Shown in pieces: positions 1 through 64,000 of a stretch of 64,000 bases of DNA (position 1 is its first letter; every line of letters begins with the position of its first letter). The translations under genes were made by a program, and so were the position numbers. The stretch lies in contig BCGN01000007.1 of assembly GCA_001599295.1 (NCBI GenBank), forward strand, positions 632,433 to 696,432, in the 5' to 3' direction. The DNA is from Sporopachydermia quercuum. Its lineage: Eukaryota > Ascomycota > Sporopachydermiomycetes > Sporopachydermiales > Sporopachydermiaceae. The notes under the pieces are model-generated. The model worked only from the letters and a program-made list of their open reading frames with translations. It did not search any database and was not told the origin of the DNA.

Positions 1-387
1 GTTTTTTGCAAAGCTTTCTTGCAAACTAAAGCCAAATGCATCTGTTCTTGGTGTTCTTATCTGTTCATTCAAACAATTGAAAGAGTTATCAGAAAAGTTC
101 TCATTCTGTATGGGTTTATTTCCATTGAAATAGTCCTGATGTTGCATTGAGTGAGAGCTAAAACTTGTTGGAGGATTTACGGTAGTTTCCCAAGAATAAT
201 TATTTTTCCAAGATCCAATATCAGCCAAAGTATAGTCAGACTCAGACAAGAAGGAGCGTCCATTATAGGTGGACATCATTTTGTAGGATTTTAGGTCAAA
301 TTCCTTTTTTTTGGTCTTGGTGTCATCAAGGATATCTGAGTTAATGTGAGTGTCAGGTCTTTGAAAATGGTTTTGAAAAGAAAACAT
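1..387 (-). CDS. 5' end of an unrecognised protein, cut by the window edge
   Basis: Reading leftward from an ATG at 387 the frame stays open for all 129 codons to the edge of the window, so this is the N-terminus of a longer gene. The protein begins MFSFQNHFQRPDTHINSD and is rich in Ser, Asn, Phe and Gln, with no signal peptide, membrane segment or domain that I recognise. A 129-codon open run in AT-rich DNA with balanced codon use argues against chance. The composition resembles the disordered N-terminus of a regulator or nucleoporin, but that is only an impression and no function is assigned. Confidence 0.6.
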   Translation of the reverse strand, partial: MFSFQNHFQRPDTHINSDILDDTKTKKKEFDLKSYKMMSTYNGRSFLSESDYTLADIGSWKNNYSWETTVNPPTSFSSHSMQHQDYFNGNKPIQNENFSDNSFNCLNEQIRTPRTDAFGFSLQESFAKN

Positions 388-2282
388 ATTCAATTATTGC
401 CAGATTTTCTTCTTCTTTTCTAATAAAACCTAGTTTCTAGGCTTATTTCATCAAAAGTCCACAAAGATTTTATAGTCAAAATGACAGAAAGGATGAATAA
501 TTGAAAATGTTTAGACTAGCTATTTTTCAAAGTAGATGAAATTTATGTTTACTATTTAGCTTCGAAGTCTTCATTTGATCAACGACTTTGAAGAGAAGTT
601 TGACACCAACTTATTCAAAGAATCAGCAGACTTTGAGACAAAATGCTTGGGATTTATTGAACACAATCAAATTTAATGAAATTGAAAAAACAATAATCGA
701 AATTAAGGTAGACAAGCAGACTGAAGATCAAAGCAGAAAGTTCAACGTATTTGCCAAACAAGTTGAATTAAACAAATTGTGACCTGATGAGTATTCTTTT
801 TTTTACTTTTTAATTTCTTTTTTTATTCAAGCAGGAATCACGAACTCATTTATACCTTATCAGTAAGAGATCATTCTGTGGAAGGATGACTCCAAACAAT
901 CAAAATCGAAGCGTAAAGTTACAGACATCTTTCCACCAGACTTTCACATGGGGTACATTTGAACTCTTCTAACCTTTTGTACAGCTAAACTTAATTTCTC
1001 TTTCTCATCACATCACGTTCAGAATGTTTCAGCGTTTAAGACTCCATCTAAGAAACAGCAATAGTAGTACGTTGGTGTCTACCAAACAAGAATCCCTCTC
1101 ACTCATAATGATATATCATGAAGAGGGATACTTATTCATTATCAAGAGTAATTAGTTGCAGTTAGAAAAAATAGTACGGGCGCTATGTTTAATTCTACAT
1201 TGCCTCTAACTTCCATAGAGTTTCTTTGATGAGTGAACCCCATAATTAAGATAGATATGTCATTTTGCAACTCATTATCAGAGTTGAGAGTAGAAACTAA
1301 ACACAAATTGTCAACAGAGTTGTTGCATAATCATTCTTTGTAGTACTATGGGAGGTGGACTTTATTTTTTATGTGTCAAAACTTCTTTCCACTAGTTTTT
1401 ACTTTAACTGGTGCGATAACTCTCACTCGAAGCCACTGTAACTACCTGCAAAGCAAATACTTTTGGGAAAACGTTTTACAGGTGAGTTCCCAGCGCAAAA
1501 TTTTGGCTCTTTTTTCGATTTTCATGTAAGCAAGATGTTTATTTCTTCTTAATCAAATCTCACCCATCAGATGAAAAAAAAAAAACAGAAAAAGAAAAAG
1601 AAAAAGCAAGAGATTAATCTCAAAACTTTAAGTATGAAAACGAAATTTCAGCTTCTAAAAGAAGTAAATTGATTGAACTTAAAATGGTTTAGTCCAAAAC
1701 TTCGTGTATTATTTGTGAAGTTTATTCTAATTAGTTCAGCTCTTTTTTTTTGTCACCAACAATAACACAACTATCAAAAAGGTCTTCTATGCCGCACTAA
1801 TAACAACGAAGCAGCGAACGCTTCTATTACCTTGTATTGATGTCATCTGTTTAACAATGAAAACTCGCCTTGTTCTTATAGAAATTTGAAAGATGCTTGT
1901 TGTTGAAAGGTACAATTCAGCAGTAGGGTTTGTCTGCTCTCTGTTCAATAGAAACAACATCGTTTTATTGGATCACAAAAACTATATTGAAAGTTGGGGA
2001 GAGTAGGATAATGGAATTATGTTAAACACACTGGTACCATAGTGCGCTGTATTGTAGGTTTAAGTGAGGAAAGTCATTTGAAGTCAACCATAAACTAACT
2101 ACTGAAGATTTTCTCAACTAACACACTTCAAACTTTTCTTTTTCTTTCAATTATTTTTTTTTTTACTAAAAAAAGTTCTGAAAAGTTGAATGAGCGTAAA
2201 ATTAAATCTGCACAAACTAGTAAATATTTTTGTAAACTGAATTATCCTGTTTGATCCATATTTATACAGTTTACATAACGCA
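388..2282. other. Intergenic, 1.9 kb, with one doubtful short ORF
   Basis: No clear gene. At 588-782 (+) there is a 64-codon open frame with no ATG (it would begin at TTG) that reads like a soluble helical peptide, with the segment FNEIEKTIIEIKVDKQTEDQ. It could be the last exon of a small spliced gene, but I found no good upstream branch point or acceptor. The rest is AT-rich with poly-A and poly-T tracts, for example around 1569-1605. Confidence 0.35.
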
Positions 2283-4076
2283 TCAAAATTTGACACCCCG
2301 AGCCAGATTTTTACTAATGCCAGTTGTTTCACCAGAGTAAGATGAAGTAGGTTGCTGGTAAACAGCCTTGACACTTTTAAGTTTCTTCTGGGCTTGTTCG
2401 TACTTCTTTCTTTTCTTCACCCTTGGATTTTTGTCTTCTTTCTTCCTATGAGGTGTCAAACCCTTATTCTTCAGTATTTGATAATTAATTGCACGCTTGC
2501 CATTCTCTCCAATCTTCTCTTGCAAAGCATCCAGATTTCCAGCATTATTCGCCAAAACAGCCTGAATATGTATCTTTTTTCTTTCCGCTTTCTTTTCTTT
2601 AGGTTTACCAACGAACTTGTTATAATACTCATCCTCATCTATATTATCGTAAACTCCACTTTCGATATTTTCATCAACACCATCAAACTCGTCATAATTA
2701 TCGTTATTTCTAAAATCATCCTGTTTTTCTAGACCACGTAGTCGCGCTTCCTCCAGAAGTCTCTGTCTCCTTTCAAATAAACGCTCTTTATATGGAAGAT
2801 CCATATCACCGGTGTATTTCTCACCCTTCTTAATTGACTTCTGGTCAATCTTAGATGTGTAAAATCTAAGAGATTTCTTCTTGGCCTTCTTATCCTCCAA
2901 ATCAACGTCTGCGACCATTGAAGGATCAACAAAATCAGCCGTACTTATCAAGTTAGTAGACTTCGACTTGGATGCTTTCTTCAAATCGGCAAGTGAAAGT
3001 TGAAAGTTGAATTCATTGTCGTCGTCCTCTGCTTCATCTTGAGAGTTTGAGACGCTTTCATCATAATCACTAGCTTTCCTCTTAACGCTTTTGTTATCTT
3101 CTATCACTTCTAGATCTGAATCGTCCAGATTATCTGAGTCGTTGAATTCTTCCTCTTCTGCTATATCCATTAGGCTTTCATCGTCAGATAACTCCTCTGA
3201 CTCGTCTTCCAAAATATATTCCTTTCTTGTCTCAGAGGAAACATTCTGTTGTGCATCCAATGATAATTCATGGGCTTGCCTCCAAGCTTCCCGAGCCCTT
3301 AGTAACTCTTCCATAACTGGGTGGTCTTTTATTCCAACACCTCTAGTTCTGTTTTGAAACAAAAATAATGCAAGATACGAACCTATTGTTGCCAAATATG
3401 CGGATAATGCAATGAATTTTATCCTTTCAACACGATTTGAGCTCTCACTAGAATATTTGAAAAGTTCTTTTTTCAGGCTTATTAGTTCCTCCACCAAGGG
3501 AGTAAATTCTGGATTTGAATTATTCAACAGTTTCTTTCTTTCACTTTCACTTAGTTTGGTGATGTCCTCATCGTTCTCATCCTCAACTGATACTTTTAAA
3601 TCTTTTAATATCAATTCGCCTTCTTCTCTTATTTTTTTCCTTTGCTCTTCTTGCCAATCTTCTACTACATCATCATCAATAAAATCAGCCATATTTAATT
3701 CACTCATATGTCTTCTCTGTAGCTTCAATGCTTCTTCTTCGATTTCTTTCTGTTCTTCCTCATCAGCTTCATCTAAATCATCGGCTCCATAATAATTCAT
3801 CCTCGATTTCCCCCACCGATTCAAATCGTCATCTGCCTCCTCCTCTTCGTCATTATCGTTTCTTCCTAAGATATCATCGTCGCTTAGTTGCACATCCTCC
3901 TCCTCTTCCTCATCAGATGCAGCATCTCCTAGCACTTCCTCTTCACTATCATCTTCACTGTACCTTTGCTGATCTATATCTTCCAGGAGCACTTGCTCTT
4001 TTTGTTTAGAGAAGATATCCAATTCATCATCAGATGGATCAATAGGTTCACCACCTTTGATTGATCTTCTAGCCAT
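2283..4076 (-). CDS. SAS10: Sas10/Utp3, SSU processome component
   Basis: This is the 597-residue orthologue of yeast Sas10 (Utp3, 610 aa), a nucleolar protein of the U3 snoRNP/SSU processome that is needed for 18S rRNA maturation. The N-terminus begins MARRSIKGGEPIDPSDDELD and is followed by long acidic tracts. A middle Sas10/Utp3/C1D-like helical region includes NPEFTPLVEELISLKKEL. The C-terminus holds the conserved Sas10 domain, with GENGKRAINYQILKNKGLTP and a basic tail ending in LARGVKF. I chose the ATG at 4076 over one 51 nt upstream because the family starts with this M-A-R-R-like block. The gene is divergent from RPC53. C1D or Lcp5 relatives would lack this C-terminal domain. Confidence 0.93.
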   Translation of the reverse strand: MARRSIKGGEPIDPSDDELDIFSKQKEQVLLEDIDQQRYSEDDSEEEVLGDAASDEEEEEDVQLSDDDILGRNDNDEEEEADDDLNRWGKSRMNYYGADDLDEADEEEQKEIEEEALKLQRRHMSELNMADFIDDDVVEDWQEEQRKKIREEGELILKDLKVSVEDENDEDITKLSESERKKLLNNSNPEFTPLVEELISLKKELFKYSSESSNRVERIKFIALSAYLATIGSYLALFLFQNRTRGVGIKDHPVMEELLRAREAWRQAHELSLDAQQNVSSETRKEYILEDESEELSDDESLMDIAEEEEFNDSDNLDDSDLEVIEDNKSVKRKASDYDESVSNSQDEAEDDDNEFNFQLSLADLKKASKSKSTNLISTADFVDPSMVADVDLEDKKAKKKSLRFYTSKIDQKSIKKGEKYTGDMDLPYKERLFERRQRLLEEARLRGLEKQDDFRNNDNYDEFDGVDENIESGVYDNIDEDEYYNKFVGKPKEKKAERKKIHIQAVLANNAGNLDALQEKIGENGKRAINYQILKNKGLTPHRKKEDKNPRVKKRKKYEQAQKKLKSVKAVYQQPTSSYSGETTGISKNLARGVKF

Positions 4077-4676
4077 CCCTTTTATATATACTCTGACTAA
4101 TCTTCCTAGCCCTCTTCGGCGTATCAATATTGCTTAGAGACCTTATTCACACATAAAAAAATGTCATAAAAAAGTTGAAGTGATCAAACAATTTGGTGAT
4201 TATATTTACAGAGCTGNATAACATCCAAGATAATGAGAAAGCCAGCCTATGTGTAGTCAGCGTCTTTTCTCTTCCTACCATCGTAGTACTAACTTCCTTA
4301 GCTTCTTTTATCTATTATCTATCACACAAATAATCTTTTATCCATAATAATTAAAAAGAATAAAATTTTTTAAACTTTTCTGAATTCCGATCGTTTCATC
4401 CTCAGATTCCGGAAGATGTTATCATTAGTATATCTTTAGAACTCCCTTTTTGAGAAACTTAATCGAGCTAGTTCATTTCTGCGTAAAGTGGTAAAATGTT
4501 TCATTACTATACAAGAGTTCTTATTATTGATGTTGAGCATACTTTGAAACGAAAACATCCAGTACTTTATTTTTTCCATTTCCATTTGAATTATTTGAGT
4601 TTACATTATATATTAACAAAATACTGCATTTATTCAGGTTTATTAGCAGATTCACAATACCTAATAAAAATATAAA
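4077..4676. promoter_or_regulatory. Divergent SAS10-RPC53 intergenic region
   Basis: About 600 bp separates the two divergently transcribed starts. An A/T block around 4361-4371 (AAAATTTTTT) resembles the RRPE element common upstream of yeast ribosome-biogenesis genes. No clear PAC element (GATGAG type) was found. Sharing one promoter would allow SAS10 and RPC53, both growth-related, to be co-regulated. That is inference. Confidence 0.3.
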
Positions 4677-6112
4677 ATGTCNGATAAACCACCACAACGA
4701 TTAGATTCACTTGCTAAACGACCAACAGCCAAACAAGTTGCTGGATCAGGGAAAGTGAGCTTGGGCAAATTCAAACCAAAAGTTGTTGCAAGAAGAACTA
4801 AGGAAGAAAGAGTGACTGATGCTCCTCCAGTAAGTATAAGAAATTGACATTTGTGGAATAACTTAGGTAGCTCTTGATTGCGCAGAACATTGTATTAACT
4901 AACTCGAAGGATGCTCAAAGGGAAGCTGATTCAAAGCGTAATAGGGGAACTCAAAGCAGAGTTAGAGGCAGAGGCACTGGTAGAGGTGGTAGAGGACGAG
5001 GAGGTTTTGTACCAAGTGCCGCTGCTGCATCCGGCCCGTTAGGTGGAATTTCTTTCATGGATGTGAAAGGTGAATCCAAATCATTAACATTCAGAGAAAG
5101 ATCAGCAACTCCAATAGCATATTCTCCTACTCCTGAATACTTACAGAATATTTCCGGATCAGCAACACCAGATGATAGAGCTGTTTCAGATGAGGATCAA
5201 AATAAAATCAACATGAGTGGTTCATTCGCCGATAATGATTTCGTTAACGAGTTTTTTCCTGTAAGAGCAGATCGTGAAAAGGAAACAATAGAAAATATTA
5301 CTAGTTGTGAAATCACTTCTAGTGATAAAGACGATAATGATGATGAAGATGAGAGCTCAGAAGCTGATGAGATACAGGAGATGGATATTGATGATGCATT
5401 AGAAGTGAAAGATGAAGACGCAGGTGTAGTATTCAGCGAAGATAAACGTGAACAGCTATATTCAGGGAAACGAGAGAATAAAAATAGGACCAAAAAGGGA
5501 AAGAGAGAAAGGGGAGAATCCATAAAGAGTAAAGTTGATAATATAAACGAATTGATTGAGATAATTCACGAAAGCTTGAAAATCTCAAGCAAACGATCAG
5601 AAGGGAAAAGTGGAACGACAGAAGTACTTGAAACTGAGGCTGCAGATATACAACCTATGGATCAAGATCCAACGAAGAATACTTCATTTGAGGAGTTGAA
5701 TAGAATGTTACTATTTCAATTTCCAGGTGTCTTCCCACGATTTTACAAGAGGAGCAATAAGGTTGGCACCGATAACATTCCATATAAGGAAATTCTTGGT
5801 GACGAAGCAATGAGTGTTCTTGGAAGTGAAAAAACTAAAGCATCAGGAGAAAAACTTGAGGTGAAATTTGGGGAGAATAATACTAATAATGATCAAGAAC
5901 TTCAGGGTCAAATTGGTAAACTTCGAATTCATAAGTCCGGTAAATTATCGATAAAGATTGGTAATATTGTAATGGAGGTGGAACAAGGAACTAAATCGTC
6001 TTTTTTGCAGGACTGTATTGTCATGAATGAACTATCGAAAAAAGTTTATTCTGTAGGGCGTCTCTCAAATCATATCATTGTTTCTCCAAACATAGAAAGA
6101 TTATTACGATGA
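4677..6112 (+). CDS. RPC53: RNA polymerase III subunit Rpc53 (C53/RPC4), two exons
   Basis: This is a subunit of RNA polymerase III acting with Rpc37 in initiation, termination and reinitiation. Exon 1 is 4677-4829 (51 codons, ending in TKEERVTDAPP) and exon 2 is probably 4910-6112, giving 451 aa (S. cerevisiae 422). The donor is GTAAGT at 4830. A TTAACTAAC branch-like motif ends six bases before an AAG acceptor at 4909. A CAG at 4885 would also keep the frame but lacks an upstream branch point. Visible features are the KFKPKVVARR-type N-terminal block, an RGG-rich stretch (RGRGTGRGGRGRGGF), NEFFPVR, and the diagnostic C-terminus with LRIHKSGKLSIKIGNIVMEV and SFLQDCIV. Exon 1 carries one ambiguous base at a third codon position (4682). 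Confidence 0.92.
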
Positions 6113-6927
6113 TGTCACTCTTTGCGATTTATTGTTAAAGAGTTTTTAGGAAGGAGTATAACTCCATGTATCTTAAGTTAAAAATTCTTAAGTTGAAAAT
6201 TCTCTATATTCTAATAAGATTCAGCATTACACTAGCATACAATATAATATCAATAACTATCTCTTCTTCTCATACTAATTGGTCCACGGTTTCTCAAGCT
6301 TTCACTAGTCTGTATGTATATACAGATATTAATATTATATAATCATTAAATACTTTTGTCCCATGTCGCGTGATTCACCACTTAATCAGTTATCTACATC
6401 ACAAACTATTCACATGACCTAGTTATTCCCGATATAGTAAACGACGATTGTAATCCTTCATCGGATTTGAATTCCTTCCCCCTCTGCTCTCATAGTAATT
6501 GCAAGGATGCTGTCTATTAATTATTCATCAGAGTTATAGTCGAATGAATGTCACTTGAAGTATAAAAATTGCATTTTAGTGTAATAGTTTACGTGAAAAC
6601 TCGACTTATTGTGAAAATTGAATTTGTGAATAGTACTTTGCTTATACTTCATATCAGGTTCATCAATTAATTTGCCTCCAGCAAGGTTGATTACCATACA
6701 TGATATGATGACAGCATACAAGACCATATTGATACTGGTTATATTTCTGTCTCTTGTAAAATAATCAAAATTCATTAGGTAGATGAAAAATAATAAAGAA
6801 GAATTTTGCATGGGCACATACACTGTCTACAGAACATACAGTTTTATACATCTTATTTTCAATCTGTTCACGGATTAGCGGCATCCAACTTACCTGTTTG
6901 TAATTTGGTACTTCCATCCTGTTTCCA
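6113..6927. other. RPC53-ATG9 intergenic region, with a doubtful small ORF
   Basis: This 815-bp AT-rich gap holds the ATG9 upstream region. On the - strand, 6775-6551 encodes 74 residues from MNFDYFTRDRN with one hydrophobic segment (INMVLYAVIISCMVINLAGG). It could be a small single-pass membrane protein divergent from ATG9, or chance. I recognise no family and rate it as unlikely. Confidence 0.3.
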
Positions 6928-9900
6928 ATGTCTGATAAAAACAACACCTTTTTATCGAGAGTGTTTGGCTCAGAATCGACGGAGTCAGTCACTATTTCTG
7001 ATAAAAACGATGTCTCATCAGAGTTCGCGCCTGGGAACAACTGGCTTAAGTCATCAATCAAGAGTACGAATTCAGAGATAGAGGAAGATGAACGAGATGA
7101 AGATCGAAGTAGAGAAGCAGTTGCTCCGCACGATATAACTTCTCCGAACTTTGATATTAAACATCTAGACACTATTCCTGGCAATAATCCTTATACACAA
7201 TCAGAGGCAGGAGATGAAGAACGCGTTCAAGAAGAAATTTTTAACGATGACGACGATGATGATCCTAATGCCCAGTTTATTACGAGATCAAGAACTATTT
7301 CAAAGTCTTCAGGCTCATCAATTAATACCTCTTCCTTTCGTTACGATAATAATGCACTCCGGCGTGGTCGTAGTCCTGTTTCGGGAAGTCAAGCTCGACC
7401 TTCTGGTAATGCACGTATTGATACCCAAAAGCAACTTGACCCAGAAGCTCCTCAAATATCTTTCAAAAGCACTTTAGTTAAACCAAATGATCGTCGTCTA
7501 TCGTTGCTGCAATCTGAGCTAATTGATTCCGAGATTGACTTTGATCCACATGATCCTCGTTACGAACTGAAAGCGTCAGCTCAAAGGGCGTTGGTGGGAA
7601 AATACCCATATACGAATAATAATACTAACAACACTCATGATACACATATTTCCATAAGCAATGAACCGGACGAAGAGGCGATCGAGTCTTTGATGGTTGA
7701 AAAGCAACCTAAAGATGGACCCTCCAGGAAATGGAAGAGAAACCTCGATGTAGAAACTGTCGATCGTTTTGATAATACTGTCAACAATAATCTCGATACC
7801 GCTACTAAGAACAATTCAAATGTTCTCATAAAAGATACATTTGAGAACAACATCCCTAAAGCTTCATCGCGTTTTCATCCTTCTCAAAAGTCGAGTAGTC
7901 ATCCTTACATTCCTAAAAACAAACAATCTATCTCGTCGAATTATTTCAAGCAAATCCCAGAGATGTATACCAACTCTGCCACCAAATTAAAAAAAAAACT
8001 AATGAAGGCATCTTACAAAGATGAGCATTATCAGAGAATTCAGTATGGCATTCTGGATCCTTTGGAATTAGCTAAGTGGAAATGGGCAAACGTGGAAAAC
8101 CTGGACATTTTTTTGAGCGATGTGTACAGGTTTTATGTTGAAGATGGCTTTTGGTGCTGCATATTATCAAGAGCTCTTGATCTCCTAACACTGTTATTTG
8201 TTGTACTCTTTTCAACATATTTATTTTTTTGCATTGACTACTCAAATTTGAAGCACGCTAAAAGTCTACAAGATATTCAAATCGATAAATTCTTCTCAAA
8301 GTTGCCATTTGTGTTCAAAACTATTCTAATGATATTCTTCACGTTTGTCATATACAAAGCTATTGAATTTGTATTTGAGTTGAAACGATTGAAAGAAATT
8401 AGCAACTTTTATCAATATTTGCTGAATATTTCTGATTCTGAGATTCAAACCATTTCCTGGCAAAATGTGGTCTCCAGGATTGTTTTGTTGAAAGATCAGA
8501 ATGCTGTCACTGCTGATATCTCTGATCTGAAGTCTAAATACAGATTGGACGCTCAAGGTATTGCTAATAGAATTATGAGAAAGGATAACTTTATGATTGC
8601 TATGTTTAATAAGAACATTCTTGATTTATCATTAAAATTTCCTTTTCATATTCCCAGATTGATAACCAATATGAATTTGGGGTTGCTTTGCCATTGCTGT
8701 GATAATTCTATTGTTCAACCTTTCGTTACGAAGACATTGGAGTGGAACATTGATTTGGCTATCAATAACTTCATATTCAACCCTCAAGGTCAAATAAATT
8801 CTATAGTGTTGAAACCGTCATCTAGAAAAAGATTAGCAAAAGAACTAAGGCAAAGGATTATAAGAATAGCTGTTTTAAACATCATAGTGGCACCTTTCTT
8901 AGTTCTATACTTTATAGCATTGAATTTTTTCAAATATTTCAATGCATTCCATAAGAATCCAAGTGCCTTTGGTTCAAGACAATACACTCCTCTTGCTGAA
9001 TGGAAATTCCGTGAGTTCAATGAGTTGAATCATTTATTCCAGACGAGATTGAATAAAAGTAATACCCTAGCTAAAGACTACCTTGATTCGTTTCCTAATA
9101 AAAAGCTAATTGTTGTACTTAAATTTATCAGCTTTATCTCTGGTTCTTTTGCTGGTGTGTTAACCATACTAACTGTTGTTGATCCTGAAGTATTTCTTAC
9201 GTTCGAACTCACTAAAGAGAAAACAGTTTTTTTTTATATAGGTATTTTTGGATCTATATGGGCAGTGACAAGAGGCATGATTACTGAAGAGAAGACGAAT
9301 ATTGACTTTGAAAACCAAGCAAGATCTATTGCTAGATATACGCATTATTTGCCTTTAGATTGGGAAGGAAGATTCCATCATGAAGAAGTAAGAAAGGAAT
9401 TCAGCGCATTATATGACTTGAAAATTAATGTAATACTGAGGGAACTATCATCATTATTGCTTACCCCATTTATACTATGGTTTTCATTAGCGGATTCGTC
9501 AGCCAGGATTATTGATTTCTTTAGAGATTTCACAGTTCATGTTGATGGGCTAGGGTATGTTTGTTCGTTTGCTATGTTTGATTTTGATAAAAAGAAAAGA
9601 ATTGGTAATGATGATTTAAGAGATACCTACTTTACTGCAACAGATGGTAAGATGTTGAAATCTTTCTTATATTTTGTTGATAGCTATGGGAATCAGAATG
9701 GTAATGTTAATGGTAATGGTAATGATAATGGAATGAATCAATCTATTACGGATTCGATTTATGATTGTTACAATGAAGGGTTAAGTTTTAGAATTGGTAG
9801 TAATAGTAATGGTAATGGTAATGGCAACGGAAACGGCAACGGAAATGGTAATTATAATAAAAGAGAAGTAGATGGATACTCGGGACTTGGTTCAATTATT

Positions 9901-10239
9901 ATCAATCGAAATGATAATAGAAATAGCAACAACAGTGGATTGAACTATAACAGAAAAGGTTATAGTAAAGGATATGGAATGAGGCAAGTGAATACTGGAA
10001 CTGGCATTGGGCATCCTGACAGTCGAATTGTTACAAATAATATTATAAGTAGTATTTACAACAGCCACTCTTTTGATACAAATCGAAATTTAAATGAGTC
10101 TTTTAATGGTGAATTGGAGAGTTCTTTCGAAGTTCCCTTCTCAAGATTTGATAAGAGTATTGAAAAGAGCTTTGGTCATACTGACGGTGGGGTCCTGGGA
10201 CTGATCAATCAATTTACAAAACGAGCTGACTCGAAGTAA
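6928..10239 (+). CDS. ATG9: Atg9, multispanning autophagy lipid scramblase
   Basis: Atg9 is the only multispanning core autophagy protein. It travels on small Golgi-derived vesicles to the phagophore assembly site and scrambles lipids. The protein has 1103 residues (S. cerevisiae 997). About 400 N-terminal residues are disordered, Ser-rich and acidic. The conserved core follows: EDGFWCCILSRALDLL (about residue 407), hydrophobic segments near 410-430, 462-480, 647-668, 728-752, 766-785 and 840-862, and family motifs such as LLCHCCDNSIVQPFVTKTLE and WKFREFNELNHLFQTRL. The C-terminal tail carries an expanded Asn-Gly tract (residues about 923-975), unlike the core. The ATG at 6928 opens MSDKNNTFLSRVFG, which gives a plausible N-terminus. 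The gene is intact and unspliced. Confidence 0.95.
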   Translation: MSDKNNTFLSRVFGSESTESVTISDKNDVSSEFAPGNNWLKSSIKSTNSEIEEDERDEDRSREAVAPHDITSPNFDIKHLDTIPGNNPYTQSEAGDEERVQEEIFNDDDDDDPNAQFITRSRTISKSSGSSINTSSFRYDNNALRRGRSPVSGSQARPSGNARIDTQKQLDPEAPQISFKSTLVKPNDRRLSLLQSELIDSEIDFDPHDPRYELKASAQRALVGKYPYTNNNTNNTHDTHISISNEPDEEAIESLMVEKQPKDGPSRKWKRNLDVETVDRFDNTVNNNLDTATKNNSNVLIKDTFENNIPKASSRFHPSQKSSSHPYIPKNKQSISSNYFKQIPEMYTNSATKLKKKLMKASYKDEHYQRIQYGILDPLELAKWKWANVENLDIFLSDVYRFYVEDGFWCCILSRALDLLTLLFVVLFSTYLFFCIDYSNLKHAKSLQDIQIDKFFSKLPFVFKTILMIFFTFVIYKAIEFVFELKRLKEISNFYQYLLNISDSEIQTISWQNVVSRIVLLKDQNAVTADISDLKSKYRLDAQGIANRIMRKDNFMIAMFNKNILDLSLKFPFHIPRLITNMNLGLLCHCCDNSIVQPFVTKTLEWNIDLAINNFIFNPQGQINSIVLKPSSRKRLAKELRQRIIRIAVLNIIVAPFLVLYFIALNFFKYFNAFHKNPSAFGSRQYTPLAEWKFREFNELNHLFQTRLNKSNTLAKDYLDSFPNKKLIVVLKFISFISGSFAGVLTILTVVDPEVFLTFELTKEKTVFFYIGIFGSIWAVTRGMITEEKTNIDFENQARSIARYTHYLPLDWEGRFHHEEVRKEFSALYDLKINVILRELSSLLLTPFILWFSLADSSARIIDFFRDFTVHVDGLGYVCSFAMFDFDKKKRIGNDDLRDTYFTATDGKMLKSFLYFVDSYGNQNGNVNGNGNDNGMNQSITDSIYDCYNEGLSFRIGSNSNGNGNGNGNGNGNGNYNKREVDGYSGLGSIIINRNDNRNSNNSGLNYNRKGYSKGYGMRQVNTGTGIGHPDSRIVTNNIISSIYNSHSFDTNRNLNESFNGELESSFEVPFSRFDKSIEKSFGHTDGGVLGLINQFTKRADSK
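9697..9852 (+). repeat. In-frame GGT-AAT (Gly-Asn) hexamer repeat in ATG9
   Basis: Two arrays of the hexamer GGTAAT and its variants (GGCAAC, GGAAAC), at about 9697-9735 and 9800-9852, encode alternating Gly and Asn in the disordered Atg9 tail. Synonymous interruptions (AAT/AAC, GGT/GGC/GGA) show that the array is not brand new. The length is likely to vary between strains by replication slippage in steps of two residues. Confidence 0.85.
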
Positions 10240-12899
10240 GGAACTTGCCAGGAACTTGCCAGATGGGATAAAATCAAATTGAATTCAAACCAGAATGACT
10301 TAGTATCTTTATTCTCTTTTGAATGATAAAGAATGTGTGTATTAAAAACTTCATAGCTCATTATTATCATAAAAGGGGTGTACATATATATATATATATA
10401 TATTTGTGCATTATGTTGCATATCGTTCTGGAGTATTGTATTTTGCTATTTATAGTAATGAGAATTGAATTTTTAATGCTACGCTTAATGATTACCCTGA
10501 ATGTAAGTTTAATTCTTGCTCTTTTCCGGGGTTATTGAGTTCTCAACCTCGAGGAATGATGCATGAACATACGCAGAACAAAATAAAAAATAAAAAAAAA
10601 ATGTATAAAACAATACAGAAAATTGCGGGGTATTCTCGAGAGTCTTATTTCTATCGGCATTCCCTTTTTGATGAAATATTGATATGCCACCGGAATCTTG
10701 TTTTAACAAGAGTATGTCGTATTATCATATAATTAGTCTATGTAAAATATAAAGGTGACTCAAAATTCGGAAGCATGTACTAAGTTGGCGGGGCCTCAGA
10801 TTTCAGTACTAACAACAGTACTGCCTACCAATAATCACATTAGACTTCAACTCAAAAACATTATAAAAAGTTCTTTCGTTAGCATCAAAGATCCCAGGTG
10901 ATAGTAAGTAATTAGACAAGATAAACAGTCAATTACAATTTGTTCGTAATTATTATATAATCTGCTTTATCACGATGAACCAATAACTTATTGTTATTTG
11001 CAGGTATCTAATCTCGTAACCTTTGATTTAAATATCTTCTCTCAAGCTAGCTAGCTAGTATGGCACCTGCAACCAAGAAGAAATGCATAAGAGAGATCAA
11101 TATGATACTTTCAGAAGAAGAATTTTATCATCTCTGTCTTTGAAATTCAAAATTTTGAAGTGCAAATGAGAAGATCTAAGTATTTAGTTTGTATAATTTG
11201 GTTAATCAAATAGGATGTGAAGGGAAAGGTTGTAGTAAAGTGGTGAGTGACATCATTTATATTCACTGCCGGAAGATGTTCTACGCATTTTAGAATGGCA
11301 ATAAATTGGATTAGGTTACCCAATTCGAAGTAGTAGTAGTTTTGTAAAAGAATAACCTCTGCCGCGTAACTTAGTCAACCAACCTCAACGACATTATGGA
11401 AGCCTTTAGGAACATCTACAATCCACTACAGACTTTCATCGATGTTTCGGATTTTGTACGTCAATGCTTCCTAGGATTTAAAGTGCGTCAGTCGTGTTTC
11501 AGAAAAGTTCCATATCTCGAGGGATTCAATGTACTGGCAACTAATTCAAGTTCTGAGATGCAGGTATTTTCTATAGCTTATTGGCCAAAGTTCTCTCACG
11601 AAATCACATTAATTAATGAGTGGTAGAAACCAATAGGAGTTTTAAAGAGAAGATTTACTTTCTTTACCAGTTATTGCCTTATTGAGTTTGTCGAGTGAGA
11701 TGTATTATTATTATTGCTTTCGAAAAAAAGATTCATACATAGTAATAATAATAGACGAGACAATCATAGGAATCGATAGCATTATATAAAAAAATATTAC
11801 AAGTAAAATAAGAAGGAAGGAAACAAACAGCAAGTAGAACCACCTGAACGAAGAGGGCATGAAAAACATAGATGAGATTTTTATTCTTGAGGAATATCAT
11901 CAACCAAGTTCATCAAACCGGTATCACGATGAGAATATGACTGACCGTTAGAAGAACATTTCTGGATGGTTTAGAATTGTTTAATGATGAATTTAGATTA
12001 GAAGTCTAGACTCAGAAGCCAAACAACTAAAGATAGAAAAAAATTGGATCAAAAATGTAATAAAGAGGCCAAGGAGTGAAAACGGCGCCCTTCGAATACT
12101 TTAAGGAACNAGATTAGAAAGAAAGAGAAATGATTTACTGGTGAGTGAAATACACCTTAGTGCAAAATATACTTTGTCCTCTAAAGTGTTCAACAAGCTC
12201 ATAATGGTAATCTCTTATAGTGATAATCTCTGGAGAGTACATAGAATAATTTAAGGCGATTAAAATGAAGTTCCACAAATTTAGGAAGGAACAGAAACGT
12301 TCACCCTTTGTTGGAGAAACAAACAAAAAACAACAAAATTATTGCTACTCAAGCAAAATTAGAACAAGCAGATAACAAAAGGAAACATAATTAATGCCAT
12401 GTTATCTCTCCATCTCTTGTGCTAACCCCGATAATTTCCTACTACCTATCAGTAAGTAATTCTCCCAGAATACCTTTATCCAATGTTCAACCTTGTTATT
12501 TGTACTATTCAAACTTTGACAACGGTAGGAATGGTGGATAATGAGACGATAAAGGAGTGATAATTACTTGGACATGGTTATATTTGCCCCATCTTGAGAG
12601 CTAAGCTACTATATCGATCAAAACAAAATCTTCTTTGATCAATTATTCTTTGGTCTGGTTTATTAGATTCAGATAATAATTCATTATTCTTTATAATGAA
12701 TTATATAATCTGTTATAATATAATACAATAAAACTTATGTATGGTAAGGTAAAATTGCAAATTCATACTGATAATAGATAGATAAGCTATATAATAATAT
12801 AAATACAATAACACTCTTTCTCAGAGAAAAGAAGCGTTACAAATAGACAACAAAGAAGCGATGATTGAAAGAATTAACAACTCTGAGTTGGGCTGATCA
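10240..12899. other. Left part of the gene desert, no supported gene
   Basis: No open frame of convincing coding character was found. Just after the ATG9 stop there is an 11-bp unit repeated in tandem (GGAACTTGCCA twice, 10241-10262) and a TA microsatellite (10384-10403). A short frame at 11060 starts MAPATKKK, reminiscent of the N-terminus of Rps25, but it does not continue as Rps25. Frames near 11396-11626 (+) and 12326-12135 (-) are short and unrecognised. Part of this stretch could be 5' sequence of the copia fossil that follows, but I could not delimit an LTR by eye. Confidence 0.4.
10384..10403. repeat. (AT)10 microsatellite
   Basis: Twenty bases of perfect alternating AT lie downstream of ATG9. 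It is likely to be polymorphic in length. Confidence 0.9.
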
Positions 12900-15200
12900 T
12901 TAGTACTTTCACAGCTCAGGTACTAATTGAAGGTGTTGCAAGTGTTTATGATTTAGATAGTTGCTATGTAGGTCGTATATGTAGGAGTAATAAGAACTAT
13001 GATTCTGTTGGGGGTGCGCGAAGGGGACACTGCTGAAGCAATATCCAATCCAACTGTAAGACATGCTTTTTGGCGAAAACAGTGAATANTACAATGAGAA
13101 GAATAGTAAGACTGCCATTGAAAGGCCATTGGAACAGTAAAATAGATCTCAGATATCCAATCTATTCAATCATCAATTGGGGAGGATTATCGTTTATGAT
13201 TTATACGCTTGTTTTGGATATGCAGAGTCTACCTGTATCCCCATAGTGTATCAGTTGAAGTATTTCGTTTCTAATTGAGAAAAAAGTCGAATCAAAAACT
13301 AGCTGAGGTAAAATGCTGGTTGGAAAACTGAATGCAAGAATTTTGAGATGAGAAAGTATGTATAATCCAAAGGGATATCACTCCAGGTTTCAATCTGTTA
13401 TTGATCGACGCTATATAAAAATTAAATCGTACTATCCAGGAAAAAGCTTACTTACTGTTTGAGTATGGACTTCCAACATAAATCTGGAGCAATTTTTTTT
13501 GAAGCAAGCGACTTTTTTTCTATAGAATCACAACACACTTAGTAAAACTAATTATCAAGTGTGACCACCAATGAAAATATCATCAATATAGAAACAAGTA
13601 TTCATAATGTTGAAGTCTTTGGTTCTTCGGTCTGTGCAGCAAAGTCTTAAAAGTGAGAAGATCCAATNATAAGGCAGATGCAATAGTCACCTAGAATCAT
13701 CTTCATTTCTACCTTAAATGTTAGGTTGGTATTCATATAGCACACAAGGAACATTTAGATTCCATAAATAATAAGTCCTGGAGCCGGGGGTTTCAGCTAT
13801 TCGGTCAATACCATGCCTAATAATAAGAGCATGTTTCAGAATTACGAACAGTGTATACTCGGAATACTCTTTTTTCCTATTTCAAATTCCACAAATTCTA
13901 CGACAACTGTAGTTAGTATCTACAGTACCAAGGAACAATCAACTATTAATGGAACTAATGACACTGGAACTCAGAACCCAACAGAGATAAAAAGAAAAAC
14001 TTCACTTCTACGAACGGAGAACCAAGAGAGGGACTTGAGGGAGGAGCAAAATCCAGGATAAGTCTGTGGAATGAGTGGGCGAACTAACAAATTCTAGAAT
14101 GTCAACTTGAATTCAATTAAATGAGATAATAAGTCTGAAAGTCTTCAAAAGAAAATAAATGAATATGGTAATTTGTTAAAACAGGCCAAACGTTGAACAT
14201 AAATAAAGATTCCCAGGCAAATGAAGTGCAACGAAATCAAAACTACTATGATTATACGAAACATAGAATGATTGCAACAAGATCAGGCAAGATAAAGAAA
14301 GCAAAAACCTTTATCCTCCATAAAAATGGAAATCCGGTTGACTCATATGAATGAAAATACTGATAAATAATTCCAACTTTCATTCAGGATTGGAGATTTC
14401 ATTCTTGATAAAAAGAAATAACTCTTAAAGTCCAAACTTATTCGGATAGTATTGCATTATAGTTAATGCTTGATACTTCTCAGCTACATACAATACAATT
14501 AGATGAATTCTGAAAAATATTCAAGCTCGCAGAAAAAAGAAATGAAAAGATGCATGTCAAAGAANCTAGAATCGATGACAAGATATGACATGACANCTTT
14601 TGATTGTTGGATTAATAAGAAAGTGGTAAGCTTGATATATACCAGGAAGCCTGAAATAACCGACTAAACATTGGCCAGCAAACTAAAAAGCTAAATTAGC
14701 ACAGTGAGTCGCTTTGAACAGAAGACAAGAATCGGTATTTACATCAACGGCAAAAACAGAAATGAAAGATTACACTACCGTTAGCGGCTACCCTAGGGGA
14801 ATTCTTCAATCGGATCTACATTTCATCTGCTTTACTGTGGTGTTGTTAACAAGCAGACATATTTCCGACGTCCACTAGTTACCTCCCAGCACTTTTGTTG
14901 CATCAAAATCTGAATCATATCGGAATTTTACAGGGATCACTATATCGATTGAAACAAATCCTAAGTTCCGAAATGAGATTATTGATGGCTTCTTTAAAGA
15001 TGGATTTTAAGAATTGATTGATTGGCTAATCATAGATTGCGCTGCGCTGTAAGGAGATCTCAAGAAGGTGAACTGCTACTGTTGTTGGCTATGCTATATT
15101 TACGTTGACGATAATGCTGTTAAGAATCCAACCACATAACAAAGTAGGCTGGTATAAATTATTGGTCTAGGATCTTTGGTCCCTTGAACACCAGAGTGAC
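12900..15200 (+). mobile_element. Decayed Ty1/copia retrotransposon pol fossil
   Basis: Translations of the + strand keep scattered landmarks of a Ty1/copia-type pol in the expected order and spacing. Near 13.05 kb is an integrase zinc-finger-like C-x2-C-x3-K block (NCKTCFLAKT). Near 13.8-14.06 kb a polar Ser/Thr/Asn-rich stretch suits the integrase-RT linker. Near 14.93-15.12 kb is a reverse-transcriptase region with SLYRLKQ, NEIIDGFFKDGF and the catalytic-type IYVDD. Copia elements keep integrase about 2 kb upstream of the RT catalytic box, as here. The element is old and dead, with many breaks. LTRs, primer-binding site and target duplications were not found, so the outer limits are approximate. 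It sits within a few kb of a tRNA gene, a common neighbourhood for this superfamily. Confidence 0.6.
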
Positions 15201-15269
15201 CAACAAGGAAAAAAGTGTTTGAAAGAGCGTAGGCCCATTCATTTTGACTCTGCTCTNCTCAATTACCGT

Positions 15270-18200
15270 TGAATACTTTTAACTATTATACACAGTGTGT
15301 TTTAAGTTATATTTACTGATATTACTGACAATACTGAACCACATCAACAGCTTGACCATAAGCATATTGAGAATCAGGTGTCTTCTCGGTACCTGGAATG
15401 GGATTTGTAGGCTTATTCTCGAAGACTTGAAATAGAGAACACCGTCTTTCAGTGACAGCATATTCTTTGAAGTGCTTATGACCAATTTGTAGTTAAACAT
15501 AGTACTTTATCGTAGTTGTAGCAATCATCAATTACAAGTGGGTACTTGTAACTGCTGAAAACAATCTTCAGGCGGTTACCTATTCCATCCACTAATGCTC
15601 AATGAGAACAATTTGTAGACTGACTATATATTTGTAAGCACCAGCAAGTTGTTTGCCCAATTTATAAGAGTTACATACATGGTTGCTGTAAACCTAGAAT
15701 CTCATTATAACTAATCGATGTATTGATCAGATCAATATTCAAAAAGCCAAGTATTTTATAATTAGTTAACGCATTTTTATCTGTAGATCGAGAACCATAA
15801 ACATACCCAGTTATAGGATTGCCGGCCGTCACTAGGAAGACCAAGTCGTGTTCTAGATTCATCTTCGTTTCATTTCATTATTTTTAATATATGTGTGACT
15901 GAAGACTTGTTCGTATCTTTAATATATATGTATGTAGACCAAGTCTGCNACGATCAGTGTACAATACAATGCATGCTCTAGAGAATCCTACGTACTAATT
16001 GCAGTTCTGGTACAACTTACACTATTATTTCTCAGTCTGATCTTCACAGATCCCTTGACTTGCCTTTCAGTGCACCACTTGATTCCATTACTATTGACCA
16101 ACTTGTCATTCGAATAGAGCATATTAAATAATTTAGTATCAGATCAAAGGGAAATTTGAACTCCATTATTAAATTTTTGTACAAATAATAAACTAAGCAG
16201 AAATAGATTTATTCATGGGCTTATAGAATCTATTTATACAAACTGCTTCTGCAGAGACAATTTGTTCTTTTTAATTTCAATAATTTCAACATTAAGAATT
16301 GTCTCAAATCTAGTGGCCGATTGAGATTTCCAACCAACATAACTAGACTTCAACTTCAAATTACCAAAGATAATTTTAGTAGTAACGGAATTCAAATACA
16401 GAGTAGAGTAAAGAACTGAAGAGCTTCCTTCGCAGTCTTGATAAATTACTCAACAGATGTTCCTTCTGAAGGACATTCATGACCTTACCCAGGTGCTTTA
16501 ACTCTGAAAGCCTAGTACGAGAGAAAAGAACAATTGACAACAAGAACAGATAATTCTTCAAGCCTCTTGATAAGGATTAGTTGTAAGCTATTGCAACTCT
16601 TTAATAATACCATGACAGTCAGAAACAGTAGCAGATTGAAGGGTACTTACTGAATCCTAAGAAGCTTTTATTAGAAACCAAAGCTATATTGACGCAATTC
16701 CCTTTTCTGCGTTTAGGCTGGTTATTTGACCAATCTCCCATTTCGTCGCATATTCATCATTTCTAAGGTTTTCAGAACCTCNTTTACCACCAATTTTAAC
16801 AGACAGAGCAATTATAGTATCATAATTCGTGGTTTGCAAGTTAGCAACACGCATTTCAGATTCCCTTATTTAGATAAAGAAATAGCCAGTTTGATGTAAG
16901 CAGTGCTTTCACTCTTAATAATCGCATATGCTTGAACAACGAGTAATCAAATTCAGATTAAATACATCCAGCCATTTTGATGGCATTCTTGGAACACAGT
17001 TGAGATTCTCTGTCCGAAAACTTATCGAAGCCCTCATTTTCGTCAAAATTCACATTATTACGGAATGGACATAAAGCTTTGAGCTCTAGTCTTGTCGAAT
17101 AAATCTCAATATCATGGAAAGTCTCGCAAGCACAGTATCTATGTATCTATGTAACGAAAGTCTGGGAACAGGTGGTAACGAAATATCTTCAAGCGATAAA
17201 ATCAGGTACTCTCCAGTTAAGAGAGTATTCCTTCCTAATGTATTTTTAGATTAATTTCCTGGAGAACCAAACCAAGCTATTAGAGCAGAAATAGATATTA
17301 GGAGTTGCCTTCCAACGGTTCAATCTTTTTGACAACTAGTACTTCCCAATTGAGAGGGGGGATCTGGTTTTCCAGGAGCCGTAGGGCTTATAAGCCTGTC
17401 GATCGGATCGGATCTTTAACAACTCTATCGGTTATTGGCAGGAGTGCCGACAAAGATTATTCTTTAAAAGGTATGATAGGAGACATAATGATCTTGTTGT
17501 AATCTCAAATGGTTCAGGTAGCTTCTTGTTGTGAGTAATATTTATTCAACTCAGACGGCGGAACACCGACCTCATAGACCAGACTGTATATTCCGATTGT
17601 NGTTGAAATAGTACTCACACGGACTTATTCAGTTGATCTATATAACTCAAACTTGAATGGAATACATCAAAAGAATGTACCAAAGTAAGAACCTCGTAGC
17701 TTCTTCCCAAACGGCACTGTTAATCCTGATGTCTCCTTCTCAAATTAAGTCCTACAATCGCTCGAAATGTACCATGATCCCAAAAATGTTCACAACACTG
17801 GAAATCTTACAACAGAGCTCTTCTCACGAAACACATGCTATTATATGTGATCTTAACAACATAATCCTGAATGATATGAGTAGAGGTTCTAATTGAATAC
17901 ATATCTAGGGGAATCACCCCACCACCTAGATAAAAATAGGTACACTTGATAAAATTAATCTAATCCAAACTCTCCCTCATCCAACTCTTGAATACCTGAT
18001 TCAACTCTGATGATCATAATAATTCATTGGTACTCAGTAATCTAACCAGAAACAGTGCCTTAATCAGTGTCACTCCTCCCTCTTTTCCAGCAAATACTAA
18101 TGAAGGACCTACAAGAATGTCGATAAAAAAATCAAAGTATTCCTCTTTATGTAAAATTCTAACTAATTTCTCTCTCGGCTCTGCTTTTACATTTAGTAAT

Positions 18201-18300
18201 TTGTTTTCAAACGAACTTTCAAAATTTATATTCAAATTATTTACTGAAACACTTACTTTGAATTTGGTGAAACAATAAACTAGTTTTAACTTTACTATTT
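15270..18300 (-). pseudogene. Unidentified decayed coding region, minus strand
   Basis: Between the copia RT fossil and the tRNA, the - strand shows a series of stop-poor stretches with protein-like composition, near 18.24-18.01, 17.8-17.55, 17.15-16.98, 16.86-16.7, 16.45-16.25 and 15.86-15.67 kb. The + strand does not show this. Sample words are NVKAEPREKLVRILHKEEYF, NFDENEGFDKFSDRESQLC and YATKWEIGQITSLNAEKG. The 15.67-15.86 kb piece (KNALTNYKILGFLNIDL, then SISY) faintly recalls the end of a copia RT, so a second, oppositely oriented element is possible. The other pieces match no family I recognise. It is broken many times and clearly not functional. Confidence 0.4.
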
Positions 18301-19461
18301 AGCACAGTCCCTCAACAGTTCACCTCCATTTCCGCTTCTACATCAATCAATTCTACTTTCCTCCCATTCGTAATCCCTTGACTCTTTTAAGTCTAAATTA
18401 ATCTACAATTATTTCTCCCTATATAAACTTGGGTCATCCCATTTTGAAGTCGTTTCGTTCTCCAACATACATATAAATTTGTTCATATAATCAGTAGCCA
18501 TTTTTCCTCTCCATACAATTTAAGTTCTCTGTGCATTCTGTGAAAGCACTAATTCTTTGTCGTCTACCACCATTTAGGTAGGACCATACGGGGGAAAGTC
18601 TAATAAACTAGTTCTGATGGAAGAATCCTAAGAGGGTTTTTGGTGTGATTCAAACTATACAAGCGAGACTGAGCCCACCTTCTCATATATGATTATGCTA
18701 CAAGTGTTGGATGTATGTCATTAAGTGATAAGACAACTCTTATATTGCATCAAGTAGTGAGTGATACACATTCACGAATCAATAGTCAGAGAATAATCCC
18801 TAACGTATCGCAAAGCTAATGTTGCGACAATTTTCCTCGCTTATATGTTTGAACATATCTTATTGTGACGAATATTATCTGGACATATCCTTAAATTCTT
18901 ATAAAATATCTTGATCTTTTGATCTTTATATTTTCATAGTATATATCATGTAGAGTAGTTATTATATAATAAACAATTTCTTAAGAAATTGAACATAATT
19001 ATAAGTATTATTTCATTTATTCCAAGTTCAGTCAGTAGTGGAGGGGAAACATTCGTCAAGTCAGTCTTGTCCCTTAGCCCATAAGCATCCCACCAGACAA
19101 ACAGTGACCGGACAAGCAACCTGACAAGTGCATGAAAAACAATTAGAAGCATCATTGAGTGCAGAGGCACCTTCGTCTCTGTAACAACCAGCTATGCATT
19201 ACTTATTACTAAACCACGTGACCTTTCACGTGACACATTGGCATTTCACATCTATTTATATTTCTATTTGTACCTTTTATATATATATACTAATTTCTTC
19301 GCTGATTATTTACTCTCATTCTTCTCTTTCTAATTAATAAGAAAAGGAAGGAGAAGAAGGAAAAAGAGTAAGAATTCTAATACAATTCTTCAATTTTTCT
19401 TAAAATTCATTTTATTTTACTGAATGATGTATGATCAGACAGTAACACATCTCTCCAGCTG
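18301..19461. other. Right part of the desert, upstream of tRNA-Arg
   Basis: No coding region is supported. It contains a pair of CACGTG boxes (19215-19232) and AT-rich sequence, with a short TA run about 180 bp upstream of the tRNA. Position next to a tRNA makes this a candidate for retroelement scars, but I found no clear paired LTR ends. Confidence 0.4.
19215..19232. promoter_or_regulatory. Pair of CACGTG E-boxes
   Basis: Two CACGTG palindromes, at 19215-19220 and 19227-19232, have starts spaced 12 bp apart, close to one helical turn. The second lies within TTTCACGTGAC, the form bound by Cbf1-type bHLH factors. No protein gene begins nearby. The sites could belong to a former promoter or LTR in the desert. 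Confidence 0.4.
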
Positions 19462-19562
19462 TTCCTCGTGGCCCAATGGCAAGGCGTTCGCCTACGATTT
19501 CTTCTTGAACGTTAACTATATAGTCACAGCGAAAGATTCCAGGTTCGATCCCTGGCGGGGAA
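19462..19562 (+). tRNA. tRNA-Arg(ACG) with a 30-nt intron
   Basis: The acceptor stem TTCCTCG pairs with CGGGGAA (one T-G pair). The D arm contains GCCCAATGGCAAGGC. The anticodon stem TTCGC (19487-19491) pairs with GCGAA (19529-19533). The loop reads C-T-ACG-A then the intron (19498-19527) and A. The T arm is CCAGG-TTCGATC-CCTGG. Apart from the intron and anticodon stem the sequence closely resembles S. cerevisiae tRNA-Arg(ACG), which has no intron. The intron follows position 37, the canonical place for cleavage by the SEN endonuclease. A34 would be deaminated to inosine to read CGU, CGC and CGA. Confidence 0.96.
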
Positions 19563-19578
19563 GTGTTATTTCTTTCTC

Positions 19579-19584
19579 TTTTTT
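19579..19584 (+). terminator. RNA polymerase III T-run terminator
   Basis: Six consecutive T residues lie 17 bases past the tRNA 3' end, preceded by a T-rich stretch. This fits pol III termination for the tRNA-Arg gene. Confidence 0.8.
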
Positions 19585-19911
19585 ATTACATCATTAAACA
19601 TATTTGTTGGAACCCATTTCATTTTTTTATTTACTACGAAGGCCTCTCAATATGATAAGATGGTATTTAAATGGAAAGAGACATATTCAATTTTCTTACA
19701 TCCTTTTGAAAATCATTGATTAGTTAGAAATAATTGTTAACATGGTACTGATAGTATAAAAGTTGATCCATATGTTCGTGTTTGTGTGCATGGAGGACTA
19801 GCCGTCTGTGACTGCAATATTAGTTCCGTGTTATAGAGCTCTTTCTGTTCTTTTTATATCTATTGCTATCCTATGTGATTTAGGTCTATTGCACATAATA
19901 TTTTGTATTGC
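19585..19911. other. Gap between tRNA-Arg and the POL4 stop
   Basis: AT-rich with no gene seen. A TGTTGGAAC at about 19612 recalls the start of Ty1-type LTRs, but no matching end or second copy was found. Confidence 0.4.
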
Positions 19912-21501
19912 TTAGCTATTGCGTTCTTCAGGCGTTTTATAGTCGAGTTTAAGAATTTGAAATATTCTACGCTCGCTTTCGCTCTCAACGAGTTGTAAGT
20001 TTACCGGTGTATGGTTTTTTGGACTATCAGCATCTAAATATCGAAAAAGCCCCTTATTGTTGAGATGATATCCTTTTTTGTGGGCCTCTAAACGCATTTG
20101 CCGATTGAATATGTCATCACCTGTGAAATATATGAACGCGGCACCACGCTCTTCCCATGGTACCAATAGAAAATCAATCCGCCTACACTTATTAGATTCA
20201 GGTAGGGATGCACCACCACTCCATTTACTACTCTCGTGGAAAAAGGTTGTCAAAGAACATTTGATATAATTCTTACTCTTCAGATTTTTCAACAGTTCAG
20301 ACAAAAACAATTGTAGGTATGGCAGATCTTCGTTCTCTTTGGTGAATATGAAATCTACGTCTCCACAGTCAGATTTTCCTCTTCTATAACTACCCATTAG
20401 ATAGCATTTCACAGAACTATCAACTTCTTTAGCGACTCTCTCCACGAATTTAAAATGGGTTTCAACTTCGGTTCTTGACATTCGTTCGTTCCAATCATCA
20501 TAATATTTAATGCCATATTTTTGTACTTCTGTTAAATCTTCCTTCTTGCATAAGTCATCTAAGGATCTATAACCCTCTCTGTACCATGCCTGTGCTGTTG
20601 CATTCCCAACGCCATAGATTTTCTCAAAAATGTCAATTACTTCTAGCCTGTCATCAGATTGAGCTATCTTCAAAACTTTCGAATCATTAGTTTTGACTAC
20701 TTCTTCTAGTTTTGCTGCTAAACTTTCACCCATCCCCTTCAAGGAAGCAGCTTCTTTAGCACTTGCTATCATTTTCTGTTCCTTTTTTAGCGACGATATC
20801 GCTCTCCTATATGCAAGGGCCTTCCACTTTTCACCTCTATTTTCTTCATATTTCATCATCGACGTAAATACATCAATTACTCTTTGATTAGGTGATCTTA
20901 CCTCTTTGTCTCCTTTAATATTAGAAGTCTGTTCTGAATCAATATGACGCCTATTCTTATTCGTTGTCTCTATTTCTTCTTGTGTGATAGATTGATCCGT
21001 GTTTAATTTCCTTTTTTTCTCGTTGGTTAATTCTTGGGGATCATCTGAGTCTATTTCTATCACTGAATCTCGTTTCGGCTCCGCAAGCTTATTGTTATCC
21101 AAACCCTTATCATTGAATTCTATATCGTATAGATAGTTGTCTATTGTTATTGCTGACTGAAGTTTCATAGTTTCAATAGCCCATTCGACTCTGGTCACTC
21201 TTATTTCGTTCGTTTCAATGCTTCTTGTCAGCTTCTCCATATTCTTTGCAGTTAAGCATATCTTCTGTATATAATCTGACACCGCTTTGGTGCTCTTCAG
21301 CTTTGGGGTTTGATCATCCAAAACAAGTATGTGAGTTACTTGCATTGTTAATCTTTCAGCCACCTTAGCTCCCGCATTGGTGAGTACTTTTTGTCGAAAT
21401 TTGTAAGAAGGAGCATTCGATTTTGGTATTAAAACTAGTAGGCTTTATGTTAGTAAAAGTTATACGGAGACAATATAGTTACAAACTTACAGAAGCAACA
21501 T
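19912..21501 (-). CDS. POL4: DNA polymerase IV (family X), two exons with an 11-nt first exon
   Basis: Pol4 fills gaps in non-homologous end joining and base excision repair. The large exon spans 21442-19912. Extending it upstream restores a BRCT start (PSYKFRQKVLTNAGAKV then VTHILVLDD) to an acceptor AAG (21445-21443) preceded by TACTAAC. An 11-nt exon 1 (21501-21491, ATGTTGCTTCT) followed by GTAAGT restores frame, giving 513 aa; the intron is 21443-21490 (48 nt). Domains are an N-terminal BRCT (to about 110), helix-hairpin-helix motifs (LKGMGESLAAKLEEV and IYGVGNATAQAWY), and the polymerase core GSYRRGKSDCGDVDF with Asp365 and Asp367, then RRIDFLLVPW with Asp427. FTGDDIFNRQMR matches the family X FTGS..FNR motif. 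All three catalytic aspartates are present. S. cerevisiae Pol4 has 582 aa. The main exon is certain and the tiny first exon is likely. Confidence 0.9.
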
Positions 21502-22499
21502 TTGGAGAATATATTACTCATTGGAACTATTACATTTGATGATATGTTATATGTTATTTTGTTACTCTTTATTTTTCAGCAAGATTCGGAGTGCTGAATA
21601 ATTAGAGAAAATTGAGCAGTTAGCAGTTACCTCATCTAGTTTCTTGCCAAACAGTCAAGTTCAACCTATCAACTGATAGATGGGTGAAATGCATGTGAAG
21701 ATATGTTGAATAGTTCATGAACCGATTCATTGTTGTATGGAATGAAGAGATATCAAACCTAATAGCCGTGGTAAAGTGAATAGCAATACAACCAAATGAA
21801 TGAATACATTCACAAGGCAGTAAATCAAACTTGATCTACATATCTTTCCTATTTATTATATAATCTTTACTACTCAATTGGGTCTTCAACAACTCACTTC
21901 TACTTATCACATGCATATCTGTATGCATTTCTGTTTTTTGACTTTCAGCTGAAATGCTTAATCATGTAAGATTACGTAACTTGTAAAGTTTCAGTCAGGC
22001 AACCAGTGCAATTGTTTTATTATATTAAATATCTGTTTTCTCTACATGAGCTACAAGAGAATATTGTAAATATCACGGACTAACAGCCTATTGATAAATA
22101 CACCATATAACAACGTAAAATGAGCCCAGAGGGAAGCTGGAAAATCAGTACAAAGGAAATAGTCAGTTTTCATTCAAAGAAGGCCATAGTTCAGCAGTGA
22201 AGATCTATCTACTCAGCATCAAGGAAACAGCAAGGTACTTGAACCTAAGAAAGAGACTTCCTACTGTACATGTACTATTTCTTGTTTCAAACAGAGAAAT
22301 TAAACCATTAAAGCTAATAAAAATATTGATAGTGATCGATCACAGGACNTGCCTTAGGAAGTTAGGTTATATCCAAGTGACCTATTTTGAAATCAAAATA
22401 CTAAAGGGTCCAAGTCTAGATAGATGCATGCTGGTCTCGAATAGAANTAGCACTACAACGCGATCACTGAGTCAATTGCTATCAAAACAAGTGGGAACA
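21502..22499. other. Divergent POL4-CTO1-like intergenic region
   Basis: No separate gene is supported. The frame of the downstream phosphatase stays open back to 22197 without an ATG start and includes two ambiguous bases. Its composition differs from the phosphatase and I do not treat it as coding. TATA-like tracts occur around 22030. Confidence 0.4.
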
Positions 22500-23462
22500 A
22501 TGGCACAACCTAGACTAGAATTTCTACCTCCTGTCAAAGTCATCATTTCTGACTTTGACGATACAATCACTGATAAAGATACAATAGAATTAGTTGCAGA
22601 GGCAGCATATGATGTTAACCCTGAGTTTCCTAAACCATGGAGTTATTTCAGTGAAGAATATATGAAAAGTTACAAACAGTTCTTGAAAGATACTCACAGA
22701 GAAAACAAAAAACCAGAACCAACTACTATTGAAGACGAAGAAGAATTCCAACGTGGGATGATCAAAGTTGAACTCAGTTCTGTCAACGAAGCTGAAGATC
22801 TTGGCCTGTTTAAAAACGTGCCTGCCTCTGTATTCAGGTCCAAAGCTACAAAAGTTATCCCTAAGAATGGTTACCTGGACTTCCTGAAAACCATAAGGAA
22901 GGATGAGTTCACTACGACTGTCAAACCATTGAAAATACCAATGGTTATTATAAGTGTAAACTGGACTGGACTGATAATTGAAGAGTTCCATACTATGAAT
23001 GGCATAAAATCACATAGGGAACTAGAAATAAATAATCCTAATCCCTCGATTGGCAAAATGGAGGAAGTTACTATCTTTAGTAACGAGTTCGAGTTCGATT
23101 CTAATGATATATCTACAGGAAGAATCGGTAAAAATAATCTGACTGGTAGTCTGAGAACTGGTGTCGATAAACAGTCTTTATACAGGAAGATTATTGATAA
23201 TCTCAAAACTTTCACACCAGAAACAGATGGGGGTATATATTATTTTGGTGACAGTAGAACAGACGTACTATCATTACTACAGGCTGATGTAGGTGTTATT
23301 GTAGGAGAAGGAAGTGCAATAAAAACGTGTAAAGCACTGGGAGTTCCTGTTATCAAAATAGATGATCCATCAGCAATACAATTGTTCAAGTCCAATAAGA
23401 AGAAAACGAAAGTCATCTACCATGTGAAAGACTGGGAAACAGTAACCAATTTATTCTTTTAA
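22500..23462 (+). CDS. CTO1: HAD-superfamily phosphatase, Cto1/YCR015C-like
   Basis: The 320-residue protein begins MAQPRLEFLPPVKV. HAD motif I is SDFDDTITDKDT, with Asp18 as expected nucleophile, Asp20 as acid/base and Thr22. Motif II is the Ser in VIISVNWTG, motif III probably the Lys in GVDKQSLYRKI, and motif IV YFGDSRTDVLSLLQAD. Order and spacing, and the GDS.TDLLS-type motif IV with a following acidic and aromatic C-terminus, match S. cerevisiae Cto1 (YCR015C), a cold-tolerance protein of unknown substrate. I chose the ATG at 22500 because it places motif I where the family has it. The in-frame extension upstream has no ATG. The substrate cannot be read from sequence. Confidence 0.85.
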   Translation: MAQPRLEFLPPVKVIISDFDDTITDKDTIELVAEAAYDVNPEFPKPWSYFSEEYMKSYKQFLKDTHRENKKPEPTTIEDEEEFQRGMIKVELSSVNEAEDLGLFKNVPASVFRSKATKVIPKNGYLDFLKTIRKDEFTTTVKPLKIPMVIISVNWTGLIIEEFHTMNGIKSHRELEINNPNPSIGKMEEVTIFSNEFEFDSNDISTGRIGKNNLTGSLRTGVDKQSLYRKIIDNLKTFTPETDGGIYYFGDSRTDVLSLLQADVGVIVGEGSAIKTCKALGVPVIKIDDPSAIQLFKSNKKKTKVIYHVKDWETVTNLFF

Positions 23463-23820
23463 TAATCAATAGCGAAGGAAACATACTCTAGCAAACAAAT
23501 ACTAGAATACTGGTACTATATGAATGCTACCTAGAGTTGGATCACGTTATATATAAGACAAAGACACTGTGGATTATACTACTGACAAAAGATACCAAAT
23601 TGCTAATTACTTATCACGACATAATAAACACAACGAATCTAGTCTGATAATAAGAAGGAGCTGCATACACTGTACATACTTCAAAAAATAAAAAATAAAA
23701 AAAAATGAAAAAAAAATAAAGAATATCATAAATCATAAACCATTGTAGAGGCTTTGAAGTTTCTTGTACCTGTACATGCATCGATACATAGATAGATAGA
23801 TAAATACACACACAAGCTAT
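23463..23820. other. Convergent CTO1-like/BAS1 3' region
   Basis: AT-rich sequence with A-rich tracts (around 23686-23720) and a short GATA repeat (about 23785-23802). No gene seen. It holds the 3' ends of two convergent transcripts. Confidence 0.5.
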
Positions 23821-26490
23821 TCACGAAGGATTGAAAGGTAGAAGTGGGAACCCACTGTCTTCTAAATCAACATCTAACTCCAAATCATTGAACAGGTCAA
23901 AGTGATTGAAACCTGGTGTTGATGTTGAGTGAGGATCGTTGCTATTGTTATTTTTAGAAGTGGAGGCCATTGATGGAAATAGATCTTCATTTTGTTGTTG
24001 CTGTTGTTGCTGGTCACTGTTTTGATACTTCATAGAGCTGTCAGAGTTCAATTTAGCTGAAGAGTTAGACGTAGTGCCATTGTTACCAGTATTTGAGCTA
24101 TTGCTGATACTTTTTATAAGACCATGAGACTGGTTTTGATTGATATGTTCATTATTGTGACTAGGAATGTTCTCACTATGCATTTCGGCACTGTTGTTCA
24201 TAGCAGAACTATCGTTCAAACTCTTTTCCGCGAATTTAAGACTTCCATGATTAATATTATTGTTATTGTTATTACTGTTATTATTTCTGCTTCTTCTAGC
24301 ACTATTTCTATTTCCATTCCCATCTCCATTACTACTATTCGTAGCATTCCAGCTAATACCTTTAGTGAACACTTTATCCCATTCATTGATCATACCACCA
24401 TTGGAATAAATATCCCATCTGTCAAACATATTAACACCTCTATCACTGAAACTTGATTCCGAATGCAATGGATGATGAACAGATACAGGCTCTGAGGCTA
24501 TTTTGGCCGATTGACTGGCTTGTAGATTGGAGTTCAACATATTCAGTTTTTCAAAGATATCCATTTCCACTTCCATTTCTTCGATAGGCATTTCAAACTC
24601 TGGTACGGGTAAAAATGGAACCTCCCTTGGTTTATCATATTCATTGGTGCTAGACATGCTTGTCGAAGATCCTGCACTCTTACCAGTACCTCCTGTAATT
24701 ATTTCATGCAAATCCTCTTTTTGTTTAGAGTCTCTTCCTATTTTATGCAAAGTTTCGAAATTCTGTGCCAAATGGTGATCATCATTGTTCCTGAAATGTG
24801 AATTGTTCTTTTCATAGGTACTAGAGCTGTTGTTAAAGGCATTTTCATTATTACCACCACTATTGCTGTCATTACGACCTGTGAGACTAGTGCTGATACT
24901 GGACGAAGCCAAAGTGTCGGTTTTATAGTAATGTACATGTTTCTCGATCACTACTTTCACACCTAGCTTCCTTGCTAATTCAACTATCTGTTCCGCTTGC
25001 TTGTCACTAGTTGTAAGTGTCTTATCTTCATGAAAACGCTTCAAATCAAGCACTTCACCGTTATGACTATGATACTTATATCTATATTCAATAGAAAAAG
25101 GTAATTCATATTCATCGGAACCACGTGATTTCGTAAGACTACTGTTCATTGATGACGATGGGGCAATATTGACAATTTCTGGCAATGATGGTAAGAGAAT
25201 ACCATTCTGGGCTAAACTGGAGGATGCTGGTTGAGGTGACTGTGAAGACTGAGATGAGTTCGAAGATTGTAGTGGAAAATAGTTAGCTGTATGCAAAGAA
25301 CTCACTGATGAAATGTGGTTTGGAAGTGGATCTGGGCTCTGTTGGTTCAAATTAATAGTATGTTTATAGCTCATGCTTTGCTGGTTACCAGCAAGAGTAC
25401 TCGGATAGGAGTTATGCAATTCTATACTGTTTCTTTCATTCATATTTCCATTGATGGGTTGTGATTCTTGCTTTCGACTTCCTGATAGAGAACAACTACC
25501 TGAACCAGCTGAATTTATGTTGAATGGAGGATTGCTTTCACCTTCATTGATGTCTCCTTCACGATTAATAAGATCACTGAATTTCATTCGTTTGGTTCTC
25601 TCATTTGAAGATCCATCTGACGCTTCACATCGCTTCTTTTGTTGTTTCTTTGTCTTCAGACTCGTTCCAAGATTTAAACATTCATTATTAAGTCTTGCAG
25701 CGGTTACCTCCTTACTAAGCAAATTATTTTTATCGACTTTCCCTCTAACCACATCTCCGACGATTCTTCTCCACCTGTTTCTACATGTTAACCCTGTTCT
25801 GCTTTCCATTTCAAAAGCAATGGCTCTCCATTTCGTACCATACTTTTTAACTTTGGAGACTAGTAGCAAATCCTCTTCTTCTGTCCAAGATCTGAGCCTA
25901 TTTCTATTGCTTGGGTCCAGTACCTCCGAGTATCGCTTAGAACACTGATCATCTGTTCTTCCAGGAATTCCCTTGGCTATTCTATGCCATATGGGACCTA
26001 TAGCAGCATAAGACCGTAGCAGGGCTTCGTCCTCTTCTTTGGTCCATTTGCCCTTTCTTAGACTAGGATCTAGTGAGTTCACCCAACGTTTCCTACAATC
26101 TTTTGGTTTCCTGTCAGGAAAATAAGCAGCAATTTTATCCCATTGTCGAGCTTTCGTTCTGCTAGACAGAGAAGAGCCATCATCAGCAAGTTGGTATGTT
26201 TCTGGGTTATTGGGATTAGATATAGTGAACTGTTCAACCAGAGTTTTCAGTTTCTCATCTTCCTCACGACTCCAGGGTTGTCTATTGTCCCTCTCATATG
26301 TCTGGAAACCTAACGATTTGGTCAAATCCGTAGTAGAAATGCCGGACTTTTTTGTTTTTGAGTCAGCAGATGAAGTAGGGGCGATAGTAGATGAAGCAGG
26401 CTTTACCAATAAATTTATATTTGGAGCTGTATTTGTGACAGTATTTGTTTGATCATTTGATGCAGTTTGAATTGAGGCAGCATTTTCCAT
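23821..26490 (-). CDS. BAS1: Bas1, Myb-type activator of purine and histidine genes
   Basis: In S. cerevisiae Bas1 binds TGACTC sites and, with Bas2/Pho2 when AICAR or SAICAR is high, activates ADE, HIS and one-carbon genes. This protein has 889 residues. Three Myb repeats lie at about 72-137 (RQPWSREEDEKLKTLV, with an insertion as in S. cerevisiae), 146-191 (KGKWTKEEDEALLRSY) and 200-246 (SWTEEEDLLLVSKVKKYGTKW). The preceding SLGFQTYERDNR corresponds to SLGYQTHRKNGR of S. cerevisiae Bas1. At about 460-525 a conserved block (WKF-type beta strands, then ELARKLGVKVVIEKHVHYY) matches the Bas1 interaction and regulatory region. The C-terminal half is Asn/Ser-rich with a seven-Gln run. Leu157 in Myb repeat 2, invariant in the family, is encoded by CTG. 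Confidence 0.93.
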   Translation of the reverse strand: MENAASIQTASNDQTNTVTNTAPNINLLVKPASSTIAPTSSADSKTKKSGISTTDLTKSLGFQTYERDNRQPWSREEDEKLKTLVEQFTISNPNNPETYQLADDGSSLSSRTKARQWDKIAAYFPDRKPKDCRKRWVNSLDPSLRKGKWTKEEDEALLRSYAAIGPIWHRIAKGIPGRTDDQCSKRYSEVLDPSNRNRLRSWTEEEDLLLVSKVKKYGTKWRAIAFEMESRTGLTCRNRWRRIVGDVVRGKVDKNNLLSKEVTAARLNNECLNLGTSLKTKKQQKKRCEASDGSSNERTKRMKFSDLINREGDINEGESNPPFNINSAGSGSCSLSGSRKQESQPINGNMNERNSIELHNSYPSTLAGNQQSMSYKHTINLNQQSPDPLPNHISSVSSLHTANYFPLQSSNSSQSSQSPQPASSSLAQNGILLPSLPEIVNIAPSSSMNSSLTKSRGSDEYELPFSIEYRYKYHSHNGEVLDLKRFHEDKTLTTSDKQAEQIVELARKLGVKVVIEKHVHYYKTDTLASSSISTSLTGRNDSNSGGNNENAFNNSSSTYEKNNSHFRNNDDHHLAQNFETLHKIGRDSKQKEDLHEIITGGTGKSAGSSTSMSSTNEYDKPREVPFLPVPEFEMPIEEMEVEMDIFEKLNMLNSNLQASQSAKIASEPVSVHHPLHSESSFSDRGVNMFDRWDIYSNGGMINEWDKVFTKGISWNATNSSNGDGNGNRNSARRSRNNNSNNNNNNINHGSLKFAEKSLNDSSAMNNSAEMHSENIPSHNNEHINQNQSHGLIKSISNSSNTGNNGTTSNSSAKLNSDSSMKYQNSDQQQQQQQNEDLFPSMASTSKNNNSNDPHSTSTPGFNHFDLFNDLELDVDLEDSGFPLLPFNPS

Positions 26491-28673
26491 TCTGACGGTT
26501 CGGAGATGACGGTTGTTCTCTATGCTATTGTTCTTGTCAGTTGAAGGGTATTTGTCCTGTGGCTACAGAACCTTCATTTCATATTATAGATAATTGTACA
26601 AGATTGAGAGTGTATTTTGATTTATCACTGTTTAGAGTATGAATCTCACAGTTGATTCGATGCAGCTACGATGGGATAGATAGATCTCANCAGACTAGAT
26701 TCAGATATGAAAAATGTACTAATTTTATCCGTTCTTTGTACGTTATATACATCAAATTGAAGTTCCAGATTTCTTTGAAAATACCCTATCATGCATGTTT
26801 GGCTTAGTCAATAATTCAAATAAACAACTGCTGTTGATTCAACTCTCCGTTCTTTCTACTCTTTATTGTCTTTCGACCCTGCATCTTGAGCTTCTTTATG
26901 TGGTTGAAGATAAAGCGACAGAAAGGTTACGGGTTACCGGACAATAAATATATCTAGTGGTATAGTTTCCGTAATTGACGTACATTGTAAGAGAGGAGGT
27001 AGGATATGTAAGGTGCTATTGATGGATAATGGACTTTTCTTAATATTTACAAGTATATATATATATGCACAAGATAGTAGAGCGTGTTTTCATAGTTTCT
27101 GTTCAGAAAAGAAAAAACTAGACGTGCTGCTATTCAATCATGTATTGTATGATAGCAGCTGAGGTTGAAAGGAGTTTAAAGAAAAATTCCTTTTTATTGT
27201 CATCGTAATCCGATTTACTTACTCAGAGTTAAAAGTGTTCTAGACTTGTATAANATAATTAAGCATTGTGATTTAAATAAATATAACAAAATGTTTCTTA
27301 ATAATCGTCAAGCATAGTTGTTCTAACCTCTCCAAAAGTTTCTCGATTTCTTTTCGCAGATCAAAAATCTTTTGGAGAGACCTATTGTTGATCCACAGCC
27401 AAGTCTCTTAGACCCCGCAAAAACTTATTCCTAATAGCAAAAACCTTGTGATTATAAAACCGGACAAATGAGAAGACAACAATAAAAATTTCGGATCTCT
27501 TATGCAATTCTCTGCTAATGGACTGGGATTTAGTATTGACGACTGAGGCACAACATTTTGTATGAATAAGGACAACTAGAATAGTAACCAATTTACATTC
27601 GAACATTTATTTGCATTTACATTTATATGATTTAGGTAAACTTTCTATATCAACTGCACACCGAGAATCAAGCACAGTCAACTCAAACAGAAACCTTTAA
27701 TTTGCTCTTCGCAGCGTTCCATGACCCTCAAACTATAAGGAAGGTTGGGGTTTTGGTAAATTGCTGCGTTGTAGTTATACTACAAGCAATTGTGCCATTA
27801 GTTAAGCTCAATATTTATTATTAAAAATCTACATTTAATTCAATGGGTTTATGAGTGGATTCTAAGATTTGGAGCAGTTTTGGTAAGAATCATCAACACT
27901 TATTCAATGGAAATGTAATCTTGCTAGTTTGGTTGATCACCCGTTGAACGGGATCATAGAAACATTAAACAAACAATGATTGAATATTATTGATTGTATT
28001 TGATCATCAACATTCAAAATAGCTCGATCCAACTTTACAACTTTACTACTGTTGTCATCATTCAAGTTGGAAACCTTCTTATAAAGCATTGGATGCGATA
28101 ACGGGAAAGAAAGGAATGGGAAGTTCTTCACTAGAAAAAAGTCCTTTTATAGAGTAATGGAAATTAGGTCACCCATTTCTGCAAGTATATGCGGGAATAT
28201 GCCGTACATACGTGCTCCTTACATTGTAAGGGTTCGTTCACCTTTGCTGCTTCACTTCAATTCACACTTTGATACCTGATACTATTTGAGCTGCCAAAAT
28301 AACAAGAAAAAAGATCAAACATACTGAAATAAAATTTAAAGTCCCATTCAACAATTATTATCTATTTATAAATAATATCAAAACCAATTATCAACAGCAT
28401 CGTTTTATCTGCTTCGGGTCTCGTCTCAGCAGCGTCCTAGTTACTGTCCCTTGTTTAATATTTTTCATTATGACAGAAATTTCATTGTCCCGTAGAATTT
28501 TTTCTTTTGTTATAAGAAGAATTATTAACAAAGAAGTAGAAAGATGTAGTTCTAGGTAGACGCTTACATTATTAACGATATCTACAAACAGATAAATATA
28601 ATAATGATAAATTATGATATTTGAAACATTTCTGGCTTCTTTTTGAAATTTGAACCGTTGAACAAGCGACGTC
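26491..28673. other. 2.2-kb divergent intergenic region
   Basis: This holds the upstream regions of BAS1 and of the WKF-domain gene. Minus-strand frames at 27606-27382 and 28131-27937 are short and unrecognised. I see no RNA gene. The length is unusual for a yeast promoter and may contain further retroelement debris, which I cannot prove. Confidence 0.4.
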
Positions 28674-29423
28674 ATGACTGAAAGCAACGAAACAATACCA
28701 GCATGGAAAAGGTTGGGTTTGAATGTGAAAGCAAAAATCAATGAGGATCCTCTAGCGCTAGCTTCTTACATCCCTGGAAGCAGCAAAGAACCGAAAGGTA
28801 AGAAAAGCAATAAAAAGGAAACAAAGATATCACTAGGAGGGTCTGGGAAGGCTTTAAAAATCAAGAAGCCATCAAAAAGAGTGAAACTACCGAAAGAACA
28901 AAGGCCAGCTCCTCCAGAGAAAGATCAATTAGCATATCTACGACAGTATCATCATGATAAGGACAATTGGAAATTCTCCAAGCAGAAACAGAATTGGATC
29001 ATCAAAAATGTTTTTACCATACCAAATTCATATGAAGAAGAACTGAAAGTGTACATAGTAGGACTGATGGGTGGATCAAGAGAACGAGTGAAAGAAGAGG
29101 TGAAGAAAGTGTTAGAAAGATGGACTCAGCATTTTGAGAGCGCAAATTCAGATATTAAGGTAGATTCAAAGATTGCAGTGCAAACAGATGGAAAAGATGA
29201 CAAAGAAGACGAGGGAAATTCTAGCACAGAAGAAGGAGAGAATAACGGAAAACTTTCAGCAGAAGTCAAGAATACTGAGAAAGGAAGCAAGAAAGGAGCA
29301 CAAAAGGAAGAGGAAGAAAGATCTGATGTTCCTGAGTATCCAGCTGTAGTCAGAGCTAAAATGCTCTACGAAGCCTTGACAATGGAATCAGTTGAGGTAC
29401 CAGGCATAGATGTGGACCTATAG
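28674..29423 (+). CDS. WKF-domain protein (C7orf50-like), probably nucleolar
   Basis: The 249-residue highly charged protein begins MTESNETIPAWKRLGLNVK. Lys-rich segments (residues about 40-80) look like nuclear or nucleolar localisation signals. The centre, YLRQYHHDKDNWKFSKQ then NWIIKNVFTIPNSYEEELKV, matches the WKF domain named after its Trp-Lys-Phe motif and found in human C7orf50 and many fungal proteins. The C-terminal part is acidic and of low complexity, ending in a short conserved-looking helix (PAVVRAKMLYEAL). Family members are nucleolar and thought to act in ribosome biogenesis, but the molecular role is not established. The ATG at 28674 is the first in frame. Confidence 0.8.
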   Translation: MTESNETIPAWKRLGLNVKAKINEDPLALASYIPGSSKEPKGKKSNKKETKISLGGSGKALKIKKPSKRVKLPKEQRPAPPEKDQLAYLRQYHHDKDNWKFSKQKQNWIIKNVFTIPNSYEEELKVYIVGLMGGSRERVKEEVKKVLERWTQHFESANSDIKVDSKIAVQTDGKDDKEDEGNSSTEEGENNGKLSAEVKNTEKGSKKGAQKEEEERSDVPEYPAVVRAKMLYEALTMESVEVPGIDVDL

Positions 29424-30489
29424 ATAGGAAAATGGGTTGACATGTAGCACAGGACACCAAGTTGTTAGAAACGTTATGTATTATAAATTTCGAAAAAGCT
29501 ATTCAGTACTGTTTTCTTCTGATACGGGAATACACTCTATCTTTTGTAGACTTGGCGTGATCTGACTATTAGAGCGTCAAATGCTTCAGGAGCAGTATGA
29601 AAGGTATGAGAGACTCNTAAAAGTAAACCAGTTCCAATTTCTTCCACAGAACTACACCGGTATTGGAACTAACGGATAGTAATAAATCTATTTGACGAGT
29701 TGAATATTTGACTCGATATTAGTTCTTTCTCCATGTTATATATATATGTTCGTTGAGTATATTTGATTAATTTAATCCTCTTGTCCTCGAACGATATGCA
29801 TTATTTATGCAATGTCGAAACTTAAAATCAAAACTCACATGTACAATTGAAGAGCGCATNACTGTTGTTTAGCATCAATGCCACTCAAAAAGGTTTCTGA
29901 ATTAAGTAATATATTAGCATCTTATATCGTCTACAAAAAATTAAAGTATTAATAACTTTTTCTACCGACATAAAAGGTGCTAATCGAGCTATCAAATCAA
30001 TGCGTTTCTCTTCTTTTTCTCATTCAATTGAGTTTCATTTTGAACCCACATGCATGAAATTGCATATTTACCAATCTTCATCTCAATACAAAGCCAAGCT
30101 GCTCTTACTACACAACAATAGCCCTACAATGAATTGAAAACTTGAAGAAACAAGCTCCAACTTTTGTCATTTACTATAAAAGAAATTATTGTTGGCAATA
30201 CTTTAGATTTCAGATTTCAGGTTGCATTTTTTTCTCATCTTCTTTATTAGCAACTACAACCTGAACACTTTAACTGCCTTAACTCCTAGCGCAGTATCCT
30301 TGCATAAATTCTTGAACCTTATTTTGATTTTCTGTCCCAATATCGATTCTCAACAATTATGACCACTCTCTACTTCAACTGTAGGTGCTCTTTTTGACAA
30401 AGAATAACTAATTCAACAGTTAAGTCGACCAGGACTAGCTGAAATCTATAAAGAACTATCAAGAAGCAAGCATCCTCGCAGGTAGCAAA
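29424..30489. other. Intergenic region upstream of the CAND1-like gene
   Basis: No gene seen in 1.07 kb. A short TA run occurs near 29740. Two isolated ambiguous bases fall here. Confidence 0.5.
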
Positions 30490-33400
30490 ATGTCAGCAAA
30501 TATTAACCAGCACGTAATCGAAAACATTGTGTATAAATGTGACGCCCTAGACTCTGATATCCGGTTTATGGCATTCAGTGATCTAGCTTCATTATTATCA
30601 GAACACGGAAAACTCATCAGAACACATAAAACATGGATTAATGCTCTAGCAGCACCTTTAGTGGCCCATTTAGATGATACCAACTCTGATGTTCAAAACC
30701 AGGTAGTCAAATGCTTTGCTCCGTTTGTACGACTATGCGATGCTTCTGTGGCTATTTCTCTAATTCAATCATTAGTAGGTAAAGCTTGCAAGGTTACGTC
30801 TACATCTACTGTTACTACGTCTACAACTACAACTGCTGTGCGGGCGCTTCTGCTTAACGTTTCTTTATCAAGAGCTCATGTGAGAGCATTGATCGAAAAA
30901 CTATTAGACATTCTGCTTGTTCAAGACGTGTATCAATCATTAGACGTAGTAGAGATACTCTCACATCTACTGAATAGATATGGGGTTTTCTTTACTGAAG
31001 AAGAACTAGCAAGAACTGTTTCACTGTTGATCAAAGTATCATACAAAGGAGAAAGCATTGTAAGGAAAAGGTCTATTCTAGGCGTCAGTTTAGTTGCTAA
31101 ATATGCATCAGATGAACTGTTGGCTTCAATATATGAACAGATCTCTTCCCAGTATGAATCATTCTCATCATCAGGTCAAGATGCAGCAATCACAAGACTC
31201 GTGTTGATTGCATATACTTGCAAGAATGATCCTTCTAGGTATACACCATTTATAGATTCAACGATGAAGATTATCATACAATCTTTGCATATGGATGCAC
31301 TAGAACTGGATGACATTGAGCTCATTTCGGAGTATGACGAAGTGAGAGAAGCTGCTCTTACAACTCTGGACACTTTGCTGAAAATTGGACCTACTTGCTC
31401 CGAGCCATACTTACAGGATATTCTATCTATCTGCCGTGTCTTTTTNAGCTACAATCCTAATTTAGTTCAGGTAAACTCTGATTCTGATTNTAATTCTGAA
31501 GCTGGTGATGATGATGAAGATGACGAATCTATGAACGAATTGTCCAATGATGAAGACGAAGAAGAGTTTGAAGTCGATGAGGACGAATTTGACGATTTTG
31601 CGGACATCAGCTGGAAAATAAGACGGTTTGCCCTAAAGGTCGTTGTCACTTTGGTTGAACTATCATCTTCTTCTGCCCGAACAGGTATTCTTGAGACACT
31701 TCTACCAGATCTTCTGTCCCGATTGCTAGAAGAAGTAGAATCCGTTAAGATAGAAGTAATTGCTACTTTGGGAACCATTGTGTCTATAGTTGGAAGTTTT
31801 GAGGCTTCGGAAAAGGTATCAAGTTCCACTGAGGGAGCATTGGATTTCAAGTCTAGAAGAGGGTCTGATGTTAGTATGCTTGTAGCATCGACAGAAACTG
31901 ATCAAAAGACAATGTTGACCAGTTTTGTCCCAGAGTTAGTTAAAACCATCACTCGTGATTTAGGCAATAAATCATTGTCGGCATCAGAAACTGAAGCCTA
32001 TATGGGTTTAGCTATTGTCTTAGTTACTGAGCTTGATGACGAGGGTGCCATCACAGGATCTTCCATTACTGATTTGATCACAGTAATCCATAATACAACT
32101 ACCTGCTCTTCTACCGGTGCTAAACGTAGAAAACCAGGTCTTTCTCTTCAAGCATTAAATTTTTACTCTGCTGCAGTTGCAAAACAAGGATTCACCAATA
32201 TTTCCAGTTGTATAGGTTTCATTCTTCAAGACATTGCTGCCATTGATGATACAAATCATACAGTGTTATTAACTATATTGTCATTAGCTACAGAGATCAT
32301 TGAATCCTTGAGACAGTATGCCAGATGTAATCCTCTGACTTTGGACATCATAGACCCTTTTTCTTTGGTATTAGAAATAGCGAAAGGAAAGGCAGTGTCC
32401 ATAGAAAGCGATGGAGAAACAAGAGAACATTGTATTGAACTACTGGCAAAAATGGTCTCTGTTCCTATAGAAATCAACAGGCAGCTTCAACAATCAGTTC
32501 TTGATTCGTTGATTAATACTCTTCAAACGGAATCAACTATGCGCAGTAGTATTATTGCAGTGGAAACTATTGCTAGTAACACAACATTATCTGTTGACGA
32601 TAGAGAATGGCTCAACGAAGCTACCAGGATAATCAGTACTATGGGCTATAAATCGAACTCTGAGGTGAAACTGCAAGTACTGGAAGCTTTATATGCTATT
32701 TCAAAGCATTCAAACTTGTTAGACCCTTCTACTACAATTGCTGGTGTTGTGGAGAGTATCCTGAACACTTTGCCTCAGATTGGGCTTAGAATGAATGTTG
32801 AAACCATTGATGTTGTTAAAGCAGCTTCTGAAGCCAAGCTCATATCTTTGGGACTAAGAACGGTTCTAAATCTATTACAAGGACTTCCATCTGACAGTAC
32901 CGTTTTTACCCAAGTTTTCTCGTTTATCTGTGATACTTTGAACTCATTGAGTGTTTTAGACCCTATAATAACTGACTTGAGAAAGACTGTTGTCCGGATA
33001 GTTAGGAGAATCGCTGCCTCAACGGGACAAGCAGAAAGCTTGTATAATACCACATTGGAAAACAATGAAATTAGTACCTCTTCCGCCAATGTGATCCATA
33101 TCATCTCTGGTTTGATTGTTGAAGGTAATCTGTTCTCTGCAGTTGAGAAGTATAAAAGAATTGTGGTAGAATCGAAAGACGAAAAGCAATTAAGTGTTAG
33201 CCTTCAGATATTAGGACAAGTAGCAAAAGAAATCAAACAAATTGATCTTGCACCTGATGTGCTTTACGAGAAGATATTTGCCTCTAATAGTCATGAAGAA
33301 GTTAAAACAGCGGCAGCAGAAGCATTGGGTGATTTGGTCTCAAGGAACATTCCTGAACTGTTTCCTAAAATCACTGAAAAGCTGATAACTGGTGATGAAA

Positions 33401-34644
33401 ACTCCAGACAGTATTTGGTTATTGCTATGAACGAAGTAGTCAGTGTTTTATACGAAACAGCAAGCAATTACAAAGATCCAGTGGAGATTTCTAATTTACT
33501 ATGGGACAGTCTATTTACTGTTTTACAACAAGAAGACTCAGATACTAAATCAGAAACCGATCAAAATGGTAAAAGTGGAATTCATAATAACAATAGTGCC
33601 GTAGAAAGCAATTCGATCTATGAGCAGATCGGTAAATTGTTGTTATTAAACCCTGGTAAGATCAAAGAATGTAAAAAGCTTGTTGAAAATAAAGGTTTTA
33701 TTACTAGGAAATGTATAATTGGTGCTATTAAATTTACCCTTAGTTATAACGAATGGGACAGCACTAAAGAAGAAACAGAGCGTTATCAAGTATTCCAACA
33801 AGATCTGCAATCAACAATATTTAATATTTTCATTGTTTTGCTTAGAATGGAGACTTCAAGTGTTGATATTCTCATTGACAAGCAATTGACTCTGTCAGTG
33901 ATTATTTCAACTCTTCAGAATAATGCTAACTTGTTACTGAATAATCCTAGATTGGTCTATGATTTACTACCTTTGATCTATAAAGAATTGACTATTGATA
34001 AGAGTTTTGTCCGTGTTATTAAAATGGGACCTTTTTCCCATAAAATCGATGATGGTTTGGAAACTCGTAAAGCTGCATATGAATGTTTGTATACATTGTG
34101 TACTGCTATTTCTATCAATCCTAGTGGCTCTGCCACTATAAGACACACTTTGATAGCTAGTCTTAAAGATATCATGAAACATGTTTTAACGTCGGGTCTC
34201 AGTGATGACCAAGAGATTATTGTTCTTAGTTGTGTGATTATCTCGAGAGTTGCTCAGCTGGATATAACAGTTTTGTCTGCGCCTTTTGACTCTGAACCCC
34301 CAGTGAAAAAAATTATTGAAGTTATCATTGATATGTTCTCTAAGCTTATCAATAAAAAGCTGAAAGCTGACTCTATTAAACAAGAGATAGATAAGCAACA
34401 GGAAATTGAACGCAATGTAACGAAGTGTGTGTATCAGATCACGAAGATTATACGTGGCGTTGGATCGAATGTATCTAAGACCAAAGAAACTCTTCATTCT
34501 TTACCTGATGAATCATCGCCGGATGAAATATTAGAAAAGACAAAGCTAGGAGCTGCTCAACTTGGTGAATGGCATCGGTTCTCCACTGATCTATTCAGTA
34601 AAAATCAAGCTTACATTGCTGATTTGAAAGAGCAGAGTGTCTAA
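30490..34644 (+). CDS. CAND1: CAND1/Tip120-like cullin-RING exchange factor
   Basis: CAND1 wraps around un-neddylated cullin-Rbx1 and exchanges substrate receptors on SCF ligases. This 1384-residue protein (human CAND1 1230) is built of HEAT-like helical repeats. The N-terminus includes DALDSDIRFMAFSDL, as in CAND1. An acidic insertion at about 335-375 (EDDESMNELSNDEDEEEF) is followed by ADISWKIRRFALKVV, matching the CAND1 acidic loop and D.SWKVRRAA motif. The C-terminal Tip120 domain (about 1150-1350) includes IKMGPFSHKIDDGLETRKAA and LYTLC. S. cerevisiae Lag2 is a short, diverged relative, so a full-length form is a lineage marker. The gene is intact and unspliced; two single ambiguous bases fall in codons near the acidic insertion. 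Confidence 0.93.
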   Translation: MSANINQHVIENIVYKCDALDSDIRFMAFSDLASLLSEHGKLIRTHKTWINALAAPLVAHLDDTNSDVQNQVVKCFAPFVRLCDASVAISLIQSLVGKACKVTSTSTVTTSTTTTAVRALLLNVSLSRAHVRALIEKLLDILLVQDVYQSLDVVEILSHLLNRYGVFFTEEELARTVSLLIKVSYKGESIVRKRSILGVSLVAKYASDELLASIYEQISSQYESFSSSGQDAAITRLVLIAYTCKNDPSRYTPFIDSTMKIIIQSLHMDALELDDIELISEYDEVREAALTTLDTLLKIGPTCSEPYLQDILSICRVFXSYNPNLVQVNSDSDXNSEAGDDDEDDESMNELSNDEDEEEFEVDEDEFDDFADISWKIRRFALKVVVTLVELSSSSARTGILETLLPDLLSRLLEEVESVKIEVIATLGTIVSIVGSFEASEKVSSSTEGALDFKSRRGSDVSMLVASTETDQKTMLTSFVPELVKTITRDLGNKSLSASETEAYMGLAIVLVTELDDEGAITGSSITDLITVIHNTTTCSSTGAKRRKPGLSLQALNFYSAAVAKQGFTNISSCIGFILQDIAAIDDTNHTVLLTILSLATEIIESLRQYARCNPLTLDIIDPFSLVLEIAKGKAVSIESDGETREHCIELLAKMVSVPIEINRQLQQSVLDSLINTLQTESTMRSSIIAVETIASNTTLSVDDREWLNEATRIISTMGYKSNSEVKLQVLEALYAISKHSNLLDPSTTIAGVVESILNTLPQIGLRMNVETIDVVKAASEAKLISLGLRTVLNLLQGLPSDSTVFTQVFSFICDTLNSLSVLDPIITDLRKTVVRIVRRIAASTGQAESLYNTTLENNEISTSSANVIHIISGLIVEGNLFSAVEKYKRIVVESKDEKQLSVSLQILGQVAKEIKQIDLAPDVLYEKIFASNSHEEVKTAAAEALGDLVSRNIPELFPKITEKLITGDENSRQYLVIAMNEVVSVLYETASNYKDPVEISNLLWDSLFTVLQQEDSDTKSETDQNGKSGIHNNNSAVESNSIYEQIGKLLLLNPGKIKECKKLVENKGFITRKCIIGAIKFTLSYNEWDSTKEETERYQVFQQDLQSTIFNIFIVLLRMETSSVDILIDKQLTLSVIISTLQNNANLLLNNPRLVYDLLPLIYKELTIDKSFVRVIKMGPFSHKIDDGLETRKAAYECLYTLCTAISINPSGSATIRHTLIASLKDIMKHVLTSGLSDDQEIIVLSCVIISRVAQLDITVLSAPFDSEPPVKKIIEVIIDMFSKLINKKLKADSIKQEIDKQQEIERNVTKCVYQITKIIRGVGSNVSKTKETLHSLPDESSPDEILEKTKLGAAQLGEWHRFSTDLFSKNQAYIADLKEQSV

Positions 34645-34912
34645 CAAATGAAATGGCTATAGACCGGTTTCAATATGGGAATTTAGGTAGTTTTGTTCCT
34701 TCAACAGTTACGATATGTCTGATAATGATATAATCAATAATGTTACATTGAAGTATTATGATATTAATTAATACTTGCGTAATCTATATTCGTTCCCACT
34801 CATTGATTTGATTGATTAGTCACTTATATCAAATGATTTGCTATTCAGTAACTACAAGAGGTCATTTCTAGTTAATATTTTTACATACTCTTATAATTTA
34901 TCAGATAGCTAA

Positions 34913-36154
34913 CTACAAATTCTTCAACACTGTATCTCTACCGAAGTTTAATAGCTTGAACCTTGAAAGGTAATCATCTCTATTGATGTAAGCACCACAC
35001 ATTCTTCTTGATCCTTCATATGCAGTACGGCCATGAAGGACTCTCCAATTATCAAATATGAGGCAAGTTCCAGGCTCTAAGGGTTTAGTAAATTCATGTT
35101 CAGGTCGAGTAAGAATATCCTTCCAATGCCTGATAGCTCGGTAGAAATGAAGCACTGTTTCTTTAGGATCACCAGGGAAAATATCCATAGTAGACCTATC
35201 ATCATTGTTCCATCTGACTTGATTCAACTCGCCAGTGACAGGGTCGTGATTAAAAATAGGTTCGGGAGTCTCCGGGATAATGCAGACAGATTCTTCGCCA
35301 GCTGAATGAGCAGGAATTCTTATTGATGATAATAATTCATAATGCTCAGCGTTTTCTTTTTTCAAGACTTCAGCGCAATAAAAAGTATCTACCAATGGTG
35401 TATGGCCCCCAGTACCATCGTGATATAATAAATGAAATAACTGTAATCCTGGNGTGTCCGTCCAATATGTTCCATCCGTATGGGTAGCTAAAGCAAGATT
35501 CGTGTAAGCAGTATCATGTTTAGCTAAATCAGCAGTGAAATCCCAAAACCCCCCATAATGTGTGGGTCTTACGTATGCTAAGCGTTCAACAAGCTTTTCA
35601 GTATCCTCAGGTGTTACCGGCACGTTCTTCACGAAGGAAAACCCATATACGAATATGTTCTTTGTCCATTGTTTAACTCCTTCATCAGAAGACATGACAT
35701 CGTTATAGTCAACAGTTGGTAGATTGTCTTTGATATAGTTGGTATCCCATAGCTTCTTCTCCAGATTCACTGACTCATCTTTAGACTTATTTCCTGTCTT
35801 TAGGACAAGAATAGGATCGTAAGAATGAAGAGCTAGCCAGTCCAAATTGTATGTTGATTTATGGCCATCCCGATCTGACCACGCGATCTGTATTCTATCA
35901 GTCCCCACAGGAGAGACATTTGATGCTTTGATGTCCTCTGGGATAGCGAATGTATTATGAAGTCTTTGCTTTGTTATAGGATGGAAACAATCATCACATT
36001 GACAGTAATCTCTAAGCCATATATTATGGAAATGTGAAGTTTTGTCGTTGTTCCAAGTGATCTTTACAAATGTATCATCGTGGTCAATGGATTCAACCTT
36101 CAAGTTATACTCCGGGCTCTCTATGTTGAGAGTAGTAGTAGCAGTATTGGTCAT
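34913..36154 (-). CDS. Trimethyllysine dioxygenase (carnitine synthesis)
   Basis: An Fe(II)/2-oxoglutarate dioxygenase of 413 residues. The N-terminal DUF971-like zinc domain has C51-x-C53-x2-C56 after IWLRDY. The jelly-roll core carries the iron ligands His225 and Asp227 (LATHTDGTYW) and His374 (NWRVLHGRTAY). HDTAYTNLALATHTDGTYW, GTGGHTPLVDTFYCAEVL and CGAYINRDD resemble human TMLH more than gamma-butyrobetaine hydroxylase, so trimethyllysine to 3-hydroxytrimethyllysine, the first step of carnitine synthesis, is the likely reaction. C. albicans has such a pathway and S. cerevisiae does not. No mitochondrial presequence is obvious. The closely related gamma-butyrobetaine dioxygenase remains the main alternative. 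Confidence 0.85.
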   Translation of the reverse strand: MTNTATTTLNIESPEYNLKVESIDHDDTFVKITWNNDKTSHFHNIWLRDYCQCDDCFHPITKQRLHNTFAIPEDIKASNVSPVGTDRIQIAWSDRDGHKSTYNLDWLALHSYDPILVLKTGNKSKDESVNLEKKLWDTNYIKDNLPTVDYNDVMSSDEGVKQWTKNIFVYGFSFVKNVPVTPEDTEKLVERLAYVRPTHYGGFWDFTADLAKHDTAYTNLALATHTDGTYWTDXPGLQLFHLLYHDGTGGHTPLVDTFYCAEVLKKENAEHYELLSSIRIPAHSAGEESVCIIPETPEPIFNHDPVTGELNQVRWNNDDRSTMDIFPGDPKETVLHFYRAIRHWKDILTRPEHEFTKPLEPGTCLIFDNWRVLHGRTAYEGSRRMCGAYINRDDYLSRFKLLNFGRDTVLKNL

Positions 36155-37674
36155 CTTTGCTAAGAGTTTTTTTAATTGTAGACAATAGTTTTGTTGCTTC
36201 TGGATCTGAGCTGCTAAACTGTGAATAATTAGTAATATCGGATATTTATTTATTGGTTAGAACTGCGGGGAGAAAGGTTTAATTAAGTGTTGTTGAAGGA
36301 AAGGACATCGAATGATCGGGAAAGGCCATATACAATCCAGACCCTTTTTAGTTTAAAGTGAAGTATGGGGTAACTATTGATATGTGAGGAGTCGGATGAG
36401 ATGGGATCCACCTATATATTCCTCAGAGGGGAATAGATGAATATGATACGTTAAAGCCATAAAGTACACTCCTAAAGTATTTGATGCCATCTAAATTAGC
36501 TAAGTGGGATTTAACAAAGCTCAGTCTGATTTGAATCATTCATCAATGCAATGTATTTTACTGAGATCCGCAAATTTCCAGACCCTGAGGAATACCAGAC
36601 CTTCTTCGACTTACGTCTTCATAAAGTATTTGACGCCGAGTATTTCATGATTATGTTAATACTAAAANCAATGAAGGAGAGATTTTAGCAATGATGGATT
36701 CTACGGACGATGATGATTGCTAACTGCAATACAAACTAGTCATTATTAAACCCCACTTATCCAAAATAAAAATATACACCCTCCTGTGTTCTATGAATTT
36801 CAATATTGAAGAGCTAACATGAAACTATACAGCAGTTGCCAGCTACCATTCTACCCGTCTCATGTAGGAGTAATGGTGGGTTCTATATCATTGTCTCAAA
36901 TCTCCTCTCGTCAGCTTCTCTAGTTTTCTCTGTCACATGTTCGTAAATAATGAGAATTCATGAACACACTTTTTCCTAATCCGGAATCATGCATCTTTCC
37001 GCATATCGCTGCTTCTGCTTTGTGGTTTCAGCCTTTTGGTGGTTCACCTTTTATTAATCATATTACCTATTGTCTGAAAAACGAGGGGGCTTTTTGTCAG
37101 TCATAGAATGTCAAATCAAGAAATTAATCAAATCTAATATTAAACACAATATTGTATTTGAAACGTTTTGGAATTTAGGTCACGACAACTGCCTAACGTT
37201 GTATGATTAAGTGGTGAGAAGCTCCTTGTACCTCTAACAAGGCCTAGACAAGGCTGGACCATTACCATTGATCAACTGACAGAAGGATTCGTTAACAGTT
37301 CTTTTGCATTCGGGTATAATTTTTATTCGATTATATTTAAAATACAAGAGGACTTTGGCTATAATTGACGCTAATTTATTTTATTACTAGCGATTGGATG
37401 CCANATTCCAAATACTGTTTCGATTTAGCATTGATTATCTTCTAGTTTGCTATCAAGTTCAAGTGAAGGAGCCTAAGATACTCTCAACAAGAATACTATT
37501 ATCTACAGCCGTATAGTTATAACAACTATCTGATTTCAAGCTCGTATCTACTATTTCGGGGCTCCTTGTTCTATTTTGCAAGCTTTCAAATAATATCCTT
37601 TAGCTTTCACATCTTGCAAGCCGAACCTCTCGGTCCGCGCTCGTCTAATATTCACTATTCAACTACTATTTACA
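36155..37674. other. 1.5-kb divergent intergenic region
   Basis: No gene is supported. Short frames are not coding-like, and no RNA gene was recognised. Confidence 0.45.
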
Positions 37675-38538
37675 ATGCCATCGCATAATTCTGACTTTCT
37701 GGACGTTGATACACCTCCGGATCCAGTCAAAACACCAGAATTTTGTGCCGTTGATGATACAAGGTACAGCAGAAGAGTGTCATCTAATTATACTGATGAC
37801 TTGAACAACCTAATTGCATCTTCTTCAATCAGAGCTCTATCGTTATCAGGACCTAGTAGTAATCCTAGTCCTTCTCTGAAAAGTATTCCCGTATCTGATC
37901 CCAAGTACGTACCGACATCTTCTGGAGCATCTCCAACCCGTTTCAGAAACAATCTTCAGTCTAGTATGAACCCTCAGGATAGACAATGCTGGATGCAACG
38001 GAAATCAGTTGGAATTGAGGATGTTGAAGGCGAAACTTCTGCAACTGCTTTGCAGAAGCAACAGAAAGCTGATTCCATTGCTGGTTCCAGCTATAGAGAC
38101 TTTCGCCTTGTTGGTAGTAATTCTACGTCGCCAGCTCTTTCTCGTGGCCATTCCTATACTTCGTTAGCTGTGCCTACTTCAGCAGAAAGCATGCAGAATA
38201 GTGCCTCATTTCATAATAAGCATGACTACAAAATCCGAGAAATCAGCAATGATGATAATGGAAGTAACAAAGATGATGATGGAGCAATTGGACCAACAGA
38301 TCCTTCAGAAAACGGCAGGAGATATCCTACTAGTAGTGAAGAAGATTCTATTAGCAATGAAGGTTCAGAAGCAGTATCTCCGTATGCCGCTGGTAGAAAG
38401 TATAGTACATCTGGATTTTCATCTACTGAGGTGTTGAATTCCAAGCCTGAACTAGAAAGGAAGTCGTCTAGCTTTGATTATGATGATTATAAGTCATCGG
38501 TATATCATAATCTTCGTCTGCTGGATTCAGAAAAGTAG
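37675..38538 (+). CDS. Unrecognised Ser-rich, probably disordered protein
   Basis: A 287-residue open frame starting MPSHNSDFLDVDTPPDPVKT. It is rich in Ser, Asn, Asp and Pro, has no membrane segment or signal peptide, and shows many Ser-Pro and basophilic-kinase-like sites (RRVSSNY, LERKSSSFDY). Two short similar blocks, NGRRYPTSSEED and AAGRKYSTSGFS, may be a degenerate internal repeat. The C-terminus, YDDYKSSVYHNLRLLDSEK, is less repetitive and may be a conserved motif. I do not recognise a family. A phosphorylated regulator or adaptor is a guess. The ATG at 37675 is the first in frame and the frame is intact. Confidence 0.7.
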   Translation: MPSHNSDFLDVDTPPDPVKTPEFCAVDDTRYSRRVSSNYTDDLNNLIASSSIRALSLSGPSSNPSPSLKSIPVSDPKYVPTSSGASPTRFRNNLQSSMNPQDRQCWMQRKSVGIEDVEGETSATALQKQQKADSIAGSSYRDFRLVGSNSTSPALSRGHSYTSLAVPTSAESMQNSASFHNKHDYKIREISNDDNGSNKDDDGAIGPTDPSENGRRYPTSSEEDSISNEGSEAVSPYAAGRKYSTSGFSSTEVLNSKPELERKSSSFDYDDYKSSVYHNLRLLDSEK

Positions 38539-39534
38539 TGAATGATATTGATTTGATTACCTTATATGAAAGGACTACAGTGGATATATCGTTGTTGAGT
38601 GGTAGGAAACTTGATTGACGTAAAAATAAGGATTTGTTGATAGAAGTATATATGATAGCACGTGTTTCTTGTGCTGGTACTTAGGATTGAATTGGAATAA
38701 TTATAGTGTGTAACTTATAGTTCGTTGAATTATTATACTAGTTTTTATCTTCTATTTGGTTTATAGGGATAGTTAGTTGAAGCAGAAGAGGCCGCCAGTG
38801 ATAGTAGTAGTTTTGGTAATGTGGTTTTGATAGTGTAGTTATTATTTAATTTAGAACTTTAGAGCCACTAATTGTGAAGCAAGAATTCTTCAGCTTGCCT
38901 ATTTAACGAAAGATAACTACTTGGTGGGGCAACGACACAGTATAGTACGAAATGGAACGATATCACAGAATAGCAACTTGAGCTGAATNAATAGACAATT
39001 GTTTATCGAACATCAATGTCTCTGTGATTTGAATATAAGTATGACGATAGATAATTGCGTCTTTAGTAGGAATGATGAGAAGAATGAGGTAAAGTCCATA
39101 CAGCATGTTTAGCACAAACAGGCATTATCTGTGTATGGCGCTGATCGTGGTTTATACCTATATTATTTGTACTTCATACTCATTTTATTTTTCAAAACTA
39201 CATTACATATGTGGTAATCAATCCACAAAATCACTTTCAAAACCAAATTATTTATAATTACGTAATCAGAATTATTTTCACCACAAAAAAGTTCTAATTG
39301 AAACAAACCGCACAAAATCACCCATCGCCATGTTCTTTCTATTCACTTTTTCCCGTACTTTTTACAAATCAGTACCGCCAATCAAAGGAAAGCCATCTGA
39401 AGTTTTATCCCAATTCCGTCAATTGACCCGAGCATATTGAAACATCTTTTGGAATTTATTTGGATCAAATCAAAGAGTCCTTCTTACAACCAGGTTCAGA
39501 TCATCACAATCTAATTACATCACGCATACACAAA
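38539..39534. other. Intergenic region before the cyclin gene
   Basis: No gene seen. The frame of the cyclin stays open back to 39460, but without an ATG before 39535. Confidence 0.5.
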
Positions 39535-41049
39535 ATGTCTGATCAGCCTAGAATTCAACCTCAAACTACGGTAAAACCAAAAACCCGCTGGAAACCCGAA
39601 AACCGGAACGGATATTCAGTCCATAAACAGCAACTATGGGACAAATCCCGAAAGGAGAAGTACTACCCCGGCAGGCAAACTGGATTGCCGCCTGCTCCAA
39701 TCCATCCCCATTCTCCGAGCGAAAGCCTCGCTTTCTCCCACTCAAACAGGAAAGCATGGATTTTTTCTTCTGCCGAAATCCGCAATAACATATACCGACC
39801 TCGAAATTGGGACCTCTATATGGAAACCGAGGTCCGAGTGCGCGGTGTATTCTTCATAAGAAGAATGATAGAGTTCTTACATCTGGACATCGATACCGGA
39901 GTTTGTTCCGCTGTTTATTTTCATCGGTTTTATCAGCGGAACCCTGTGGTGGAAGATATGATAGAAACAGGGCTTTTTTGTGCTGCTTGTGTGTTCCTTT
40001 CTGGTAAAGTAAACGAGAATCGACGGCCATTAGACAATGTCGCCGACGGAGTAGTGCGACTTTTATCGAAATCGAGTAGCGGGGCAGGGGGAAAACTTTA
40101 TTCTGTTTCGGAAAAGATAGGAAAACGGGAGCAAAAACTGCTGGCTAATTTGTGTTTTGATTTGACATATCTTCCGGTTTACTCGAATGCTAAGAAGATA
40201 CTGAATTACGAAGGAGTTATATTCTATAGAGTCGGAAGAACAAATGAGAAAAGTGGGGTCAATAAGAAGCAGGACCGAAATGATGGCGAGGAAAATGATG
40301 GGGCCACAAATAACTCAGAAAATAAATCAGATGGTATAGATAATGGTACATCTAGTCCAAATGTTACCAATGTATCTCCTACCCCTCCAAACACTGTATC
40401 TCTAATTCACGATTCTGTGCACGAAAGCCCCGACTTCTGCTATAATTTACCCCTCAACGGGAAAATTCGGACTCCAGAGTTTTCCGAACTTAAAAAATTA
40501 CAGCACTCATCCGTGATACCCCGCGATTGGGATCTGAATAGCGGGGGTTCTCGGAACGACCTCATTGACCGAATAAAAGAGATGGTTTCTAATTTCTTAG
40601 GCGATATGATATTTTCATATGGTTATTTGAGGTTTGAGGCACAAGATATCTCATGTGCGGCTATTTTATATGCATTATTAAGGATGAAGCTTGCTATCGG
40701 GATAAGAAAAAGCGGGACGAGATTGGAAGACGATACAAATGGATCCGAACCTGGAAAGTTCAAGGACAATTCAAGAGGGGTAGATAGTAATGGTGCTACC
40801 AGTAGTAATATAAACAATCCAGTATACCTCGCGGAACCCGCTATCGATTTCAACTGGCCGGAAAAATTCGGATCAAGCCTGAAAAACTCTATTTCCGTTA
40901 TCAACTACTTATCTGATTTCTTCCTATCCTTCCGCAACCGAGCTAGTTTAGATAAGAAAGACCATCAAGAATGGCGGAAGTATCCACCAATTGATGTTGC
41001 TGGTGTCAATCTGACATCATATGGTAAAATTTTCATGCGGGGAGAGTGA
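39535..41049 (+). CDS. Transcription-type cyclin (Bur2/Ctk2/cyclin T-K class)
   Basis: A 504-residue protein starting MSDQPRIQPQTT. The cyclin box opens with AWIFSSAEIRNN, NWDLYMETEVRVRGVFFI and LDIDTGVCSAVYFHRFYQRN, the R..GV.FI and T..TA.VYFHRFY pattern of cyclins T, K and L and their yeast counterparts. A long variable insert (about residues 245-345, Asn/Ser-rich) precedes a second cyclin fold (VSNFLGDMIFSYGYLRFEAQ then DISCAAILYALL). Such cyclins activate Cdk9/Bur1- or Ctk1-type kinases that phosphorylate the RNA polymerase II C-terminal domain. I cannot decide between Bur2 and Ctk2 by eye. The upstream in-frame extension lacks ATG. CG-containing words (CCGAA, CCCCGC) become common from here on. 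Confidence 0.82.
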   Translation: MSDQPRIQPQTTVKPKTRWKPENRNGYSVHKQQLWDKSRKEKYYPGRQTGLPPAPIHPHSPSESLAFSHSNRKAWIFSSAEIRNNIYRPRNWDLYMETEVRVRGVFFIRRMIEFLHLDIDTGVCSAVYFHRFYQRNPVVEDMIETGLFCAACVFLSGKVNENRRPLDNVADGVVRLLSKSSSGAGGKLYSVSEKIGKREQKLLANLCFDLTYLPVYSNAKKILNYEGVIFYRVGRTNEKSGVNKKQDRNDGEENDGATNNSENKSDGIDNGTSSPNVTNVSPTPPNTVSLIHDSVHESPDFCYNLPLNGKIRTPEFSELKKLQHSSVIPRDWDLNSGGSRNDLIDRIKEMVSNFLGDMIFSYGYLRFEAQDISCAAILYALLRMKLAIGIRKSGTRLEDDTNGSEPGKFKDNSRGVDSNGATSSNINNPVYLAEPAIDFNWPEKFGSSLKNSISVINYLSDFFLSFRNRASLDKKDHQEWRKYPPIDVAGVNLTSYGKIFMRGE

Positions 41050-41063
41050 AATTTTCATGCGGG
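41027..41063. repeat. 15-bp direct repeat spanning the cyclin stop codon
   Basis: The unit AAATTTTCATGCGGG occurs at 41027-41041 (coding, KIFMRG) and again at 41049-41063, just past the stop codon. The offset is 22 bp. It looks like a short duplication at the gene end. Confidence 0.85.
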
Positions 41064-44000
41064 CAAAAGGGTGAACTGGCGGAATGCATCCGAAGCGTTC
41101 GAAATGAAATACACATATCATCACTTAAGCAGTAAACAGAAAACGTGTTTTTGCAACGGTTCTCATTTTGAATATGTCCTTCCAATCAACATTTCGGAAC
41201 CCCGTTTTGTGCAATAATAGTACTTTTGCCACAGAAAATTGACTATGGGAAAGCTTCGATTGGGAATTTTGAAGTTGTGTACTTTTGGTGTGGAAGAATA
41301 GTACCAGTGTACATCTCGGAGCATGTTTCATACTATTAATCAGCATATATTACCTGTAAATGAAACGTATACACTGTGTGATGAGTTACGAGGAAAATAA
41401 GTGTGGAGAGTTACACATTCATTAAGTAAAGAGGCAACGAGTAAGAAGAAACGGGTAAGAAATGAGTGCCAAAGGATATGAAATGAGTACGAAGTAAGAA
41501 AGTAAGTACCTTCTTATAGAAAACATAATGAGCGTGCTGTCTGATGACATGTTTATATAATTGTGCTTATATATAAGAAAGTGAACGTAATACTGTTTTT
41601 CTGTGTACAGAACAGAAATTATGAGCATGGTTTTGATTCATGCGAGCAAAATTCAATAGAAATAGGATTTTTATGAAATTAAGGGACTGGACCCAAAAAT
41701 CACAGCCGATTTTGGGCTGCGTTATAAAGAAAAGCTGCATCCAAGAATGCATATACACTAAAAAGATACAGATTTATAAATAATCGTGAAACTCAATGAA
41801 CATCTAATACGAATAATAAAAAAAAGGTTGTTTACTACAACAACAACTCCTTACAAATACGTCGCTATACTTCTAACATTGCCTCAGGTGGAATTTCTCA
41901 TGTAAGGCAGCTTATTGAGCAAACAACTAATCGAATATCCATTTATTTGGAACCTTGTTTTGTTTCGTTACTGCTTAAATTGATTATATAGAATCTGTTG
42001 ACAATCATTAGAAAAATGATAGAATTAATAACATAACGGCAGATATGGATATCTCGACTCCAACTGTATATGAGTTTCCAGTGAGTTCTCCTAGAAAATT
42101 ACAATCAATACAATAAAGTTAAAGATAGAGTTAACGTTTAAAACATTTACATTAGACTTTATTTTTTTACTTTCCATATTAGATTTTAAAGTTCAAAAGT
42201 GGTGCATTCGGTCTGTAATGGACTAACTCTAAAATACAAACTCTATTTAATCATATCATAGAATATATTTTAAATATCCGGATACTATTACTCCGTTTGT
42301 TAGTTGGATTATCTGTTCCAATGCAACAACAGCCAAAAACCAAAGCTCAGTCTCGGATAACGGATACGGGGTTATTTCCGAATGTGATTGATTCCATAGT
42401 GACGCTTCTGCTTGTTGGTTGCTGTTTAAAGGATGAATGGAATTGAAACGAATGAATGGACTGGAATGAAAGAATAAGAATCACATAGCTCTTCTGAACA
42501 GCTACCAGTCATCAGAAAGCAATATGGGCCAAAATAAAACATACTTTTGTATTTGCTGCAATCATTGTTTTATTATAACTCTTAAACTGCTCATTTCAGC
42601 ACCCACATTTAGCTCCAAGAATTCAATCATATCATATCGTAGGACTTTATTATTAAAGGCATCACAACTTTGGGGGAGGGGGGGGAGTCATCTTTACTAC
42701 TGGATTGGTTTGCAGATCTTCTACCGGCTTTAAATCCAGTGTAGTTCCTAACAAAATGATACCACTTGGTCTACTTTGAATCAGCTCAAATAAGATCAGT
42801 TACCAGCAGAAAGTTACTATCCCCTTTAATATCCAAAAAAGCCTAAGATTAAAATCCTTTCGTGTTGAAATCAAATATATACTGCACACAATTGTTTTCT
42901 TTTTCTTTACAAATTTGAATAGTATAATTTCATCAATGACAGCAGCAGTACTGGAATTGTATTGCAAGCTATTTCATTGCATTTGTCTGATTTTTGTTTC
43001 GACCATATTAATTAGTATTCATTGACAAAAATAGTCTAGTTCTTATCACAAAACAATATTGTATTCTATATGAGGCTTGTAGAAGGAAACTACCTTGGTG
43101 AGAAAGGAAGTAGTATTCGATATATATGTTAAAGTACCAGCTGGATAACTTGTAGATGGTTTGGATTATTGTTCTAACAAGTATTATTACAACATTGCAT
43201 ATTGTAGAGAGTGTATATCAAACGACCCTGTGAAGTTGGGAAGCCGTGCTTTGTATTGAGAGAGAAAGAAAGACTTTATAGAAAATATGAAGAAATTTAA
43301 ACTGACACTAAGAAGTCTGTAAAAGAGCAAATTACTCCAATAATTCAGTGGTTGGTATTTCAAGTTCTTTCCGTGACCTTTACCTTAATAGTTCACGTAA
43401 AATCAAGAAGGAATACTACAGTCAGCTCTCCTTGTTAATTATGCTTGATTATACAAAAGAAAAACATAAGTCAATGGCCTGATAATTATCATTTTAATAG
43501 TAATATTAAAAATCAGTAAGTTGTAGACTTAGTCATCAATCCTTTCCTTTCAATAAGTCCTTTAGTTCCATTACGCAGATAACGATAAGAATGCGGTTTT
43601 CTAGTATGAACAAAACAGCAAACACTTGAAAAAGCATTCCATTATTTTATTGCACCTACAATAGTATTAGCAAAAAACAGCTCTAATACAAGGATTAATC
43701 TAAAAGGTATTGTTAGAGACCAAGATAACTAACAAGATGCTTACTTACAATGTAGGACTAATGGGCACAGCTAAGTACAGCTTTTCTCACGTAGTAATTA
43801 ATAATTTTAAGAACCAGGGCAGCCACGAAAGTAATAATGTTAACCAAATGTTTGTATTAATCATTACGTAGTCTCCCTTTTACATACATTTTATTGATGA
43901 TAATCATCATTATGATCACCCACCGGAAAGATAACTAACAATCAAGGATGAGGAAAATCCGGGGTAAATGGTATTGAATCTTAATAATAGGGTTAAGGTT

Positions 44001-44964
44001 AGACCAACTTTATTGTAATTTAAATTAACACAGGAAGATTGAAAGAGACTCCAAAATTAACGATTACATTATCAGAAAATGCATAATGAAGTGTCTTTTG
44101 ATAAGTAACTTTGAAATGAATTGTGTATCAGAACGGATGGATTTTGAGATTAAATTAATATGGTGGTTTAAGATTTGTGGTTATATCATATTTGCGTGCA
44201 ATTCAGGAGATTTTGCACATAATACAGTTCTCTTCGAAAAAAGTGTAACCGCTGGGGTTTGTCAGAAATTTATAGAAAGCCGAAGAAAATAAAGTTCAAG
44301 CAATTTAAAGTCACAAAACATCAGGTAGTACGCTTGTGGTTCAGAGGAACGCCCATTCTGGGAAAATACCCTAACACAGACATGCTCGCATAAATAGATG
44401 AAAATAGAACAAACATAGTCAGCAGAAATCTTTACTCCTATTTCAAATGCTGATGATAATGCATCTGTATTGATTGAAGCTTTTCGTACATTAAACATTA
44501 TAATCTGACACAAACAATNAGAAGAACAGTTTTCCGATTTGTGAAATAATCAATTAGACCAAATTGTTTAAGACTTTGGCCATCAAGAGATGCAAACAAT
44601 AAAGAAATTAAATAAAACACACAAAACACGAAGAGAAATCTAGAAAGTTGAGGTTTCGTAAATGTAACCTAATACAAAATCACATGCACAGAAGCCAATT
44701 TGAGTTTTCAGATGGTAGAACTTAAGATTTTTCAGACATCTGAATTTGACCTTTTATTCTTCCTCTTTGTGGTTTATATTTTTATGCTTTTGTGATTTTT
44801 GAAAATAACACAAAAGAACTACCAACAAAACTGACTTACAAACCAAATTAATTCATTCAAAATTTACAAAAGTATAGAAATTACAATGACATTCAACTTT
44901 GTGACACAATATAAATTATAAATGCCAAAATCTCAAAAAGAATAGTAACGAGAGCACACAAACA
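41050..44964. other. 3.9-kb intergenic stretch without a clear gene
   Basis: Only short frames occur. Those at 44086-44292 (+) and 44513-44262 (-) overlap at their ends and match nothing I know. A G-rich tract (G5-A-G8, 42672-42685) stands out in AT-rich DNA. A 41-residue frame at 42321 is listed separately. I looked for tRNA arms and U6/U2-type snRNA cores and saw none. A poorly conserved long RNA such as telomerase RNA cannot be excluded or supported by eye. Confidence 0.4.
42321..42446 (+). CDS. Doubtful 41-residue ORF with a membrane-like tail
   Basis: The frame starts MQQQPKTKAQSRITDTGLFP and ends in a hydrophobic stretch (VIDSIVTLLLVGCCL) followed by KDEWN. The polar-then-hydrophobic layout resembles small tail-anchored proteins. 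Length alone gives no support, there is no recognised family, and chance occurrence is quite possible. Confidence 0.18.
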   Translation: MQQQPKTKAQSRITDTGLFPNVIDSIVTLLLVGCCLKDEWN

Positions 44965-47900
44965 ATGAAAATTGAAGTCTCTTCAGTGTCAAGGCCAACG
45001 GCGCCTTCTGCTGATATTAACACTCGGTTTCATCCATCACACAAACCACTAACGTCTTTAGAACATTTTCATAACCACAGTCACAGCCACAATCACAATC
45101 ATAATCGCAATCACATCCCTGATCCGACATCAACATCAACAACGGAAACTGCCTCAAAACGGAAAAGAGTAAGCAAAGCTTGCAATAATTGCCGCAAAAA
45201 GAGATCAAAATGCGACGGATTGGAACCCGCTTGTTCCGGTTGCATCAAACGAGGATTAACCACTACTTGTGAGTATCCGAAAACATCAAAGAAAAGAGGG
45301 ACCCCGCTCGGATATACACAAAACCTAGAGATTAAGATTTTAGTATATCAAGCCGTTCTTTGTGATATGATTACTGAGAATGGAGATAATGCTGATGTCA
45401 GACATACGAACAATAAAGCTAAAGTTAGCGAACTTCTATGCCAATTTGGCCAAAACAACAACAACCTTCTTACCAAATTGAGCGACTACAACCTTAAATG
45501 GCTTAGTTCGGAATGCTATGCCGAGCTCAATAGGGTTCTTCTGACCAGAAACGATGTTTTAACCGAGATCAACAAAAACTTCAAAACTGTAGTAGATAAG
45601 CTGGAATCCGAAGGCTTAGAAAATGGCGTATCTGCTGCTTCTGACCCCACTTTCAGATCTACGAACAGAAGTAGTTCTGCAGCTGAGTCTTTCACCCAAA
45701 CCAGCTACAACACTACCAATTTAGGAACCACCAACAACAACCTTGATTTAGAATTAGGGTTTCATTCATCCTCATCTTCTCCGTCTTCCGAAACCTTAAT
45801 TGCCTCCACTGTGGCTGAACCGGAATCCGATTTTGGAAGAGAACTGTGCCCCAGACAATACTCGATCACATCATGTTCCGGCGATACTTCCTTTGCGAGC
45901 CTAGTTGAACCAAAATGGAAACCTTATGCCGATTTATCGGCAATGAAACGGTCGAATTCGGAAAATTCAGCCGTAAGCCTAACCTCAAGCCTAAATTCAA
46001 ACCAAAATCTGACATTAGCCGCAAACCCTTACTCGGCAATAACAGTGGCGCCTCCTTCGGCATTCACAAGAATCAACCCAAATCCGACTGCCACTTCCAT
46101 TATCTCCCCGCATGGCCCACAAAATCTTCTGCTAGACTCCGCCAGAACAAACATCGGAACCGGAATACCCCGCTATCAGAACTTCCGCAAAATCGACCTA
46201 CCCCCACTTCAACTATCCAAATCACTAACCAGCAGTATAAAATCTACATGTAACGAGATTCCCACATCTAGGATCCCCAAAGGTCGGCTTCGGAAGAACC
46301 AATTGAGCAGAAGATTAGGGTTTATCCCGCAATGGAACTATCCGCTAATATTATCCATGAAGGAACCTTTGCAGGAGTTTAATATGTTTATTACCAAATC
46401 GGGGAGCAGTTTTCCTAATGCGGAATCATCCAATAGGGAACCATATTCGAGCATATCCGAATCTGATCTCTGTAGTTTCCCCTCAGATATCCGAAATGTG
46501 GTGCAATCATATTTCAACAGCGAAATCCATGCCATTTTCCCCATTATTGATCCGGTGTCCCTCTTTTCAGTTCTGGATCAGATTTCAAGCGGGACATTCG
46601 GAAATCTCGGCTCGGCAAACCCTTCCAGATCAGGAAATCCTACCGCTTTTGCCTCGGCTTCAGATGCTTCCTCCGCATCCCCTCAATCCTCTCCCCCTTT
46701 CGGAATCCTCTCCACTCTATGGACTATCTACCTTCTCCACAAACAAAAGACCCCGCTTCCCCACTTCGCCCACTTACCCCGCCTGCATTTCAACCACATA
46801 ATCAAAAAATGCCTTGAATTGGAATATTACACAAACCAATCGCAAGTTAAGCCCGGTGAAACTACACAATATCAATTCAGCTTAGCCTCCATCCAAAGTA
46901 TGATACTCCTAACCTTAAGCTACTATAATTGTGGCGAATGGGGGCTCAGCTGGAACCTTATTCAGTATGTTTATTCGATCAGCTCATCATTAATTATTAT
47001 GAATAATGATTCTGTGTCAAGATTGCAAACCGGTCCCAAAAGGGTAAGCAACAGTGTCCATGACAATATAAGGAAAACTCTCGGAAGTGTGTATATACTG
47101 AAGCTTATTATGAGTGTACGGTTTGGGAAGATTATGAAGAATAGTGAGGGATTACTGGAGGATTACTACGAAGGGTATTCCGCTTTGCTGGAGTTTAATC
47201 CGGTTTTAACTGGCAGCAGCGGCAGTGGCAACGGAAACGGAAACGGAAACGGTAGCGGAGGAGGGTATATTGGAAATAGCAATGGAACCTCTGGAAACAA
47301 TGGAAACAACGGCAATAACCCCGCTTTTGATACCCAAATCATCTTCAACAACCTTGTGAACATTTGCTTTAATCTTGACACAATACTGAAATCTGCCCCG
47401 CAGGACGGAAACCTTATTATCAACGTTCCGATTCCGGGAATCAAAGACTCGCCACTAAAGTCCATTTTAGGGTTTTATACATCCTTTTTTGACAAGCTGC
47501 AGTTCCTAAAAGCGAAATTACCTGATTTTAACTGTCTCGGAGGCGGAGGGTCAATTTCCCAATCGGAAAACTCTTCCGATAGCCTGCTATTCCTGTATTT
47601 GGTAATCCACACATGTATTATTTTATTATGTGAGAAAGTAGACCGGGAGCTTAAAAACTATGACGCCGCAGAAATAGCCGAAGTTTCTCCACATTTCGGC
47701 TTACCCAATGTGGAAATACACCTGAAAGAGACGTTCAAAGTTGCTGTGGAGCAGATGAAACAGGTTCTAACCTTATTAATGAATAACTCGGTAATTGTGC
47801 CCTTTTTTGATTATTTTTTGGTGCTGGCTTACCAATTTAGAAGTATTGAAGACCGAGATTTAAAGCTAGGTGGGGTAGCAGAACCAGGAAATGGTGGGGT

Positions 47901-48030
47901 TCCTTTTGAAAACGACTTCGAAGCGGGGTATCCCGCTCCAGAGCTAATGCATATGCTTGATTCTGCGGGGTTCTATAAACCTTGCAAGATAGTGTGGGAT
48001 ATTTATGATTCTTTCCGCCAAGAGGTGTAA
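44965..48030 (+). CDS. Zn2Cys6 fungal transcription factor
   Basis: A 1021-residue regulator. A His/Asn-alternating stretch (HNHSHSHNHNHNRNH, residues 36-50) precedes the binuclear zinc cluster with Cys73, Cys76, Cys83, Cys90, Cys93 and Cys102 (KACNNCRKKRSKCDGLEPAC). The linker KKRGTPLGYTQNLE resembles the KRG.P.GY linker of XlnR/Rgt1-like factors. A fungal-specific transcription factor domain follows from about residue 510 (YFNSEIHAIFPIIDPVSLF) to about 960. An Asn/Gly/Ser repeat (about 750-785) interrupts it. The target genes cannot be inferred. Divergence from known regulators and long Ser/Asn-rich spacers prevent assigning an orthologue. Frame intact, no intron. Confidence 0.88.
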   Translation: MKIEVSSVSRPTAPSADINTRFHPSHKPLTSLEHFHNHSHSHNHNHNRNHIPDPTSTSTTETASKRKRVSKACNNCRKKRSKCDGLEPACSGCIKRGLTTTCEYPKTSKKRGTPLGYTQNLEIKILVYQAVLCDMITENGDNADVRHTNNKAKVSELLCQFGQNNNNLLTKLSDYNLKWLSSECYAELNRVLLTRNDVLTEINKNFKTVVDKLESEGLENGVSAASDPTFRSTNRSSSAAESFTQTSYNTTNLGTTNNNLDLELGFHSSSSSPSSETLIASTVAEPESDFGRELCPRQYSITSCSGDTSFASLVEPKWKPYADLSAMKRSNSENSAVSLTSSLNSNQNLTLAANPYSAITVAPPSAFTRINPNPTATSIISPHGPQNLLLDSARTNIGTGIPRYQNFRKIDLPPLQLSKSLTSSIKSTCNEIPTSRIPKGRLRKNQLSRRLGFIPQWNYPLILSMKEPLQEFNMFITKSGSSFPNAESSNREPYSSISESDLCSFPSDIRNVVQSYFNSEIHAIFPIIDPVSLFSVLDQISSGTFGNLGSANPSRSGNPTAFASASDASSASPQSSPPFGILSTLWTIYLLHKQKTPLPHFAHLPRLHFNHIIKKCLELEYYTNQSQVKPGETTQYQFSLASIQSMILLTLSYYNCGEWGLSWNLIQYVYSISSSLIIMNNDSVSRLQTGPKRVSNSVHDNIRKTLGSVYILKLIMSVRFGKIMKNSEGLLEDYYEGYSALLEFNPVLTGSSGSGNGNGNGNGSGGGYIGNSNGTSGNNGNNGNNPAFDTQIIFNNLVNICFNLDTILKSAPQDGNLIINVPIPGIKDSPLKSILGFYTSFFDKLQFLKAKLPDFNCLGGGGSISQSENSSDSLLFLYLVIHTCIILLCEKVDRELKNYDAAEIAEVSPHFGLPNVEIHLKETFKVAVEQMKQVLTLLMNNSVIVPFFDYFLVLAYQFRSIEDRDLKLGGVAEPGNGGVPFENDFEAGYPAPELMHMLDSAGFYKPCKIVWDIYDSFRQEV
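47212..47318 (+). repeat. In-frame Gly-Asn/Ser hexamer repeat
   Basis: A GGAAAC-like hexamer array encodes GSGNGNGNGNGSGGG and continues as Asn-Gly-rich sequence inside the regulatory domain of the Zn2Cys6 factor. It has the same repeat type as the ATG9 tail. Confidence 0.8.
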
Positions 48031-48209
48031 AAGAGTTGCCTAAAATAAATAGAAAGTGATTAAGTGACTTGTGTTATTTTATATAGTAGAGTGCAAACAT
48101 ATGCAGATTACTAAAACTATTTTTGCCTAGGCATAAAAGAAACAAATTATAAATTACTAGGAATCTATCCTTGCGTCTAGTTTGCCTGAATAGGAACCAA
48201 TTAGCCGAA

Positions 48210-51200
48210 TTAGACATGATTCCCTCTTCCGCTCCCGCACTTCTCAAACTCTAAAATCCTACCATGAATTATGACTTGTACAATCCATTCCCAATCCACA
48301 ATCATCAAATTCTTTTCACTAAGCAACTTATCAATCATTCCTTTGCCTATTTCTTTCCCTACTCTACCTGAACAATCGTTATTATCATTATTCTGTTTAC
48401 CTCGTTTGCCTCGTTTGCCTTGTTTATTCAATTGGGTCGTTGTTTGCCTAGGCATATAACTGTTTAAAATCTTATTCCTCAAAATTCCCCTCCAGTTTGC
48501 CTTAGGCAGACTAAAATCACAACTCACCTGACCTTCGTCCTGGTACAAATACAAAATCTGCTTACATGTATCCTGAGCATTTTCATAAGCATTTGAAAGT
48601 AACAGCAAAAGTGTTTCTGTGGTTTCTATTCCGATTAGGTCCGAGCCTAAGTTTCCGAGAATAAACTCTATTATTTTCAGTCCTTTTAGGCTTTTAAGTT
48701 TGCCCCGTTGGTCCGTTTGTAAACAATCAATGTTCATGACGTAAATCCTAAACCCGTTAAGAATGCGCAGCTGAGCTTCAATCTGCTCTGAAACATTCCG
48801 ATCGCTGTATAGTAAACTTTTAAACTTGGTTAAGTCAAGGCTTTGTTCCGTATTTAAGTACCGAGAAAACCCCCGAGATAAAAGGTAGAAGGACCAATGA
48901 GGTAAAAAAAGGTTGCGAGTGACACAATCTCGGATAAAAACATCGGAAATAATTGGAAGGTTTAAAGCCAAGGCACTCAAATACTTCGGTGTTCGACTAT
49001 GCTTTGAGGCGATAATTGCTGCAAATTTAAAGTTCCGGAGGGCCTTTTTGGGAGAGATTCGGAACTTCAGATAGGTGACCTTGCGGTTATTTTCACTTTT
49101 GAGGTCGGTTTTGTCCCAAAAGTAATTAAACAGCTCATTAAACTCTGAAATTACTGTTCCACCCCGGGACTGAATAAGCTTGTGTAATGCTTTCCCATCA
49201 CAGTTTGAATTCAAAGTTGTAAGACAGAATACACAATTGTGGAATATAACTTCCTCTTTTTCCCAATTCGGCCTAAGTTTAGCTTTGATGGGCGACGAAT
49301 TCACAACTGGGTTCAAGCTTAATTCCACTTCCTGCTGATCCCTCCGTATTTTCGCTCTTTCTGGTAAAGTTGTGTTTCCTTTACTGATTTCGATAACATT
49401 ATCTGGTACAGAAACCAAATCTGGTAATTCTGCCTTTCCGAATCGTTCTGCTTTAATACCCCGCCATACTTTAGCCGGTAAAAACAATTCCGATATAAGA
49501 ACTGCTTCCCCACTTTCTTCCGCTTCCACTTCCACTTCTGCATCCGGTTCCGAACTCTGTATCAAGCCCCGCTCTAAATCNTGGTCGGATTCTGCAGGGC
49601 AAACGATAACCCCATTGTACCCTTTAGTAGTACAAATAGACTCCTCAACATTCCCCTCTTTCATTTCAGAGCTTAATCCTTGAATCATTTGTGACATAGC
49701 TGAATCACCTACCAGATTAGTAAAGCTTATTACCTTATACGGTAAACGTTTCTTCTTAATTAGGTGAACTTTATCTCCAATTCGGATGTCCAAAGGGTAC
49801 AAATACCCTGGATCAATATCGGCAAAACTGTCATAGAAAAGAACTCTATAAGTAGAGCTATCATTAAGTTTCCGATTACATAGAATGCACGGATAACATC
49901 GGCTGCCCCACTCGGCCCAATATCCGTGATTTGCTTTTGTGGTTGTCTCAGAAGCGGAACGGGAATGGGATCTGGAGACGATAGCGGAATCAGAAGAATT
50001 AAAGTGGGAGCGTCCATGCAAAATTTGTCCTTGCTCTTGTTCCGGTTCTGACTCTTGTTCCGGTTCTGAAGGTATTACTAGGTGTAGAGTCGAATCATGT
50101 CGGGAGATTTCGGGTTGAGAATCGAAATCAGAGATTCTCGGCTTCTTATTCCGGCGGCCGATCCGGATTTCTGTTTCTGTGTAAGAAGATAACGGATGTT
50201 TTGTGGTCCTGTCATCAGAAAACTCATATATTTCTGCTTCTGGTTTTCTCCGTCCGTTCTGTGGTTCAATATTAGATATGATGTTTGTACCATTCGAATG
50301 CTCCAAATTGTCTTTCCTAGCTTCGGGTGTTTTCGGAACCTTGGTTTCTTTACTGTTGGCTAACAGCCCGAATAGTAGCTCTTTTACGTTTTTAGGTTCG
50401 GCACCCGCTTCTACGTCGGCATCAGTTTCGACTTCTGCTTGTTGATCCACAAAACCTAAGAAGCTGGAGTTCGCCGAGGTTGGCTTTCGAGAGTACAAAG
50501 CCGGAGAAGACTCAGCTATGGCTCGGATTTGTCCCGCATTTAACTGTTGCAACTGTTCCACTAAACTATGAGTCTTTGAGGCAAGCTCATTCAGGTCTAA
50601 ATTAAGATCGGGTTTCCCCTTTAGGTAATCTGGTTCTGAATCCGACTCCAATTCGGAAAGCTGGCTAAACCGCCTTGCGAATTTGGGTTCTGAGCTCCGG
50701 AGCTTCTCGGCAATCTCTTGAAACTGTGATTCTTTAGAGTTTGAACTGAAACTATCCCGCGGGGGCAATTCCGAGAGATCGTATATTTCTTGGGTAATGA
50801 GCGATTTTGCTCGCCGAATCTTCTCTTGTGGGGTTTCAAACAGATCCGAAGTCTCGGAACCAATCGGAGAGCTGGTAGATTGCACAATAATAGATTTGTC
50901 AGGCAAAGTATCATCTGNCTCCGAGATTCGGCTGCGGGAATGATAAATCTCGGGCTTAGCAGACCCGGGAACTTCTACCGAGGTTGGGGAATTAAGTTCT
51001 TGTGATGCCGAGAGTACAAACCTGCTGCTTACCAGTGTCTTCCACGTCTTATTAATTGTATTATTTTCATTACCATTATCATTATCACGTTGATTTTCAG
51101 TTTCATTGTTGAACCTTTCGCCTGAACTCGGAACAATGATTGTATTTATGACAGTTGAGTTTCTCGTCCCGGATTCTTCCGATTCCGATTCTAATTCTGG

Positions 51201-51969
51201 TTCTGTACTTTGAATTATTAAGGTTCCGGGTATGGAGTTTGCCACAGATTGGGTCTGAGTTTGAATATCAAACTGTGAGTCGGCAGTGATATTGGTTTGG
51301 AGGCGCAGAGCGTCGAATTTACGGCTGTCACTTAAACTGGGATATGTTTCCTGTTTGGGGTCATTCCCCACTGCGGGCGATTCTTGTCCTGCTTGCGATA
51401 ATGTGGGTAGTTGCGGCATTTTCGGGGTAGAAGAATTGTTGAACCGAAACCTAAACTTCCGATGGAACCTCGGCGTTTCCAGCGGAACAGGAGCAGAAGC
51501 AGGACCTGAATTGGGACCCAAAATCAGAAGCTGGGTTTTCCTCAGTTTCGAATCTCCTTCCTGATTTGGTAATTTATCTGCCGAGCCTCCTATTACTAAT
51601 GTAGCTGGAAAACTTAACTGGGACTCCGAGGAAAACTCAATCTCTCGCCCGGGGTTTCCCGAAATTACCTGTGTTTCGGCAAGATAGCTGGTATCTCGAA
51701 TATCAGCAACATTCATGTCCCTTCCGATACTTCCAATGCTTCCGATAACTTGGGTCTAGATAACAAATACGAGTTAGTTCTCATCATCTACCCGCAAACA
51801 ATATAGAGCCGATTGTTGTTTCACTTCGATGTTAAAACACACTTACCTCCGGTAAATGATACCGCTCAAAAGTATCATCAGGATCTCCNACGTCTTCCGT
51901 GTTTGTACCATGAATATCTGAAGAATTCCGNTCGGAATCTCCGATCTTTTCACCCGAGCTTCCGCTCAT
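48210..51969 (-). CDS. RAD9: Rad9/53BP1-type DNA damage checkpoint adaptor, two exons
   Basis: Rad9 links Mec1/Tel1 to Rad53 after DNA damage. Exon 1 is 51969-51847 (41 codons, MSGSSGEKIGDS to FERYHLPE), followed by GTAAGT. The intron is 51756-51846 (91 nt) with an AACTAAC branch and a TAG acceptor. Exon 2 is 51755-48210, opening TQVIGSIGSIGRDMN, for 1222 aa in total (S. cerevisiae 1309). The long Ser-rich part has many S/T-Q sites (ESQ, ETQ, RKTQ, TQTQS). A Tudor-like region lies near 650-720 (SRCYPCILCNRKL, YPLDIRIGDKVHL). Tandem BRCT domains occupy about 875-1222 (VIFHNCVFCLTTL, ISDVFIRDCV). The minimal start would be the internal ATG at 51716, but the upstream exon is in frame and carries an N-terminus like that of S. 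cerevisiae Rad9. Confidence 0.88.
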
Positions 51970-53209
51970 GACTTCATGTTATCGGTATATATGTGATGCT
52001 TCGGCAAAGGAGTAAGAATGAAGCAGAAGGACACAGAATACCAGAACTGGCGAGGATGCCTCTGTGAAAAATCGGCAGTATTTCTGTTCTAGGACCTTTT
52101 GTGTTCCGACCTCGGNTATTCTGCTTCCGAAACCAGCGTCCGGAACAGTTTATCTCCGTTTTTCTTCTTGCTAAAGCATATTGTAAAGAAGAAACATGAA
52201 TACACAAATAGAGAACAATGAGGTATATTTTTGGTGATTATGTAATCATTATCCATAAACTAGAATGGTTAGAGGGAAAGCAATGCAACTATGGTTATTC
52301 TTACCGGATGGTTTAGAGGGATTTTCTGTAATTTAAGTACCCTATTAACTTATGATTTGGCCTAAGCTAATTAATATAATGCTTTTTCTTCTTGATAGAA
52401 GAATCAATTAAAATTCTTATTTCTAATGATACTTTTAACGGATTGACAGCAATATGGTTATAGATTATATAATAAATAATTACACAAACACAAACTCATT
52501 TTTGGATAACATAATCGTTTGTTTGATAAACTCGAACACAAAACCGTTAGATTATTTCACAAACCATAATACCAAGAAAAATAAACATGGTTCTATTTGC
52601 ACCACATTTTGACCACATTTTCCTTCTTCTTCTCTTTATCAACGGCGNAACTGCGGAAAATGAGAGGTAAATGGAACCATAAAAGCAGAAAAGCTTGGTA
52701 CTGAGCCATAAGATCGAACGTTTGGAAACGGCACTTGCGGTGATAGATCAGAAGACCAGAATGAGTATTTCTTGACCAATGCAATGAATTACGTAGTTTA
52801 CTAAAAGTGGGGCAAGCAGGAAATGGAACAAAGGAGGTAAAAGAGGTAAAAGAAACAAAAGAGAGGGTGATTTGGAACGGAACGGAACAGAAATGGAAAG
52901 ATAATGTAACGGAATCAAGTAGGAACATGGTTGATACAAAAGAGGTAAATCAGTTTCCAAAATAGGAGCGATTAGGATAACAATTTTGGGTTAATAATGA
53001 CACACAAAGTTTCAATTTGGAGATTTTGGGAGCTTCACGGATCAATAGGAACAATTAAACTCACAATGAGCAGAGAAGTAAACAAACATAACTAAAGAAA
53101 CAACAAATTTATTGCGATAAATCGAAACGGGACAGAAAGATCTTTTGTGAAGTTATCGGATACAGGAGAGCGGGTAGGACTACTCTCATGTCAAATACTG
53201 CAGAGAATT
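51970..53209. other. Divergent region between RAD9 and the Asn-rich gene
   Basis: No gene is established. On the + strand near 52690-52772 a short frame reads KIERLETALAVIDQKTRMS, a helical peptide that could be a further 5' exon of the next gene. No convincing splice sites connect it. Confidence 0.35.
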
Positions 53210-56200
53210 ATGCCTAAACAGCTCCCGAAGTTCAGCTGCTTGGTTGGCTCCTCTATGGTATTCCAAGTTCGCAATCTTACCTTGGCAACTTTCCAACATC
53301 CTAAACATCCAAGAATGTTCCTAATTGCCCCGTGTAATGTCAGAAAACATCTTTACTGCACATACTAACCCCACCAGACACTTTAGACTTATCCCGCATA
53401 CCCCACAATTACCAAGATCTCACTTTCACGAACATCCCAACTTCGGAAAGATGCAAAATTGCCGAAACTTTATTCAAGCTCGGCCTAGTAAATACGTCAA
53501 TAAGAGAATATTTGATAGCAATAAAGCTCGCCCCGCCTTTGACTAAAATAGATGCTTTGGCCCAATTAGGTATAGTTTTCCAGAAAAGGAACGATTTTCT
53601 GAAAGCGGCATTTTGTTTCTACCACGCCAAACGGTTAAATTTCCTATTACGGCAACAAGATCCCGAAACTGGCTCGGGAAATAAAGTAAAGTCTCAGCGG
53701 ACTAAAGAGGGACGAGTTTTAGAATGGATGTACAACCGATCGGTAGCTAAAGTTTGGGATTCTCGGAACAAAAACCAAACTGAAGCGCAAATAGAACAAA
53801 TGTATCCTCACGTAGACTCTCCCTCAGAACGATCAAAATACCCCGCTTACCACGCCAACCTTGCAAAAGCTNCGCCCTGTTTCCCGATCCACGTGACCAC
53901 TTGTTTCAACGCATTAGCCAAAATTCAGCTTCTTTTAATGAACAATTTCTTCATTGGCAGGGGGGAAGATCCAGGAAACGGAATAACTCGGAATCATGAA
54001 ACTGAAAACGGAAATAATACCGGAAACATTAAGTCTATCAGCAATAACTGCAAAAACAGCAACAAAAGTTACAATGATTCAACTCTCCGAACATTAATTC
54101 AAACAACGATGGAAGAAATGTCGTACAAATTAACCAATGTAAATGACAAGCTTACAAAAAGTATGACAAAAATTGTCGTAGAGGTACCTGAAGCACCGAA
54201 TTGGTCTATTTTTACTGGAAATGGTTATTTACTCAGTGGCCATAATGATTGTAACAACGANCAAAATGAGAATAATTGCAATAACTTTAAGAATAATACC
54301 ACATTAAATGCTGTTGACAAAACTTGTTATGATGACTGCAATAATTCTTACATGAAGAGAGTTTCTGCTAGTTATAAGCTTTGTTTTAGCGGGATTTCCA
54401 AGTCACATGAGCCGCAGGANCCACAGGAGTCATCGTCGCTCAATTTGGATGCCCTTATAACTGCTATTGTGGACCAAGACGTTCCCAAGTATCACGAACG
54501 AGCNATTTGTTATTGGACAAACGAAATAGGGGAAAGAGGGGCCAACTTAACAAATAGAAAAGAAATGAGGGGTAATGAAGAAAATGTGACGCAGGAGGAT
54601 TTCCATGTTGCTAGTAACGGCAATTGTGATTATAATACTGGTTTTGCAAGTATTTCTAACCCCAAATCTACTCGGCATGTGCANGTGAGTGTGCTACAAC
54701 GAAACCCCATTTGCCTCTCCAAGGAATCTCAATCCGGAACAACAACCGAATCCGAAATCCCCAAAATCTATCCTTTACTGTTAACGGAAATAGTTACCGA
54801 ACTGCAAACACTTAATAACCCCGCATTTTGCTACTTAATTGAAACCCCAGTCAATGTATGGACGATTTTAAGCAGTCAGACGGAATCAAACTTGGTAACT
54901 TTAGATGGCGAATTAAAGTTAACCGAAGAATGTCAAACTACTATTAAGCATAACATTGTGCTCGGATATTTTGCCTATTTAGGAGGGAATTTTAGGTTAG
55001 CACTGCAAAGATTTCTATGGCTAATCGAATTTATTAGTCTAAGTGGGGCTAAGGAGAAGGGCAGCAAGAGTGTTGATGGTTGCAGCAACACGAGTAGCAG
55101 CATGATCTGTAATAATAACTCCCTTGAAGAAACTATTACTATTACTGCAAATGAAGCAAATAACTATATTAATTCAACCAGGAACTTGAACGCTGGCAAA
55201 AATATTAAGAATGACAATAACTGCTGTATCTCTGTCTCCTGCAAAAATATAGTTAAAGCTGGAGAAGAAGCAATCAGCAAAGCAGATAGTATTAATGCTA
55301 GGAACAATAATCCACAAGAGAACAATATTCAATCGAAAAGTAAAAACATTAATTGGATTGATCGGGTACTTAATGCAAAAGCACATATTCCCGAAATTGA
55401 TGCTATAGAAAAGAATATGCATGAACGTGACGATGCTTTGATTGATTGCAAAAAATACAATAATTATAATGACAATCACGATTATATTGACAAAAACTCG
55501 ACAAACATTACTGAACAACTTAACGAACTAAATAATTTTACGTTTGATAAGAAAATCATTTCAACAAATCTTCTATGTACGATTTTCTCATTATTAGCTA
55601 AAACATTATTAGCCCTAAATATGGAAACTTCATTTGAAGTACAACAAGATTCAAATGAATCAATTAATTGCAATGAAAATGCTGGATTTAATGTTGAGAG
55701 TGATAGTTTCTGCAATAATTTATGCAATGTTGAAATAGAAAACCACAATATAAACAGCGGTAAAGGCAAGAAAGATGGTACCAATAACTACAGATATAGA
55801 ATTAATGTTGATAATGCTAATATTGTTGGGGCAGNAATTAGCAATAACTGCTCTAATTATATTAATGATGACACAAATCATACTAACTGTAACAATAATG
55901 TTCTTAATTCTCTAAAAACAATTGAGAAATTGAATTATTGTAGTAACAATAACAATGATTGCAGCATTTCTCCTCCTAATAACAACAAAAGCATTAAACA
56001 AAAATACAAAAACGCTGACAAAAATAACAACTACAATACCCACTGCAATGCAGTTAGTGCCAACAAATCTGTTACTTCAAGCACCAACAATTACAGCATT
56101 TCTGATTTCAACGACATAAATTATACTAATTACATTAATTATAATAAACGCGATTATGGCAAACTTAATTGTGCTGACTCTGAAAGAAATACAAAACCCA

Positions 56201-57801
56201 CAAAAGCAATGATTGCGGCAGGAAATTCAATCAGAAAACAAAACTGTTTTAATTCTCACCGATTAAGTAGAAAAAGCAAAAAAAGCAATAGAAATGCTGC
56301 TAGAAAGGAACAGANATTGGAGCCAAATGGGGAGATTTTTACTGGGATTTGCAATAGCAATTATTATTTGAATCGGCCTGCAATTATTCTTAGTGACAAT
56401 AATCACAGCAACAAGGATAACAATAATAACACTTATCGCAATAAACACCCTAATAATAACTCTGCCAACAGTAATTATCAAACACTAGTTAATGCAACAG
56501 AAACAATTGCTGATAAAAACCATAATTTTAGTACAATTACTAACAAAAACTATGGCCAAAATACCCAAAATAATTACGACGACTACAAAAATTCAATTTC
56601 TAGTGCAAAAACAAATGTGCAAATACCAAAATTTGCGTCATTTTTTACTTGCCAATCTGAATTTATGAACAATGGGGATTTTGAAGGAGAGAACACAGGA
56701 GAATATGACGGAGAAAAGAGCGGAGATAATAAAGTGGGCACAAATACCCTAAACGGTAATACCGCACTATCGTATTTCCCAATTGAGAAAGCAATTTTAA
56801 CTGTTACAAACTTGATNAGTGAGGGGCAGGTTGAGAAAACTCACAGAACTGATGAGTTACTTAAAAGCTTTATAGCTTTGAAGAATCTATTGCTTGTAGA
56901 TTGTTTTGCTGTAGGTAGAAGCTGTGAGCTTGAGGTGCAAAAGGAGGTAACAGAAGAAATGTCGAAAAACTTGCCGCGAGCAATATCGGAAACAACTGCG
57001 GAAGATATCATACATAATAAAGAAACCGGAGACTTAACTACAAATACCCCACTTTTGTTTCTATGCCGCAACACTCTATACCAATTGATCCGCAAAACCA
57101 TTCTTATTATGGCATTAAAGCCGGAAGATGACCCCACTATTATTTCCGATTTAGAACTCATACTATGGGGTTTATTAATGCATGGCGGGATTTATATCAA
57201 GGTTTTCTACGGTTTTATTAGCATTTGGAAATACTTCCGAATACGTGGGGGATTCTACCCCGCAGTTTATGCCGATTATAGCCGAAACGGCAATAATACC
57301 GAAGTATTTGAGATCACAACCACAAAATTGTACTCTAGAGAAGATTTACTTTACTATATAGAAAGAATATCGGAGAAGATGTCGGAATCGAATGACGATT
57401 CTGGTAACAATCTACCTGAATTTACAAGAGATATTATATCCGAAGGGTGTCACTCGTCCTTGTTATTACCCCAAGTAATGCTAAACCGGAAATCAACACG
57501 GCTTTTAATGCTAGATAGATATTATAGCAAAGCGGAGATCATATCAGCAAGGGAAAAGCGAGGGAATTACTTAATCAGGAAATTCTCCGAAGGTGAACTT
57601 GGCTTGATTTCCCCATTGGGATTACAATGCGGGAAGGCCGAGGTTCATTCAATGATTACGCTATCAACTGATTTACTTCAATGTTGGATTTATAGTTATA
57701 CCCATTATCACAATAAGGTTCCGGAGCCATTGCTATCGTGTTTGAAATTAAGTTCAGAATTAGGATTAGGTTCGGGCTCGGGAACTAAAAGAGGGTATTA
57801 A
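53210..57801 (+). CDS. Very large Asn-rich protein with TPR-like N-terminus, possibly Est1/Smg7-like
   Basis: The frame running to 57801 has no ATG near its TPR-like start. Upstream it stays open to a TACTAAC (53363-53369) and CAG (53377). A first exon at 53210-53333 (MPKQLPKFSCLVGSS), ended by a weak GTAATG donor, restores frame through a 44-nt intron, giving about 1515 aa; this 5' model is tentative. The N-terminal block REYLIAIKLAPP, then ALAQLGIVFQKRNDFLKAAF and YHAKRLN, resembles the 14-3-3/TPR segment of Est1, Ebs1 and Smg7 (Y..A..L.P, QLGi, D.L.A.Y.Y), proteins of telomerase recruitment and mRNA decay. Long Asn-rich stretches (about 54.0-54.3 and 55.0-56.6 kb) split the protein. The C-terminal third is helical and normal in composition (LILWGLLMHGGIYIKVFYGF). 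The family assignment is weak. Confidence 0.6.
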
Positions 57802-58166
57802 ATCGGAAGAATTATGGATAAGTAAATCCTGTTTCGCTTCGGCTTATACAAACAAATATATAGTAACTATAGAGATAAGATTTTAGTGTTAGCGTAAAAG
57901 AAAAGAAAGTTAAATTGTATTCATTACTTCATTAGGCATTGATATTACTTGAAACAGATATCCGAATTGCCTGTTTAGGATATCGTTTCAGATATGTTCA
58001 TATATTTTATACTGTTCTTGCAGGTTTTGTCATGTTTGTACTTCTTCCGTTTTCTATAGAAATTCTCTGATATAGCTTCGCTGTTTGGTGCTAACGGATA
58101 CGGACTACACAAAATACATTCCGTATCCGTCCGCATCCGCATCTGCTACGGCTCAGGTGGNCTTGG
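57802..58166. other. Convergent 3' region
   Basis: AT-rich, no gene seen. It lies between the stop codons of the Asn-rich gene and the ADR1-like gene. Confidence 0.5.
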
Positions 58167-61100
58167 CTAACTTATCATTCTCAACCTTAAATGCTTACCT
58201 CGCTCATTCAAGGCTTTACTCAAATTCTTCTCACAAGGCCAAATACACAATTCCCGAACTAGCCGCTCAAAGACGCCGAGAATTTCAACTGCGGCTTCAT
58301 CTTGCCCGAATGGGGCGGACAAACCTAAAATGAGTCCCGTTCCCCCCAAAATTGCGTCAACCTTATTGAGGATCTTACTAATGCGGATGCATAAAGCTGC
58401 ATCGTCACCAGTAGTTTTAGAGCGGCGAACAAATTCGGAGATAACTAAGCCACAATCAAATAAGGTTAAAATTACATGCAAAAATGTAATTCGGGAGGCC
58501 CGCGCCACTGAGCCACCTCGTGCATGTTTTTCCCATAAGGAGACGGCGTCTGCGGCGTAGGAAGCAGCTTCATGCAAGCCATGCAGCAGTTGGGCTTCAT
58601 CCTTTTGCCGTTTGAGAGAATTCTCGGGCGGTGTAACAAATAGGGTTTCAGCGGGAACTGATTGTGGTTCAAATATCCACGTGGTGATGCGGTCAAGAGC
58701 TCGGTTCATGGAGGGATAATCTCGAGTCCATACGTACTCTTTAGTCTTAGTTAGGTCAATGAATAGGCGGATATGGCCTAAAGAGGAAAGTGGGATTGCG
58801 TCAGACATGAGCGGGGCCCCTTCGCCATTGGGAGATAAGGTTGCCGAGGGGTTGAGGGACCACAGGGCTTCCCAGGAATCTAAATCGGACAAAAGCGTAT
58901 TGAAGTGAGGGTCCGAGAACCATTCAGAAGCGGAGATGATGATGTTTGTATTCAATTGGCGGGATTTCGAGTTTGATACGGGGTGATTTTGGTTATTGTG
59001 GTTATTTCCAGGGCCGGAAGCGGAACCATTTCCGGAACCATTGCCTGAATTGAAATTAGTGTTTTGGTCTCTTCCACCGAGAACCTTTATCCCGCTTCCT
59101 CCGCTTTCCCCTTTTGCTGATAAATACTGTTTTTGGTTGAATTTCTTCCGTTCGTAGTAAATATGTTGGTGCAATGCGTACATAAGCGAGGTAAGTGTGA
59201 ATGGTGCAATTGAACCTTCCGGGGTTTGAGGGGTAACTCCTCCGGGGCCGCTATGTTCGTCTAGCACCATTCGCAAAAGCGCTTTGAACGCAAAACCCCG
59301 GAAAACCTTATTGTCCATCTCTGTATCGTTTAAATTGCCCATTTGAGTGACATTACCCCACCAGTTTTCCCAATTAGGCGCCCGCCACAGAATCTCTTCC
59401 GTGGCGGAGCCACATTCGACTAATCCGGAAACTAATGCCGGCGGAATGTTATAAAACGTGCTTAATATACATGAAATTATATGCACTGCATGTAAAGTTC
59501 GGATCCGGGACTGACATTCCACAAAATACAGCCATTTCTGACGCGGAGTAATGGATCTTAAACCCCCATTGAGCCCCGCGTTGTCAACTTTAAAATACTG
59601 TCCCATTTCCGGAGGTGCAGCATGGATACCGGCCGATTTAGATAGCGACACTAACGCTATGCTCTGCCGAACGGCTATCCCCGCAGTTAACGGATCATCC
59701 GAGAATAACCCATACATTACACTTAAAGCCAAACATTGTACCAGCCAAAGCGGGGTAATCTCATCTTTCACTCCCGAAATACACTTCCAGTTCTTCCGCC
59801 CCTCCAAATATACGTGGATGCATCTTCGAGATGCTTCGAAAAGAGCCGAGGCAACGGGAAGTTCAAAGAGGTATAAAGCACCGAGGCAACGGGAAGTTCA
59901 AAGAGGTATAAAGCACCGATAGTGGCCATTTGTAGGGCAAGCGGAGCATTTTCGGAAGTGATAATTAAGGTTGGGATGTGGACAAAAGGCATATGTTTTC
60001 CGAAATTTGAAATATAAGCTTCTAGGTATCTGTGGAGGTCCGATTCNGCAGGAATATCCGGAACTGAAGAGGAGGAGAAAGCGGGGTAGGATTTGAGGGT
60101 GTTTAGCACGTGAGAGCGGACTTCGGAGGAGAAGTGGGGTAACTGGGGAATGAAATGAGAGATCTGATGAGCCTTAGGACCGGTTCTGCCAGAATTAGGA
60201 AACAAACTTGCCTCATTTGCTTCGATTTGGGTGGAATTAGGCGAAATTGACGTTGCCGAGGTCGTGGCAGAAGTTACCGAGAAGAAATCACTACTGACAG
60301 TCGCAGGGGCGGGGGTGGGGCCAGTAGCACCAGTACTTGAGGCGGAAGGGACGAAACTGAGACCGGAGCCGGGGCCGAGATCGGAACCCGGGTCGAGACT
60401 CAACGTAGGGTTCCCTATATTGTGGCTCATGCTCCCCACCCTCCCCGCATTGTTAGAGGGGTCAATTTCATGTATAAACTGCTCGTCTAAATCCAAAACG
60501 CCGTAAATATCGCCGTAATTGTTGAAAAGCTGGGAATCAAAATTGAGCCCCGCGTTTCCTAAATCGTCGCTCAACATAGCGGGGTCAATGGTGTTTGTGT
60601 GACTTGAGTGAGGGGTATTCGATCCGTTGTTCATTGCGTCATTGTGCATTAACCCGAAGTCCCGAGCGGAAGCGGAATCCGAAGCAGAACCCGAAATTCC
60701 GGAAAGTAGGCCCGATCCGGCATTGCCCGTATGGTCTGGCGGAGTCGTCATTTCCTCATCAAGATTAACTTCTTCCAGCATCATTTCGAAATCGTCAAGG
60801 TTTTGTGGTAACATTTGCGGAGTAGAAAACATTACTTGAGCCGGGACTTTTGATAACGCCGCTCTGTCAATATCTTCTCCGTCTTTTTTGTTTGTGTAAG
60901 TAGAAGCGGAAGCGGCCGAGAAGGAGGCGGGACGGCTTCTTCTTCCGAGATTGCCAAGATTTGCATGAGGCGTTCCGAACGATTCAAATGAACTGAGAGA
61001 CCCAAAAGNATGGTTTGCGTTATTGGGGATAAGGTTATTACTATTTCCGGAGGTGGCAGAAGCGGCAGAAGCGGGACCAGGGAGACCATTGTGATTTCTG

Positions 61101-62047
61101 GGAGGAGCACCGGGGTTCACAAACCCAGAATAACCGAATCCTGCGATGGGCTGCGGGGTGATTAACCCCGAAGTGTAGATCAGCGGGGGAATCACAGGTA
61201 CTCCGTTTAAAGTTGGCGGCATTGTGCTCCGAGAGGACTCATAATGATGTGGTAGAAATCCCGAATTGTCCGTGTAAGGGATGTTTTCATCCAAAGTTGT
61301 ATTTGTATCATGTTGCACTAAATGTTTGTGGTCTAATAACGTTGAGTTAACGTCAGGAAACAGCGACGAAAAGAGTGCAGTGTGGGAGTTCGGATCCCCA
61401 CCGGAAGGGTTGGCATTGGAGGGGTTGGCGGGGTCGTTGGTGTTGTGTTCCGAAGAAAGCTCCGCGGTTCCGGGAATTCCGGGGTGTGATTTACTTGATG
61501 TGGCTGAGTCTGGTGTTGCTGTTTGTGCTGTGCCATTTGTATTTGTATTTGAACTTGTACCATTCGTCCCGTTTGTAACTCTGGCCCTTTTGCGCACTCT
61601 TCGTGACGCAAAAGGAAAATTCGCATGCAGTTTCTGTTCGTGGCGCAGCAAAAGATCCCGCCGAGCAAAACAGCGCTGACAAACCTCGCACTGGAACGGT
61701 TTTTCGTTTGTGTGGGACAATTCGTGGCGCTTCAGGTGCTCTAAACGGGCAAAAGCTCGGGTGCATGTGGCGCAAATGTGAGGTTTAGGTTTATCTGGTT
61801 TTGGGGTTGTGGCTGAGGCTGAGGCCGAGTTTGGGGTTTTTTCTGTGGCTGCTTGACTTAAAGGGGAGACTGAGTTCGGAGTGGTGGTGTTTCTGTTTGA
61901 AATATTGGAGGGGTTCGAAGGGTTGGAAGAAGATATTGGGAGCGGANCAGATGTATTTGTGGAGGATATTCCGCTTATTAGTGGGGTATTCACAGAGCTA
62001 GGAGTGGGAAAGTTTGAGGATTTGTCGGCTGGAGAGACTTCCGTCAT
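58167..62047 (-). CDS. ADR1: ADR1-like C2H2 transcription factor, frame broken by a 35-bp duplication
   Basis: Two overlapping frames (62047-59768 and 59807-58167) are one gene. The first starts [15 protein letters not shown] and has two zinc fingers: Cys92, Cys95, His108, His112 and Cys120, Cys123, His136, His141 ([39 protein letters not shown]), close to S. cerevisiae Adr1. [16 protein letters not shown] and [10 protein letters not shown] (about 367-395) match the Adr1 RRASFSAQSASSY/VKFSTPELVP block that holds regulatory Ser230. The fungal transcription factor domain spans the break. A perfect 35-bp tandem duplication (59846-59915) shifts the frame near residue 710. With a single copy the product is 1281 aa (Adr1 1323) and reads [17 protein letters not shown] without a gap. 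As written, translation ends at 59768, losing most of the regulatory domain. Adr1 activates ADH2, peroxisomal and beta-oxidation genes in glucose-poor medium. Confidence 0.88.
59846..59915. repeat. Perfect 35-bp tandem duplication inside the ADR1-like gene
   Basis: The unit at 59846-59880 (starting CCGAGGCAACGGG) is repeated without mismatch at 59881-59915, and the next four bases (CCGA) begin a third copy. Because 35 is not a multiple of three it shifts the reading frame. The absence of any difference between copies means it is either very recent or an assembly error. Confidence 0.97.
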
Positions 62048-64000
62048 TGTTGCTGGTTCTATGAGGAGAAGGTATATTGAGACACAAAGCTGTGGTCTGT
62101 CGTTTATGGAATGTTCCTAATTCAGCAATCTGTGTAATACTGGGTTCGTCTTTGTGATTTGAGCTTTTCTTTGTAGTCTACGACCTGTGTACAAGGTTGC
62201 TACGCCTGGTGCGCAGTTTTTCGGTATTTCTTGGGCAAAAATTCGGCCAGATGCCAGTTTCTCTGGTGAAACCCACTACTTACCCCGCATAAACGACTTC
62301 CCAAACGGGTGAGAACAGGTCCAAAACTGTGAGGTTGATCAAGCAGGAAACCAGAAAGAACAATTGAAAAGTTTGCTGCAATCGTTGTATGGTTTTCCTT
62401 TCGTGTTTGCTGCTGTTCTGCTAAAGCTGACCCAAAATTTGAGATTCTGAACACAATATCCCTTTTATTTATCCACAAAACTTCAATAGTCTTTGTACAA
62501 TCGGATAAGTCCAAGTTTCTATCCTTTGACCGAGAAATTATCATATAAAGAGGAAAGGAAAGAGAAATTAAGCAGTAGAAGTTGAAAGAAAAAGCAGGAA
62601 ATTTTTGGTTGGGTTTTCGCGGTAATAATAATTGTGCAAAAGACTTTTACTTTGTGCCAGTTAAACGTTTAAGGAAGAAGGAAAGACACGCGAAACAAGG
62701 TTAAGCTTATGCTTAAGGTTTTAAGTTTTGATGCAGACCAGAAGCAGCAAAAGATTAATAGGGTGAAGTTTAACTGAAGCAATTTGTACGTAAGGGGAAA
62801 CGGAAAAAGAAAAAGAGAAGTAGAAGAATGAAAGGAACANGCAAGGCCAGAGAAGACAGAGATATAGACCGATTGTGTAGATGATATTCAATTCATCTCA
62901 GAAGCTGCACTGTATTATCTGTAAAATACTTATTAATCTTTTTCTCCTTGCTTAGAATTGTCTACGTTTGAGTGTTTGGGAGGTAGTTGGGAGAGTTAGT
63001 AGGTGTGTCTTCTTTTTTTTTTCAATATAAGTTTCTGATTTTTTTGTTCTCCTTCCTTTTCTTGGTTGCCTTTAATATGAATTCAGATTTTATTTTGTGC
63101 TAGGCACTGAAGATTATCGCGTGATTGGCTAATAGTTCTTTTTCTTTCTTTTGCCTAACCTATTACTGGCAGTTTTCAACCAATTCAATGTCGTTTTTAT
63201 CAAATTTAAGCATACTTTATAATAATAGATGAAAAGCTGGTTTTTAATGGGACTTTAGGCAGATAGATTGAGTCATAATTTAACTGGGAGTTAAGTGGAA
63301 ATTGAGACTCCAACATCAAGGCAAGGGATTCCGGGTAAATCGTGGGTTCTGGGGTTACCGTTTTGATAAAACTGTGATAAACAGGCCGGAATTTTACGAC
63401 TAAGTGTTGGTCAATTATTGTGGGGATATGAAAATATCAATTTAACATTGGTAGAAAATAATACTGGTACGTTTCTTTCTTTTTCTTCCATCTTCATTGT
63501 GGAAAACCCCATAATAAACGGTCATCATCATTTCAAGAAAAGCATCAAACGCCGTTGAAACATTGGTATAACCTAGAATGTGGGGCAATTGAAATGATTT
63601 ACGTACAACATGTGGAAAATGAAAATACAGTTTGATCAAAAGTTGAATCTTATTTGAATATAGTAATGACTACTGTTTTTAGTAAATATTGAATGCGGGG
63701 AAACTACCGATTTAGTTCATGCTCCACAATTCAACCACCATCACCCACCCGAAAACAGTAAATTGTCCTCAACTTAATTTATCCTAAGTTGACCAAGAAT
63801 CCTAACGTTAACCGAATATTTATGTCCGAATAAAACTTTAATTGGGTTCTGCAACAAAATCTAATTAATCAACTTGTTTCAAACAAATTAATGTCAATCG
63901 ACCCTTTATTGACCAATTATAAGCAGTTTCATAAGGTAAATGCAACGAACAATAAAGAATATAGTAATTAACTTCATGGAAATAAGCTATCACCTGAAAT
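62048..64000. other. Upstream region of the ADR1-like gene to the window end
   Basis: Nearly 2 kb without a supported gene. It includes poly-T and A/G-rich tracts (around 62790-62830 and 63010-63025), as in long promoters of glucose-regulated factors. A short - strand frame at 63639-63442 is not convincing. Confidence 0.45.

What the first reader, a model, noticed from the sequence alone, without database searches (positions are those of the whole stretch)
59846..59915. Perfect 35-bp tandem duplication splits an ADR1-like regulator
Two ORFs on the same strand join seamlessly into one ADR1-like protein if one copy of the 35-bp unit is ignored; the joined junction reads as ordinary conserved helical sequence. 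A recent duplication could be a contingency-type on/off switch, since slippage back restores the frame, a null allele in a heterozygote, or a local misassembly. All three matter for calling this carbon-source regulator.
Basis: seen in the sequence. Interest (0 to 1): 0.75.

Follow-up and report, generated by a model that had tools for sequence, protein, structure and literature searches.

The report
Frame-breaking 35-bp duplication in fungal regulator
A zinc-finger gene regulator, apparently from a fungus, carries an exact and probably recent 35-letter duplication that cuts the protein short; it looks like an ordinary spontaneous mutation, perhaps on only one of two chromosome copies, rather than a built-in genetic switch.

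Summary
Bases 59846-59880 and 59881-59915 are identical, and the match runs on for 4 bases (CCGA). In 264 kb examined it is the only perfect tandem repeat of period 20 or more whose length would break a frame, and the only direct same-strand frame switch. The two ORFs align to abutting parts of one continuous protein in two intact relatives: a 990-aa metagenome protein and a 1325-aa open frame on contig C8 of the same genome. The two-copy form is therefore derived.

Best reading: a microhomology-type tandem duplication made a truncation allele that keeps both zinc fingers and loses the C-terminal domain. Ns in the assembly are placed like collapsed SNPs, so a heterozygous allele is plausible; without reads, zygosity and misassembly stay open. 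A dedicated on/off switch is not supported: two copies only, commonplace microhomology, and no such repeat in the paralog. The fingers are ADR1-like, but the C8 paralog is equally so; a carbon-source role is unproven. New member of a known kind; modest interest.

The parts
59846..59880 (-). copy of the 35-bp unit (lower coordinates; second in transcript order)
59881..59915 (-). copy of the 35-bp unit (higher coordinates; first in transcript order)
59916..59919 (.). CCGA: 4-bp extension of the repeat (microhomology at the duplication ends)
   Evidence: period-35 identity runs 39 bases; computed chance of a total extension of 4 or more about 2%
59768..62047 (-). ORF1, 759 aa: N-terminal part with two C2H2 fingers (about residues 88-142); about 722 native residues, then 37 out-of-frame residues and a stop
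58167..59897 (-). downstream open frame, 576 aa (first ATG 59717, 516 aa): C-terminal part of the same protein, no internal stop
61598..61810 (-). ADR1-like two-finger DNA-binding part
60047..60047 (.). single N at a synonymous third codon position (GCN), the nearest ambiguous base to the duplication (128 bp)

Best explanation
A recent spontaneous tandem duplication of 35 bp, made between two 4-bp CCGA microhomologies (replication slippage or microhomology-mediated repair), broke the frame of a two-finger C2H2 transcription factor. Shown: the exact repeat, its microhomology, the frame break in the assembled sequence, and that the two intact relatives found lack it. Inferred: the allele gives at most a protein of about 722 native residues with the fingers but without the conserved C-terminal part, possibly lowered by nonsense-mediated decay because about 1.6 kb of former coding sequence follows the stop. 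Inferred: the source is a diploid (or mixed) strain collapsed into one consensus, and the duplication may be one allele in it; a fixed two-unit form is the other possibility under this heading. The repeat could in principle collapse back, as other short direct repeats can, but nothing found marks the site as built for switching.
For: Identical copies with a 4-bp extension whose computed chance is about 2%. The only direct same-strand frame switch in a codon-usage scan of 264 kb; three same-strand gaps under 150 bp in the C8 block read, by eye, as introns with GTATGT or GTAAGT donors. The downstream frame has no internal stop in 576 codons, while the other five frames of the same stretch hold 12-38 stops, so no decay is seen after the lesion. 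Continuous homologs: P0001 (990 aa) and C8:640998-644300 in one 1325-aa frame. The 133 N bases in 264 kb (131 single, one pair) fall by codon position 9/10/31 (1/2/3; p 1e-4) and at 0.33/kb in coding against 0.75/kb in noncoding DNA (p 3e-6), as SNPs under selection would. The assembly holds one match to the locus, so a second allele, if any, was collapsed.
Against: No reads, so neither the second copy nor its zygosity is shown. Ns can have other causes, and the N test uses coding frames drawn by my own scan. Only two relatives cover the site; a search with ORF1 residues 625-725 found none at E <= 0.001 among 44 candidates, and the search with the downstream frame scored a capped list. No other isolate was compared and the organism was not identified. 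The repeat is unique in 264 kb, so there is no set of similar events here to support a mutational process.
Confidence: 0.68

Rival explanations
1. Local misassembly or consensus error: the genome has one unit and the second copy was added by the assembler, for example where two haplotypes or read ends were joined.
For: The assembly holds unresolved Ns. An exact short tandem copy in an otherwise undamaged gene is also what a faulty join would look like, and a few shared bases could guide a wrong join.
Against: No other direct frame switch and no other frame-breaking perfect repeat of period 20 or more in 264 kb, so the assembly is not generally prone to this; one local error remains possible.
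Confidence: 0.22
2. Contingency-type on/off switch: the repeat expands and collapses at a selected high rate to turn the regulator on and off.
For: Reversible microhomology tandem duplications with a premature stop are described for S. pombe ssp1 (PMC13207564, passages and figure legend, citing Dan et al. 2021, not held).
Against: Two copies, no array. 504 pairs of microhomology of 4 bp or more at 10-100 bp spacing in 1,679 bp of the downstream part alone. No 4-mer repeated at distance 35 in the homologous stretch of the paralog (one paralog only).
Confidence: 0.05
3. The two-unit form is tolerated: splicing or a programmed +1 ribosomal shift gives a full-length protein.
For: Both frames are open together over 59768-59897. 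17 GT..AG pairs (30-260 nt, donor within 200 nt upstream of the repeat or in it) would keep the frame open.
Against: Donors of those 17 (GTCCAC, GTGCTT, GTTGCC) differ from the GTATGT and GTAAGT donors of the three introns read here. None of the 17 holds a CTRAY motif, a weak point because by eye at least one of those three introns lacks it too. No CTT-AGG, CTT-AGT or GCG-AGT site in the ORF1 frame of the overlap (motifs recalled).
Confidence: 0.03
4. Two separate proteins are made from the two ORFs.
For: Both frames are long and have no internal stop.
Against: Both relatives that cover the site are single proteins across it. The downstream frame's first ATG is its codon 61, past residues that align to P0001.
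Confidence: 0.02

Closest known systems
Microhomology-mediated tandem duplication (MTD), as described for S. pombe ssp1
   Same: Direct duplication of a short coding segment with microhomology at its ends and a premature stop; described as reversible (PMC13207564, passages and figure legend).
   Different: Here one assembled instance in another gene; no measured rate, no reversion, no selection shown.
Truncation alleles of YGR067C in methanol-evolved S. cerevisiae
   Same: A factor with an ADR1-like DNA-binding domain losing its C-terminal part through premature stops, in three of three methanol-exposed lineages (PMC7643182, passages).
   Different: Two base substitutions and a 1-base deletion in a haploid lab strain under selection; here a 35-bp duplication with unknown phenotype.
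ADR1 of S. cerevisiae
   Same: Two-finger DNA-binding part; 2adr_A matched in one stretch with 80.4 bits by the finger part.
   Different: Orthology not shown. The C8 paralog scores 75.2 bits to 2adr_A (a 1100-aa part of it) against 73.5 for ORF1.
Phase-variable (contingency) loci
   Same: A repeat whose copy number sets the reading frame.
   Different: No multi-copy short-unit array; no sign that the repeat is kept in the paralog.

Membership tests
Microhomology-mediated tandem duplication | Exact head-to-tail duplication of a short segment | tested here: met
Microhomology-mediated tandem duplication | Microhomology of a few bp at the ends of the duplicated unit | tested here: met
   4 bp CCGA; computed chance about 2%
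Microhomology-mediated tandem duplication | Derived from a single-copy ancestor | tested here: met
   P0001 and the C8 paralog, 2 of 2 relatives that cover the site, have no extra residues there; P0002 begins downstream of it
Microhomology-mediated tandem duplication | Reversion to one copy in growing cells | not testable with these tools
   needs reads or colonies
Contingency (phase-variable) locus | Hypermutable multi-copy short repeat | tested here: not met
   2.1 copies of 35 bp, no array; mutation rate not testable
Contingency (phase-variable) locus | Repeat-prone site conserved in relatives | tested here: inconclusive
   no 4-mer repeated at distance 35 in the homologous stretch of one paralog; no orthologous DNA was at hand
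ADR1 ortholog | ADR1-like two-finger DNA-binding part | tested here: met
   2adr_A matched at residues 90-142, 80.4 bits in one stretch with the finger part; several multi-finger chains have higher totals summed over many stretches, the best single stretch in the five alignments printed being 45.5 bits
ADR1 ortholog | Best or only ADR1 match in its genome | tested here: inconclusive
   C8 paralog equal to 2adr_A; 20 matching stretches in the genome, itself included; the others were not compared with ADR1
ADR1 ortholog | Regulates carbon-source genes | not testable with these tools
   no expression data
Fungal_trans (PF04082) domain factor | Pfam PF04082 in the C-terminal part | tested here: inconclusive
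   not detected in the window frame, the C8 paralog or P0001; present in the distant homolog P0002 (E 1.7e-8), which phmmer links to the window frame (E 4.8e-21)
Heterozygous allele | Two alleles in reads | not testable with these tools
   indirect only: placement of Ns

The most novel reading that the evidence does not exclude
A reversible microhomology duplication toggles an ADR1-like regulator between a full-length form and a truncated but DNA-binding form, kept in the population because the short form pays off on some carbon sources, as truncations of YGR067C did on methanol in the laboratory.
Probability: 0.06. Interest if true: 0.55.

Novelty: new member of a known kind. Interest (0 to 1): 0.24.

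Why it matters
For annotation: a gene caller would probably report two shorter genes where relatives have one regulator, and presence/absence studies may score the gene as lost. If the allele is real and heterozygous, it is a natural case of a tandem-duplication frameshift in a transcription factor, of a kind (ADR1-like fingers) in which truncation of one S. cerevisiae member improved growth on methanol. Otherwise it is routine mutational noise or an assembly slip.

Tried and rejected
A search with residues 625-725 of ORF1 found no homolog at E <= 0.001 among 44 candidates. A CAND1-like neighbour (name by my own reading) was used to try to place the organism; one weak hit without a name came back. 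That it is a fungus is inferred from P0002's source name (Bionectria), the gene content as I read it, and the introns. Splice rescue and +1 shift rescue were considered and held unlikely. Of ten CTG codons aligned to P0001, five face leucine (three of them in the finger region) and none faces serine, so the CTG-serine code is unlikely. The codon-usage scan was trained on 59 long ORFs of the same DNA with this locus left out. It looked at direct switches and at gaps under 150 bp only, so lesions across longer gaps would be missed. One script failed on a gapped record and was run again in mended form. Other paper searches: tandem duplications; Adr1; of their listings I read passages of PMC13207564, PMC7643182 and PMC2527678 and no paper as a whole.

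Full report
What is there. The window lies in contig C7 of a 16.39-Mb, 12-contig assembly without a name. On the minus strand, ORF1 runs from 62047 to 59768 (759 aa), and a second frame is open from 59897 to 58167 (576 aa; first ATG at 59717). Where one frame gives way to the other lie two identical 35-bp units, 59846-59880 and 59881-59915. The match runs on for four bases, CCGA, to 59919, with no extension on the left. Thirty-five is not a multiple of three, so the second copy shifts the frame: ORF1 reads 37 foreign residues after about 722 native ones and stops (from the translation).

More than chance. An identical 35-mer next to itself is not expected by chance in 64 kb. In 264 kb (the window plus 200 kb of contig C8), a scan for perfect tandem repeats of period 8-600 listed two of period 20 or more: this one and a 36-bp x 3.1 array. 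Shorter perfect repeats with frame-breaking periods (8, 10, 11, 13) do occur there. A codon-usage Viterbi scan of the same 264 kb, trained on 59 ORFs with this locus left out, found one direct same-strand frame switch, at 59884/59885, inside the repeat. Three same-strand gaps under 150 bp in the C8 block have GTATGT or GTAAGT donors and AG acceptors by eye and read as introns.

One gene, not two. Without joining the two frames, each was compared with intact relatives. P0001, a 990-aa protein from a JGI source, matches the fingers (76% over 74 aa), then ORF1 607-717 (P0001 413-516) and second-frame residues 5-95 (P0001 509-595), on to residue 987. A paralog on contig C8 of the same genome does the same in one 1325-aa open frame. 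In both, the two window pieces abut and overlap only in and next to the residues of the duplicated unit. So two of two relatives that cover the site lack the second copy. P0002, a 492-aa distant homolog that begins downstream of the site, has Pfam Fungal_trans (E 1.7e-8). That suggests what the lost part is, but Pfam does not detect that domain in the window frame, P0001 or the C8 paralog.

Age and origin. The copies are identical, and the downstream frame has no internal stop in 576 codons while the other five frames hold 12 to 38 stops. The lesion is thus recent or an artefact. A four-base extension has a computed chance of about 2% if duplication ends were random, which fits slippage or microhomology-mediated duplication. 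Such pairs are common: 504 of at least 4 bp at 10-100 bp spacing in 1,679 bp of the same gene. The homologous stretch of the paralog has no 4-mer repeated at distance 35. Nothing found singles out this site.

Zygosity. The window has 43 single Ns and the C8 block 89 N runs, 88 of one base and one of two. Of these 133 N bases, 50 fall in coding segments with codon positions 9, 10 and 31 (first, second, third; p 1e-4), and the density is 0.33 per kb in coding against 0.75 per kb in noncoding DNA (p 3e-6). Heterozygous SNPs written as ambiguity codes would look like this. The locus is matched once in the assembly. A collapsed diploid in which the longer allele was kept is therefore plausible. This is inference: Ns can have other causes, and an indel leaves no such mark.

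What the allele would do. The fingers match the solved ADR1 fingers (2adr_A, 80.4 bits in one stretch; several multi-finger chains have higher totals summed over many stretches). The truncated product would keep them and the long linker and lose the conserved C-terminal part. It need not be null. In S. cerevisiae, premature stops in YGR067C, described there as having an ADR1-like DNA-binding domain, arose in three of three methanol-exposed lineages, and one rebuilt stop gave the growth of its lineage. The authors suggest that genes normally repressed could be constantly expressed (PMC7643182, passages read). Nonsense-mediated decay could instead lower the product. Neither was tested here. In ADR1 itself the DNA-binding region is a target of glucose regulation (PMC2527678, abstract and passages). 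Whether this gene is the ADR1 ortholog is open: a 1100-aa part of the C8 paralog scores 75.2 bits to 2adr_A against 73.5 for ORF1.

Compared with what is known. Reversible microhomology tandem duplications with a premature stop are described for S. pombe ssp1 (PMC13207564, passages and a figure legend read). The primary paper, Dan et al. 2021, is not held, and I know it only from recall and the review's reference. The present case meets the structural features of that class; reversibility was not testable. It does not have the multi-copy repeat of a contingency locus.

Verdict. The most likely account is an ordinary recent tandem-duplication allele, possibly heterozygous, with misassembly as the main rival. 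Read mapping would settle it.

Noticed in passing
window 10240-19461: 9.2-kb stretch with no open frame of 100 codons or more (longest 97 in the scan of 10240-19912), GC about 34%, no clear repeat array, ending at a tRNA-like match 19462-19563 + that Rfam finds (44.9 bits; its length suggests an intron) but ARAGORN does not: perhaps a regional centromere or a noncoding transcript.
   Followed up: partly
window, 43 sites, e.g. 60047, 61009, 61947: Single-base Ns; with those of the C8 block they favour third codon positions and noncoding DNA, as collapsed heterozygous SNPs would, and are more clumped than Poisson (variance/mean about 2).
   Followed up: yes
window 53728-57801 +: 1357-aa asparagine-rich open frame without a Pfam match at E 0.001, holding 8 of the window's 43 Ns.
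   Followed up: no
L018:854-4831 (C8:640854-644831): Intact paralog of the broken regulator, fingers 84% identical over 61 aa, one 1325-aa open frame.
   Followed up: yes
C8:582740-582852 (L012): Perfect 36-bp x 3.1 minisatellite with a unit divisible by three; whether it lies in a gene was not looked at.
   Followed up: no
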